DNA of 45,417 nt from an uncultured Coriobacteriia bacterium (GTDB lineage Bacteria > Actinomycetota > Coriobacteriia > Anaerosomatales > PALSA-660). Below, one piece after another: positions 1 to 45,417 of this stretch (positions are counted from its first letter, which is position 1; every line of letters starts with the position of its first letter). Under the pieces are notes generated by a model. The model was not told where the DNA came from. It did not search any database and worked only from the letters and a program-made list of their open reading frames with translations. Location: contig CAIKZH010000059.1 in the NCBI GenBank assembly GCA_903831865.1, positions 1 to 45,417 of the forward strand, in the 5' to 3' direction. A program made the position numbers and the translations under genes.

Positions 1-864
1 GCCCTGAAGGAACCCGACCAGGTTGTTGGCGATGAGCTGACCGACCACCAGATACATCACACCGAGGAGCAGCAGGAGCATCGGGATACCGGTCAGAGGA
101 TGCATCATCCACGAGGAGAGCTTCGCCCTGAAGGTAGCGGAGCGGATGTCCTCGTGCACGACGTGTCCGGTGACGTCGTCGACGCGCGCGCGGCGGTGCG
201 TGTAGATCTCGTCGCGCATCGTCCCGGGTTCGACACCGTGACGCGAGGCGACCGCTTCGTCGCCCTCGAGAAGCAGCAGCGCCTCGGCTCTCGTGCCCAC
301 AAGCGCCTCGGCGTCCGCGAGTGGCTTCATCAGCGCCGGATCGGCGTGGCCGGGGCGGGCCGACGCCAGCGCCGCCTTCAGCTCGTCGATGCCGCTGCCG
401 TCGACCGCCACGGTCTCGACGACGGGGACCCCGAGCAGGTCCTCCAGCAGGTCGCGGTCGACCGCCACGCCCTCCCGTCGCGCCTCGTCGGCCATGTTGA
501 GGGCGACCACAAGGGGCAGACCCATGTCGACGAGCTGCAGAGTGAGGAAGAGATCGCGCTCGAGGTGCACCGCGTCGACGACGTTCACGACCCGGTCGGC
601 GTAGAGGATCACGTCCCGTGCGACGGTCTCTTCGTCGTTGAAGGAGGAGACGCCGTAGACACCCGGAGTGTCCACGATGTCCGTGGCGCCCATCAGGCCG
701 TGGGTGAGCTCGACGGTCGTGCCGGGGAAGTTGGAGACGTCCACATAGGCGCCGGTCAGAGCGTTGAAGACGACAGACTTGCCGACGTTGGGATTCCCGG
801 CCAGAACGACCGCGCCCTCGAGGACGCCCTCAGGTGGGGCCGCGAGGGCCGGACGACGTGCCAT
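1..864 (-). CDS. feoB: FeoB ferrous iron transporter, N-terminal part (cut by window edge)
   Basis: FeoB imports Fe(II) across the inner membrane and carries a GTPase domain at its N terminus. The 288 codons seen here start at an ATG six bases after the feoA stop and run off the window. Visible G-protein motifs are G1 GNPNVGKS (residues 23-30), G3 DTPG (65-68) and G4 NMAD (123-126), followed by a helical linker. The first hydrophobic segment begins near residue 270 (WMMHPLTGIPMLLLLLGVMY), where the transmembrane Gate domain of FeoB is expected. Length, order of motifs and the feoA neighbour all fit FeoB. The C-terminal two thirds, including the rest of the membrane domain, is outside the window, so integrity cannot be judged. 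Confidence 0.93.
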   Translation of the reverse strand, partial: MARRPALAAPPEGVLEGAVVLAGNPNVGKSVVFNALTGAYVDVSNFPGTTVELTHGLMGATDIVDTPGVYGVSSFNDEETVARDVILYADRVVNVVDAVHLERDLFLTLQLVDMGLPLVVALNMADEARREGVAVDRDLLEDLLGVPVVETVAVDGSGIDELKAALASARPGHADPALMKPLADAEALVGTRAEALLLLEGDEAVASRHGVEPGTMRDEIYTHRRARVDDVTGHVVHEDIRSATFRAKLSSWMMHPLTGIPMLLLLLGVMYLVVGQLIANNLVGFLQG

Positions 865-870
865 GCCCCG

Positions 871-1143
871 CTACGCCGGGTCCGCGATGGGACGCACGCA
901 GATGCGCTTGGCGAGCTCACGCCCGACAGCGATCTCCTGGCGTCCGCTGCGAAGGACGATGGGGCCGGCCGGGATGCGCGTCACACAGTGAACGCACGCG
1001 CCCTCCGCCATCCCGAACCGCAGGGCCGTGATGCGGGCGCGCTCGTCTCCCACGTCCAGCACGAGGAGACGCTGGCCGGCACACGCATCCGCAAGAGTGC
1101 AGTCCGCGCAGACCTCGGTCACGCGAGCGCTCTTCTTGCGCAT
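871..1143 (-). CDS. feoA: FeoA-domain protein of the ferrous iron uptake system
   Basis: A 90-residue SH3-like FeoA protein, the usual small cytoplasmic partner of FeoB. The fold signature is seen in the order xALRFGMAEG (near residue 41), a short loop, then GPIVLRSGRQEIAVGRELAKRI near the C terminus. The N terminus carries two CxxC-like cysteines (EVCADC) and one further Cys (DACAG), which is not universal in FeoA and could bind metal. The start is the ATG at 1143, preceded by AAGGAG at seven bases; an open frame continues upstream but has no ribosome binding site and crosses the promoter. The gene is first in a feoA-feoB operon transcribed away from sdaAA. Confidence 0.9.
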   Translation of the reverse strand: MRKKSARVTEVCADCTLADACAGQRLLVLDVGDERARITALRFGMAEGACVHCVTRIPAGPIVLRSGRQEIAVGRELAKRICVRPIADPA

Positions 1144-1192
1144 GCGGCGGCTCCTTCTCCATGCTTCGGGCTGACGGGCTCCGGCCTCTTGG

Positions 1193-1206
1193 TTAGCATC
1201 TACTAA
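1193..1206. promoter_or_regulatory. Possible DtxR/IdeR-family iron repressor site
   Basis: TTAG-N6-CTAA with a flanking GGTTAG resembles the half-sites of DtxR/IdeR operators (TTAGGTTAG..CTAACC). It lies about 10-23 bases downstream of the predicted feoA transcript start, a position suited to repression. A second TTAG overlaps the -10 box. The match is imperfect and no regulator gene is nearby, so this is an inference from motif and context. Confidence 0.35.
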
Positions 1207-1222
1207 GCGATTTCCTTGCCAC

Positions 1223-1251
1223 ATACTAACAAGGTTGCGGTCCCGGGTCAA
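1223..1251 (-). promoter_or_regulatory. Promoter of feoA-feoB
   Basis: On the minus strand there is TTGACC (1251-1246), a 17-base spacer and TAGTAT (1228-1223). This is a good match to a housekeeping sigma promoter with the TANNNT type of -10 box seen elsewhere in this window. The predicted transcript start is near 1216, leaving about 70 bases of leader before feoA. Confidence 0.6.
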
Positions 1252-1342
1252 GACCCGAACGCCGGACGCGATGCTACCATCGACATCGCGCTCCGCAAGG
1301 CTCGGGCGCAGCCGGTACCGCGAGTGCGGAAGGACCCGGGAC

Positions 1343-2221
1343 ATGGGCTACGGAAGTTTCGCGGAGATCCTTCGGGCGACGGGGTCAGCCGGCTCCATCG
1401 GTGAGGCTGCTGTCCTCCGTGAGTGCGAGGAGACAGGGGCCACTCGCGAGGCCGTGCTCGCCCGTCTCGAAGAAGCGCTCGACGTGATGCAGGCCGCGGT
1501 CGCCTCCGGGATGCGCGGCGAAATACGTTCGAGGTCGGGCATCACGGGCGGTGATGCCCGCCGGGTCGCCGAAGGGCCGGCGGCGCTCGCGGGGACCACC
1601 TTCTCGCAGGTCATCGCCTCGGCGCTGGCCGTGGCCGAGGTCAACGCCGCCATGGGACGGGTCGTCGCGGCGCCTACGGGCGGGGCCTCCGGCGTCCTGC
1701 CCGGCGTCCTGCTCACGATCGCCGAGAAACTCAAGGCGCCGCGGGAACGCGTCGTGCTCGCCCTCGCTGCCGCCGGGGCGATGGGGGGCGTCATCGCGTC
1801 GAAGGCATCGCTCTCGGGCGCTTCGAGCGGGTGTCAGGCGGAGGTCGGCGCGGGGGCGGCGATGGCGGCAGCCGCGGCGGTGGAGCTCGCCGGAGGGAGT
1901 CCGACGCAGGCGGGACACGCCGCCTCTCTCGCGCTCCAGGGACAGATGGGACTCGTGTGCGATCCGGTGGGCGGTCTCGTGGAGGTCCCATGCGTCGCGC
2001 GCAACGCTACGGGGGCGGCGGTCGCCCTCGCAGGCGCTGAGATGGCTCTCGCAGGTGTCGAGTTCCCGATCCCGTTCGACCAGGTTGCCGCAGCGATGGG
2101 AGCGGTGGGCCGCAGCCTCCCGCCCAGCTTGCGAGAGACCGCGATGGGGGGCCTCGCCCGGACGCCCGCCGGGAGAGACCTGGCCGCGAGCGCCGAGCGT
2201 GCCCGCAAGGCCGCAAGGTGA
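1343..2221 (+). CDS. sdaAA: L-serine dehydratase, iron-sulfur dependent, alpha subunit
   Basis: A 292-residue protein matching the catalytic alpha chain of type 1 [4Fe-4S] L-serine dehydratases, which convert L-serine to pyruvate and ammonia. Three cysteines sit at residues 164 (SGCQAE), 206 (GLVCDPV) and 217 (VEVPC). Their spacing of 42 and 11 is the same as for the cluster-binding cysteines known in the single-chain Legionella enzyme. Other family signatures are APTGGASGVLPG and SGxxxGCQAEVG. The ATG at 1343 is chosen because GGAAGGA lies eight bases upstream and it fits the family N terminus; the open frame begins earlier without a start signal. The beta subunit, usually adjacent, is not present beside it. 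The stop overlaps the start of the next gene (GTGA). Confidence 0.92.
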   Translation: MGYGSFAEILRATGSAGSIGEAAVLRECEETGATREAVLARLEEALDVMQAAVASGMRGEIRSRSGITGGDARRVAEGPAALAGTTFSQVIASALAVAEVNAAMGRVVAAPTGGASGVLPGVLLTIAEKLKAPRERVVLALAAAGAMGGVIASKASLSGASSGCQAEVGAGAAMAAAAAVELAGGSPTQAGHAASLALQGQMGLVCDPVGGLVEVPCVARNATGAAVALAGAEMALAGVEFPIPFDQVAAAMGAVGRSLPPSLRETAMGGLARTPAGRDLAASAERARKAAR

Positions 2222-4908
2222 GCGACGGGGACGACGCGCGTCAGGAGCCGTGGCACCTGCGTGAGGCCGCAGCCATCGTCGCCGGCCTTCACTCTGACGC
2301 CGAGGCCGGGCTGACCTCCGCGGATGCCGCCAGCCGGCTCGCGGACCTTGGCCCCAACGTGCTCGAGCCCGTCCGGGTCACGCCTGCGTGGAGGATATTC
2401 GTCGGGCAGTTCAACGACTTCATGATCTGGGTCCTCTTCGCCGCCGTCGCCATCTCCGCGCTCGAGGGCGAGCTCGTCGACGCGATCGCGATCACGGCGA
2501 TCCTCCTGCTCAACGGGGTGCTCGGCTTCGTTCAGGAGTACAGGGCCGGACAGGCCATGGCCGCCCTCAACGAGCTTTCCGCGCCCACCGCGGCGGTGAT
2601 CCGAGACGGAGTGGAGACGCGGATCGGCGCGGGCGCTCTCGTCCCCGGCGACGTCGTCCTCCTGGCCTCGGGCGACCGGGTGCCCGCCGATGGCCGCCTG
2701 CTCGCCGCTGCGGCGCTGCGCGTCGACGAGGCCACGCTCACCGGAGAGAGCCGGGCCGCTTCCAAGGTCGTTGAGCCCATGCAGGACCCGGAGGCGGCCA
2801 TCGGCGACCGTGCGAACCTCGTGTTCTCGGGGACATCTGTGGCCGTCGGCCGTGGCCGGTTCGTGGTGACCGGGACGGGCCGACGCACCGAGATGGGCCG
2901 CATCGCGCGGCTGCTCGCCGAGCAGGTGGAGGAACCCACCCCGCTCCAGCGGGAGCTGCGATCGGTGGGGAAGTGGATCGGCATAGGCGTGCTGACGGTA
3001 TGCGCCCTCGTGTTCGTCGTCAGCGTCCTTCGGGGCGCCGCGCCGGGCGAGACGTTCGCCGGACACGTCACCCTGGCCCTCCTTATCGCCATCTCGCTCG
3101 CGGTGGCCGCCATCCCCGAGGGCCTGCCGGCCATCGTGACCGTCTCTCTATCTCTGGGAGTCCGCCGGATGGCCGAGCGAAACGCGATCGTGAGGCGTCT
3201 GCACGCGGTGGAGACCCTTGGCTCGACCACCTTCATCTGCACCGACAAGACCGGCACGCTCACACGCAACGAGATGACTGTGACTCGTCTTGTCGTGGGC
3301 GAGGACGACGTCTCGGTTGCTCCCGACTGGACGCTGACACCAGCCGCCCGTCCCCCCGATGGCGGAGAGCTCCAGCTGATGATGCAGGCAGCGGCATCGT
3401 GCAACGACGCGCGCATGAGCGCCGACGGCACGCTCGCGGGCGATCCGACAGAGACCGCGCTGATCGTGGCGGCGGACCACCTCGGGAGCGGGTGGCCCCG
3501 GCCGCGAAGGCTGGGCGAGGTGCCCTTCGACTCCGCCCGCAAGAGGATGACCACTGTCCACGAGGCGGGGCCGGGCCGCCGGGTCGCCTACATGAAGGGT
3601 GCGCCCGGAGTCGTGTTGCGCCTGTGCACCCACGCGAGGTCTCACGGCGTGACCGTCCCTCTCGACGATGCGGCCCGAGGGGCGTCTGCCGCGCGCGCGG
3701 ACTCGATGGCCGCTGGAGGTTGGCGGGTGCTCGCGCTCGCGTTCCGGGATCTGGAGCCGGCCGATCCCGACGAGGGTGAGGTCCTCGAGCACGACCTCGT
3801 GTTCCTCGGGCTCGTCGGCATGCTCGACCCGCCCAGGGCGGAGGTGCCGGCTGCCATCAGAGAGTGCCTGCGCGCCGGCATCAGGATCGCGATGGTCACA
3901 GGCGACCACGCGCTGACCGCGCAGGCGGTGGGCGCGAAGATCGGGTTGCCCGGCGCCGAGGAGACCGTGACCGGCGCCGAGCTCCAGCGGATGACTGACG
4001 CAGAGCTCTTGCGCCGCGTGGAGTCGATAGGCATCTACGCTCGCGTGGACCCCGAACACAAGCTGCGGATCGTGGAAGCTCTCCAGCGCCGAGGCGAGAT
4101 CGTGGCGATGACGGGCGATGGGGTCAACGACGCGCCGGCTCTCGCCCGCGCCGATATAGGCGTCGCCATGGGGCGCGTCGGCACCGACGTGAGCCGTGAG
4201 GCGGCGGACATGGTGCTCGCGGACGACGACTTCGCGACCATCGTGGCGGCGGTCCACGAGGGGCGCGCGGTCTTCGCAGACCTTCGCAAGTTCATCCTGT
4301 ACCTGGTGACCTGCAACATCTCCGAGGTGCTCGTGGTCTTCACGACCACCTTCTTCTCCTCGGTCCCGGCGCTGAGGCCGCTCCAGCTGCTGTGGGTCAA
4401 CCTCATCACCGACGGACTGCCCGCCCTCGCGCTCGGCGTCGACCCGCCCGCGGCGGACCTGATGGGCCGAGCGCCGCGCGCCGCGGACGAGGGGATCCTC
4501 ACGCGGCACAACCGATGGCGCGTCGTGTGGCAGGGTTCGCTCATCACGCTCGGGGCGCTCGCCGTCTACGCGTACGCGGCATGGATGATGCCGGGGCACG
4601 GGCCCGAGAAGGCCCAGACGATGCTCTTCACCACGATGGTCGTCGCACAGCTCGCGTACTCGTTCAGCTTCCGTTCTGAGACGCGCAGCGTCCTTTCGAG
4701 CGAGTCCCTGCGCAACCGCTGGCTCCTGCTCGCGCTGGTGGGTTCGCTCGCCCTGCAACTCCTCGCGATCTACGCTCCCCCCCTCCAGGCCGTGTTCAGC
4801 ACCACCGCCCTGAACGTGTCGGACTGGGCGGCCGTCCTCATCGCCGCGCTGCTGCCCTCGGCCGTGATCGACATCGTGAAGACGGCATCGGCGCGCCGGA
4901 CGCCCTGA
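2218..4908 (+). CDS. P-type (P2A, SERCA-like) calcium-transporting ATPase
   Basis: An 896-residue cation pump that uses ATP to move a divalent cation, most likely Ca2+, out of the cytoplasm. Motifs in order are the N-terminal cation-ATPase domain, TGES (175-178, actuator), PEGLPA in M4 (Glu301), the phosphorylation site DKTGTLT (Asp343), KGAP (nucleotide domain), MVTGD, and TGDGVNDAPAL (Asp634 region). The calcium ligands of SERCA are retained in kind: CNISEV in M5 (Asn and Glu) and WVNLITDGLPA in M6 (Asn, Thr, Asp). This favours Ca2+ over Na+/K+ or Mn2+ pumps, although substrate cannot be proven from sequence. It starts at a GTG overlapping the sdaAA stop by four bases, so translation is probably coupled, although the functional link with serine catabolism is unclear. 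Confidence 0.93.
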   Translation: MSDGDDARQEPWHLREAAAIVAGLHSDAEAGLTSADAASRLADLGPNVLEPVRVTPAWRIFVGQFNDFMIWVLFAAVAISALEGELVDAIAITAILLLNGVLGFVQEYRAGQAMAALNELSAPTAAVIRDGVETRIGAGALVPGDVVLLASGDRVPADGRLLAAAALRVDEATLTGESRAASKVVEPMQDPEAAIGDRANLVFSGTSVAVGRGRFVVTGTGRRTEMGRIARLLAEQVEEPTPLQRELRSVGKWIGIGVLTVCALVFVVSVLRGAAPGETFAGHVTLALLIAISLAVAAIPEGLPAIVTVSLSLGVRRMAERNAIVRRLHAVETLGSTTFICTDKTGTLTRNEMTVTRLVVGEDDVSVAPDWTLTPAARPPDGGELQLMMQAAASCNDARMSADGTLAGDPTETALIVAADHLGSGWPRPRRLGEVPFDSARKRMTTVHEAGPGRRVAYMKGAPGVVLRLCTHARSHGVTVPLDDAARGASAARADSMAAGGWRVLALAFRDLEPADPDEGEVLEHDLVFLGLVGMLDPPRAEVPAAIRECLRAGIRIAMVTGDHALTAQAVGAKIGLPGAEETVTGAELQRMTDAELLRRVESIGIYARVDPEHKLRIVEALQRRGEIVAMTGDGVNDAPALARADIGVAMGRVGTDVSREAADMVLADDDFATIVAAVHEGRAVFADLRKFILYLVTCNISEVLVVFTTTFFSSVPALRPLQLLWVNLITDGLPALALGVDPPAADLMGRAPRAADEGILTRHNRWRVVWQGSLITLGALAVYAYAAWMMPGHGPEKAQTMLFTTMVVAQLAYSFSFRSETRSVLSSESLRNRWLLLALVGSLALQLLAIYAPPLQAVFSTTALNVSDWAAVLIAALLPSAVIDIVKTASARRTP

Positions 4909-4931
4909 GAAGACCGCCGACCGGCGGACAC

Positions 4932-4962
4932 TTCACACATCCGAGCTTGCGATAGCTACCAT
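4932..4962 (+). promoter_or_regulatory. Possible promoter of the histidine kinase gene
   Basis: TTCACA (4932-4937), a 19-base spacer and TACCAT (4957-4962). The same GCTACCAT core occurs at 1273-1280 upstream of sdaAA, where the -35 match is poor. The spacer is long, so this is a weak call. Confidence 0.35.
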
Positions 4963-5018
4963 TGTCGCGACCACATGCGCGAGGTAGGTCGAGCCTCGCG
5001 TCGGAGACGGGGCGTCGC

Positions 5019-6545
5019 ATGGCACGATCTCAGAACCGGCCGACCCCCCGCGGGCCCGGCCCGGCGCCCGACACCATCGGCGGGCGACTCGCGATCATCA
5101 TGGTCCTGCTCGCGTTCGTGACCGCCGCTGTCGTCATCGGCGTCGACACGACGCTGGCGCTTCTCGACCTTCCGGTCCGCACGGTGATGTTCACCTCGAT
5201 CCTGGCAGGAGCGCTCGCCGCCGCAGCGGGCGCGGGTCTCGCCTTCTGGATGACACGCAGGACCCGCGAGTCGATCGTCTTGCTCGTGGACCGCGTGAAG
5301 ACGCAGGGCTACATGGCTGCCGAGGGGGCGCCCTATGTCACCGGTGAGGTGGACGATCCCTCGCTGCCGGCCGAGCTGAGAGAGCTCGCAGCAGTTGTGG
5401 AGGACCTGCTGGAACACCTGGGCACGCGCCAGGCCGAACTGAAGGACGCCATCCGGGACGCGGAGGCCGCGGAGGAGACGCTCGGTGTCGTCGTGAGCGA
5501 ATCGACCGAGGTCAAGATCCTGCTGGAGGATGGACGCGTCGTGCTCGCCAACCCGGCCGCGGCGACCGCCTTGGACCGACCGATGCTCCTTGGCGTGACG
5601 ATGGGCGAGGCCCTCGCCGACATCGATCTCCGCAGCGAGGACAGCCCGTCCATCACGCCGCTGCAGCTGCTCGAACGGGCACTGGAGGAGCCCACGATGG
5701 TCGCGCTCACCTCGGCTGACCGCGCCGAGCGGTGGTACGTGGCCCAGGCTGTCCGGCATCCGGACGACCTGCACAACCGGATACTGTTCTCGGCTCGCGA
5801 CGTCACGGAGGAGCGGCGCCTGGAGCAGATCCGCGCGGAGATCGTCTCGATCGTCTCGCACGATCTGCGCTCACCTCTGTCGGTGGTGGTCGGCTACCTC
5901 GATCTGCTTCGGGCCCCGCTCGCCGACGAAGCGCGCAACCGGGCGATCGACACGGCGCAGCGCAGCGCAGCACGCATGGCGGACCTCCTTGAAGACCTGC
6001 TGTCGGCGACACGAGCCGAGGAACTGCTCGCCCCCTCGGAACTCACACCGCTACCTCTGCTCATGGTCGTGGAGGAGGTCGTGGGTTCTCTCGGACCCAC
6101 GCACGCGGAGCGCGTCCTGCGGCTGGAGCACGACTGCAGTCCTGTCGTGATGGGCGAGGACAAGAGGCTCCGCCAGGTGCTCGTCAACCTGGTGACGAAC
6201 GCTTTCAAGTACGCTCCGGAGACCGAGCCGATCGTCGTGCGAGTCACGTGCGCCGCCGGCCGCGCCCAAGTCGCGGTCGTCGACCGGGGTCCGGGGGTGC
6301 CGGAGGACGAACGCGTCCGCATCTTCGAGCGGTTCGCCCGCGTCGAGACGACGAGTGAGCGGCCTGGGGTCGGGTTGGGGCTCTACATCGTCAGCATCAT
6401 CTCGCGCAACCATGGCGGGTCCGCGCGAGTCGAGGAGACGCCCGGAGGCGGCGCGACGTTCGTGGTCGACCTCCCGCTCGCAGGCCACCTCGTCGACGGC
6501 GAACTCGTGCTCGATGAAAGCCCGGCCGGCGACTCCGCTCTGTAG
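5019..6545 (+). CDS. Membrane-bound PAS-type sensor histidine kinase
   Basis: A 508-residue sensor kinase. Two hydrophobic segments near residues 23-45 and 53-76 form a membrane hairpin with almost no extracytoplasmic domain, followed by a linker. A PAS-like region at about 150-260 contains EDGRVVLANPAAATAL. The HisKA box is VSHDLRSPL with phospho-acceptor His281, followed by the HATPase elements LVNLVTNAFKYAP (N box), DRGPGVPE (G1), FERFAR (F) and GVGLGLYIV (G2). The lack of a sensor loop suggests that it reads a membrane or cytoplasmic signal through the PAS domain. The ATG at 5019 is preceded by GGAG at 12 bases; a TTG 57 bases upstream overlaps the putative -10 and is less likely. No response regulator is adjacent, so its partner is unknown. 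Confidence 0.88.
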   Translation: MARSQNRPTPRGPGPAPDTIGGRLAIIMVLLAFVTAAVVIGVDTTLALLDLPVRTVMFTSILAGALAAAAGAGLAFWMTRRTRESIVLLVDRVKTQGYMAAEGAPYVTGEVDDPSLPAELRELAAVVEDLLEHLGTRQAELKDAIRDAEAAEETLGVVVSESTEVKILLEDGRVVLANPAAATALDRPMLLGVTMGEALADIDLRSEDSPSITPLQLLERALEEPTMVALTSADRAERWYVAQAVRHPDDLHNRILFSARDVTEERRLEQIRAEIVSIVSHDLRSPLSVVVGYLDLLRAPLADEARNRAIDTAQRSAARMADLLEDLLSATRAEELLAPSELTPLPLLMVVEEVVGSLGPTHAERVLRLEHDCSPVVMGEDKRLRQVLVNLVTNAFKYAPETEPIVVRVTCAAGRAQVAVVDRGPGVPEDERVRIFERFARVETTSERPGVGLGLYIVSIISRNHGGSARVEETPGGGATFVVDLPLAGHLVDGELVLDESPAGDSAL

Positions 6546-6559
6546 GGATCGGACGCGAG

Positions 6560-7513
6560 TCAGCCGCGCCTGTCCTGCCAGTCGTCGAGCGCCAGTCCCA
6601 CGAGCCTCTCGCAGAGATCAGGGAAGGTGATGCCGGCCGCGGCCGCGGCATCCGGCAGGAGACTCGTCGCCGTCATGCCGGGGATCGTATTGGTCTCCAG
6701 AAGCAGGATGTGGCCATCAGGGGTGACGATCGTGTCGGACCGGGACATCCCCGCGCAGCCGAGGGCGACGTGGGCGGCGACCGCGATGCTCTGACACGTC
6801 GCCCGCGCCTCGTCGCTCACCCTGGCCGGGATGATGTGGGTCGACATCCCCGGGACGTACTTGGACTCATAGTCGTAGAACTCGTTCTCCGGAACGATCT
6901 CCAGCGTCGGGAGCGCCATCGGATCGCGATTGCCGATGACACCCACGGTGACTTCGATCCCTGCCTCGAACCGCTCGACCAGCACAAGAGCGTCGTGCTC
7001 GAAGGCGTTGGCGATCGCGGCGGACAACTCCGAGGGATCGTGCACGATGGCCATGCCCACCGAGGACCCTTCCCCCGACGGCTTCACGACCGTTCGCGGA
7101 CCGAGTGCTTCGGTGATCGCCGCATAGTCGACCGGCTCGCCACGGCGAAGCACGAGATCGGCGGGTGTGGGCAGACCCTCCATCGCGAAGAGCTTCTTGC
7201 TCATCACCTTGTTCATCGCCAGAGCGCTCGCAAGCACTCCGGAGCCCACGTAGGGCATGTCGAGCAGCTCGAGCAGGCCCTGGACGGTCCCATCTTCACC
7301 GAAGCGCCCGTGAAGGCAGATGAACACGACCTCGGGCGCCGCCGCGCGAAGACTCTCGATGAACCCGGACTCGCCCGTGTCCACCGCCACGACCTCGTGG
7401 CCCCGCTCCTCCAGAGCGGACACGACCTGCCTGCCGGTGTTGAGCGAGACCTCCCTCTCGGCTGAGCGACCGCCGAGGAGCACCGCGATCCGATGTCGGA
7501 CCGAGCCGTCCAT
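6560..7513 (-). CDS. ddl: D-alanine--D-alanine ligase
   Basis: A 317-residue ATP-grasp enzyme that joins two D-alanines for the peptidoglycan stem peptide in the cytoplasm. Family signatures run in order: VLLGGRSAEREVSL at the N terminus, HGRFGEDGTVQGLLELL, YVGSGVLASALAMNK, VVKPSGEGSSVGM (ATP-binding loop), EFYDYESKY, and the Mg2+-binding C-terminal stretch LLETNTIPGMTATSL. The start at 7513 has AAGGGAG ten bases upstream and fits the family; the frame is open further but with unlike sequence. It ends 14 bases from the convergent histidine kinase gene. It follows the acidic membrane protein gene by 23 bases, so the two are probably cotranscribed. Confidence 0.95.
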   Translation of the reverse strand: MDGSVRHRIAVLLGGRSAEREVSLNTGRQVVSALEERGHEVVAVDTGESGFIESLRAAAPEVVFICLHGRFGEDGTVQGLLELLDMPYVGSGVLASALAMNKVMSKKLFAMEGLPTPADLVLRRGEPVDYAAITEALGPRTVVKPSGEGSSVGMAIVHDPSELSAAIANAFEHDALVLVERFEAGIEVTVGVIGNRDPMALPTLEIVPENEFYDYESKYVPGMSTHIIPARVSDEARATCQSIAVAAHVALGCAGMSRSDTIVTPDGHILLLETNTIPGMTATSLLPDAAAAAGITFPDLCERLVGLALDDWQDRRG

Positions 7514-7536
7514 CTTCCGATGACTCCCTTCGAGGA

Positions 7537-8475
7537 CTAGCGGATCACTCCGGTGCGATGCAGATCGAGGGCGATGAGCGCGATCCACCACAGGACGACG
7601 CCGACAGTCATCCATCCTGCGGTCCTCAGGAGGATCGCCTGCGTGAGACCCTGCTTCTCCTCCGTGCTCGCTCCCGACCTTCCCGTGAGCCATGCGGCAA
7701 GGCCCACGAACAGACCGATGACGGTGAGCCCGGCCCCTCCGAGGACGAAGATCGCGTAGCGTGACGAACCGGTGAACAAGCCCGCGGACACCGGCCAGAG
7801 CAGATAGGTCATCGCGCCCGCGAACACGACCCAGACCCCGCCGTACACCCAGAACGGAACGCGGGTGTCCATGCGCTCGCGTGCCAGCCCGGACTCGGTC
7901 GCAGCTTCTTCAACCGTCGCCACAGCCTCAGCAGCGTCCGCGGGGGCACCCTCGACGGCGCCCTCGGCGCCCTCTTCGGCGACAGTCTCCGTGGCGCCCT
8001 CGGCGCCTTCGCCTTCGGCCGCTTCGGACTCAGCGGTCTCAGCGACCTCACCTTCAGCGGCCTCGGTCCCGTCCGCATCCTGCGTCTCGCCAGACGCGGG
8101 CTCCTCGGCTCCCTGAGACTCCTTGATCTCGGCGACCATGTCGTCGAGCGTGAGACCGGCCGCTGCCGCCGCGGGTTCCGGCTCCCTCTCCAACACGAGT
8201 TCGGGAGCGGGGTGCTCTTCAGGAGCCTCGGGACTCTCGGCGGCTGCCGACTCCTCGAGCGGCTCCGGCTCCTGCAGCGGCTGCCCCTCCTCAGCAGGCT
8301 CGGGCTCCTGGTCGGCTGCGAGCGTCTCCTCGACGTCGCTCCCCGGCTCGTCGAAGGAGGTCTCCTCCGCGTCTCCAGGCGTCGGGGTCGGAGCCTCGTC
8401 CGCCGGCTCGGCCTCCGTCGACGGGACCGTGACCTCTTCCGTCTCCATGTCGCGCGAGTGGGGCGCCTCGTCCAT
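7537..8475 (-). CDS. Acidic low-complexity protein with three C-terminal membrane segments
   Basis: I do not recognise this 312-residue protein. Residues 1 to about 200 are almost entirely Glu, Ala, Pro, Thr and Ser in loose repeats (EPEPAEEG, AEGEVAETAESEAAEGEGAEG) and are surely disordered and strongly negative. The last third has three hydrophobic segments at about 207-230, 239-262 and 286-306. With a cytoplasmic acidic tail this could be a membrane anchor or scaffold. The start ATG has GGAGG five bases upstream. It sits ahead of ddl with 23 bases between, so a cell-envelope role is possible by context only. The low-complexity part makes homology searches unreliable, and the length of the acidic region may vary between strains. 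Confidence 0.75.
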   Translation of the reverse strand: MDEAPHSRDMETEEVTVPSTEAEPADEAPTPTPGDAEETSFDEPGSDVEETLAADQEPEPAEEGQPLQEPEPLEESAAAESPEAPEEHPAPELVLEREPEPAAAAAGLTLDDMVAEIKESQGAEEPASGETQDADGTEAAEGEVAETAESEAAEGEGAEGATETVAEEGAEGAVEGAPADAAEAVATVEEAATESGLARERMDTRVPFWVYGGVWVVFAGAMTYLLWPVSAGLFTGSSRYAIFVLGGAGLTVIGLFVGLAAWLTGRSGASTEEKQGLTQAILLRTAGWMTVGVVLWWIALIALDLHRTGVIR

Positions 8476-8710
8476 GCCGACCTCCGCCTGATGTGGGTAC
8501 CTTCAGGCAGTCTATGCGAGCGGAGGGGGGCGGGCAACGCGACCATGTCGCGCGTGAGGGGATGACGCCGTCCCACGTGAGGAGGGCGACCGCCGACACT
8601 CCGACAGACGCCTTTCCGAAGGTCTGGTAGGCTCGGTCACCCGGCGGGCACAGCACCCGGCACCGATCGACGCCAGGACCCGCCCCCACGAGGACACGGA
8701 GCACGAAGAC

Positions 8711-9748
8711 ATGACAGACGCGCCGCAGCCGATAGAGGCCCTCACTTCAACGGGGATCGCCGCCGCCATGGACGCTCTGGGCGAGCCGCGATACCGCGCC
8801 CGACAGGTCGTTCGGTGGCTCTACGCCCGCGAAGCGGCGAGCTTCGACGAGATGACCGACCTTCCTGTGGCGCTGCGCGAGCGCCTCGCGACGAGGTTCA
8901 TCGTGCGCGGCGCCGTCATCGAAGCGTCGCAGACGTCGAGTGACGGCACCCGCAAGTATCTCGTTCGATTCGGCGACGGGACGGCTGTCGAGACCGTCGG
9001 CCTTCCTGATGAGGGGCGTCTCACGGTCTGCTTCTCAACGCAGGCCGGCTGCGCGATGGGCTGCACCTTCTGCGCCACCGGCCGTGGTGGGTTCTCGCGA
9101 GACCTTCTGCCCGGTGAGATCGTCAGGCAGGTGCTGCTCGTGGCGAGGGACTTCGGACGCCGCGTCACGAACGCCGTCGCAATGGGTCAAGGCGAGCCGT
9201 TCGCGAACTACGACGCGGTCCTTGGCGCGCTGAGGCTGCTGAACTCTCCCGATGCGCTCGGGATAGGCGCGCGACACCTCACCGTCTCCACCTGTGGGCT
9301 GTTGGCTCAGCTCCGCCGCTTCGCGACGGAACCCGAGCAGTTCACGCTCGCCGTCTCGCTGCATTCCGCGGTGCAGACCACGCGCGACCGCCTCATGCCG
9401 GGGCTTCGAGGCGTCGGGGTCGGCGCCCTTCGACAGTCGCTGATCGAGTACGCGTCGGAGACGGGGCGCCGGCCGTCTCTCGAGTACACACTGATCGCCG
9501 GGGTCAACGACTCCGATGCTGAGCTGGAGTCACTCGTCGAGTTCTGCCGAGGGATGCTGGTGCACGTGAACCTCATCCCAGTGAACCCGGCCGGCGGCGG
9601 CTCCTTCTCGCGCTCGAGCGCCGACCGCGCCCGCCGGTTCCGCGATCGACTCGTGGCCACGGGCACGGAGGCGACGATCCGCGTCGAGCGCGGCGCGGAC
9701 ATCGACGCCGCGTGCGGGCAGCTGCGGCAGCGGGTCGGGGACGCCTGA
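8711..9748 (+). CDS. rlmN: Dual-specificity RNA methyltransferase RlmN (radical SAM)
   Basis: A 345-residue radical-SAM enzyme that methylates C2 of A2503 in 23S rRNA and of A37 in some tRNAs. The cluster motif CAMGCTFC gives Cys114, Cys118 and Cys121. Other signatures are YRARQVVRWLY near the N terminus, AVAMGQGEPFANYD (the SAM-binding GGE-like region), TVSTCGL, LAVSLHS, LIPVNPAGG and the C-terminal catalytic cysteine in ADIDAACGQLR. One small difference is Gln in MGQGEP where Met is common. It is monocistronic between divergent and convergent neighbours. A candidate -10 box TAGGCT lies at 8628-8633 without a clear -35. The gene ends four bases before the convergent addA stop. Confidence 0.96.
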   Translation: MTDAPQPIEALTSTGIAAAMDALGEPRYRARQVVRWLYAREAASFDEMTDLPVALRERLATRFIVRGAVIEASQTSSDGTRKYLVRFGDGTAVETVGLPDEGRLTVCFSTQAGCAMGCTFCATGRGGFSRDLLPGEIVRQVLLVARDFGRRVTNAVAMGQGEPFANYDAVLGALRLLNSPDALGIGARHLTVSTCGLLAQLRRFATEPEQFTLAVSLHSAVQTTRDRLMPGLRGVGVGALRQSLIEYASETGRRPSLEYTLIAGVNDSDAELESLVEFCRGMLVHVNLIPVNPAGGGSFSRSSADRARRFRDRLVATGTEATIRVERGADIDAACGQLRQRVGDA

Positions 9749-9752
9749 CCTC

Positions 9753-12700
9753 TCACTCCGCCCGAGTCCGGCGACCTCGCCCGGCACCTGAGCCGTGCGG
9801 GTGGACGATCGGACACAACGTCCCCGATACGGGGCAATCGGGGCATACCGACGCGTCATAGTGCGGGCGTCGCTCGAACGCCTGCGAGGCGATGCGGGCG
9901 ACCACTCCTTCGATACGCTGTTCCAGCACACCGGCGTCCTTGGCGCCGAAGAGGAACGAGGACGCAGCGCATCCCTGCTCCACTGCGACGAATCGGACTT
10001 CGACGGCCTCGAACCCGGACCTGAGGAGAGCCAGTGAGTACACCTCCGCCTGGCGTCGGTGCTCACCCTCGCGACCGGCCATGTCCCCGGTCTTGTAGTC
10101 GAGCACGAGGGCTGCCGGGCCGTCGCGAACGAGAAGATCGAGCGTGCCCCTGAGGACCGCATCCCCACTGAGTGCCACCGCGAACGGGACCTCAGCCTCG
10201 CCGCGATCGAGCAGCGCCATGAGAGGCGAAGACCGAACCGCCGCGAGCGCAGCTCTGATCCTCTCGAGCCCTGCAGGGCCCAGACGCTCGGAGGCCGCGA
10301 GCGCCCGGAGCCGCTCCTCGTCCACCGGGCGGCCAGCAGCGAGCGTCTCGAGCGCCCCGTGGAGAGCCGCGCCCACGGCCCGCGGATCGTCCTTCTCACG
10401 CGCCACGATCCCCGGGACGCCCAGCATGGCCTGTGCGTAGAACCGGTACGCGCATCTCTCGTAGAGCGACAGCGTCGTGTAGGAGAACTCGCGAATCCGC
10501 GGCAGCGTCTCGTCCGGGTTCGCGCGCAGACCCTGCGTGGGGCGTGCGCACGCGCGTGCAGCGGGCGCGGGAGGCGGCGCCATCTCGCTTGCCGCCAGGG
10601 CGGCGTCCCCGGCCCGGCGCGTGACGACGTCGGGCACCCCTCCGGGTCTGTCGAGCGCGGTCCGGATCCAGTCGACGGCGACGTCCCCGGAGGCCGGCTT
10701 GTCGAGGTCGGCAGCGCCGGAGAGAAGCAACACCTGCTCCGCTCGAGTGCAGGCGACGTAGAGGACACGCTTGGCCTCGGCGGACTCCAGCTCCCGATCG
10801 AGGTCCCGCGCCTGCTCCCATGCCTCCGGGTCCGGCACGTTCCTCTGGGAACCGCACACGGCCGGGCGCACCGCCAGGACGGGACCACCGGGGGCCTCCC
10901 CGAGAAGGAAGCGGGAGGAGGCGGGCGCGGCGCCATGCCCGAGGTCCGCGACCGCGACGATGGGGAACTCGAGGCCCTTCGCGGCGTGGACTGTCATCAC
11001 GCGGATCGTGTGGGGGCCTTCAGCGGCTGCCGTCGCTGCAGGTTCCCTCCGGACGTAGGCCTCGCGCTCGTCGAGGTAGCGGAGGAGCGACCGCGGGTCC
11101 GCGGGCCTCCTCGCCTCGTACTGAGCGGTGACGCGGGCCGCCTTCCGGATGTTCGACCAGGCGACGTTCGCGCGCTCGGGCGTCGATTCGACCCCCAGGG
11201 CCTCAGCGGCATCGAGCAGTGCGTCCGCGAGGCGGACGCGCGCAAGACGGCTCCGGAGCTCCTCGACTGTGCGGCGAACGTATGCCACGCGCCGGCAGGC
11301 GCTTGGCGACAGACCGAGTACCTCCCCGTGACCAAGCGCCTCCCACATGCCCGTTCGTGGTGACGCGAGGAGGCCGATAGCGCCGTCACCGAGCCCCCCG
11401 AATGTGCCGGCGAGGAGGCCGGCCACCGCCTCATCGTCGAGCGGGTTCGCCAGGACACGCAGCAGCCAGCGGACCGAGGCGACCTCAGGCGCCTGGAAGA
11501 AGCCCGTGGCGTCGCTGGCGGACACGTCGAGACCCTGCCGCGCGAGCGCCTCAAGATACGGCGTCGCGGTCTTCGTGGACCGCACGAGCACCGCGATGTC
11601 GCCGGGTCGAGCCGCTCCTTCGTCGACGATGCGACGGATCCTTGCCGCCAGCATCTCGGCCTCAGCCTCGCGCCAAGCCCCGGGTCCGTACATCGATCTG
11701 TCTGTGAGGAGGAACTCCACTCGCGGCTCGCCACTGGGCCATGCGATGGCGTCCTTGCCTTCGCCCCCGGGCTCGAGTCGCAGCAGGCCCTCTCCTGAAA
11801 GGACCGGTGCAGAGAAGAGATCGTTCAGCGCTGAGAGGAGACGCGGGTGGGAGCGATAGTTCACGGTGAGGTCGTGCTGGCCGCCTCCCGCCGCGGCGGC
11901 GTTCCTCTGCGCCAGGAACACACCGACGTCTGCGTCACGGAACCTGTAGATCGATTGCTGGACGTCGCCCACCAGGCACAGCCGGCGGGTGGCGACGGGC
12001 TCGATGGCCTGCAGCTGCAGGGCCGTCGTGTCCTGGAACTCGTCGACGAGCACCTCGATGAACTGCCGAGCGTAGCGACGCGCCGTGCCCGGACTCTCCG
12101 TCCACAGGCGCCGAGTCAACAGTTGGAGGTCCTCGAAGTCCACGCTCCCGGACGCCGCCTTCAGCACCTCGTAGCGATCGGCATATGCCTCGCACAACGC
12201 CGCGAGCGCGTCCGCCTGCTCGGCAGCGAGCTTGGAGACGACATCGCGCGCCAGGCTGACGACGAGATCGTTCATGTGCGCAGTGGCCGTCTTCACCGCG
12301 TCGTTGCCGTATCGGGCACCGAGACAACCGGCGAGCTCGAGAACCAGCCCAGGATCGGCCGCGCGAGTGCCCGTCTGCAGCGCGTCCACGAGGGCGAGAC
12401 AGCTCCCGTACCCCTCCAGGTTCTTCTGGATCGTCACGCCTGACCCGAGAGAGCGGTAGTCAGCCATCAGTCCGAAGAGGTCGCGACGTAACGCCCGGAT
12501 GTCGATGGACGATCGAGGCGGCGGCTGGGGCATCAGCGCGTTCACGCTCACTCCCCTGGAACGAAGCGTGTCGTAGGTCGCCATCACCGCCTCCCGCACC
12601 GACTCGACCCCGTGCCCCTCGATCAGTCGCTCGGTCCCGGCGTCGCCCGTCGCCGCGGCCACTGCCGCGTCCTCGAACGCTCTGCGGCGCATCAGGGAGA

Positions 12701-13082
12701 CCTCGGGGTCGGCGATCACGGTGAACGCCGGATCGATCCCCAGTTCGATCGCGTGACGCCTCGCGATCCGGGCGCAGAACCCGTGGATGGTGGAGATCCA
12801 CGCCTGGTCGACCTGCCGTGCGAGGTCTCGCCGGCCGCGGGAGAGCAGGACCCTGCGCACGCGATCGACCAGTTCGCCCGCCGCCTTTTCGGTGAATGTG
12901 ATCAGGAGCACCGAGTCCATCGGGTTGGTCGCGCCAGATGCGTCGAGTTCGCCGATACGGTCACAGAACCTCTCCGCCAAGACGAGAGTCTTGCCGGACC
13001 CCGCACCCGCGCTCACGACCACCAGCGCACTTTCGCATTCCACTGCCGCTCTCTGCCCGGCGTTGAGCGTGGCGTCGCTCAC
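9753..13082 (-). CDS. addA: AddA-type helicase-nuclease subunit (UvrD/RecB family)
   Basis: A 1109-residue ATP-dependent 3'-5' DNA helicase with a C-terminal nuclease, working with AddB to resect double-strand breaks for RecA. Superfamily 1 motifs are seen in order: VSAGAGSGKT (Walker A, residues about 24-33), LITFTEKAA (Ia), VDEFQDT (II), VGDVQQSIYRFRDAD (III), VNYRSHPRLL (IV), MTVHAAKGLEFP (V) and YVACTRAEQ (VI). The nuclease has GTLDLLV followed by LDYKTGD. A cysteine set at 877, 1080, 1083 and 1090 (C...CxxCx6C) frames the nuclease domain as in iron-sulfur nucleases. The GTG at 13082 overlaps the addB stop (GTGA) and matches the family N terminus; a much longer open frame upstream is antisense coding of addB. 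Confidence 0.93.
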   Translation of the reverse strand: MSDATLNAGQRAAVECESALVVVSAGAGSGKTLVLAERFCDRIGELDASGATNPMDSVLLITFTEKAAGELVDRVRRVLLSRGRRDLARQVDQAWISTIHGFCARIARRHAIELGIDPAFTVIADPEVSLMRRRAFEDAAVAAATGDAGTERLIEGHGVESVREAVMATYDTLRSRGVSVNALMPQPPPRSSIDIRALRRDLFGLMADYRSLGSGVTIQKNLEGYGSCLALVDALQTGTRAADPGLVLELAGCLGARYGNDAVKTATAHMNDLVVSLARDVVSKLAAEQADALAALCEAYADRYEVLKAASGSVDFEDLQLLTRRLWTESPGTARRYARQFIEVLVDEFQDTTALQLQAIEPVATRRLCLVGDVQQSIYRFRDADVGVFLAQRNAAAAGGGQHDLTVNYRSHPRLLSALNDLFSAPVLSGEGLLRLEPGGEGKDAIAWPSGEPRVEFLLTDRSMYGPGAWREAEAEMLAARIRRIVDEGAARPGDIAVLVRSTKTATPYLEALARQGLDVSASDATGFFQAPEVASVRWLLRVLANPLDDEAVAGLLAGTFGGLGDGAIGLLASPRTGMWEALGHGEVLGLSPSACRRVAYVRRTVEELRSRLARVRLADALLDAAEALGVESTPERANVAWSNIRKAARVTAQYEARRPADPRSLLRYLDEREAYVRREPAATAAAEGPHTIRVMTVHAAKGLEFPIVAVADLGHGAAPASSRFLLGEAPGGPVLAVRPAVCGSQRNVPDPEAWEQARDLDRELESAEAKRVLYVACTRAEQVLLLSGAADLDKPASGDVAVDWIRTALDRPGGVPDVVTRRAGDAALAASEMAPPPAPAARACARPTQGLRANPDETLPRIREFSYTTLSLYERCAYRFYAQAMLGVPGIVAREKDDPRAVGAALHGALETLAAGRPVDEERLRALAASERLGPAGLERIRAALAAVRSSPLMALLDRGEAEVPFAVALSGDAVLRGTLDLLVRDGPAALVLDYKTGDMAGREGEHRRQAEVYSLALLRSGFEAVEVRFVAVEQGCAASSFLFGAKDAGVLEQRIEGVVARIASQAFERRPHYDASVCPDCPVSGTLCPIVHPHGSGAGRGRRTRAE

Positions 13083-15832
13083 GGGTGGGCAATCCCGCAG
13101 ATTGCCGAGGAACCGCACCACGCGCACCCGCGGGCATCCACGGACGGCTCGATGAAGGACCCCGCGATGCCCTGCGCGGCGTGGCGCGCCGTCTCCACCG
13201 CGGCGTCCAGGATCGCTTGCAGGCCGGCCCCGTTCACGACGTCGTTCGGTTTGAACGCGCCCGGCAGGCCCGACACCACGAACCCCCGGTCCTCCGGACG
13301 GTCGAGCCGACGATAGAGTCCGCCGGCGACCGGAAGCCCGATCCTGCTCGAGGCGGCGAGCGAGTAGAGCTGAAGCTGGAGGCGACCCTCTCTGGCTATC
13401 GCGGCGAGTGACGGTGCGGTCGACCGCTTGTAGTCGATCACGACGAGTCCGGCGGGTCCGACGTCGATCCGGTCGGCGCGTCCCTTGATGGTCACGCCCC
13501 CGATGTCGACGCCCGGGTCGCCCTCGGCCGCGCCGAAGGCCCATTCCAGATGCGCCGGTTCGTATCCCGGCAGGAAGGCGGCATCGCGCTCGACGATCGA
13601 GAGCACGCCGCTGCGGATGGACGCGACGAGCTGCTGCTGCTCGAGGTCCGAGGGCACGGTGAGCGCCGCTATCGCCTCCTCCGCAGCCCGTGACGCGACA
13701 GCCCGTGCCTCGGCCGCGAGTTCCGAGGTCACTCGTCGGTGTCCGTGATCTGCTCGCCATCGTCGATAGAAGAGCGCGAGCGCGCGGTGGGCGGCGGAGC
13801 CGGCGGCCATTGCGTCCAAGGAGAGATCGAGCCCCGCTGCGCGCACCACGTAGTCGCGGTACCAGCGATACGGGCAGTCGACATAGGTCTCGATCTCACC
13901 TGCGCTGAGCGCCGTCCGGCCTGCGACGCTCCGAACAGCCCCCTCGTCCTCAAGCACGCCGCGCGCGACCGGCGAGCAGACCTCAGCCGAGAGACAGTCG
14001 AGCTTCTCAGCCGCACACTCGCGATCGACCGACATGAGCATGCGGCCGTCCGTGGTGCGATAGAGGTCCAGGAACTCGTCCCAAAAGACCGAGGGCCGCA
14101 GTGGGCGGTCGTCATCGGATTCCTGCATCGCCAGCCCGAGGAACCGTCGCGCGCGGGTGACCGCCAAGTAGAACAGGAGCCGCTCGGCGCCTGCATCGAT
14201 CCCCGACCCCGGATCGATACCGAGCGCCGACAGCGCCTGTCTGACGGCGTCGCCCTGCAGCCGGTCCTCGTCGCCGATCTTAGGGAACTCCGACGCCGAG
14301 AGCCCGCCTATCGCGACGGCGTCGAACCGGCGGGCGCGCACGCGTTCAACCGAGGTCACCAGGACGCGATCCGCGGGGTCGACGGAGTGAGGAGCGACCC
14401 TGCTGCGCATCAACTGCGCCCACCACTCGCCCGCACCCACCTGGCCCTCGCCCAGATCGATCGCCTGGTCCAGCCCCTGGTCGAGCGCGCGCAGGACGGA
14501 TGCGTCGGAGGCGCCGGCGCGGCCCGGCGTCGGAGTGTCTGCCCCGTGCGCGTTCCTGAACAGTTCGCCTACCAGATTCTGCCAATCTATCGCTGTGTCG
14601 TGCGTGATGGGAAGGTCGGCCAGGCGGCGCGTCTCTACGATGAGCCGAGCGAGCCCCGGCATGCGAGCGATTGCGCTGTCGAAGCCGCCACCGCGTCTGA
14701 TCGAGCCGTCGGCGGCGTCACAGTCGGTCTGTGCCACGCCCGAGAACGGGGTGCGCGCGAAGGCCACAAGGTCCTGCGGGGCGCCCTCGACCGCGCATGC
14801 CCACAGGCGCTGCAGTGCGGCACCCAGGGCTGTATCGACCAACGACAGGGGTACGTCGTACTCGGCCGGGATCCCCGCGATGTCGAACGCTCGCCGGAGC
14901 AGCGGAACATGGCGGGCCGGGTCACGGAAGGCCACGGCGATCCGCCCAAGCGGCACTCCAGCGGCGATCCAATCGCTCACATAGCGGACGAGGAGGCGGT
15001 TCTCGGCCTCGTTCCCCTGCGCGACGCCCATATAGACCGCACCTTCGGGGACCACACGAAAGGGTCCCGCGAACAGCCCCGTCACGATACTGCGGAGCTC
15101 ATCTCCGGACGCCTCCGGCATCTCGCGCGCAGATGGCGGGCACATGGCCTCGATGACGGCGCCGCCGCGCTCCATCCCGAGTACCGTCCGCGTGAGTGAC
15201 TCGGTCGCGGGCAGACCCGCGGCCCATGGCAGCGACACCACGATCCTCTTCTCGCTGCTCCCCCAGGCCTCCAGGAGCAGCCGGTGATCCGGGTCCAGAT
15301 CCGAGAATCGATGGACCGCCACGGCGTCAGCATCAGGGACCTCGTGTCGCAGCAGCCGGAGCGCCTCGGTCGGCTCGATCAGTCCGCAGGAGTCGAGTCG
15401 GCGAAAGTAGCCGTCCAGCGCGGACAGCAGGTCCCCCGTCGCGCCTGCTCGCTGCGGCGGCGTGGCCGCCCTCGAGCCGCCTCTCCGGGCAGCGAGCGCC
15501 CCCAGCAGCGAGACGGTCCCTGGGCCCGACCCGCTCGCGAGCGAGGTCTCCGCCAGTGCCGCCTCGAGGAGCAGTCCACGCTGGAACGTGCCGACGATAC
15601 GGCGGCCGTCACCGCGGTGGGCCCATTCGAACGCCAGGAACCTGTCCACCTGCTCGATGCGTACCCCGACACTCGTCGTGGCTGCGAACTCATCACGAGC
15701 TCGCGCGACGTCCGGTGCGGATGGCAGCAGCAGGACGGCTCGGCCGCCGTTCGCGGCCGCCGAGCGCAGCAGGTCGTAGACGCGACCCGTCTTGCCCGAG
15801 TTGGGCGGTCCCGTCACAAGCCTCAGCGACAC
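13079..15832 (-). CDS. addB: AddB-type helicase-nuclease subunit with iron-sulfur nuclease
   Basis: A 917-residue partner of AddA. The N terminus keeps a Walker A motif (TGPPNSGKT, residues 7-15) as in Bacillus AddB, while the remaining helicase motifs are degenerate. The middle is poorly conserved, with LFYLAVTRARRFLGLA resembling motif VI. The C-terminal PD-(D/E)XK nuclease shows GRADRID then VVIDYKRS. Cysteines 653 (DCPYRW), 903, 906 and 912 (CxxCx5C) match the [4Fe-4S] staple known from AddB. The start at 15832 is a GTG with AAGGAG only four bases upstream. The gene is first of a two-gene operon; addA overlaps its stop by four bases. Confidence 0.9.
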   Translation of the reverse strand: MSLRLVTGPPNSGKTGRVYDLLRSAAANGGRAVLLLPSAPDVARARDEFAATTSVGVRIEQVDRFLAFEWAHRGDGRRIVGTFQRGLLLEAALAETSLASGSGPGTVSLLGALAARRGGSRAATPPQRAGATGDLLSALDGYFRRLDSCGLIEPTEALRLLRHEVPDADAVAVHRFSDLDPDHRLLLEAWGSSEKRIVVSLPWAAGLPATESLTRTVLGMERGGAVIEAMCPPSAREMPEASGDELRSIVTGLFAGPFRVVPEGAVYMGVAQGNEAENRLLVRYVSDWIAAGVPLGRIAVAFRDPARHVPLLRRAFDIAGIPAEYDVPLSLVDTALGAALQRLWACAVEGAPQDLVAFARTPFSGVAQTDCDAADGSIRRGGGFDSAIARMPGLARLIVETRRLADLPITHDTAIDWQNLVGELFRNAHGADTPTPGRAGASDASVLRALDQGLDQAIDLGEGQVGAGEWWAQLMRSRVAPHSVDPADRVLVTSVERVRARRFDAVAIGGLSASEFPKIGDEDRLQGDAVRQALSALGIDPGSGIDAGAERLLFYLAVTRARRFLGLAMQESDDDRPLRPSVFWDEFLDLYRTTDGRMLMSVDRECAAEKLDCLSAEVCSPVARGVLEDEGAVRSVAGRTALSAGEIETYVDCPYRWYRDYVVRAAGLDLSLDAMAAGSAAHRALALFYRRWRADHGHRRVTSELAAEARAVASRAAEEAIAALTVPSDLEQQQLVASIRSGVLSIVERDAAFLPGYEPAHLEWAFGAAEGDPGVDIGGVTIKGRADRIDVGPAGLVVIDYKRSTAPSLAAIAREGRLQLQLYSLAASSRIGLPVAGGLYRRLDRPEDRGFVVSGLPGAFKPNDVVNGAGLQAILDAAVETARHAAQGIAGSFIEPSVDARGCAWCGSSAICGIAHP

Positions 15833-15895
15833 GTCGCTCCTTCGCCCGCAAGAGTCGCACGAAGCAGCAGCGTAGCGGAGCGCCCTGACACCGCC

Positions 15896-16189
15896 CTAGA
15901 GAGGCTGTGCCTGGGTGTAGCGCTCGACTCCCTCGCGGATCTCTCGGACCTTGCGCCAGGCGACCTCTTCGTCGCGGCCGAGGTAGTGATCGACGCGCTC
16001 TCCGAGCGCCTCGGCGGTCACCTCGGCGCGGTCGGCCACGTCGCGGGCGACCTCGACGGCGCGGCGCGTCCGGGTGGCCAGGAGCCGGCGCATCTCCCCG
16101 CCGCTGAACGGGGCAAGGAGCAATCCGAAGATGATCCCCGCGGCGATACCCACAAGACAGCCAATGCCAAAATATTCCAGTCGGCGCAT
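15896..16189 (-). CDS. YtxH-like small membrane protein
   Basis: A 97-residue protein with one N-terminal membrane segment rich in glycine (YFGIGCLVGIAAGIIFGLLLAPFSG, given by position residues 5-29) followed by a charged helical tail. The GxLLAPxSGxEMRR pattern is the signature of YtxH/gas-vesicle-like stress proteins, whose function is not defined. The start at 16189 lies four bases after the parB stop, so it is probably cotranscribed as the last gene of rsmG-parA-parB. An upstream in-frame ATG at 16219 would overlap parB and is less likely. Confidence 0.75.
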   Translation of the reverse strand: MRRLEYFGIGCLVGIAAGIIFGLLLAPFSGGEMRRLLATRTRRAVEVARDVADRAEVTAEALGERVDHYLGRDEEVAWRKVREIREGVERYTQAQPL

Positions 16190-16193
16190 CACC

Positions 16194-17066
16194 CTACATC
16201 GCCTCCCCGTTGCCCGCACGATCTGCGAGAAGTCCGTATATCCGTTCGAGCTCGTCCTCGCCCTGGAAGTCGATCTCTATGCGGCTGCGGCCGGCGCTCT
16301 CTCTGACTCGAACGGCAGTTCCCAGGAAGCGCCGTAGCTTGCGCGCCACGACCTTGTACGCCTTCGGCGCGGCCAGTCTCGGCGCGTGCTCCGAACTCCC
16401 ACCGGCGCTCAGGAGACGCGCGATCGACTCAGCCGCCCTGACCGACAGACCTTCGTGCACTATCTTCCTCGCCAGGCTGAGACGACGCTCGTCGTCCGGG
16501 ATGCTGAGTACTGCGCGCGCGTGTCCGGCTGTTAGCCCGTCGTCGCCGATCATCTCCTGAATCTCGTCCGGCAGATCGAGGAGTCGCAGCGTGTTCGCAA
16601 CGGCCGAGCGCGACTTCGACACACGCTCGGCGAGTTCTGCCTGCGTCATCTCATGGTGCGCGATGAGCCGGCGGTACCCTCGGGCCTCCTCCATCGGGTT
16701 CAGATCCTGGCGCTGAAGGTTCTCGATCAGCGCCAATTCGAGCGACTCGATGTCCCCGGACTCCATGATCCGCACGGGAACCTTGGACAGACCCGCGGCC
16801 TTCGCGGCGCGCCAACGCCGTTCCCCAGCGATGATCTGATAGCCGTCGGCGAGCGGCCGGACGATGATGGCCTGCAGGACACCGACCTTCCCGATCGAAT
16901 CGGCGAGTTCGTCGATGGCGTCCTGGCTGATCAAGCTGCGGGGCTGGTCGGGATTCGGAGCGATGGCCGTCACCGCCAATTCGGTCGCGGTCTCGGCAGT
17001 CATCTCCGCGCCGCCCGGTATCAGTGCGGCAAGACCACGTCCCAGACCACGCTTCTGCTCAGGCAC
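16194..17066 (-). CDS. parB: Chromosome partitioning protein ParB (CTPase, parS-binding)
   Basis: A 290-residue ParB. It begins with the ParA-interacting peptide KRGLGRGLAALIP. The CTP-binding N domain follows with IAPNPDQPR, GYQIIAGERRWRAAK (the arginine motif) and IENLQRQDLNPMEEA. The helix-turn-helix that reads parS is MTQAELAERVSKSRSAVANTLRLL, positioned around residues 140-163. The C-terminal dimer domain ends in DELERIYGLL. The GTG at 17066 is preceded by AAGGAGG at nine bases, a near-perfect ribosome binding site, and overlaps the parA end by eight bases. Two parS palindromes lie 1.8 kb upstream at 18824-18886. ParB clamps loaded there would spread over this region and recruit SMC. Confidence 0.97.
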   Translation of the reverse strand: MPEQKRGLGRGLAALIPGGAEMTAETATELAVTAIAPNPDQPRSLISQDAIDELADSIGKVGVLQAIIVRPLADGYQIIAGERRWRAAKAAGLSKVPVRIMESGDIESLELALIENLQRQDLNPMEEARGYRRLIAHHEMTQAELAERVSKSRSAVANTLRLLDLPDEIQEMIGDDGLTAGHARAVLSIPDDERRLSLARKIVHEGLSVRAAESIARLLSAGGSSEHAPRLAAPKAYKVVARKLRRFLGTAVRVRESAGRSRIEIDFQGEDELERIYGLLADRAGNGEAM

Positions 17067-18036
17067 GAAGCAGCACCTCCTTCGCCAGTTCCCTGTACGC
17101 GATCGCACCGCGCCCGGTCGTGTCGTAGAGCGTAACGGGCATGCCGTGACTCGGCGCCTCGGAGATCCGGACGCTTCGAGGGATCAGTGTCCTGAAGACC
17201 CGATCGCCAAAGAAGTCCCGAACCTCGTCCACCACCTGTTGAGACAGTTTCGTGCGTGAGTCGAACATCGTCATCACGGCCCCGAACAGTTCCAGCCCGG
17301 GATTCAGGTGTGTCTTGACCAGCCGGACGCTGTCAAGCAACTTGCTCAGCCCCTCGAGAGCGTAGTACTCGCACTGGACGGGCACGATCAAGCCGCTGGC
17401 AGCCGTGAGACCGTTGATCGTGAGGAGTCCGAGCGATGGCGGACAGTCGATCAAGACGAAGTCGAAATCCGCCTCTACCGGCTCCAGCACGGTTCGCAGC
17501 CGCGACTCTCGGCTCAGCGACGAGACAAGCTCGATCTCCGCCCCGGCGAGTTGGATCGTCGCCGGAGCGACGAAGACATTCGCCGACTCGCTCGGCTCGA
17601 TGACCTGGGCGAGAGGCGTGTCGCCCAACAGAGAATCGTAGATACATGACTCGCGCTGGTTCTTATCGAGGCCGAACCCGGAGGTGGCGTTCCCCTGCGG
17701 ATCGAGGTCGACCATCAGGACCTTCTGGCCGAGCTCGCCCAGCGCGGCAGCCAGGTTCACTGCGGTCGTGCTCTTGCCCACGCCGCCCTTCTGGTTGACC
17801 ACCGCCAGAACCCGCCTGGGCCTGTGCTCCTCGTCCGATCTCCAGTCATAGATGCGCGGCTCCGCAGGAGGCGCCGGCAGCATTGGCGCCTCGATGCCCT
17901 CAAGAAGCGGAACCTTCTGTGTCGAGGAAGGTTCCGGCTCCGGGGCGGACGACGCGGACGCGACAGCTGCTGCTTCCGTGCCCACTCCGGCATCCGCTTC
18001 AGCCGCATCGCCCATGTGTCCCGCCTGGTCCTGCAT
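17059..18036 (-). CDS. parA: Chromosome partitioning ATPase ParA (Soj)
   Basis: A 325-residue deviant-Walker ATPase that binds DNA non-specifically and moves ParB-parS complexes. Signatures are VVNQKGGVGKSTTAVNLA (deviant Walker A), VLMVDLDPQGNATSG, and FVLIDCPPSLGLLT. The first 70 residues are an acidic, Ala/Pro/Glu-rich tail not found in short Soj proteins, ending at RRVLAVVNQKGG. This extension resembles those of actinobacterial ParA proteins and may be disordered. The ATG at 18036 has GGAGGG six bases upstream. It follows rsmG by 53 bases and overlaps parB, so the three genes form one unit. Confidence 0.96.
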   Translation of the reverse strand: MQDQAGHMGDAAEADAGVGTEAAAVASASSAPEPEPSSTQKVPLLEGIEAPMLPAPPAEPRIYDWRSDEEHRPRRVLAVVNQKGGVGKSTTAVNLAAALGELGQKVLMVDLDPQGNATSGFGLDKNQRESCIYDSLLGDTPLAQVIEPSESANVFVAPATIQLAGAEIELVSSLSRESRLRTVLEPVEADFDFVLIDCPPSLGLLTINGLTAASGLIVPVQCEYYALEGLSKLLDSVRLVKTHLNPGLELFGAVMTMFDSRTKLSQQVVDEVRDFFGDRVFRTLIPRSVRISEAPSHGMPVTLYDTTGRGAIAYRELAKEVLLRA

Positions 18037-18089
18037 ACGGTCCCTCCGCTCGTCGACGTCACGAGTATACGCGCCCGAACCCATCCGGA

Positions 18090-18794
18090 TCATGCCAAAG
18101 GCCTGCTCTGAGCCATCCCGGGTCGCCGAGGCAGCTTGGCGATCCCTCCCCCAGTGCGCTGGTAGATCACCAACACCCGGGCGGCGTCCAGGCCGGGGAC
18201 AGAGACAGGCCACAGCTGTCCGGGTCCCATCCCACACAATGGGGCGGCCGCGTCGGCGGCGCGGAGTTCCTCCTGACTCGGCGCGCCCTTCAAGCAGATG
18301 AGCGATCCGTTCATGGCGAGGAGGGGCGCGGCGAGTTCCACCAGTGAAGCGAGTCGTGCGACGGCCCGCGCCGTGACAGCGGCGTAGGATCCTGCATGGT
18401 CCACGGCGAGCTCCTCCGCCCGAAGCGGTCGGACCGTGGCATTCAGGCACAACCTCCCGACGACCTCCTGGAGGAACTCGGCCTTCTTCTTGGTGGATTC
18501 GACGAGTTCCGCAGTGCGCCCGGTCAAGACGCTCAATGGAATGCCTGGGTATCCTGCTCCCGTGCCGATGTCGGCGAAGGGACCTGCCGGCGCTCGAGTC
18601 AACGCTTCCGTGGCGGCACAGCTGTCCAGCACGTGTAGGACGACCGCGTCCTCTGGCCTCACGGCCGTAAGATTGAGCGTCCGATTCTGCGCCATGACAG
18701 CTTCCAGATGAGCCGCGAGCTGTGCCGCCTGCGCCGACGTGACTTCCAGGCCCATTCGGGAGAGACCGGCCGAGATGCGTTCTGCTGGATCCAT
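18090..18794 (-). CDS. rsmG: 16S rRNA (guanine-527-N7)-methyltransferase RsmG
   Basis: A 234-residue SAM-dependent methyltransferase that modifies G527 of 16S rRNA; loss of this enzyme in other bacteria gives low-level streptomycin resistance. Signatures are NLTAVR (residues about 41-46), HVLDSCA, FADIGTGAGYPGIPLSVL (SAM loop), VESTKKKAEFL and AVTARAVARL. The ATG at 18794 has no ribosome binding site but lies six bases from a TATGAT box, so the mRNA is probably leaderless. It heads the rsmG-parA-parB set, an arrangement common next to origins. Confidence 0.95.
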   Translation of the reverse strand: MDPAERISAGLSRMGLEVTSAQAAQLAAHLEAVMAQNRTLNLTAVRPEDAVVLHVLDSCAATEALTRAPAGPFADIGTGAGYPGIPLSVLTGRTAELVESTKKKAEFLQEVVGRLCLNATVRPLRAEELAVDHAGSYAAVTARAVARLASLVELAAPLLAMNGSLICLKGAPSQEELRAADAAAPLCGMGPGQLWPVSVPGLDAARVLVIYQRTGGGIAKLPRRPGMAQSRPLA

Positions 18795-18800
18795 ACCGCA

Positions 18801-18830
18801 ATCATAGCAGGCGGGCCTGCCGGCGTTTCA
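18801..18830 (-). promoter_or_regulatory. Extended -10 promoter of rsmG-parAB
   Basis: On the minus strand TGC precedes TATGAT (18806-18801), giving a TGnTATGAT extended -10. The A of the rsmG ATG is seven bases after the box, where transcription would begin. The -35 position (about 18824-18830) falls within parS site 1, so bound ParB should compete with RNA polymerase. Confidence 0.6.
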
Positions 18831-18839
18831 CGTGAAACA
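18824..18839. promoter_or_regulatory. parS site 1
   Basis: GTTTCACGTGAAAC at 18825-18838, a perfect 14-base palindrome and the near-universal ParB binding core. The outer pair of the 16-mer is C/A instead of T/A. It lies between rsmG and jag, about 3 kb from the origin. Confidence 0.95.
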
Positions 18840-18870
18840 CGGTCGGCGAACACACCATGCCACCATTCTG

Positions 18871-18886
18871 TGTTTCACGTGAAACA
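18871..18886. promoter_or_regulatory. parS site 2
   Basis: TGTTTCACGTGAAACA, a perfect 16-base palindrome identical to the canonical ParB site. It is 47 bases from site 1, centre to centre, i.e. about four and a half helical turns. Confidence 0.97.
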
Positions 18887-18923
18887 AGCGGGCTGGGTCC
18901 GCCCAGTGCCGTCTTGGCGAACG

Positions 18924-18951
18924 CCGGAGGCCCGCCGAGGCGGGCCTCCGG
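18924..18951 (-). terminator. Hairpin downstream of jag
   Basis: A perfect GC inverted repeat: GGAGGCCCGCC (18926-18936) and GGCGGGCCTCC (18939-18949), extended by two pairs outward. It lies 22 bases past the jag stop and closes the rpmH-to-jag operon. No T-run follows, so termination may need Rho or act as a roadblock. Confidence 0.6.
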
Positions 18952-18972
18952 GTGCCACTTGGCGGTGAGTCG

Positions 18973-19710
18973 CTACTTGGGAGTCACGACGACGGAGCGA
19001 GTCGGCTCTTCCCCCTCGCTGGCCGTCACGACCCGCCGATCGTCTCGAAGAGCGACATGGATGATCCGCCGCTCGTAGCTCGTCATCGGCCGCAGCTTGA
19101 CGGCACGCTTCTGTCGGTGGACTCGCTCTGCAGTGCGTCGCGCCATGTCCTCGAGCTTCTCGCGCCTGCGGCCGCGGTACCCCTCGACGTCGACCACAAC
19201 AGGGTAGCGGAAGCCGATCTTCCTGCTTGTGATCGCGCTGACCAGTGTCTGAAGCGCGTCGAGTGTCTTCCCGTGGCGACCGATCAGCATGCCGAGATCG
19301 CCCGACACGATGTCGAGGATGATCTCGCCTTCGTCGCCCTCGTACTCGTCGATGGCGGCCTCGATCCCAAAGCCCCCGAGAATCGCCTGGATAGCCTCCA
19401 CGGCGGTATCGGCGACCCCGTCCAGTTCTTCCTCGCTCAGCTTCGCGACCTCAGTCTCGACGCGAAGTCCCTCGGGAAGCTCTTCCTCTTCCTCGCCCTC
19501 TTGGGGCTCCTCACGGGAGAGGGCCTCGACGAAGTCAGGCTTCAGCCACACGCGGACTCGGGCCGCCTTGCCAGACGAGAAGACCCCGCGCGCGGCCTCC
19601 TGAAGGACCTCGAACTCCGCCGCATCCGCCTGGACGCCGAGTTCCTCCAGACCCGCGTCGACGGCTTCCTCGACCGAAGGACCCTCTGCGATAGTCTCGG
19701 TAAGCATCAT
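18973..19710 (-). CDS. jag: Jag/KhpB RNA-binding protein (Jag-N, KH, R3H)
   Basis: A 245-residue RNA-binding protein. The Jag-N domain is at about residues 1-60 (ETIAEGPSVEEAVDAGLEELG), then an acidic linker (EEPQEGEEEEELPEG). A KH domain carries GMLIGRHGKTLDALQTLV, and the R3H domain ends the protein with RPMTSYERRIIHVALRDD. KhpB proteins bind many transcripts and influence elongation and division in Gram-positive bacteria. The start is one of two adjacent ATGs (19710 or 19707), one base after the yidC stop, with GGAAG or AAGGGGG inside the end of yidC. The operon position after yidC is conserved in many bacteria. Confidence 0.94.
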   Translation of the reverse strand: MMLTETIAEGPSVEEAVDAGLEELGVQADAAEFEVLQEAARGVFSSGKAARVRVWLKPDFVEALSREEPQEGEEEEELPEGLRVETEVAKLSEEELDGVADTAVEAIQAILGGFGIEAAIDEYEGDEGEIILDIVSGDLGMLIGRHGKTLDALQTLVSAITSRKIGFRYPVVVDVEGYRGRRREKLEDMARRTAERVHRQKRAVKLRPMTSYERRIIHVALRDDRRVVTASEGEEPTRSVVVTPK

Positions 19711-19711
19711 G

Positions 19712-20449
19712 CTAGGCTTCCGCCCCCTTGGCACGCTCAAGCTTGCGCTGCATCAAGACCTGCTGCACTACCTGCCAGCCGCTGGACGTCACCCAGTAGA
19801 TCAGCACGCCGGCTGGATAGATGAACCCGATATAGAGCATGACCACAGCCATGATGGTCCCGGTGCGACGCTGCATCGGATCCTTCGTCATCAGGTACTG
19901 CGGTAGCCAGACGCTGAGCCCGAAGAGTGCGACGAAGATCATGTAGGGGAGCGCAGCCCAGATCCCAGCCAGGACTCCTGCTTTTGCGGCGGCGACGTAG
20001 ACCGCCTGCGGAGTCTTGGTAATATCTGGCAGAACCACCCAGAACGCCTTGCTGATCGTCGGGTGGGCTATCAGGTGAGCCAGCAGGTTGCCGGGCTTCT
20101 GCAGCGTCCCGCCGAGAACGCCGATGAGGGCGATGAAGAGCGGCATCTGGAGCAACAGGGGCAGACACCCGCCGAAGGGATTCACCTTGTTGTCCTGATA
20201 GAACTTCATCATCTCGGCCTGCTGCTTTTCCTTGTTGTTCTTGTACTTCTCTTGCAGGGCCTTGATCTTCGGCTGGATCGCCTGCAGCTCGTACATCGAC
20301 TTCGTCTGCTTGGAGGTGAGCGGCATCATCGCCAGCCTGAAGACCAGGGTCAGCAGGATGATCGCGAAGCCATAGTCATGGGTCCAACCATAGAAGAACT
20401 GCAGCACAGAGAAGATGATGCCGAGAAACCAACTCCAGATCGCTCCCAC
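19712..20449 (-). CDS. yidC: Membrane protein insertase YidC/Oxa1
   Basis: A 245-residue insertase of the short Gram-positive type that lacks the large periplasmic domain of proteobacterial YidC. The Oxa1 core has five hydrophobic segments; LVFRLAMMPLTSKQTKSM places the conserved Arg in the hydrophilic groove. It is followed by a charged hairpin (KYKNNKEKQQAEMMKFYQ) and NPFGGCLPLLLQMPLF. There is no lipobox cysteine near the N terminus, unlike SpoIIIJ. The start is a GTG with GGAGG eight to nine bases upstream. It acts with Sec or alone to insert membrane proteins. It lies between yidD and jag as is usual near origins. Confidence 0.95.
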   Translation of the reverse strand: MGAIWSWFLGIIFSVLQFFYGWTHDYGFAIILLTLVFRLAMMPLTSKQTKSMYELQAIQPKIKALQEKYKNNKEKQQAEMMKFYQDNKVNPFGGCLPLLLQMPLFIALIGVLGGTLQKPGNLLAHLIAHPTISKAFWVVLPDITKTPQAVYVAAAKAGVLAGIWAALPYMIFVALFGLSVWLPQYLMTKDPMQRRTGTIMAVVMLYIGFIYPAGVLIYWVTSSGWQVVQQVLMQRKLERAKGAEA

Positions 20450-20491
20450 TGAGCGAGCCTCCTTACTCGGGCCGCTTCGCGACCCAGGACA

Positions 20492-20758
20492 CTATCGTTT
20501 GCGAGGCTGTACGTCAGGCACGGGGTCATAGCCGCCGGGGTTGAACGGGTGGCAGCGCGCGATGCGCCGAAGCGCCAACCATCCTCCCTTGAGTACACCG
20601 AATCTCTCCACAGATGTTAGCGCATACGCTGAGCAGGTCGGGTAGAACCGGCACGAGGGGGGCAGAAGGGGCGAGATCGCCTTCCGGTAGACTCGGATGG
20701 CGCCCACCACCGCCGCCCGCAGCCCTCGAGAGACCAAGGTGGGGGCACGTTCGCTCAT
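20492..20758 (-). CDS. yidD: Membrane protein insertion efficiency factor YidD
   Basis: An 88-residue YidD. The family signature is complete: [20 protein letters not shown] with its cysteines, then [23 protein letters not shown]. YidD is a small amphipathic membrane-associated protein that helps YidC insert proteins. The ATG overlaps the rnpA stop (ATGA), which sets the start and implies coupling. Confidence 0.95.
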
Positions 20759-21093
20759 GACACGACGCCCGCCCCCCGCAGCCCGGCCTGGAGATCGCCG
20801 TCCAACTCCGCGGGTGATGCGGATCGGGTTCCCGGTCGTGCGATGACGGCGACGTCCCTCCCCGGCCACGGCCCGGCGGCCCGGCGCACCATCTCCCTCA
20901 TCACCCGCTTGCAGCGATTGCGAACGACGGCACCACCCAGCTTCTTGCCTGCGATGAAGACGACGCGACCCCGCGGGTCTCCCGATCCAGGAGTCGGCGA
21001 TGCGAGGATGACCAGCAGCCGGCTGCTGCTACGCCGACCGTGTCTGAACAGAGTGTCGATGTCGCCCCGTGAAGTGAGCGTCCGCAAACTCAT
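20755..21093 (-). CDS. rnpA: Ribonuclease P protein component
   Basis: A 112-residue basic protein that binds the RNase P RNA and helps mature the 5' ends of tRNAs. The RNR motif is present as [16 protein letters not shown] (about residues 56-71), and the N terminus [20 protein letters not shown] is typical. It follows rpmH by 39 bases and overlaps yidD by four. Confidence 0.95.
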
Positions 21094-21132
21094 GCGCCTC
21101 CCGGCGTGGCAACTACCCGGGCGGGGCGCTGG

Positions 21133-21267
21133 CTAGGCGCTCAGGACCTTGCGTCCCTTACGGCGTCTGGCTGCGAGAACCGCTCGACCGCCTGCGGTGG
21201 CCATGCGTGCGCGAAAGCCGTGCGTCTTCGCACGTCTCCGGTTGTTCGGCTGGAAGGTCCGCTTCAT
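21133..21267 (-). CDS. rpmH: Ribosomal protein bL34
   Basis: A 44-residue ribosomal protein of the large subunit. The sequence begins [19 protein letters not shown] and continues with the usual [20 protein letters not shown], ending KVLSA. Every part matches bL34. No strong Shine-Dalgarno is present directly upstream. It is first in the rpmH-rnpA-yidD-yidC-jag operon. Confidence 0.97.
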
Positions 21268-21346
21268 AGAAGGTCACTCGATCCCTTTGAGGGCGTGGTC
21301 ATAGTCGTCAGAAGGCGTACGCGCCGCTCGGGCGCAGAGCCGCACG

Positions 21347-21376
21347 ATTGTAGCGTCGGGTCATCAAGGGTGTCAA
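21347..21376 (-). promoter_or_regulatory. Strong promoter of the rpmH operon
   Basis: Consensus TTGACA (21376-21371), an 18-base spacer and TACAAT (21352-21347) on the minus strand. This is the best promoter match in the window, as expected for a ribosomal protein gene. The transcript would start about 73 bases before rpmH. Confidence 0.85.
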
Positions 21377-21494
21377 CGAACTCGGGCCCGTTCGAGACGC
21401 GCTGGGCTTCGTCAAGCTCGTGATCCGCCCTGTCCGGCGGGCGTCATGCCGTCGTTGGTGGTTTTCGGGCGGCCGGTGAAGAAACTGTGAAATC

Positions 21495-21878
21495 TGTGGA
21501 TACTGTGGAAAACGCAGGATTCCAACGCGTTTCGCCTGTGGATAACTTGGTCGACGACGTTGTGAGCCAACGGGCGCTCTGGTAGAATCCGCGGCGTCGT
21601 TGACACGGTCTTAAGAGTAGCTCGCACCTTCAAAACCCCTGTTCAGAGGCGTGGTCGTCTCATCGAGCTCTTCATGCGCCCCCGCTCCTCCCTGGCTGTT
21701 ATCCACAGTCTCGAGGGAAGTGCGGGGGCACTGTCGTCCCTTATCCACAGTCGGGCTCGCGGAACGGCTTCGGAAAGCCCGCGATCGCTGCGCTACACCC
21801 GCTACCTACGCTTTCGTCCTGTCGTGGAGACACGCGGGCATCGCAGTTATGCACAGTTGTGGAAAGTTCTGTGGATAA
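21495..21878. other. oriC: Replication origin, DnaA-box cluster upstream of dnaA
   Basis: DnaA boxes lie in both orientations. Perfect TTATCCACA is at 21699-21707 and 21741-21749, and its complement TGTGGATAA at 21537-21545 and 21870-21878. Near matches are TGTGGATAC 21495-21503, TGTGGAAAA 21504-21512, TTATGCACA 21847-21855 and TTGTGGAAA 21857-21865. The stretch 21268-22029 has no convincing gene apart from the boxes and two opposing promoters. Strand bias of genes also turns over here. No long AT-rich unwinding element is obvious. Confidence 0.85.
21560..21588 (+). promoter_or_regulatory. Promoter toward the ATPase/HTH gene and dnaA
   Basis: TTGTGA (21560-21565), a 17-base spacer and TAGAAT (21583-21588) on the plus strand. 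The transcript would run through five DnaA boxes before the first gene, giving a leader of over 400 bases and a route for DnaA autoregulation. Confidence 0.55.
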
Positions 21879-22028
21879 CTCACGAATCCGCAGGTCGCCG
21901 GCTCTCAATGGTTTCCGGTCGCCGTGCAAGCCACAAGATGGATACGCCTCTGACCTGCGGGTTCGCATTTCGATGATCGGCTGAGGTTGTGGACGACGGG
22001 ACGGACGAGACGGGGGGCGCGACAAGGG

Positions 22029-22826
22029 GTGAAGCAGTTCTTCGATGATGACCAGAGACCGGGTCGCGTCAGGCCCGGGACTGCTTCGCGGGGCGACCTG
22101 CTCCTTGTCAGTGCGAACCGGGCGGGCGCCCGTATCGCTGTCTACGACGGACTCATCGCGGCGCCCCGCGTGGAGGATGTCGCGGCCGACGATCTGGGCG
22201 ATGCGATCGAGCAGCTCGCGTCACGTACATACAACATCGCGAGAGACAGGGGCGGTCCCATCCCATACACGATCATCCGCGAGGTCTCTGAGAACCTGAT
22301 CCACGCGGGCTTCCGTGAAGTCGTCGTGACCATCCTCGACGATGGCTTCACCATCCGATTCGCGGACCAGGGCCCTGGGATCCCCGACAAGGAGAAGGCG
22401 TTCCTTCCCGGGTTCTCGACCGCCACGGGCGACATGAAGCGTGTGATCCGCGGTGTGGGCTCCGGGCTACCGATCGTCCGGGAGACTCTATCCTTCACCG
22501 GCGGCACAGTCGACGTCGACGACAACATCTCGTGCGGCACGGTGGTGACGTTGCACGCCCCGCGACCTAAAGACACGGAGCCGGCACCGGAAGCGCCGCC
22601 TCCGGTGCCGCGCCTGAGTGACCGGCAGAAGCACGTCCTGTCGATCATTCTCGAGAGCGGCGCGGCGGGGCCTTCCGCACTTTCCAGGGAGCTCGAGGTG
22701 GGAGTGGCGACCGCATACCGCGACCTGGCTCTTCTCGAGGAAGCGGGTCTCATCGCGGCCGATGAGAACGGCAAACGGCGACTCACCGAGTTCGGTGTCT
22801 CATGCCTGGAGCGGGTGTTCGAATGA
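22029..22826 (+). CDS. GHKL (SpoIIAB/RsbW-like) ATPase fused to a helix-turn-helix
   Basis: A protein of about 265 residues placed between the origin boxes and dnaA. The middle is a GHKL ATPase: N box IREVSENLIHAGF with Glu88 and Asn89, G1 box ADQGPGIPD with Asp113, and G2 box RGVGSGLPIV near 141-149, as in anti-sigma kinases and histidine kinases. There is no phospho-acceptor domain. After a proline-rich linker, residues about 195-260 form a winged helix (LSDRQKHVLSIILESG ... VATAYRDLALLEEAGLI), of the DeoR/ArsR-like type. The start is uncertain: GTG 22029 has only GGGGGG at 12 bases, and TTG 21987 is possible. The dnaA gene begins 24 bases after its stop, so the two are likely cotranscribed. 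I do not know a defined function. Confidence 0.8.
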   Translation: MKQFFDDDQRPGRVRPGTASRGDLLLVSANRAGARIAVYDGLIAAPRVEDVAADDLGDAIEQLASRTYNIARDRGGPIPYTIIREVSENLIHAGFREVVVTILDDGFTIRFADQGPGIPDKEKAFLPGFSTATGDMKRVIRGVGSGLPIVRETLSFTGGTVDVDDNISCGTVVTLHAPRPKDTEPAPEAPPPVPRLSDRQKHVLSIILESGAAGPSALSRELEVGVATAYRDLALLEEAGLIAADENGKRRLTEFGVSCLERVFE

Positions 22827-22850
22827 TGGTCGTGGAGGTGGCTGATACAG

Positions 22851-24296
22851 ATGCAGCAGCTTGAGGAATCAACCCCGGTCGAGGTCGACGCCGCCGTCCG
22901 CGACCTCTGGTCACGTGCGCTCGACGTAGTCCGGGGCGAACTGAACGAACTCGTGTTCAAGACGTGGTTCCACGACACCGAGCCGCTCGGCCTGGTGGGA
23001 ACGGACATCCTCGTCTCCGTCTCGAACACGTGGGGCCGGGACTGGCTCAAGAACCGGTATTCCGGATTGCTGTCCGCGGCGCTCAGCCAGATGTCCGGTC
23101 ACGCGATGGGAGTCCAGTTCGTGGTGCGCCAGGCGCCCGGAACGATCGATCAGCAGCCGGCCGCGGTAGAGGAGACGTTCCCGGCTCGCGACGAGGACCT
23201 CGCTCCCCAGATCTCCGAGCCAGCGAGCGATGCGGGCATCTCGCCTCGGGACCCGGGGGCGTCCTCGGACCTCAGCATGCGCTACACCTTCGACCGCTTC
23301 GTCGCCGGAGACTCGAACCGGCTTGCCTATCAGTGCGCGCTCGCCGTGGCGGAGACGCCCGTCTTCAAGTACAACCCTCTGTTCATGTACGGCGGCTCGG
23401 GTCTCGGCAAGACCCACCTGTTACAGGCTATAGGCAACTACATCATCACCTACTACCCTCACCTCAAGGTCCGGTATGTCGACGCCCAACACATGGTCGA
23501 CGACTTCACCGATGCGATCCGTTCGAAGAGCATGGACAGCTTCCGCAGACGCTACCGCGAGAACGATGTCCTGCTCGTGGACGACGTGCAGGCGCTCATC
23601 TCCAAGAAGGAGACCCAGGAGGAGTTCTTCCGGACGTTCAAGGTGCTTTCCGGGGGCAACAAGCAGATCGTGCTCACATCGGACCGCCCCCCCTACGAAC
23701 TCGAGACTCTGCACGAGCGTCTCATCAGCCGGTTCAACCACGGGATGATCGCCGACATCAACCCGCCTGAGCTTGAGACCCGCGTCGCGATTCTCAAGAA
23801 GAAGGTGGAGGCAGAGGGCGGAGCCGCGGTCCCCAACGACGTGCTCACCCTGATCGCCGAGCGAGCTTCGGCCAACGTCCGTGAGTTGGAGGGGGCGCTC
23901 ATCCGCGTGCGGGCGTACGCGGTGCTCACCCCCGACCGAACGATCACCGTCGAGCTCGCCCGCGACGTGCTGAAAGGCATGTTCCCTGACAGGGCGACCC
24001 GGCCGATCTCGGTGCACACCATCCAGAACGAGGTCTGCAAGTTCTTCGCGATCCCGATGACCGACCTGGTCAGCAACAAGAGGTCGCAGAACATCGTGTT
24101 CCCGCGACAGATCGCGATGTACCTCTCGCGTGAGTTGACCGATCTGTCACTTCCCCGGATCGGCGCGGAGTTCGGCGGCCGCGACCACACGACTGTCATC
24201 CATGCCAACGCCAAGATCACGCATCTGCTCACCGAGAGACGAGAGGTCCTCAACCAGATCCAGACCCTGACCAACTCGATCCGACAGAAGAGCTGA
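22851..24296 (+). CDS. dnaA: Chromosomal replication initiator DnaA
   Basis: A 481-residue AAA+ initiator that binds DnaA boxes and opens the origin. Domain I (residues 1-95, LVFKTWFHDTEPLGL) is followed by a variable linker. Domain III starts at YTFDRFVAGDSNRLAY with Walker A GGSGLGKTHLL, Walker B VLLVDDVQ, and RFNHGMIADINPP (arginine-finger region). Domain IV carries the box-recognition helix GGRDHTTVIHANAKI. The ATG at 22851 has GGAGGT about eleven bases upstream. It lies between two groups of DnaA boxes. Confidence 0.98.
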   Translation: MQQLEESTPVEVDAAVRDLWSRALDVVRGELNELVFKTWFHDTEPLGLVGTDILVSVSNTWGRDWLKNRYSGLLSAALSQMSGHAMGVQFVVRQAPGTIDQQPAAVEETFPARDEDLAPQISEPASDAGISPRDPGASSDLSMRYTFDRFVAGDSNRLAYQCALAVAETPVFKYNPLFMYGGSGLGKTHLLQAIGNYIITYYPHLKVRYVDAQHMVDDFTDAIRSKSMDSFRRRYRENDVLLVDDVQALISKKETQEEFFRTFKVLSGGNKQIVLTSDRPPYELETLHERLISRFNHGMIADINPPELETRVAILKKKVEAEGGAAVPNDVLTLIAERASANVRELEGALIRVRAYAVLTPDRTITVELARDVLKGMFPDRATRPISVHTIQNEVCKFFAIPMTDLVSNKRSQNIVFPRQIAMYLSRELTDLSLPRIGAEFGGRDHTTVIHANAKITHLLTERREVLNQIQTLTNSIRQKS

Positions 24297-24302
24297 GTGC
24301 GG

Positions 24303-24470
24303 TTGTGGACAGGCGTGTGGACAAAGGGGTCGCGGCCTGTGCGCAACAACCTCAGGTGTGTGGACAGAACAGCTCCCGTTTCGGATCCTGCACAGTCTCC
24401 ACAAACCCGTCCACAACCGCGACCCTCAAGAGACACACCTCACGACCTGCCAGGACGACACCTCTCCACA
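24303..24470. other. oriC: Second DnaA-box cluster, dnaA-dnaN spacer
   Basis: DnaA-box-like 9-mers with GAC in place of GAT: TTGTGGACA 24303-24311, TGTGGACAA 24316-24324, TGTGGACAG 24359-24367, and reverse forms ending TCCACA at 24395-24403, 24408-24416 and 24462-24470. They are weaker than the upstream set. A split origin on both sides of dnaA is known in Bacillus; the dnaA-dnaN spacer is the origin in mycobacteria and streptomycetes. Confidence 0.7.
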
Positions 24471-24488
24471 GAACGCACAGCCCGACGG

Positions 24489-24518
24489 TTACGACGATGT
24501 GCTGTAAGAAGCTAAGAC
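24489..24518 (+). promoter_or_regulatory. Possible dnaN promoter
   Basis: TTACGA (24489-24494), 18 bases, TAAGAC (24513-24518). The match is weak, but it is the best candidate in the 263-base spacer before dnaN. Confidence 0.3.
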
Positions 24519-24559
24519 CGTAGAAGACCGGACCATCACGACATCGGACAGGGGAGACC

Positions 24560-25669
24560 ATGAGACTCACGGTCGCGAGGGGTGCACTGCTCGAATCACT
24601 CAATGTCACGACGAAGGCCGTCTCGGCTCGGACGACGCTTCCGATCCTCTCCGGGGTCCTGCTCACCGCCGCCAAAGACGGCGTGGTGCTGCAGGCTACC
24701 GACCTGGAGGTCTCGGTCCGCAACACGGTCCCTGCTGAAGTCGAGACCGAGGGTTCCGCGGTCCTCCCGGGTCGGTTGTTCGCGGACCTCGTCCGCCGCT
24801 TGCCTGATGTCGCTCTGAGTCTCGATTCCTCCGGACCCGACAAGATCACACTCTCCTGTCGATCCGAGAAGGCCGGTGAGATCTCGTTCGAGTTGAGGAC
24901 TCTCTCTCCCGAGGACTTCCCGCGCTTCCCCGAGGTGACTCCGGAGTCCAGCGTCACCATCCCCACGGCACAGCTGTCGTCGATGGTGCGGCAGGTCACC
25001 AAGGCCGTGAGCCGCGATGAGGCCCGACCGATACTCACAGGGATCCTGCTCGTCATCGAAGGTGAAGAGATACGCATGGTCGCCACCGATTCCTACCGAC
25101 TCGCGGTGCGTACCGCGACAATGGAGGAGCCGGTGGCCGCACGCGTCGAAGTCATCGTTCCAGGCAAGGCGCTGGACGAAGTGTCCAAGATAGCCGCCGG
25201 CGCGGACGCCGTGACCCTGGGAGTCTCGGAGAACCAGGTCGTCTTCAGCGTCGGAACAACGGTCTACGTCACAAGACGGATCGAAGGGTCCTTCCCGAAC
25301 TATCGCCAGCTGATCCCGACCGAAGGCGAGACCTCCATGGTCATCGACCGGGAGGAGCTTCTCGAGGCGATCGGCCGCGTGTCGCTCCTTGCGCAGCACA
25401 ACGCCCCGTTGCGACTGAGAGTGGCGGACAGCACCCTCACGCTGACGGCGGCGACACAGGAAGTGGGCGAAGCGAGTGAGAGTCTGATGGCGGAGACCGA
25501 GGGCCAGCCGCTGGAGATCGGGTTCAACCACGCCTTCCTGCTCGATGGGGTCTCGGCCGCCGATGAGGAGAGGATCTCCTTCATGGCCTCAGGCCCTTTG
25601 AAGCCGGGGGTGTTCCGGTCGGGCGCCGGAGGCGAGTACACCTACCTGGTGATGCCGGTCCGTCCGTGA
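24560..25669 (+). CDS. dnaN: DNA polymerase III sliding clamp (beta subunit)
   Basis: A 369-residue beta clamp that encircles DNA and holds the replicase. All three clamp domains are present: MRLTVARGALLESLNVTTKAVSARTTLPIL at the N terminus (residues 1-30; family start), ATDSYRLAVRT in domain 2, and the C-terminal SGPLKPGVFRS ... YLVMPVR. The final VMPVR matches the usual VMPMR end. The start ATG has GGGGAG close upstream. It is 19 bases from recF. Confidence 0.98.
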   Translation: MRLTVARGALLESLNVTTKAVSARTTLPILSGVLLTAAKDGVVLQATDLEVSVRNTVPAEVETEGSAVLPGRLFADLVRRLPDVALSLDSSGPDKITLSCRSEKAGEISFELRTLSPEDFPRFPEVTPESSVTIPTAQLSSMVRQVTKAVSRDEARPILTGILLVIEGEEIRMVATDSYRLAVRTATMEEPVAARVEVIVPGKALDEVSKIAAGADAVTLGVSENQVVFSVGTTVYVTRRIEGSFPNYRQLIPTEGETSMVIDREELLEAIGRVSLLAQHNAPLRLRVADSTLTLTAATQEVGEASESLMAETEGQPLEIGFNHAFLLDGVSAADEERISFMASGPLKPGVFRSGAGGEYTYLVMPVRP

Positions 25670-25688
25670 TCTGGCGGACCGGTCGTTC

Positions 25689-26789
25689 GTGATGATCGAG
25701 CGGCTCGTGCTGGTCGACTTCCGCAACTACGCGTCACTCGATCTCGACCTGTCGCGCAACCTCACGGTGCTCGTCGGGCCGAACGCGTCCGGCAAGACGA
25801 ACGTGATCGAGGCGATCCAGCTGGTGACAGCGGCACGCTCGTTCCGGCGACCGGCTCCGGGAGAGGTCGTGAGGTGGGGCGCGGAGTGTGCGCGCGTCAC
25901 GGCGAGAGCAGCAGCTCATGAGAGGTCCGTGGAGATCCAGCTCGATGTCCAGCGCGAGGGTGCGCGGGCCTTCCGCGTCAACGGCCAGACGCGCAGAAGA
26001 CTGAGCGAGATCACCTCACAGGTCCCCTCCGTCGTCTTCACACCCGACGATCTCGGCATGGTCAAAGGATCGGCGGAGAGACGGCGCAGCGCCGCGGACG
26101 ATCTCGGCGAGACGCTCTCCGCAACGTATGGGTCGCTGCGCCGTGACTACGGGCGGGTGGTCAAGCAACGCAACGTCCTGCTGCGTGAGGGAGCGAGCGC
26201 CTCGTCGCTGGAGCCGTGGGATGCGCAGCTGTGCGCGCTCGGCGCCAAACTCGTCACGCATCGCCTCCGACTCCTCGAGCGCGTCATGGGGCCGGCGTCG
26301 GAGCGATACCGGTCGATGGCGGAAGGCGAAGAGCTCGGCTATCGGTATGCGGACCGTTGCGCCCTCGGGAGCTGCTCGACACTCGAGGAAGAAGAGGTCG
26401 CCGGAGCTATCCGCAGTGAACTCGTCAGCAGGTCCGGCGAGGAGAGAAGGCGTGCGGTCACGCTCGTCGGGCCGCATCGGGACGACATCGTCTTTCTGAT
26501 CGACGGGCACGACGCGCGCTCGTTCGCGTCTCAGGGTCAGCAGCGGACGATAGCGCTCGCGTGGAAGCTGGCGGAGGTCGAGGTCGTGAGGGACGTCCTG
26601 CGAACGGACCCGGTGCTGCTGCTCGACGACGTGATGTCAGAGCTCGACAAGGAGCGACGGAGTGCCCTGTCGGACCTCGTGTCCGAGGACATCCAGACAG
26701 TGGTGACGACCACCAACACCGGCTACTTCAGCCCCGAGATGCTTTCCGGGGCGTCCGTCGTCCCCATCGGCGCCGGAGGCAGGGCGTGA
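25689..26789 (+). CDS. recF: DNA replication and repair protein RecF
   Basis: A 366-residue ABC-type ATPase that, with RecO and RecR, loads RecA on gapped DNA. It shows DFRNY at the N terminus, Walker A LVGPNASGKTNVIEAI, the signature SQGQQRTIALAWKLAE and Walker B PVLLLDDVMSELD. The start may be GTG 25689 or the next codon ATG 25692; no strong ribosome binding site separates them. The stop overlaps the next start (GTGA). Confidence 0.97.
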   Translation: MMIERLVLVDFRNYASLDLDLSRNLTVLVGPNASGKTNVIEAIQLVTAARSFRRPAPGEVVRWGAECARVTARAAAHERSVEIQLDVQREGARAFRVNGQTRRRLSEITSQVPSVVFTPDDLGMVKGSAERRRSAADDLGETLSATYGSLRRDYGRVVKQRNVLLREGASASSLEPWDAQLCALGAKLVTHRLRLLERVMGPASERYRSMAEGEELGYRYADRCALGSCSTLEEEEVAGAIRSELVSRSGEERRRAVTLVGPHRDDIVFLIDGHDARSFASQGQQRTIALAWKLAEVEVVRDVLRTDPVLLLDDVMSELDKERRSALSDLVSEDIQTVVTTTNTGYFSPEMLSGASVVPIGAGGRA

Positions 26790-27355
26790 GCCGCAGGGCG
26801 AACAAGGAGCTCGGAGTAGGCGTGCTCGCGGGCACCATCCTCGACCGTATGGACAAGGGAGGCGGAGGCCGGCAGCGGGGTCGCGCCGTCGCCGCATGGT
26901 GCGAGGTCGCCGGACGCGAGGCGTCCTCGCACGCGCGTGGGTTCGCACTGCGCGATGGGGAACTGCTCGTCTTCGTCGACTCGTCCGTGTGGGCGACCGA
27001 GCTCTCGATGATGTCCGAGCACTACAGGGCGGCGATCAACACCGTGCTGGGTAAGGAGACGGTCAGCTCGATGCGCTTCGCTGTGTCACGCAAGGCGGTG
27101 CCGGAGACGGACGCAGAGGTCGGAACGTTCGCGGCCGGCGGCGCAGCCACCCCGTGCGCCCCTGTACCCGCCACCGCCAACGAGATCGCCCAGATCCGCC
27201 AGATGGCCAAGGTCGTCCAAGACGAGGGACTCCGCGAGGCGGCCGTAGCGGCCGCCATTGCCCATCTGGAGTGGCGGAAGGGTATCGAAGCCCGCAACGA
27301 GGCGGAGACGGCCGTACAACGCGCCAGGGACCCAGAAGGGCGCGCCGACCACTAG
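26786..27355 (+). CDS. DUF721 (DciA-like) protein
   Basis: A 189-residue protein. The N-terminal 95 residues match DUF721: LAGTILDRM, AVAAWCEVAG, ARGFALRDGELLVFVDSSVWATELSMM. The family includes DciA, the ancestral helicase operator that loads DnaB; a KH-like fold is typical. The gene is found between recF and gyrB in many actinobacteria. The C-terminal half is an extension containing a helix with IAQIRQMAKVVQD, absent from short family members. The GTG overlaps the recF stop with GGAGG six bases upstream. A DciA role is family knowledge; it has not been shown for this clade. Confidence 0.85.
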   Translation: MSRRANKELGVGVLAGTILDRMDKGGGGRQRGRAVAAWCEVAGREASSHARGFALRDGELLVFVDSSVWATELSMMSEHYRAAINTVLGKETVSSMRFAVSRKAVPETDAEVGTFAAGGAATPCAPVPATANEIAQIRQMAKVVQDEGLREAAVAAAIAHLEWRKGIEARNEAETAVQRARDPEGRADH

Positions 27356-27362
27356 TTCGTGG

Positions 27363-27368
27363 TAGAAT
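27363..27368 (+). promoter_or_regulatory. Possible -10 box for gyrB
   Basis: TAGAAT eight bases after the DUF721 stop, identical to the -10 box of the dnaA-side promoter. No convincing -35 is found at the usual distance. It would place the alternating-CG hairpin inside the gyrB leader. Confidence 0.35.
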
Positions 27369-27393
27369 GGGCGTTGTTCCCACAAGATATGGT

Positions 27394-27427
27394 GTTCGTC
27401 CTCGCGCGCGCTCGCGCGCGAGCGAAC
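27394..27427. repeat. Alternating-CG inverted repeat before gyrB
   Basis: CTCGCGCGCG (27401-27410) and CGCGCGCGAG (27413-27422) are perfect arms around two bases; outer GTTCG (27394-27398) and CGAAC (27423-27427) pair with a two-base bulge. It can form a very stable RNA hairpin, or a cruciform or Z-DNA in supercoiled DNA. No T-run follows, so a plain terminator is unlikely. Confidence 0.8.
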
Positions 27428-27452
27428 GGCGCGTGAATACACTGTGGACTGA

Positions 27453-29384
<1,932 letters not shown>

Positions 29385-29410
29385 GCGGCGCCCGCGGGCG
29401 CGGAGGTCGC

Positions 29411-29896
29411 ATGAGCGACGGGCAGAGGCGTGAGAAGCCGAAGTTCGAGCCGCCCCCCTGGGAGCGGGAGGCGTTCGATGAACTCGCGCGTCGCCGGGCG
29501 GAGCAGGACGCGGCCGATATCCGCAGGGCGGCGAAGGCGCAGGAAGAGGGACCGGGTGTCGCGACCCCCAGCGCGGACTCTCGCACCGAGGGGCAACGGG
29601 ACTCCGGGGCGGCTCCGAAAGCAGGCGCACTCGGCGAGACCAACGTGGACGCGATGCTTCAGGAGCTGCGCGCGGAGGAGACCACCCCCTCCGTCGCGGG
29701 AGGGATGGCACGGCTGGCAGGCGCGATGACGGCGGTGATCGGGGCGGCCATGACGGTGGTCGGGCTGCTGTCGCTGGTAAGGACACGCGGCGGATTCTCG
29801 CTGCTGGGCAGCTTGACGGTGACGGTCTTCGGGCTGGGTTTCCTCGGCCTGGGTGCGTGGGTGTGGATGAGTTCGAAGAGCGCGAAAGGAAGCTGA
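29411..29896 (+). CDS. Small membrane protein between gyrB and gyrA
   Basis: I do not recognise this 161-residue protein. Residues 1-95 are hydrophilic and charged (REKPKFEPPPWEREAFDELARRR, residues 7-29), predicted helical. Two hydrophobic segments follow at about 103-125 and 131-154, with a short loop RTRGGF between. The topology would leave the long N tail in the cytoplasm. The ATG has GGAGG five bases upstream. It starts 26 bases after gyrB and ends three bases before gyrA, so it is translated from the gyrase mRNA. Conservation in relatives would show whether it has any link to gyrase. Confidence 0.8.
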   Translation: MSDGQRREKPKFEPPPWEREAFDELARRRAEQDAADIRRAAKAQEEGPGVATPSADSRTEGQRDSGAAPKAGALGETNVDAMLQELRAEETTPSVAGGMARLAGAMTAVIGAAMTVVGLLSLVRTRGGFSLLGSLTVTVFGLGFLGLGAWVWMSSKSAKGS

Positions 29897-29899
29897 TAG

Positions 29900-32458
29900 G
29901 TGTCTGACGAGCAGCACGATCAGATCGTCCCGGTCGACATAGAGAACGAGCTCCGAAGCTCGTTCCTCGAGTACGCGATGTCGGTCATCGTCGCGCGCGC
30001 CCTGCCGGACGTCCGCGACGGGCTCAAGCCGGTGCATCGCCGCATCCTCTACGCGATGAACGGGATGGGGCTGAGTCCCGGCCGCGCGTACAAGAAGTCG
30101 GCGACCACCGTCGGTGAAGTCCTCGGCAAGTACCACCCTCACGGCGACTCCGCTGTCTACGACACCATGGTGCGCATGACGCAGGACTTCTCGATGCGCC
30201 TGCCGCTCGTGGACGGGCACGGCAACTTCGGGTCGGTCGACGGTGACAGCGCCGCCGCCTACCGCTACACCGAGTCCCGGTTGGGTCGCCCGGCGGTCGA
30301 GCTCCTTCGGGATCTCGACAAAGAGACCGTCGACATGGTGCCGAACTACGACGAGTCCACGACCGAGCCGAGCGTGCTGCCGGCCCGGTTCCCGAACCTG
30401 CTGGTGAACGGCAGCTCGGGAATCGCGGTCGGCATGGCCACGAACATCCCGCCGCACAACCTCGGCGAGGTCATCGACGGCACCATCGCGCTGCTCGACA
30501 ACCCCGAGGCCACGATCGAAGACCTGAAGAAGCACATCATCGCCCCGGACTTCCCGACCGGCGGTGCGATCATGGGTCGCGAGGGGATCCAGAACGCGTA
30601 CATGACCGGACGCGGGTCACTCAAGGTGCGCGGCAAGGCGCACATCGAGCAGACCTCCACGGGCCGGATGCGGATCATCATCACCGAGATCCCGTACATG
30701 GTGAACAAGTCGCGCCTGGTGGCGAAGATCGCGGACCTCGTGCACGAGAAGAAGCTCACTGAGATCTCGGACCTTCGCGACGAGTCTGACCGCAAGGGCA
30801 TGCGCGTCGTCATCGAGCTGAAGCAGACGTGCATCCCGCAGGTCGTCATGAACAAGCTCTTCAAGCACACCCCGCTGGAGACCGGTTTCGGCGTCATCAT
30901 GCTCGCCCTCGTCGACGGCGTGCCGCACGTGCTCACGCTGAAGCAGATGCTCGCGTACTACATCGAGCACCAGAAGGACGTCGTCATCCGCAGGACCCGC
31001 TTCGACCTGCGCAAGGCGGAGGAGCGGGCGCACGTCCTCGACGGCTACGTCATCGCGCTCGACAACATCGACGAGGTCATCCGGATCATCCGGGCGTCGG
31101 ACGACGACGCCGAGGCGAAGGCGAGCCTCATGGCGCGCTTCGCCCTGTCCGAGATCCAGACCGACGCCATCCTCGAGATGAGACTCCGCCGACTCACCGG
31201 CCTCGAGCGTCACAAGATCGAGGAGGAGCTCGCCGAGCTGCGCGAGAAGATCGACTTCTGGCGCCGCGTCCTTGGTGACGAGGGCCTGCTGCGGCAGATC
31301 ATCAAGGACGAACTCGGCGAGATCCGGGACAAGTTCGCGGACCCGCGGCGCACGGAGATCTCAAGCGAGGCCAGCGACCTTGACATCGAGGATCTCATCG
31401 CCGAGGAGGACATGGTCGTCACCATCACGAAGGCCGGCTACGTGAAGCGGCTTCCCGTGGCGACCTACCGTCAACAGAAGCGCGGCGGCAAGGGGATCGC
31501 GGGCGTGAACCTGAAGGAGAACGACTTCGTCGAGCATCTCTTCATCAGCTCCACCCACGACTACGTGCTCTTCTTCTCGACCAAGGGCAAGGTCTACCGG
31601 ATGAAAGTCCACGAGCTCCCGGTGGGCAGCCGGCATGCGCGCGGGACCGCCGTCGTGAACCTGCTTCCCTTCGAGCAGGACGAGAAGATCGCAGCGGCGA
31701 TCACCACCCGCGAGTTCGCGGCGGATCAGTTCCTGCTCTTCGCCACGCGCAACGGCATGGTGAAGAAGACGGCGCTGCAGGCCTACGACCGGTCACGCCG
31801 CGACGGCATCATCGCGATCGCCCTGAAGCCGGGTGACGAACTCATCTCCGTGCGCCGCGTGAGCGCCGGCCAGAGAGCGATGATGGTCTCGGCGCTCGGC
31901 AAGGCGATCAAGTGGGACGAGAGTCAGGCGCGGCCGATGGGGCGCGACACGATGGGCGTCCGAGGCATGAACGTGAAGGCAGCCGAGGACTGGGTGTTGG
32001 GCATGGAGATCGCGCCGGATGACGCGGAGCTCTTCGTGGTGACCGAGCGCGGCTACGGCAAGCGGACGCGCGTCGGCGACTATCCGCAGCAGAACCGCGG
32101 CGGGATGGGCGTGAAGACGGTCCAGGTGACTGAGAAGAAGGGCCGGCTCGCCGGCATGAAGATCGTCCTGCCGCAGCACGAACTCATGCTCATCTCGCAG
32201 GAGGGTGTCGTCATCAGGGTGAAGGCCGAGGACATCTCACGCCTGGGCCGCTCGACACAGGGCGTGAAGGTCATGAACGTGGGGCCGTCGGACTGTGTGA
32301 GCGCCATCGCCCGCGTGACCGCCAACAGGAAGAAGCGCAAGCCCGCGGCCGAAGGGCAGCAGGTGCTGGTCGAGGACGACACGATCTCGCCGGAGGCACT
32401 CGCGCGCGAGGCCGAGGCCGAGGAGCTCGTGAGCGAGGAGTTCGAAGAAGAAGAGTAG
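29900..32458 (+). CDS. gyrA: DNA gyrase subunit A
   Basis: An 852-residue breakage-reunion subunit. The catalytic tyrosine is Tyr123 in [11 protein letters not shown]. The quinolone region [15 protein letters not shown] has Ser84 and Asp88, the sensitive-type residues. The C-terminal beta-pinwheel carries the GyrA box QKRGGKG, which marks gyrase rather than topoisomerase IV. Further blades show [13 protein letters not shown] and [12 protein letters not shown]. The tail is acidic (VSEEFEEEE), as in many GyrA proteins where it tunes supercoiling. The GTG has GGAAG seven bases upstream. No parC/parE is in the window. Confidence 0.97.
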
Positions 32459-32481
32459 CCCCGCGGGTTCCCGCGGATCGC

Positions 32482-32511
32482 GCAGGGGCGGCCCCGGTGG
32501 GCCGCCCCTGC
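32482..32511. terminator. Bidirectional hairpin between gyrA and metW
   Basis: A perfect 13-base-pair stem GCAGGGGCGGCCC / GGGCCGCCCCTGC around CGGT. It lies between the convergent gyrA and metW stops and can serve both. A smaller stem CCGCGGG/CCCGCGG is at 32461-32476. There is no clear T-run. Confidence 0.75.
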
Positions 32512-32518
32512 TTCGCGT

Positions 32519-33133
32519 TCAGCCTCGGCGAAGGACGAAGACCGCGGTGTCCGCCAGCAGGTTGGGCAGGAACCGCGTGCGATGCCCGTTCTCACCGGGA
32601 GCGCCCTTGAGGGCGATCTCATGCTCCACCGTCGCGCAAACGTCACGGCAGAAGTCGCGGAAGTCCTTGATGGTCGTGTGGTGGATGTTCGGCGTGTCGT
32701 ACCACGCGTACGGGATCGAGGGGTTCACCGGCATCCTGCCGCGAAGGGAGAGTGTGGCCCGGGTGCGCCAGAAGCCGAAGTTCGGGAAGCTCACGAGCGC
32801 CCGGCCGCCCACCCGCAGCATCTCCTCAAGGACGAACCGAGGGTGGCGCACGACCTGGAGGGTCTGCGAGAGGACGACGACGTCGAAGCTCCGGTCGGGG
32901 TAGTCGCCGAGTCCGTCGTCGAGGTCGGCCATGGTGACGGGCACACCCCGGGCGATGCACGCGGCCACGCCCTCAGGCGACAGCTCGACGCCGCGCACGG
33001 TCGCGTCGCGCCGGTCCCGCAGGAGCGCCAGCAGCTCACCGTCGCCGCATCCCAGGTCGAGCACGCGTGCGCCGCTCGGGACCAGATCGGCGATGAGTCG
33101 GAAGTCGCGCCGGAACAGCTCGGTCGGCGTCAT
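32519..33133 (-). CDS. metW: Methionine biosynthesis protein MetW (SAM methyltransferase fold)
   Basis: A 204-residue class I methyltransferase-like protein. It has RVLDLGCGDGELLALL (SAM loop, around residues 23-38), VRGVELSPEGV, and the MetW hallmarks SQTLQVVRHP and YDTPNIHHTTIKDFRDFC. MetW is genetically paired with MetX and is required for its activity in several proteobacteria. Its ATG overlaps the metX stop (ATGA). It closes the metY-metX-metW operon, so it probably supports the acetylation step. Confidence 0.92.
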   Translation of the reverse strand: MTPTELFRRDFRLIADLVPSGARVLDLGCGDGELLALLRDRRDATVRGVELSPEGVAACIARGVPVTMADLDDGLGDYPDRSFDVVVLSQTLQVVRHPRFVLEEMLRVGGRALVSFPNFGFWRTRATLSLRGRMPVNPSIPYAWYDTPNIHHTTIKDFRDFCRDVCATVEHEIALKGAPGENGHRTRFLPNLLADTAVFVLRRG

Positions 33134-34305
33134 CTGTCCTCACTCCCGGCGTGCGCAAGGAAGGGCGCGATGTAGGCGTGCTGCCGCTCCGGTTCGAGCA
33201 GGAACGCATCGTGCCCGTACGGCGACGTGATCTCCGCGTAGCTCACCTCGGCGCCCACCACCTGCAGCGCTCGCACGAGCTCGAGTGACGAAGCCGTCGG
33301 GAACAGCCAGTCGGAGCTGAACGACAGCACGAGCCAGCGCGCCCGGGTCTCGCGCAAGGCCGCGGCGAGCGAATCGGCATCGACCGCCAGGTCGAAGTAG
33401 TCCATCGCCTTGGTCATGTACAGATATGTATTGGCGTCGAACCGGTCCACGAAGGATCGGCCCTGGTGCGCCAGATAGCTCTCCACCTCGAACTCGTGGA
33501 CGAACTCGTACCGGTAGTCGGAGCGGTCGACCAGCCGGCGGCCGAACTTCGCCCTCATCGAGTCGTCGGACAGATAGGTGATGTGCCCTATCATCCGCGC
33601 GATCCCAAGGCCCACGTCCGGCTGGGCCAGCGCGTCGTAGTAGTGGCCGTTCGCGAAGTCGGGGTCCGTGAGGATGGCCTGGCGACCGACCTCGTTGAAC
33701 GCGATCGCCTGCGCTCCGAGCCGCGGCGTCGTCGCATCGGCGACGATCGCGCGGACGCGCTCCGGGTAGCGGCGCGCCCAGGCGATCGCCTGCATCCCGC
33801 CCATTGAGCCGCCCACCACTGCCGCGAGCGAGTCGATGCCGAGAGCGTCCAGCAGCTTCGCCTGAACGTCGACCATGTCCTCGATGGTCACCAGCGGAAA
33901 GCCCGACGCATAGGGCGCGCCCGTGGCAGGGTCGATCGATGCGGGACCCGTGGTGCCGGAGCAGCCTCCCAGAACGTTGCTGCACACGACGAAGAAGCGA
34001 TCGGTGTCGATCGCCTTGCCGGGTCCCACCATGATGTCCCACCAGCCGGGTTTCGCGCGTGCGGGGTCCTCACCCGGGCGCAGGCCGGCGACATGGCTGT
34101 CGCCCGAAAGTGCGTGGCACACGAGCACGGCGTTCGACGCGGTCGCATCGAGTTCCCCGTACGTCTCGTATGCAACGTCGACCCGCTCCAAGGTGCGGCC
34201 GCCCGCGAGCGTGAAGAGGCCGTCGAGCGCGAGCGTCCGCACTTCCGAGACGCCCGCGCTCGCGGTCTCTTCCCATGGCCGGCGGGGAGTTGGCGCCGCC
34301 GTCAT
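33130..34305 (-). CDS. metX: Homoserine O-acetyltransferase MetX
   Basis: A 391-residue alpha/beta hydrolase that acetylates homoserine (or succinylates it in some lineages), the first committed step to methionine. The nucleophile is the serine of GGSMGGMQA. Other signatures are CHALSGDSH, GPGKAIDTDRFFVVCSN, and near the end FSSDWLFP (Asp) and GHDAFLLE (His) of the triad. Length and order match MetX. The ATG has AGGAGG seven bases upstream and starts two bases after the metY stop. O-acetyl rather than O-succinyl is inferred from pairing with MetY. Confidence 0.95.
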   Translation of the reverse strand: MTAAPTPRRPWEETASAGVSEVRTLALDGLFTLAGGRTLERVDVAYETYGELDATASNAVLVCHALSGDSHVAGLRPGEDPARAKPGWWDIMVGPGKAIDTDRFFVVCSNVLGGCSGTTGPASIDPATGAPYASGFPLVTIEDMVDVQAKLLDALGIDSLAAVVGGSMGGMQAIAWARRYPERVRAIVADATTPRLGAQAIAFNEVGRQAILTDPDFANGHYYDALAQPDVGLGIARMIGHITYLSDDSMRAKFGRRLVDRSDYRYEFVHEFEVESYLAHQGRSFVDRFDANTYLYMTKAMDYFDLAVDADSLAAALRETRARWLVLSFSSDWLFPTASSLELVRALQVVGAEVSYAEITSPYGHDAFLLEPERQHAYIAPFLAHAGSEDR

Positions 34306-34307
34306 GT

Positions 34308-35612
34308 CTACACCTCCTGAAGGGCCTGCTCGAGGTCCGCGATGATGTCGGCGACGTCCTCGATCCCGACCGAGATGCGCACGAAGTCGGGCCCTATCCC
34401 GGCGCGGACGAGCTCCGCGTCGCTCAGCTGTGAGTGCGTCGTGCTGGCTGGATGGATGATAAGTGATTTCGCATCGCCGACGTTGGCGAGGTGCGAGAGG
34501 AGCTTGACGCTCTCGATGAGCTTGCGCCCCGCCGCCGCCCCGCCCTTGACCCCGCAGACGACCATGCCGCCGTAGAGCTCGTGATCGAGGAACGCGTCAG
34601 CGTTGGCCTTGGTCGGATGCCCGTCGAGACCCGGGTAGGTGACCCAGGCGACCTTCGGGTGCGCCTTCAGGTAGTTCGCGACCGCCAGCGCGTTGGTGGA
34701 GTGACGCTCCACACGCAAGGAGAGCGTCTCGACCCCCAGCAGGAACTGCTGCGCGTTGAACGGCGAGAGCGTGGCGCCGATGTCGCGCAGGAGATCCACG
34801 CGCAGCCGCAGGGCGAACGCGATGTTGCCAAGACCGGGGAAGTCGCCGAAGACCTCCCAGAACTTGAGACCGTGGTAGGAGTCGTCCGGCTCCGTGAACT
34901 GCGGGAAGCGCCCGGATCCCCAGTCGAAGTTGCCGCCGTCTATGACCGCACCGCCGATGGAGGTGCCGTGGCCGCCGATCCACTTGGTGAGCGACTCGAT
35001 GACGACGGCCGCGCCGTGCTCGATGGGGCGGGTGAGGTAGGGAGTGGCGAAGGTGTTGTCGACCACCAGCGGAACGCCCAGCTTGCGGCCGGCGTCGGCG
35101 AGTCCCTTGATGTCGGGGACGTCGAGGCGGGGGTTGCCGATGGTCTCGACGAACCACGCCTTGGTGGTGTCGTCCGTGGCGTCGACGAAGCCTTGTATGT
35201 CCGTGGGCTCGACGAAGCGCACGGTGATCCCGAGGCGCTTGAAGGTGTGCAGGAAGATGTTCCAGGTGCCGCCGTACAGAGAGGTCGACGAGACGATGGA
35301 GTCGCCGGAGCCGGCGAGGTTGAGAAGCGCGAGGTTCTCCGCCGCGTGACCGGACGCGACGGCGAGCGCGGCCGTGCCACCGTGGAGCGCCGCGAGCCGC
35401 TGCTCCAGCACATCCGTGGTGGGGTTCATGATGCGTGAGTAGATGTTGCCGAACTCGCGCAGGCCGAAGAGGTTGGCCGCGTGATCGGTGGACTTGAAGT
35501 TGTAGGCGACCGTCTGATAGATGGGGACGGCGCGAGATCCGGTGGTGGGATCGGGGGAGGCGCCAGCGTGCACGGCGCGGGTGTCGAAGCCGGGATGGGT
35601 CGAGTCGCTCAT
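34308..35612 (-). CDS. metY: O-acetylhomoserine sulfhydrylase MetY
   Basis: A 434-residue PLP enzyme of the Cys/Met metabolism family, making homocysteine from O-acetylhomoserine and sulfide. The start MSDSTHPGFDTRAVHAG is typical. PLP contacts include YSRIMNPTTDVLEQRLAALHGG, and the Schiff-base lysine lies in ESLTKWIGGHG. The long insert QFTEPDDSYHGLKFWEVFGD is diagnostic of the OAH sulfhydrylase branch rather than cystathionine gamma-synthase. The ATG at 35612 has AGGAG nine bases upstream; the open frame upstream overlaps the leader region and is not used. It is first in the operon and follows a Met-rich leader ORF. Confidence 0.95.
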   Translation of the reverse strand: MSDSTHPGFDTRAVHAGASPDPTTGSRAVPIYQTVAYNFKSTDHAANLFGLREFGNIYSRIMNPTTDVLEQRLAALHGGTAALAVASGHAAENLALLNLAGSGDSIVSSTSLYGGTWNIFLHTFKRLGITVRFVEPTDIQGFVDATDDTTKAWFVETIGNPRLDVPDIKGLADAGRKLGVPLVVDNTFATPYLTRPIEHGAAVVIESLTKWIGGHGTSIGGAVIDGGNFDWGSGRFPQFTEPDDSYHGLKFWEVFGDFPGLGNIAFALRLRVDLLRDIGATLSPFNAQQFLLGVETLSLRVERHSTNALAVANYLKAHPKVAWVTYPGLDGHPTKANADAFLDHELYGGMVVCGVKGGAAAGRKLIESVKLLSHLANVGDAKSLIIHPASTTHSQLSDAELVRAGIGPDFVRISVGIEDVADIIADLEQALQEV

Positions 35613-35662
35613 GGTTTCATCTCCTGATCGTGTCTGGAAGAGCCGATGGATGAGAGTCGTCA

Positions 35663-35732
35663 CCCGGTCCGCCTAGCGGACGTCGGGACGGCGGAGCCGC
35701 CCGGTCCCCGCGCACGTTCGCACGGACCCGGG
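35663..35732 (-). promoter_or_regulatory. Candidate attenuator structures of the met leader
   Basis: Three helices compete. Hairpin A (35685-35708) is GGGAC-cg-GGCG with loop GCTC, just after the Met run. Hairpin B (35667-35681) is GTCCGC/GCGGAC, whose three-base loop is exactly the TAG stop of the leader. A long-range helix pairs 35723-35732 with 35663-35671 (nine pairs, one bulged base) and would exclude B. No T-run is seen, so control may act through Rho or on metY translation. Confidence 0.55.
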
Positions 35733-35783
35733 CTGGGTCATCATCATGTCCATCGCCATCATCAGCACGTTCAGGCGTACCAT
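35673..35783 (-). CDS. Met-rich leader peptide of the metYXW operon
   Basis: A 36-codon ORF that begins MVRLNVLMMAMDMMMTQ. Codons 8-15 hold six ATGs out of eight, far above chance, and the stop is 60 bases before metY. Nearby ACGAGG four bases from the ATG, or GGGGAGG at 14 bases, could bind the ribosome; an in-frame GTG five codons upstream is an alternative. Only the position and the Met run suggest function: ribosomes short of charged tRNA-Met would stall in the run and alter RNA folding downstream. The second half (TCAGTGRLRRPDVR) is unremarkable apart from one Cys codon. I find no SAM riboswitch fold here. Confidence 0.8.
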   Translation of the reverse strand: MVRLNVLMMAMDMMMTQPGSVRTCAGTGRLRRPDVR

Positions 35784-35875
35784 GATGCCTCGTCTCACCT
35801 CCCCTTCTCACGACGCGATATCGGGTGTTCGGCCGTCGCCGTGACGCAAGATGCTCCGTAGCGAACGGTGAGGGG

Positions 35876-35905
35876 ACTCTACCACACGGGACTGACGACT
35901 ATCAC
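35876..35905 (-). promoter_or_regulatory. Possible promoter of the met leader
   Basis: GTGATA (35905-35900), 18 bases, TAGAGT (35881-35876) on the minus strand. It would start the RNA near 35869, about 85 bases before the leader ORF. The -35 is weak. Confidence 0.4.
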
Positions 35906-35933
35906 GCACGCACGCGGTGAGATAAGCGAGTGC

Positions 35934-35939
35934 TAGTAT
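35934..35939 (+). promoter_or_regulatory. -10 box for a leaderless HAD phosphatase mRNA
   Basis: TAGTAT ends seven bases before the GTG at 35947, so transcription would begin at or next to the start codon. No Shine-Dalgarno lies upstream of that GTG. The same TAGTAT box is used before feoA. No good -35 is present. Confidence 0.5.
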
Positions 35940-35946
35940 CTCGCCC

Positions 35947-36687
35947 GTGTACCGACGCCCCCCAGACATCGACGACCCGGACGACGCGGTGCTTCGGGAC
36001 CTGCGCGAGCGCATCGCCGGCACCCGGGCCGTCCTCTTCGATCTGGACGGCACTCTTCTCGACACCGTGGAGCTCATCCGCGTCTCGTTCCGTTTCGCTA
36101 CGAGACGCGTCCTTGGGCGCGCAGTACCCGACAAGGTCACGATGAGCGGCGTCGGTCGTCCGCTCGTGGAGCAGTTCAGAGAGATGGCGCCCGGCCGCGA
36201 AGACGAGCTGGTCGCGGTGTACCGCGACTTCAACATGGCCCATCATGACGAGCTCGCTCGCATCTATCCGGGCACCGTGCGGACGCTTCGCGCGCTCGCC
36301 GCGAGGGGCATGCCGATGGCGGTGGTGACGAGCAAAGGAACGCGTGCCGCCTCGCACGGACTCACCACGTTCGGACTCGCGGGCTTCTTCGATACGGTGG
36401 TCACCGCGGACGACGTCGACCGGCCCAAGCCGGACCCGCTGCCGCTGCTCAGGGCTGGAGAGTCACTGGGCGTGGACATGGGTTATTGTGTCTACCTGGG
36501 TGACAGCCCGCATGATATGCAGGCGGCGCTGGCGGCGGGGACCGTCGCGGTCGCGGCGTTGTGGGGGGCTTTCACGCGGAGTGACGTCCTTGAGCCGGAC
36601 CCCGGTCTTGCACTCGACCGGATCGAGGATCTGTTGCCGCTGCTTCAGGGGGACGTTGGGCGTTTCCGGGTGCGCGCCACGAAGTGA
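35947..36687 (+). CDS. HAD-superfamily phosphatase (PpaX/Gph-like)
   Basis: A 246-residue hydrolase. HAD motif I is VLFDLDGTLLDT (nucleophile Asp in FDLDGT), with the cap domain between; motif II is VVTSKGT, motif III lysine in RPKPDP, and motif IV YLGDSPHDM. The C1 cap of helices and the overall length fit phosphoglycolate phosphatase or pyrophosphatase PpaX; substrate cannot be fixed. A 28-residue N-terminal extension (RRPPDIDDPDDAVLRDLRE) precedes motif I. The GTG start is chosen from the -10 box next to it. It is divergent from the met operon. Confidence 0.88.
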   Translation: MYRRPPDIDDPDDAVLRDLRERIAGTRAVLFDLDGTLLDTVELIRVSFRFATRRVLGRAVPDKVTMSGVGRPLVEQFREMAPGREDELVAVYRDFNMAHHDELARIYPGTVRTLRALAARGMPMAVVTSKGTRAASHGLTTFGLAGFFDTVVTADDVDRPKPDPLPLLRAGESLGVDMGYCVYLGDSPHDMQAALAAGTVAVAALWGAFTRSDVLEPDPGLALDRIEDLLPLLQGDVGRFRVRATK

Positions 36688-36690
36688 GGG

Positions 36691-36707
36691 GCCGCGCTTC
36701 TCGCGGC
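36691..36707. terminator. Small hairpin after the HAD phosphatase gene
   Basis: GCCGCG (36691-36696) and CGCGGC (36702-36707) around CTTCT, four bases past the stop and before the efflux adaptor gene. Six pairs and no T-run, so weak. Confidence 0.35.
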
Positions 36708-36729
36708 AGGACGTGACAGGAGGGGCGTA

Positions 36730-38019
36730 GTGAGCAGGGGCAGGATCATCGCCGCGGTCGTGGTGCTCGCCATCATCGGCGCGGTAGTCGCGGGCGTGCT
36801 CTATTCGAACGCGGCGGGTGCGCCGAGCGTGACCACGGCGAAGGCCAAGACTCAGACGCTCGGCGTGCTGGTGACCGCGTCCGGCAAGATGGAGGCGGCG
36901 TCACGCTACGACGTGTATCCGCCCACTGCCGGCACACTCGACAGCGTCGAGGTGACTGACGGCGCGCACGTCGACGCCGGCGACACGCTCGCCCAGATGG
37001 ACACGGAGCCCCTGGAGCTGCAGGTCCGGCAGGCCGCCTCGGCGGTCGAGCAGGCCGAAGCGCAGCTCGAGTCGATCGACCGCGGAGTGCCCGTGGGGAT
37101 CGACAAGAAGGCGGCCTGCGCGGCGGTATCAGCCGCCAAGGCGGCCTACGACGCGGCCTTGAGCGCCTACCGGGCGTTCCAGTCGGCCTATTCCGCCGCC
37201 CCGCCGCTGGTGAAGCCGTCCATGGTCGCCACTCTCACGGCCCTGAACGTGCAGCAGAAGAACGCCTACGCCTCGTACCTGGCCGCGAAGTCGAATCAGC
37301 ACAAGGTGGCGACGGGCGGTCAGGTCGTCGAGGCCCGCGACGCGGCCGAAGAGGCTGAGAGCGCCGCGGAGTACTCGTTGAAGGTCGCCAAGGACACGCT
37401 GGACAAGGCGACGCTGACGGCTCCGGCCGCCGGCACCGTGGTCTTCAACGCCGTGGGCACGCCGGGCACCGACAACGGGTTGCCGAAGGCCGCCGCAGGA
37501 GCCGCCGTGACGCCCGCGAGTTCGCTCTTCACGATCGTGCAGCTGGGCAGTCTCAACTTCAACGCACAGGTCGACGAGGCCGATGTCGACAAGGTGCGCC
37601 CGGGCATGAAGTCGCAGGTCTCACTCGATGCGTTCCCGAGCGCCAACTTCCAGGGCACGGTCACGACCGTGCGCACGACCGCGATCCAGACCACCACGGG
37701 CGGCATCGCGTTCCCGGTGCTCATCTCCGTACAGCCGGCGGGCAAGAACCTGCTGATCGGCATGAGCGGATCGACCAACATCGAGGTCAACGCGGTGGAG
37801 GGGGCACTCACGGTGCCGATCCAGTCCGTGCTCGACGCCAACGGCGCCAAGTACGTGTTCGTCGTGCAGTCGGGAGGCACCGTCAAGAAGACGAAGGTGC
37901 AACTCGGCGCGCTGACCGACACGCAGGCCCAGGTGCTGAGCGGCCTGGGGGTCGGCGACACCGTCGTGACGAGTAACCTCTCCGGCCTCACCGACGGCGA
38001 GACCGTCCGGACCCAGTAG
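36730..38019 (+). CDS. MacA-like efflux adaptor (membrane fusion protein)
   Basis: A 429-residue periplasmic-type adaptor anchored by an N-terminal segment (residues 6-26). The lipoyl half-motif YPPTAGTLDSVEVTDGAHVDAGD is near residue 62, a helical hairpin rich in Ala and Gln spans about 95-215, and the second lipoyl half is TLTAPAAGTVV. The beta-barrel follows with FNAQVDEADVDKVRPGM, then a membrane-proximal domain ending in VVTSNLSGLTDGETV. In monoderm relatives such adaptors pair with a MacB-type ABC transporter without an outer-membrane channel. The GTG has AGGAGG seven bases upstream. It lies 12 bases ahead of the ATPase gene. The substrate is unknown; peptides, lipids or antibiotics are possible. 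Confidence 0.88.
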   Translation: MSRGRIIAAVVVLAIIGAVVAGVLYSNAAGAPSVTTAKAKTQTLGVLVTASGKMEAASRYDVYPPTAGTLDSVEVTDGAHVDAGDTLAQMDTEPLELQVRQAASAVEQAEAQLESIDRGVPVGIDKKAACAAVSAAKAAYDAALSAYRAFQSAYSAAPPLVKPSMVATLTALNVQQKNAYASYLAAKSNQHKVATGGQVVEARDAAEEAESAAEYSLKVAKDTLDKATLTAPAAGTVVFNAVGTPGTDNGLPKAAAGAAVTPASSLFTIVQLGSLNFNAQVDEADVDKVRPGMKSQVSLDAFPSANFQGTVTTVRTTAIQTTTGGIAFPVLISVQPAGKNLLIGMSGSTNIEVNAVEGALTVPIQSVLDANGAKYVFVVQSGGTVKKTKVQLGALTDTQAQVLSGLGVGDTVVTSNLSGLTDGETVRTQ

Positions 38020-38031
38020 CGGCCCCGCCTC

Positions 38032-38898
38032 GTGCCGAGCCCCGTATCCGAAGATGACCTGAACGCCGCGAACGCCTCGGACGCGACCGGCGCGCCTTCG
38101 GCCGGCCCGCGCGCCGTCCTGCAGCTCGTCGACGTCACGAAGACCTACGCCCTCGAGGGCGTGGACGTCCACGCCCTCGCAGGGGTCACGCTCGACGTCC
38201 ACGACGGCGAGATGCTCTCGATCATGGGGCCGTCCGGGTCGGGCAAGTCCACGCTGATGCACATCATCGGCCTGCTGGACCACCCCACCACCGGAGTCGT
38301 TCGCGTCGAGGGCGAAGACGTGTCAGGCATGACGCCCAACCAGCTGGCCGCGGTGCGCAACAAGCGGATCGGCTTCGTGTTCCAGGCGTTCAACCTGCTC
38401 GCCCGCACGGGTGCGCTCGCCAACGTCGAGCTGCCGCTGGTGTATGCGGGCGTCAGTGGCAGCGAGCGTGTCCGCAGGGCCCGCGAGGCTCTCGAGCGGG
38501 TCGAGCTTGGCGACCGTCTGCATCACACGCCGAGCCAGCTCTCGGGCGGTCAGCAGCAACGCGTCGCCATAGCCCGGGCGCTCGTGACCGATCCGTCGAT
38601 CGTGCTTGCCGACGAACCCACGGGCAACCTCGACTCCCGCTCCGGTATCGAGGTCATGGAGCTGCTCCAGCAGCTCAATGCCGCCGGCATCACGGTGGTG
38701 ATCGTCACGCACGACGCCAACGTCGCCCGGCATGCGCAGCGCATCGTCGAGCTCCGCGACGGCGAGATCGTGCGAGACGAGCAGGTGGCCGACCGGCTCG
38801 ACGCCGCAGCCGAGATGGTGCAGCTCGGGATGAACACGGTGTCGCGTCCCGCGAACGTGGTCGACGGCGCCGGCGTCGCGGGCGGGGCGGCGTCATGA
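38032..38898 (+). CDS. MacB/LolD-type ABC transporter ATP-binding protein
   Basis: A 288-residue ATPase. After a 28-residue non-conserved N tail come Walker [17 protein letters not shown], the Q loop FVFQAFNLL, the signature [15 protein letters not shown], Walker [13 protein letters not shown] and the switch histidine in [16 protein letters not shown] plus DEPTGNLD is characteristic of the MacB/LolD branch. The C-terminal 55 residues are an extension. It starts at GTG and overlaps the permease gene by four bases (ATGA). Confidence 0.93.
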
Positions 38899-40100
38899 AC
38901 TTCATCGAGTCCTTCCGCGTGGCCGTGCGGGCGCTGCTCGCCAACAAGGTGCGAAGCACTCTGACCATGCTCGGCGTGATCATCGGGGTCTCGGCGGTGA
39001 TCCTGCTGGTCGCCATCGGGGCCGGAGTGCAGGGGCAGGTCACCAGCACCATCCAGGGACTCGGCAGTAACGTGCTCTTCGTCTTCCCCGGCGTCATCAA
39101 CAGCGGAGGCGGTGGAGGGGGCGGGGGCTTCGGAGGAGGCACCGGCGCCAAGCCCTTCTCGCTCGTCGACCAGCAGACCCTGCAGCGGCAACTCGGCGGT
39201 GTCGACGCCGTGGTGCCTCTCGAGACGGCTCAGGTCACAGCGAAGTACCTCGCCCACTCGGTACTCTCGCAGGCGAACGGATCGACGGACCAGGGGCAGT
39301 CGGTCGTGAGCGCCACCATCGGCGGTGGTCGGTTCTTCAACGCCTCCGAGGACGACGCCGGGGCGCGCGTCTGCCTGATCGGCTACACCGTCAAGACGCA
39401 GCTCTTCTCCAACGGCCAGGACCCCACGAACGAGCCGGTCACCATCAACGGCCAGCGCTTCACCGTGATCGGCTGGTACCAGAAGGTCGGCGGCTCGCTG
39501 GGTGGCGACCAGGACAACGTGATCCGGATGCCGATCACGACCCTGCAGAACCTCACCGGGAACCCGAACGTCTCGATCATCCTTGTGAAGGTGACCGACT
39601 CGTCGCAGATCGACTTCGTACGCAGCCAGATCAAGCGGATACTGTCGCCGTCCTACGGCGACCAGATCACCGTGTTCTCGCAGGATCAGACCCTCGGCAT
39701 CTTCAACCAGCTGCTCGGCACGCTCACGATCATGCTTGCCGGCATCGCGGGCATCTCGCTGCTGGTGGGCGGCATCGGGATCATGAACATCATGCTCGTC
39801 AGCGTGAGCGAGCGCACGCGGGAGATCGGCATCCGCAAGGCCGTGGGCGCTCGCACCTACGACATCCTGAGCCAGTTCGTGATCGAGGCCGTGCTGCTGT
39901 CAGTGAGCGGGGGCATCATCGGTATCATGCTCGGCGCCCTGGGCGCCCTGTCTCTCAGCTCCGTGGTGCCGACGCAGATCACCTGGTGGGCGGTGCTGGT
40001 GGCGTTCTTCTTCTCGGCGGGCGTGGGCGTGTTCTTCGGGGTCTACCCCGCGTGGCGCGCGAGTCGCCTCGACCCGATCGAGGCCCTCCGCTACGAGTAG
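38895..40100 (+). CDS. MacB-type ABC transporter permease
   Basis: A 401-residue permease with the MacB plan: one N-terminal membrane segment ([21 protein letters not shown]), a large extracytoplasmic domain, and three C-terminal segments. The FtsX-like signature [28 protein letters not shown] is present and the protein ends in [13 protein letters not shown]. An unusual run of glycines ([15 protein letters not shown], about residues 71-85) lies in the outer domain. Together with the adaptor and ATPase it forms a full efflux or mechanotransmission system. The gene ends 12 bases from the convergent flavoprotein. Confidence 0.93.
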
Positions 40101-40112
40101 CCGAGCTGGTCT

Positions 40113-40694
40113 CTAGTCTCCCGCCAGCCGCTCGAGCGCCCAGGCCATGTCCCGGCCCAGCGTCTTCATCGTCTCAACGCCCTCGGTGTCCTGCTCCACG
40201 TCGCCGATGGCGCGTCCGTAGCCGACGTTCCAGTAGCTCGAGCCGACCACCAGCATCTCGCTGATCAGGAACAGGTGGTTGATGGTGTCGAATGCGTGGA
40301 TGGCCCCCGCGCGGCGCACCGCGATGATGGCCGCCCCGACCTTGCGCGCGAGCCGGTTGCCGCCCTGCCGCGACGCGTAGCCGAGCCGGTCGATCAGCGC
40401 CTTCGTCTCCGACGTGACGTCGGCGAAGTAGACCGGCGAGGCGATGATGATCCCGTCCGCCTCCAGCGCGCGCGGGATGCACTCCTCGGAGATGTAGTCG
40501 CGAATGCCGGCACAGTTGCCGTCGCGGGTCTCGGCGCACTTACCGCACGCGAGACAGCCGTGCGCCTTCTTGCCCGCGAGCTGCAGGAACTCGCACTCGA
40601 CGCCGGCGGCTCCCAGCTCGTCGAGAGCGTGGCGGACCAGGATCGCGGTGTTGCCGTCCTTGCGGGCGGAACCACTGAACGCGACGACCTTCAC
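40113..40694 (-). CDS. Iron-sulfur flavoprotein (NADPH-dependent FMN reductase family)
   Basis: A 193-residue flavodoxin-like protein. The FMN-binding loop is FSGSARKDGNTAIL near the N terminus. The compact motif CLACGKCAETRDGNC gives CX2CX2CX7C, the [4Fe-4S] signature of the Isf family first described in methanogens; Isf proteins transfer electrons and may handle oxygen species. ASPVYFADVTSETKALIDR is the usual second FMN segment. The GTG has AAGGAGG seven bases upstream. It lies 64 bases after the DUF151 gene. Occurrence fits an anaerobe. Confidence 0.88.
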   Translation of the reverse strand: MKVVAFSGSARKDGNTAILVRHALDELGAAGVECEFLQLAGKKAHGCLACGKCAETRDGNCAGIRDYISEECIPRALEADGIIIASPVYFADVTSETKALIDRLGYASRQGGNRLARKVGAAIIAVRRAGAIHAFDTINHLFLISEMLVVGSSYWNVGYGRAIGDVEQDTEGVETMKTLGRDMAWALERLAGD

Positions 40695-40758
40695 GGGCGC
40701 GCCTCCTTCTTCGGCAGAGTGATCGGGGTGGGCCGCCGGAAGAGTCCGGGCTGACCCT

Positions 40759-41238
40759 CTAGGAGGTGGAGCCGAAATCCTCGGGCGTGACGTGCTCGAG
40801 GAAGTCGCGGAACTCGGCGACCTCCTCCTCGGCCTCCTGCTCCGGAACACCGCCGGCCTCCGCGAGGACGGCCTCGTCGGCGAAGATGGGACAGCCGGCG
40901 CGCACCGCCAGCGCAAGAGCGTCCGACGGCCTGGAATCGACCGTGACCGTGCCGCCTTCGCCCCGCAGGACGATCGACGCGAAGAAGGTGCCGCCTTCGA
41001 CACGGGTGATCTCCACACGCTCGACGACGCGGTCTGTGGCGGTCACGACGCTCAGGAGCAGATCGTGGGTGAGAGGACGGGGCGCTTCGACGCCCTGGAC
41101 CGCGAGCATGATGGCCATCGCTTCCGGATGCCCGATCCAGATCGGGACCACTCGCAAGCCGTCGTCCTCGCGCAGGAGGACCACCGGTTGCCGGTTCGCC
41201 TCATCGAGCCCGAGGCTGTGGATGTGGATCGGGACCAT
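40759..41238 (-). CDS. DUF151 bifunctional nuclease family protein
   Basis: A 159-residue member of the BFN family. Signatures are PVVLLREDDGLRVVPIWIGHPEAMAI and VDSRPSDALALAVRAGCPIFADEAV. Family members have weak RNase/DNase activity in plants; in bacteria the role is not settled. The acidic C tail includes EEEVAEFRDFLEHVTPEDFG, also common in the family. The ATG at 41238 has TTGGAGG seven bases upstream; an earlier in-frame ATG is not supported. Confidence 0.9.
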   Translation of the reverse strand: MVPIHIHSLGLDEANRQPVVLLREDDGLRVVPIWIGHPEAMAIMLAVQGVEAPRPLTHDLLLSVVTATDRVVERVEITRVEGGTFFASIVLRGEGGTVTVDSRPSDALALAVRAGCPIFADEAVLAEAGGVPEQEAEEEVAEFRDFLEHVTPEDFGSTS

Positions 41239-41360
41239 TCGAACGCCTCCAACGGGCTCGATACCCTTCGAGGACATCATAGGGCAGGGACCAGCGGAGG
41301 GCGCCCAGGGGCGGGCCGGGTCGCGCGGACGGTCGGCGGCGACGGCCCGTCTGAGCTTCC

Positions 41361-41390
41361 TTGACGCTCCGCGCGCCTCAACGCTATGGT
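41361..41390 (+). promoter_or_regulatory. Promoter of tRNA-Ile
   Basis: TTGACG (41361-41366), 18 bases, TATGGT (41385-41390). The tRNA begins 24 bases later. Confidence 0.7.
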
Positions 41391-41413
41391 AGCGAAGCGT
41401 TTCGCCACCCCGG

Positions 41414-41490
41414 GGGCCCGTAGCTCAGCTGGTTAGAGCGCACGGCTGATAACCGTGAGGTCATTGGTTCGAATCCAATCGGGCCCACCA
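41414..41490 (+). tRNA. tRNA-Ile (anticodon GAU)
   Basis: A complete cloverleaf. Acceptor GGGCCCG pairs with CGGGCCC, the D arm contains AGCTCAGCTGGTTAGAGC, the anticodon stem is CACGG/CCGTG with loop CTGATAA (GAT at 41448-41450), and the T arm is ATTGG-TTCGAAT-CCAAT. CCA is encoded at 41488-41490. Its 3' half is the probable attachment site of the element that follows. Confidence 0.97.
41461..41490. other. Probable attachment site (attL) in the tRNA-Ile 3' end
   Basis: The recombinase gene runs into the tRNA and stops inside it, so the element boundary lies within or just after these bases. The matching repeat at the other end was not found within the window, so the exact core is undefined. 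Confidence 0.5.
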
Positions 41491-42936
41491 CGATTGATAG
41501 AAGGCCCCGGAGGAGTCCATCTCGAGGACTCCGAAGGGGTCTTTCCACTGGTAGGAGGCTATGCGGCCCTCTTTCACTGTCAGGTTCGAAAGCACCGTGG
41601 CGAGGACCTCTCGCTTCACCTCGTCGGAACCGGCCTCGAAGGTGACCCGAGCTGCCGACGCAACAGCGGCCAGCCTCTCTACCTGCGACGATGTGTCTTT
41701 GGGCGCTGCATCCAGCTCCGCGAGCCGAAGTTCGAAAGTCACGAGCTCCTCTTGGAGCTGAGCTTCCTTGGAGCGGTAGATCTCATCTGACACCGTGCCG
41801 TCCAGGAGTTTGTCCAGCAGCGCACCCTGGCGGGTCCTCACGCTCTCGATCTGCCGGGAGAGGCGTGCCCGCTCCTGCTCGACGTTCGAGCCGCTCCCCG
41901 CGTCACGCTCACGTGCGGCTGCGGCAAGCGCCGTCACGACCTGGGGTGAGATCGCGATGCGTCCGAGCACCTCCTCGACCTGAGCCATCAGGGCTTCCTC
42001 GCGGGTGTAGCGACGCTCGGCACACACGTCGCGGCCTTTGCCGTGCGTGCAGCGGTAGTAGACGTGACCCTTTTGCCGCTCGGCCGTGATCTTGCACCCG
42101 CACACGTCGCAGGTCATAAAGTCGCGCAGCACGAACACGTGGCGCACGCCTTTGTGGGCCTCCCGGTTGGGATTCAGCGCCGACTGCACACGCTCGAACA
42201 GCTGCATCGAGATCAGCGGCTCGTGCACCCCGGGATACAGACGGCCGCAGTAGCGCACCAGCCCCGCGTAGAGCGGATTGTGCAGCACGTGGTGCAAGGT
42301 GGCCGTGCTCACCTTCCCACCCCGCTTGGAGCGCAGGCCACGGCCCTCGAGCTCGGCGGCGAGCTGGGACAGGGACACGAGCCCCGTCGCGTATCGCTCG
42401 AAGGCCCAGACGACCAGCGGTGCGGCGTCAGGGTCGAGCACGAGGCTGCGGCTGTTGCGGTCGTTCAGATACCCGAGCGGCGCCTGATGCGGCCACCCAC
42501 CTTGCTCGACCTTCTCCTGCATCCCTTTGATGACCTCTTGGCGAAGGTTGGCCCCGTACCACTTGGACACCGACAGGTTCACGTCGCGTACGAGCTCGCC
42601 CTCTGGGCCGTCGCCGAGATCGCCCACGACGTAGCGGGTCCTGACCCCGAGCGCATCCTCGAGCGTGCCCTTGTCGGCGAAGTTGCGATACAGCCGGTCC
42701 TGTTTGTGCGCCACGACGACCCTCACGCCGGGATGTGCGGCCAGATACGCGAGCATCTGTCCAAAGGCCCGACGCCCGATGCGACGGGCGGATTCCATCT
42801 CGATGAAACGCTCGGCGATGCTGAGCTTCTCGGCGGCGCAGAAGGCCTCCAAGGCCTTGAGCTGCGCCGGGATGGAGTAACCCTCCTCGGCCTGCTCCCT
42901 GGTGCTCACACGGGCGTAGATGACGCACTCGGCCAT
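41461..42936 (-). CDS. Large serine recombinase (integrase of a mobile element)
   Basis: A 491-residue site-specific recombinase. The resolvase domain starts IYARVSTREQAEEGYSI with catalytic Ser11, and continues with VAHKQDRLYRN. The Recombinase domain follows (APLGYLNDR ... ALHHVLHNPLYAGLVRY-like region), then a zinc ribbon with CDVCGC and CTHGKGRDVC, and a coiled-coil leucine-rich C-terminal part that controls direction. The last residues WARLDSNQ and the stop are antisense tRNA-Ile sequence, so the C terminus depends on integration. The ATG at 42936 has GGAG four bases upstream. No recombination directionality factor is recognised nearby. Confidence 0.93.
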   Translation of the reverse strand: MAECVIYARVSTREQAEEGYSIPAQLKALEAFCAAEKLSIAERFIEMESARRIGRRAFGQMLAYLAAHPGVRVVVAHKQDRLYRNFADKGTLEDALGVRTRYVVGDLGDGPEGELVRDVNLSVSKWYGANLRQEVIKGMQEKVEQGGWPHQAPLGYLNDRNSRSLVLDPDAAPLVVWAFERYATGLVSLSQLAAELEGRGLRSKRGGKVSTATLHHVLHNPLYAGLVRYCGRLYPGVHEPLISMQLFERVQSALNPNREAHKGVRHVFVLRDFMTCDVCGCKITAERQKGHVYYRCTHGKGRDVCAERRYTREEALMAQVEEVLGRIAISPQVVTALAAAARERDAGSGSNVEQERARLSRQIESVRTRQGALLDKLLDGTVSDEIYRSKEAQLQEELVTFELRLAELDAAPKDTSSQVERLAAVASAARVTFEAGSDEVKREVLATVLSNLTVKEGRIASYQWKDPFGVLEMDSSGAFYQSWWARLDSNQ

Positions 42937-42968
42937 CTTCTCCAAGCCCCCTCGCATCCCAGTCGCGA

Positions 42969-43907
42969 TCACTCCGTGCACCGAACCTTACTACCGCCTC
43001 CACGCACGAGATGCCACGGGGGCCGGGGTTGGTCGCCCTCGAACAGGAAGCCAAAGATCGCTCCCTCGTCGTCCGTGAGCTCGAAGAAGCCTTGAGAGCC
43101 CCACCACACGCCGAGCTCCAGGGCCGCATCCTCCAGAGTCTCGGCGCGCCACGCCTCGCCTTTGGGGACCTCGCCGCCGCACGTGCGGTAGCGGTGCTCG
43201 CCCTTGAGCCGTGCAAGCTCTGCAAAGCCTTTGCTCAGGTACTTGCACAGGTAGAGCGCAGCCCGGCGGGAATCGCGAAAGCCGGCTTTGTAGCGGCCCT
43301 GGTCGTCGCCCACGTGGAAGCGGTGTGTGCTCGCGCTCGAGTGCCACCCACGGCGCTCCATAAACGCGGTCCAGGTCTCGATGATGGCCGAGTAGTCCAG
43401 TCGCCACCCACGCCGCATCGCGCCGTGCACGTGCAGCCGGCCGTTTCGTCCTCCGGGCTCGACGATGAAGCAGATCGGTCCCTTGAGCTCGAGGGTCTTG
43501 CCGTGTGCCTTGAGGAATGCCCGCGTGTCGGCCAGCGCCTCAGCCGGGGTCGCCCAACCTGCCGGATCGCCGTTGGTGAAGGTCAGAAGGCGAGTGAGCC
43601 CGTGGTGGCGGACGAAGTGCCTCACCGAGCTCTTGGCCCGTCGCACCGCCCGCAGGTCGTTTCGTTCATCACGCTCCGCCCTTTCCTCCTCAGAGACTTT
43701 GCCACCCCCACTCCCAGAGCCAGAGCTTTGCGAAGGGACGCCACTGGCCACGGCGCTGGCCTCCCAGGTCCCGTCCGGATAGTCGAACACGCGGATCGCC
43801 ACAGGAGGGACCAGACGCTTGAGCTGTCCCAGAGTTCTACGGACAGAAACGTCCTTTGAACAAGGATAGAGACCCTCGCCCTCGCCGGGATGCGGTGGCG
43901 CACTCAC
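42969..43907 (-). CDS. HUH rolling-circle replication initiator (Rep)
   Basis: A 312-residue HUH endonuclease-type Rep. Motif I is RLLTFTNGD (about residues 106-114), motif II is LHVHG with His159 and His161 for the metal, and motif III is YLCKYLSK with Tyr219, Tyr223 and lysines. This set resembles Reps of filamentous phages, microviruses and small plasmids. The N-terminal 100 residues have a Ser/Gly linker (SSGSGSGGG). It nicks one strand to start rolling-circle copying, so the element probably replicates when excised. The GTG overlaps the stop of the small upstream ORF (GTGA); the end lies 33 bases from the recombinase start. Confidence 0.82.
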   Translation of the reverse strand: MSAPPHPGEGEGLYPCSKDVSVRRTLGQLKRLVPPVAIRVFDYPDGTWEASAVASGVPSQSSGSGSGGGKVSEEERAERDERNDLRAVRRAKSSVRHFVRHHGLTRLLTFTNGDPAGWATPAEALADTRAFLKAHGKTLELKGPICFIVEPGGRNGRLHVHGAMRRGWRLDYSAIIETWTAFMERRGWHSSASTHRFHVGDDQGRYKAGFRDSRRAALYLCKYLSKGFAELARLKGEHRYRTCGGEVPKGEAWRAETLEDAALELGVWWGSQGFFELTDDEGAIFGFLFEGDQPRPPWHLVRGGGSKVRCTE

Positions 43908-44230
43908 GGCGTGCCCCCACGACCGGCAACCAGGTCCGCAGACGACCCGAGGCCCGTGCGACCAGGCGGCATCCGCCCAGCGTCCGCGCCATCGCGGGGC
44001 CCTTCGGCCGGGCTACGCCCGACCACAGGTCCCGCGACCGGCGCGAGCGGACGCAGATCAGGCCCCGCAAGCGCACCCAGCTCAGCGAGTCGCAGAAGGG
44101 CCCGGGCGAGCTCGCGCGCACCAGTCTCGCTCAGCGTGCGACCGCGCAGCGCAGCATCTTCGCGCAACGCGTGCACCAGTGTGTCGAACGCTTCGCCCAC
44201 CACGATCCTTCGCAGGTCGGGAACCTGCAA
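43904..44230 (-). CDS. Small ORF coupled to rep
   Basis: I do not recognise this protein of up to 108 residues. The start is a TTG at 44230 or a GTG about ten codons in, which has GAAGGA close upstream. Residues 10-60 look like a helical domain (VVGEAFDTLVHALRED, TLSETGARELARALLRLAEL). The last 45 residues are Gly/Pro/Arg-rich and probably disordered. The stop overlaps the Rep start (GTGA), which argues that the frame is real. It could be a Rep copy-control or DNA-binding protein, but nothing proves that. Confidence 0.6.
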   Translation of the reverse strand: MQVPDLRRIVVGEAFDTLVHALREDAALRGRTLSETGARELARALLRLAELGALAGPDLRPLAPVAGPVVGRSPAEGPRDGADAGRMPPGRTGLGSSADLVAGRGGTP

Positions 44231-44232
44231 AG

Positions 44233-44267
44233 AACCGTGACGCGGCCGCGCTCGAAAACCGTGACGC
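44233..44267. repeat. Direct repeats AACCGTGACGC upstream of rep
   Basis: Two identical 11-mers at 44233-44243 and 44257-44267, 24 bases apart, i.e. a little over two helical turns. Related AACCGT occurs at 45210 and 45219. They could be Rep or regulator binding repeats. Confidence 0.5.
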
Positions 44268-44290
44268 TCAAAGGGCCAGCCCGTGTCCCG

Positions 44291-45112
44291 CTACAGCCGG
44301 GAGATCATCTTTCTCAGGCGGTCCATCTCGTGGCGATGCAGATCCCCGTAGTCGACCTCGCGCCGCGCGCGCTCCTCGTTGTTGTCGATCGGGAGCACCG
44401 GCACCTCTTCGCGCTCCTCAAGCAGACGCCACGCGACCTCCGAGGGCTTGAGACCCTCTGATCGCAGATGCAGGATGCGAGCGGCGTCGGCAATCGTTTC
44501 GGGCTCGTGGACTCTCACGTCTTTGAAGGCCACATAGCACGCGTCGCGCACCTGGACCATCAGCTCATCGAGCGAGGTGTAGGGAGTCACCGCGACCAGG
44601 ACCACCGGCTCCGCGTCGGCCTCCGTCAGTCCCAGGTTGAACGGAGGAAAGACGTGGCCTTTGATGTGCGGGATGTAGAGCGCGGGAGCGTTGGTGTCGT
44701 AGGACCGCTCCACGTAGTCGAGCAGGAAGTCGTCCCACACACCGGGAAGTCTGCTCAGCGCCTGACGGATCGTGAGCGGCCCGTACTTCGCCGTCGAATC
44801 CACGACCAGCTGGCCCAGCCACAACCAGAAGTTGTCCTCGAGGCGCTTCACCTCGACCCCGGCGCCGGCCACAAGTAGCTTCTCGCTTGAGAGGCCAAGC
44901 TCAGCCGCCTTGCGGCCGACGAGCTCGGCGACCTCCTCCGCACCCGTGCCCTTCGGCAGGCAGCGGCGGTACTCCAGCAGCTCGCGCATATCGGGCAGCT
45001 CCGCGAACAGCTGGCCCATACTCGCAAGCTCCGTGAGGCGTGAAGGCTTCGCATTACCCGACGCGCGCGAGCGTCGTGAGCCGTGCGAGCGCCGTGAACG
45101 GTATGTGCTCAT
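44291..45112 (-). CDS. Unrecognised protein of the mobile element
   Basis: A 273-residue protein I cannot assign. The first 22 residues are Ser/Arg-rich (STYRSRRSHGSRRSRASG). The body is mixed alpha/beta with conserved-looking stretches FWLWLGQLVVDSTAKYGPL, LPGVWDDFLLDYVERSY and YIPHIKGHVFPPFNLGL. The C-terminal part is charged (EEREEVPVLP, RHEMDRLRKMI). No membrane segment, nuclease motif or Walker motif is visible. A TACCCT box at 45127-45122 lies nine bases before the ATG, and no Shine-Dalgarno is present. It is 60 bases ahead of the small ORF and could be the first gene of the rep unit. Confidence 0.7.
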   Translation of the reverse strand: MSTYRSRRSHGSRRSRASGNAKPSRLTELASMGQLFAELPDMRELLEYRRCLPKGTGAEEVAELVGRKAAELGLSSEKLLVAGAGVEVKRLEDNFWLWLGQLVVDSTAKYGPLTIRQALSRLPGVWDDFLLDYVERSYDTNAPALYIPHIKGHVFPPFNLGLTEADAEPVVLVAVTPYTSLDELMVQVRDACYVAFKDVRVHEPETIADAARILHLRSEGLKPSEVAWRLLEEREEVPVLPIDNNEERARREVDYGDLHRHEMDRLRKMISRL

Positions 45113-45417
45113 TACAAGCGCAGGGTAGCAGGCGAGGAAGCCATAGCGGCTTCGGGCCCAGGCCCGACCACCGTTCCCACCGCCCCCGAGCTGCCCCTAC
45201 GGGCTCGGGAACCGTAGAAACCGTGGACGGGAGCGCGGCGCGGGCCGAACGTGGTCTGCATCAGCGGCGGGCCGCGCCGCCTCCGTGAGTCACCAGCTTA
45301 CGCCGTCCGCTGGATGCAGTTGTTGGACGGCGCGGATTCAGATACTAAGTGCAACGCCCGACCCCCGGACGATGGGTGAGGCAATCTGGGACACTCCGGG
45401 TTCCTCTCCACCGCCAA
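45113..45417. other. Non-coding stretch with hairpins at the right edge
   Basis: I see no convincing gene here. It holds inverted repeats: GAAGCC/GGCTTC at 45137-45153, CCCGAGC/GCTCGGG at 45185-45209, and CGCCGTCC/GGACGGCG at 45301-45332. A minus-strand TAGTAT lies at 45347-45342 without a -35. These could belong to the nick site or control region of the element. Confidence 0.45.

Follow-up and report, generated by a model that had tools for sequence, protein, structure and literature searches.

A GHKL ATPase with a predicted winged helix, encoded directly upstream of dnaA in Coriobacteriia and other bacteria, is a candidate regulator of dnaA or of replication initiation

The window, i.e. the whole 45,417-nt stretch of DNA from an uncultured Coriobacteriia bacterium that was analyzed, contains an origin region in which 761 bp separate rpmH from a gene for a 265-aa GHKL ATPase with a C-terminal winged helix (hereafter the GHKL protein), the first gene of a predicted dnaA operon (Table 1). 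This intergenic region carries seven DnaA boxes (one mismatch or none) at 21495-21878, and dnaA begins 24 nt past the stop codon of the GHKL gene, confirming the placement of the gene between DnaA boxes and dnaA proposed in a first-pass annotation of the sequence. Across the 45-kb window a total of ten such boxes were observed, compared with 1.4 expected in shuffles. The open reading frame at 22029-22826 is real; its start codon is the GTG at 22029, where an N-terminal motif, [MVL][KRE]x(F/Y) or MKxFF/Y, is aligned across nearly all relatives. Within the host's order the region between rpmH and the GHKL gene (21267-22029 in the window, and its orthologous regions) is nearly constant in length, mostly about 700-780 bp, and a DnaA-box cluster of the form tccaca-GA-tgtgga-AAGNNN-tgtggaTAA lies approximately 150-190 nt ahead of the GHKL gene.

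Only two promoter-like sites were found in the intergenic region: one at 21560-21588 reads forward, towards the GHKL gene, and the other, at 21376-21347, is divergent and serves rpmH by prediction. Both are supported by conserved columns in an alignment of 32 origins, all from the host's order. Since the forward promoter lies approximately 440 nt 5' of the GHKL gene, the predicted GHKL-dnaA transcript would cross the second group of DnaA boxes. No terminator was found between the conserved promoter or the GHKL gene and dnaA, and the gap between the two genes is mostly below 40 nt in the host's order, with overlaps in some cases. With one conserved promoter upstream and this short gap, the two genes are probably cotranscribed, as had been suggested. 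An Rfam search of the sequence yielded no match above the gathering threshold. A weak match to AsdA, an antisense RNA of the dnaA mRNA, was observed inside dnaA (23388-23460, minus strand; E 0.012, 26.9 bits, gathering score 52) and probably reflects the dnaA coding sequence.

Table 1. Positions of genes, predicted signals and protein motifs at the origin region of the window.
Feature	Position	Strand	Description and basis
rpmH	21133..21267	-	Outer boundary of the intergenic region at the origin
Predicted divergent rpmH-rnpA promoter	21347..21376	-	TTGACA-18-TACAAT; promoter search, conserved columns of aligned origins
DnaA boxes, first group	21495..21545	-	21495-21503, 21504-21512, 21537-21545
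Predicted GHKL-dnaA promoter	21560..21588	+	TTGTGA-17-TAGAAT, extended -10; promoter search, conserved columns of aligned origins
Second motif, copy A	21632..21650	+	AAAACCCCTGTTCAGAGGC; exact copy just 3' of the promoter
DnaA boxes, second group	21699..21878	mixed	21699-21707 (+), 21741-21749 (+), 21847-21855 (+), 21870-21878 (-)
Second motif, copy B	21884..21902	+	GAATCCGCAGGTCGCCGGC; weak, immediately past the DnaA-box cluster; read from the sequence, equivalent position conserved in the order
Second motif, copy C	21946..21964	-	GAACCCGCAGGTCAGAGGC; exact copy 65-83 nt ahead of the GHKL start
GHKL (HATPase_c) ATPase gene	22029..22826	+	First gene of the predicted dnaA operon
N box	22278..22307	+	R84 E85 xx E88 N89 LI H92 A93; invariant or nearly so in 42 sequences
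G1 box	22365..22382	+	D113-Q-G-P-G-I118; conservation
G2 box	22452..22469	+	G142-V-G-S-G-L147, at the end of the ATP lid; conservation
Predicted winged helix	22614..22820	+	Residues 196-264; Pfam, conservation, model
Recognition helix of the winged helix		+	Residues 226-238, here VATAYRDLALLEE; conservation, model
dnaA	22851..24296	+	

According to Pfam, residues 80-180 of the GHKL protein match HATPase_c above its cut-off (E=1.3e-12). For residues 196-262 there are matches to several winged-helix families, all below their curated cut-offs (E 1e-5 to 1e-3). An AlphaFold2 model built from 42 input sequences (mean pLDDT 86.9) places a Bergerat fold at residues 33-178 and, beyond a short linker, a winged helix at residues 198-263, with residues 1-28 disordered. 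Pfam, conservation and the model agree on a GHKL/HATPase_c fold, with N, G1 and G2 boxes including the catalytic E and the Mg-binding N, and the sub-cut-off Pfam matches together with the model indicate a wHTH fold. The first-pass description of an ATP fold joined to a winged helix, its N, G1 and G2 boxes all intact, holds. Its further label of "anti-sigma-kinase type" is imprecise, since by sequence the domain is closer to the catalytic domains of histidine kinases (HATPase_c) than to HATPase_c_2 (E=0.14).

Conservation was examined in 28 sequences from the host's order and 42 sequences from several phyla. N89, H92, D113, G115, P116, G117, G128, G142, V143, G144, G146 and L147 were invariant in both sets, and E85 was retained in 41 of the 42 multi-phylum sequences; this pattern argues for a working ATP site. 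Within the host's order the winged helix is conserved to nearly the same degree as the ATP domain (0.74 versus 0.75), and the recognition helix is its best conserved part (0.83), which speaks for a DNA target that is conserved within lineages. Judging from sequence and model, the GHKL protein is predicted to bind ATP at the Bergerat site and DNA via the winged helix.

Searches of the open-access literature found neither a described family nor a paper on a dnaA-adjacent GHKL-winged helix gene, in agreement with the earlier statement that no function had been assigned to it. As far as that literature goes, the family is previously undescribed; it is deeply conserved and single-copy. A separate full-length model (not the 42-sequence AlphaFold2 model) was used as a Foldseek query. 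The best PDB match was DIP2311 (PDB 3lmm; E 6e-8), followed by histidine-kinase catalytic domains. DIP2311-type proteins likewise combine a GHKL-like domain with a winged helix, but identity to the GHKL protein is 17-18%, the overall superposition is poor (TM 0.42-0.45), and the DIP2311 type has no known linkage to dnaA. These proteins correspond to COG2865, with AlbA_2, HATPase_c_4 and winged helix domains; membership of the GHKL protein was rejected, as AlbA_2 and HATPase_c_4 were both absent from Pfam searches at E up to 10. With the CA domains of histidine kinases (HATPase_c) the protein shares the ATP fold and the N, G1 and G2 boxes. Unlike those kinases it lacks a DHp/HisKA domain, a sensor and a membrane part and carries a predicted DNA-binding winged helix; Pfam gave no HisKA match, only HATPase_c and wHTH, and a sensor histidine kinase was thus rejected. 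A relation to defence systems was also discarded, the matches being limited to the winged helices of CRISPR-associated regulators.

The genomic position of the gene was compared across genomes. The first-pass annotation had named absence or random placement of the gene in close relatives as refuting, and neither was observed. In a named set of GTDB genomes, dnaA was found directly downstream on the same strand at 80 of 80 loci. These loci belong to Coriobacteriia, Candidatus Aquicultor, Subteraquimicrobium, Oleimmundimicrobium, Armatimonadetes, Terrabacteria group ANGP1, UBP13 and Bacillota/Clostridia. Among 60 relatives, every strong orthologue sharing a contig with dnaA lay directly upstream of it, and most genomes without the GHKL gene were also without a dnaA contig. 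The gene was present in 266 of 298 genomes of the class, in 118 of 296 genomes of the phylum sample, and in 26 of 249 genomes sampled from the phylum of one Bacillota MAG, where it adjoined dnaA whenever the contig was shared. The adjacency also holds in Coriobacteriales-like families and in other classes when circular ends are counted. Where the gene is present, the only exceptions in the order, in other classes and in Bacillota are contig breaks or ends. The GHKL gene heads the predicted dnaA operon in Coriobacteriia, in several other Actinomycetota classes, and in some lineages of Bacillota and of Armatimonadota-like phyla. Each of 12 genomes from outside the order contained one copy, and the GHKL tree correlated with the dnaA tree (r=0.53, compared with at most 0.28 in 200 permutations). 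Vertical, single-copy, phylum-wide conservation rules out a mobile element or recent insertion.

Losses were also observed. Loci L142, L143, L144, L145 and L146 keep dnaA without the adjacent GHKL gene, and the stretch from rnpA to dnaA is otherwise intact in the first four. The genomes with this intact stretch and no GHKL gene are G017, G028, G032 and G065 (L145), and in G311 dnaA is present with no GHKL gene beside it. Since these lineages have dnaA, the GHKL gene is not universally essential, and L142-L146 constitute useful natural knockouts.

A second recurrent element, with a consensus of about RAAMCNSCWGNTMANNRSC and a core of AAACCGCAGGTCA, was detected in the aligned origins. The window contains two exact copies, and three copies were found at up to one mismatch versus 0.21 expected. 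In the order, sites are located mainly at -90 to -105 (minus strand), -150 (plus strand) and -405 to -420 (plus strand) from the GHKL start. Strong matches numbered 49 in the 800 nt ahead of the gene and 1 elsewhere in about 466 kb of twelve-kilobase loci, counts that express concentration and are not an independent test, since most of the origins counted had also served to train the scoring matrix. Beyond the training set, the motif was also found in several families of the order, and in 7 of 7 Aquicultor-like origins the best match, a counterpart of copy A in the same orientation, lay at -437 to -442. In origins from Bacillota and Armatimonadota-like phyla, where the GHKL gene is present, the motif was weak or absent. 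Three of four GHKL-less origins lack it, and G065 (L145) keeps a strong copy.

The GHKL protein is hypothesized from these patterns to bind the second motif. However, a site specific to this protein genome-wide was rejected, owing to extra exact copies beside tRNA-like att fragments and in viral contigs. The 18-base consensus AAACCGCAGGTCAGAGGC occurs in at least 120 IMG/VR viral contigs (e.g. L185-L264), and in relatives' genomes (L177-L183) it lies right past tRNA 3' ends or tRNA-like att fragments, in several cases with another copy approximately 80 nt further on. It looks like a widespread motif of phages and integrative elements, and the motif alone therefore cannot identify its binder.

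The location of the GHKL gene at the origin in the window and directly ahead of dnaA in hundreds of bacteria suggests that it probably encodes an undescribed regulator of dnaA or of initiation. The more specific reading, a DNA-binding regulator that responds to nucleotides and acts on the dnaA operon and/or the origin, is about evenly poised between right and wrong on the present sequence and model evidence. According to this reading, the protein would bind both ligands as a dimer, ATP in the Bergerat site and DNA through the winged helix, and would act in cis between rpmH and its own start, i.e. on the DnaA-box array and the operon promoter, with the second motif as its putative binding site. 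Expression of dnaA and/or assembly of the initiation complex would then be set by the protein, depending on its nucleotide state or a partner. Both dimerization and the effect on dnaA or initiation are presumed here, and the protein may couple energy state to initiation.

Origin neighbourhoods are generally conserved, so position by itself is no proof of function. The GHKL protein could instead be a general one-component regulator of other genes, held in a slow-moving origin block in the manner of rpmH, yidC, jag and rsmG. Indeed yidC, jag and rsmG, without a role in initiation, are retained in the same block, and the loss of the GHKL gene from a few lineages is in keeping with such a passive association. 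We regard this as unlikely, considering that in different phyla the gene stays next to dnaA despite divergence on the rnpA side or where no recF was found beside dnaN, that so short a gap to dnaA would permit cotranscription or translational coupling, and that the best candidate binding motif is concentrated at the origin. A SpoIIAB/RsbW-like protein kinase or ATP-dependent anti-factor, which would bind or phosphorylate a partner (possibly DnaA) and use the winged helix for localization or protein contact, appears rather unlikely. SpoIIAB/RsbW proteins are likewise small, cytoplasmic and of the GHKL fold, the E and N of the SpoIIAB N box are four residues apart as are E85 (nearly invariant) and N89 here, and structures of anti-sigma F factor were matched weakly by phmmer (E 0.39-0.45). 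Nevertheless, membership of that family was rejected because HATPase_c_2 scored 12.6 bits against a cut-off of 27.4, and because the neighbours are rpmH/rnpA and dnaA/dnaN, the adjoining open reading frames including neither a sigma factor nor an anti-anti-sigma gene. Furthermore, the GHKL protein differs from SpoIIAB/RsbW by its extra winged helix, which in the order is conserved as well as the ATP domain.

An orisome accessory with an architectural or loading role like that of IHF/Fis or DnaD, for which ATP would be no signal but a structural or cycling cofactor, would account for the several copies of the second motif at fixed spacing among the DnaA boxes. The recurrence of its consensus by att-like sites, as seen for host-factor sites elsewhere, would also fit. 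However, several lineages have lost the GHKL gene with no visible replacement beside dnaA, and the ownership of the motif by the GHKL protein is itself putative; we consider this explanation improbable.

A regulator of dnaA or of the origin would share its site of action, DnaA or the origin, with YabA, SirA, Soj, DnaD and Spo0A, the known regulators of initiation in Gram-positive bacteria. To our knowledge, none of these is a GHKL ATPase and none heads the dnaA operon. The GHKL protein might represent a new cross-phylum class of initiation regulators, an ATP-sensing GHKL-winged helix protein with its own motif interleaved with DnaA boxes, whose nucleotide state would set initiation or dnaA expression; this broader proposal, derived from sequence comparison and modelling, is tentative, with the balance tilted against it. 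Ties between initiation and physiology are poorly known outside the main model bacteria, and a single-copy gene that adjoins dnaA across phyla, and whose product combines an invariant ATP site with a predicted DNA-binding domain, provides a concrete candidate regulator.

Orthologues from Coriobacteriales-like families (L124, L126 and L130) are encoded by open frames of about 370-520 aa with a long insert at the junction of the ATP domain and the winged helix; this group also shows a longer linker and greater divergence of the winged helix. Considering the size of the group, an orthologue is probably also present in culturable gut Coriobacteriia on the Eggerthella/Collinsella side, which would make direct testing possible.
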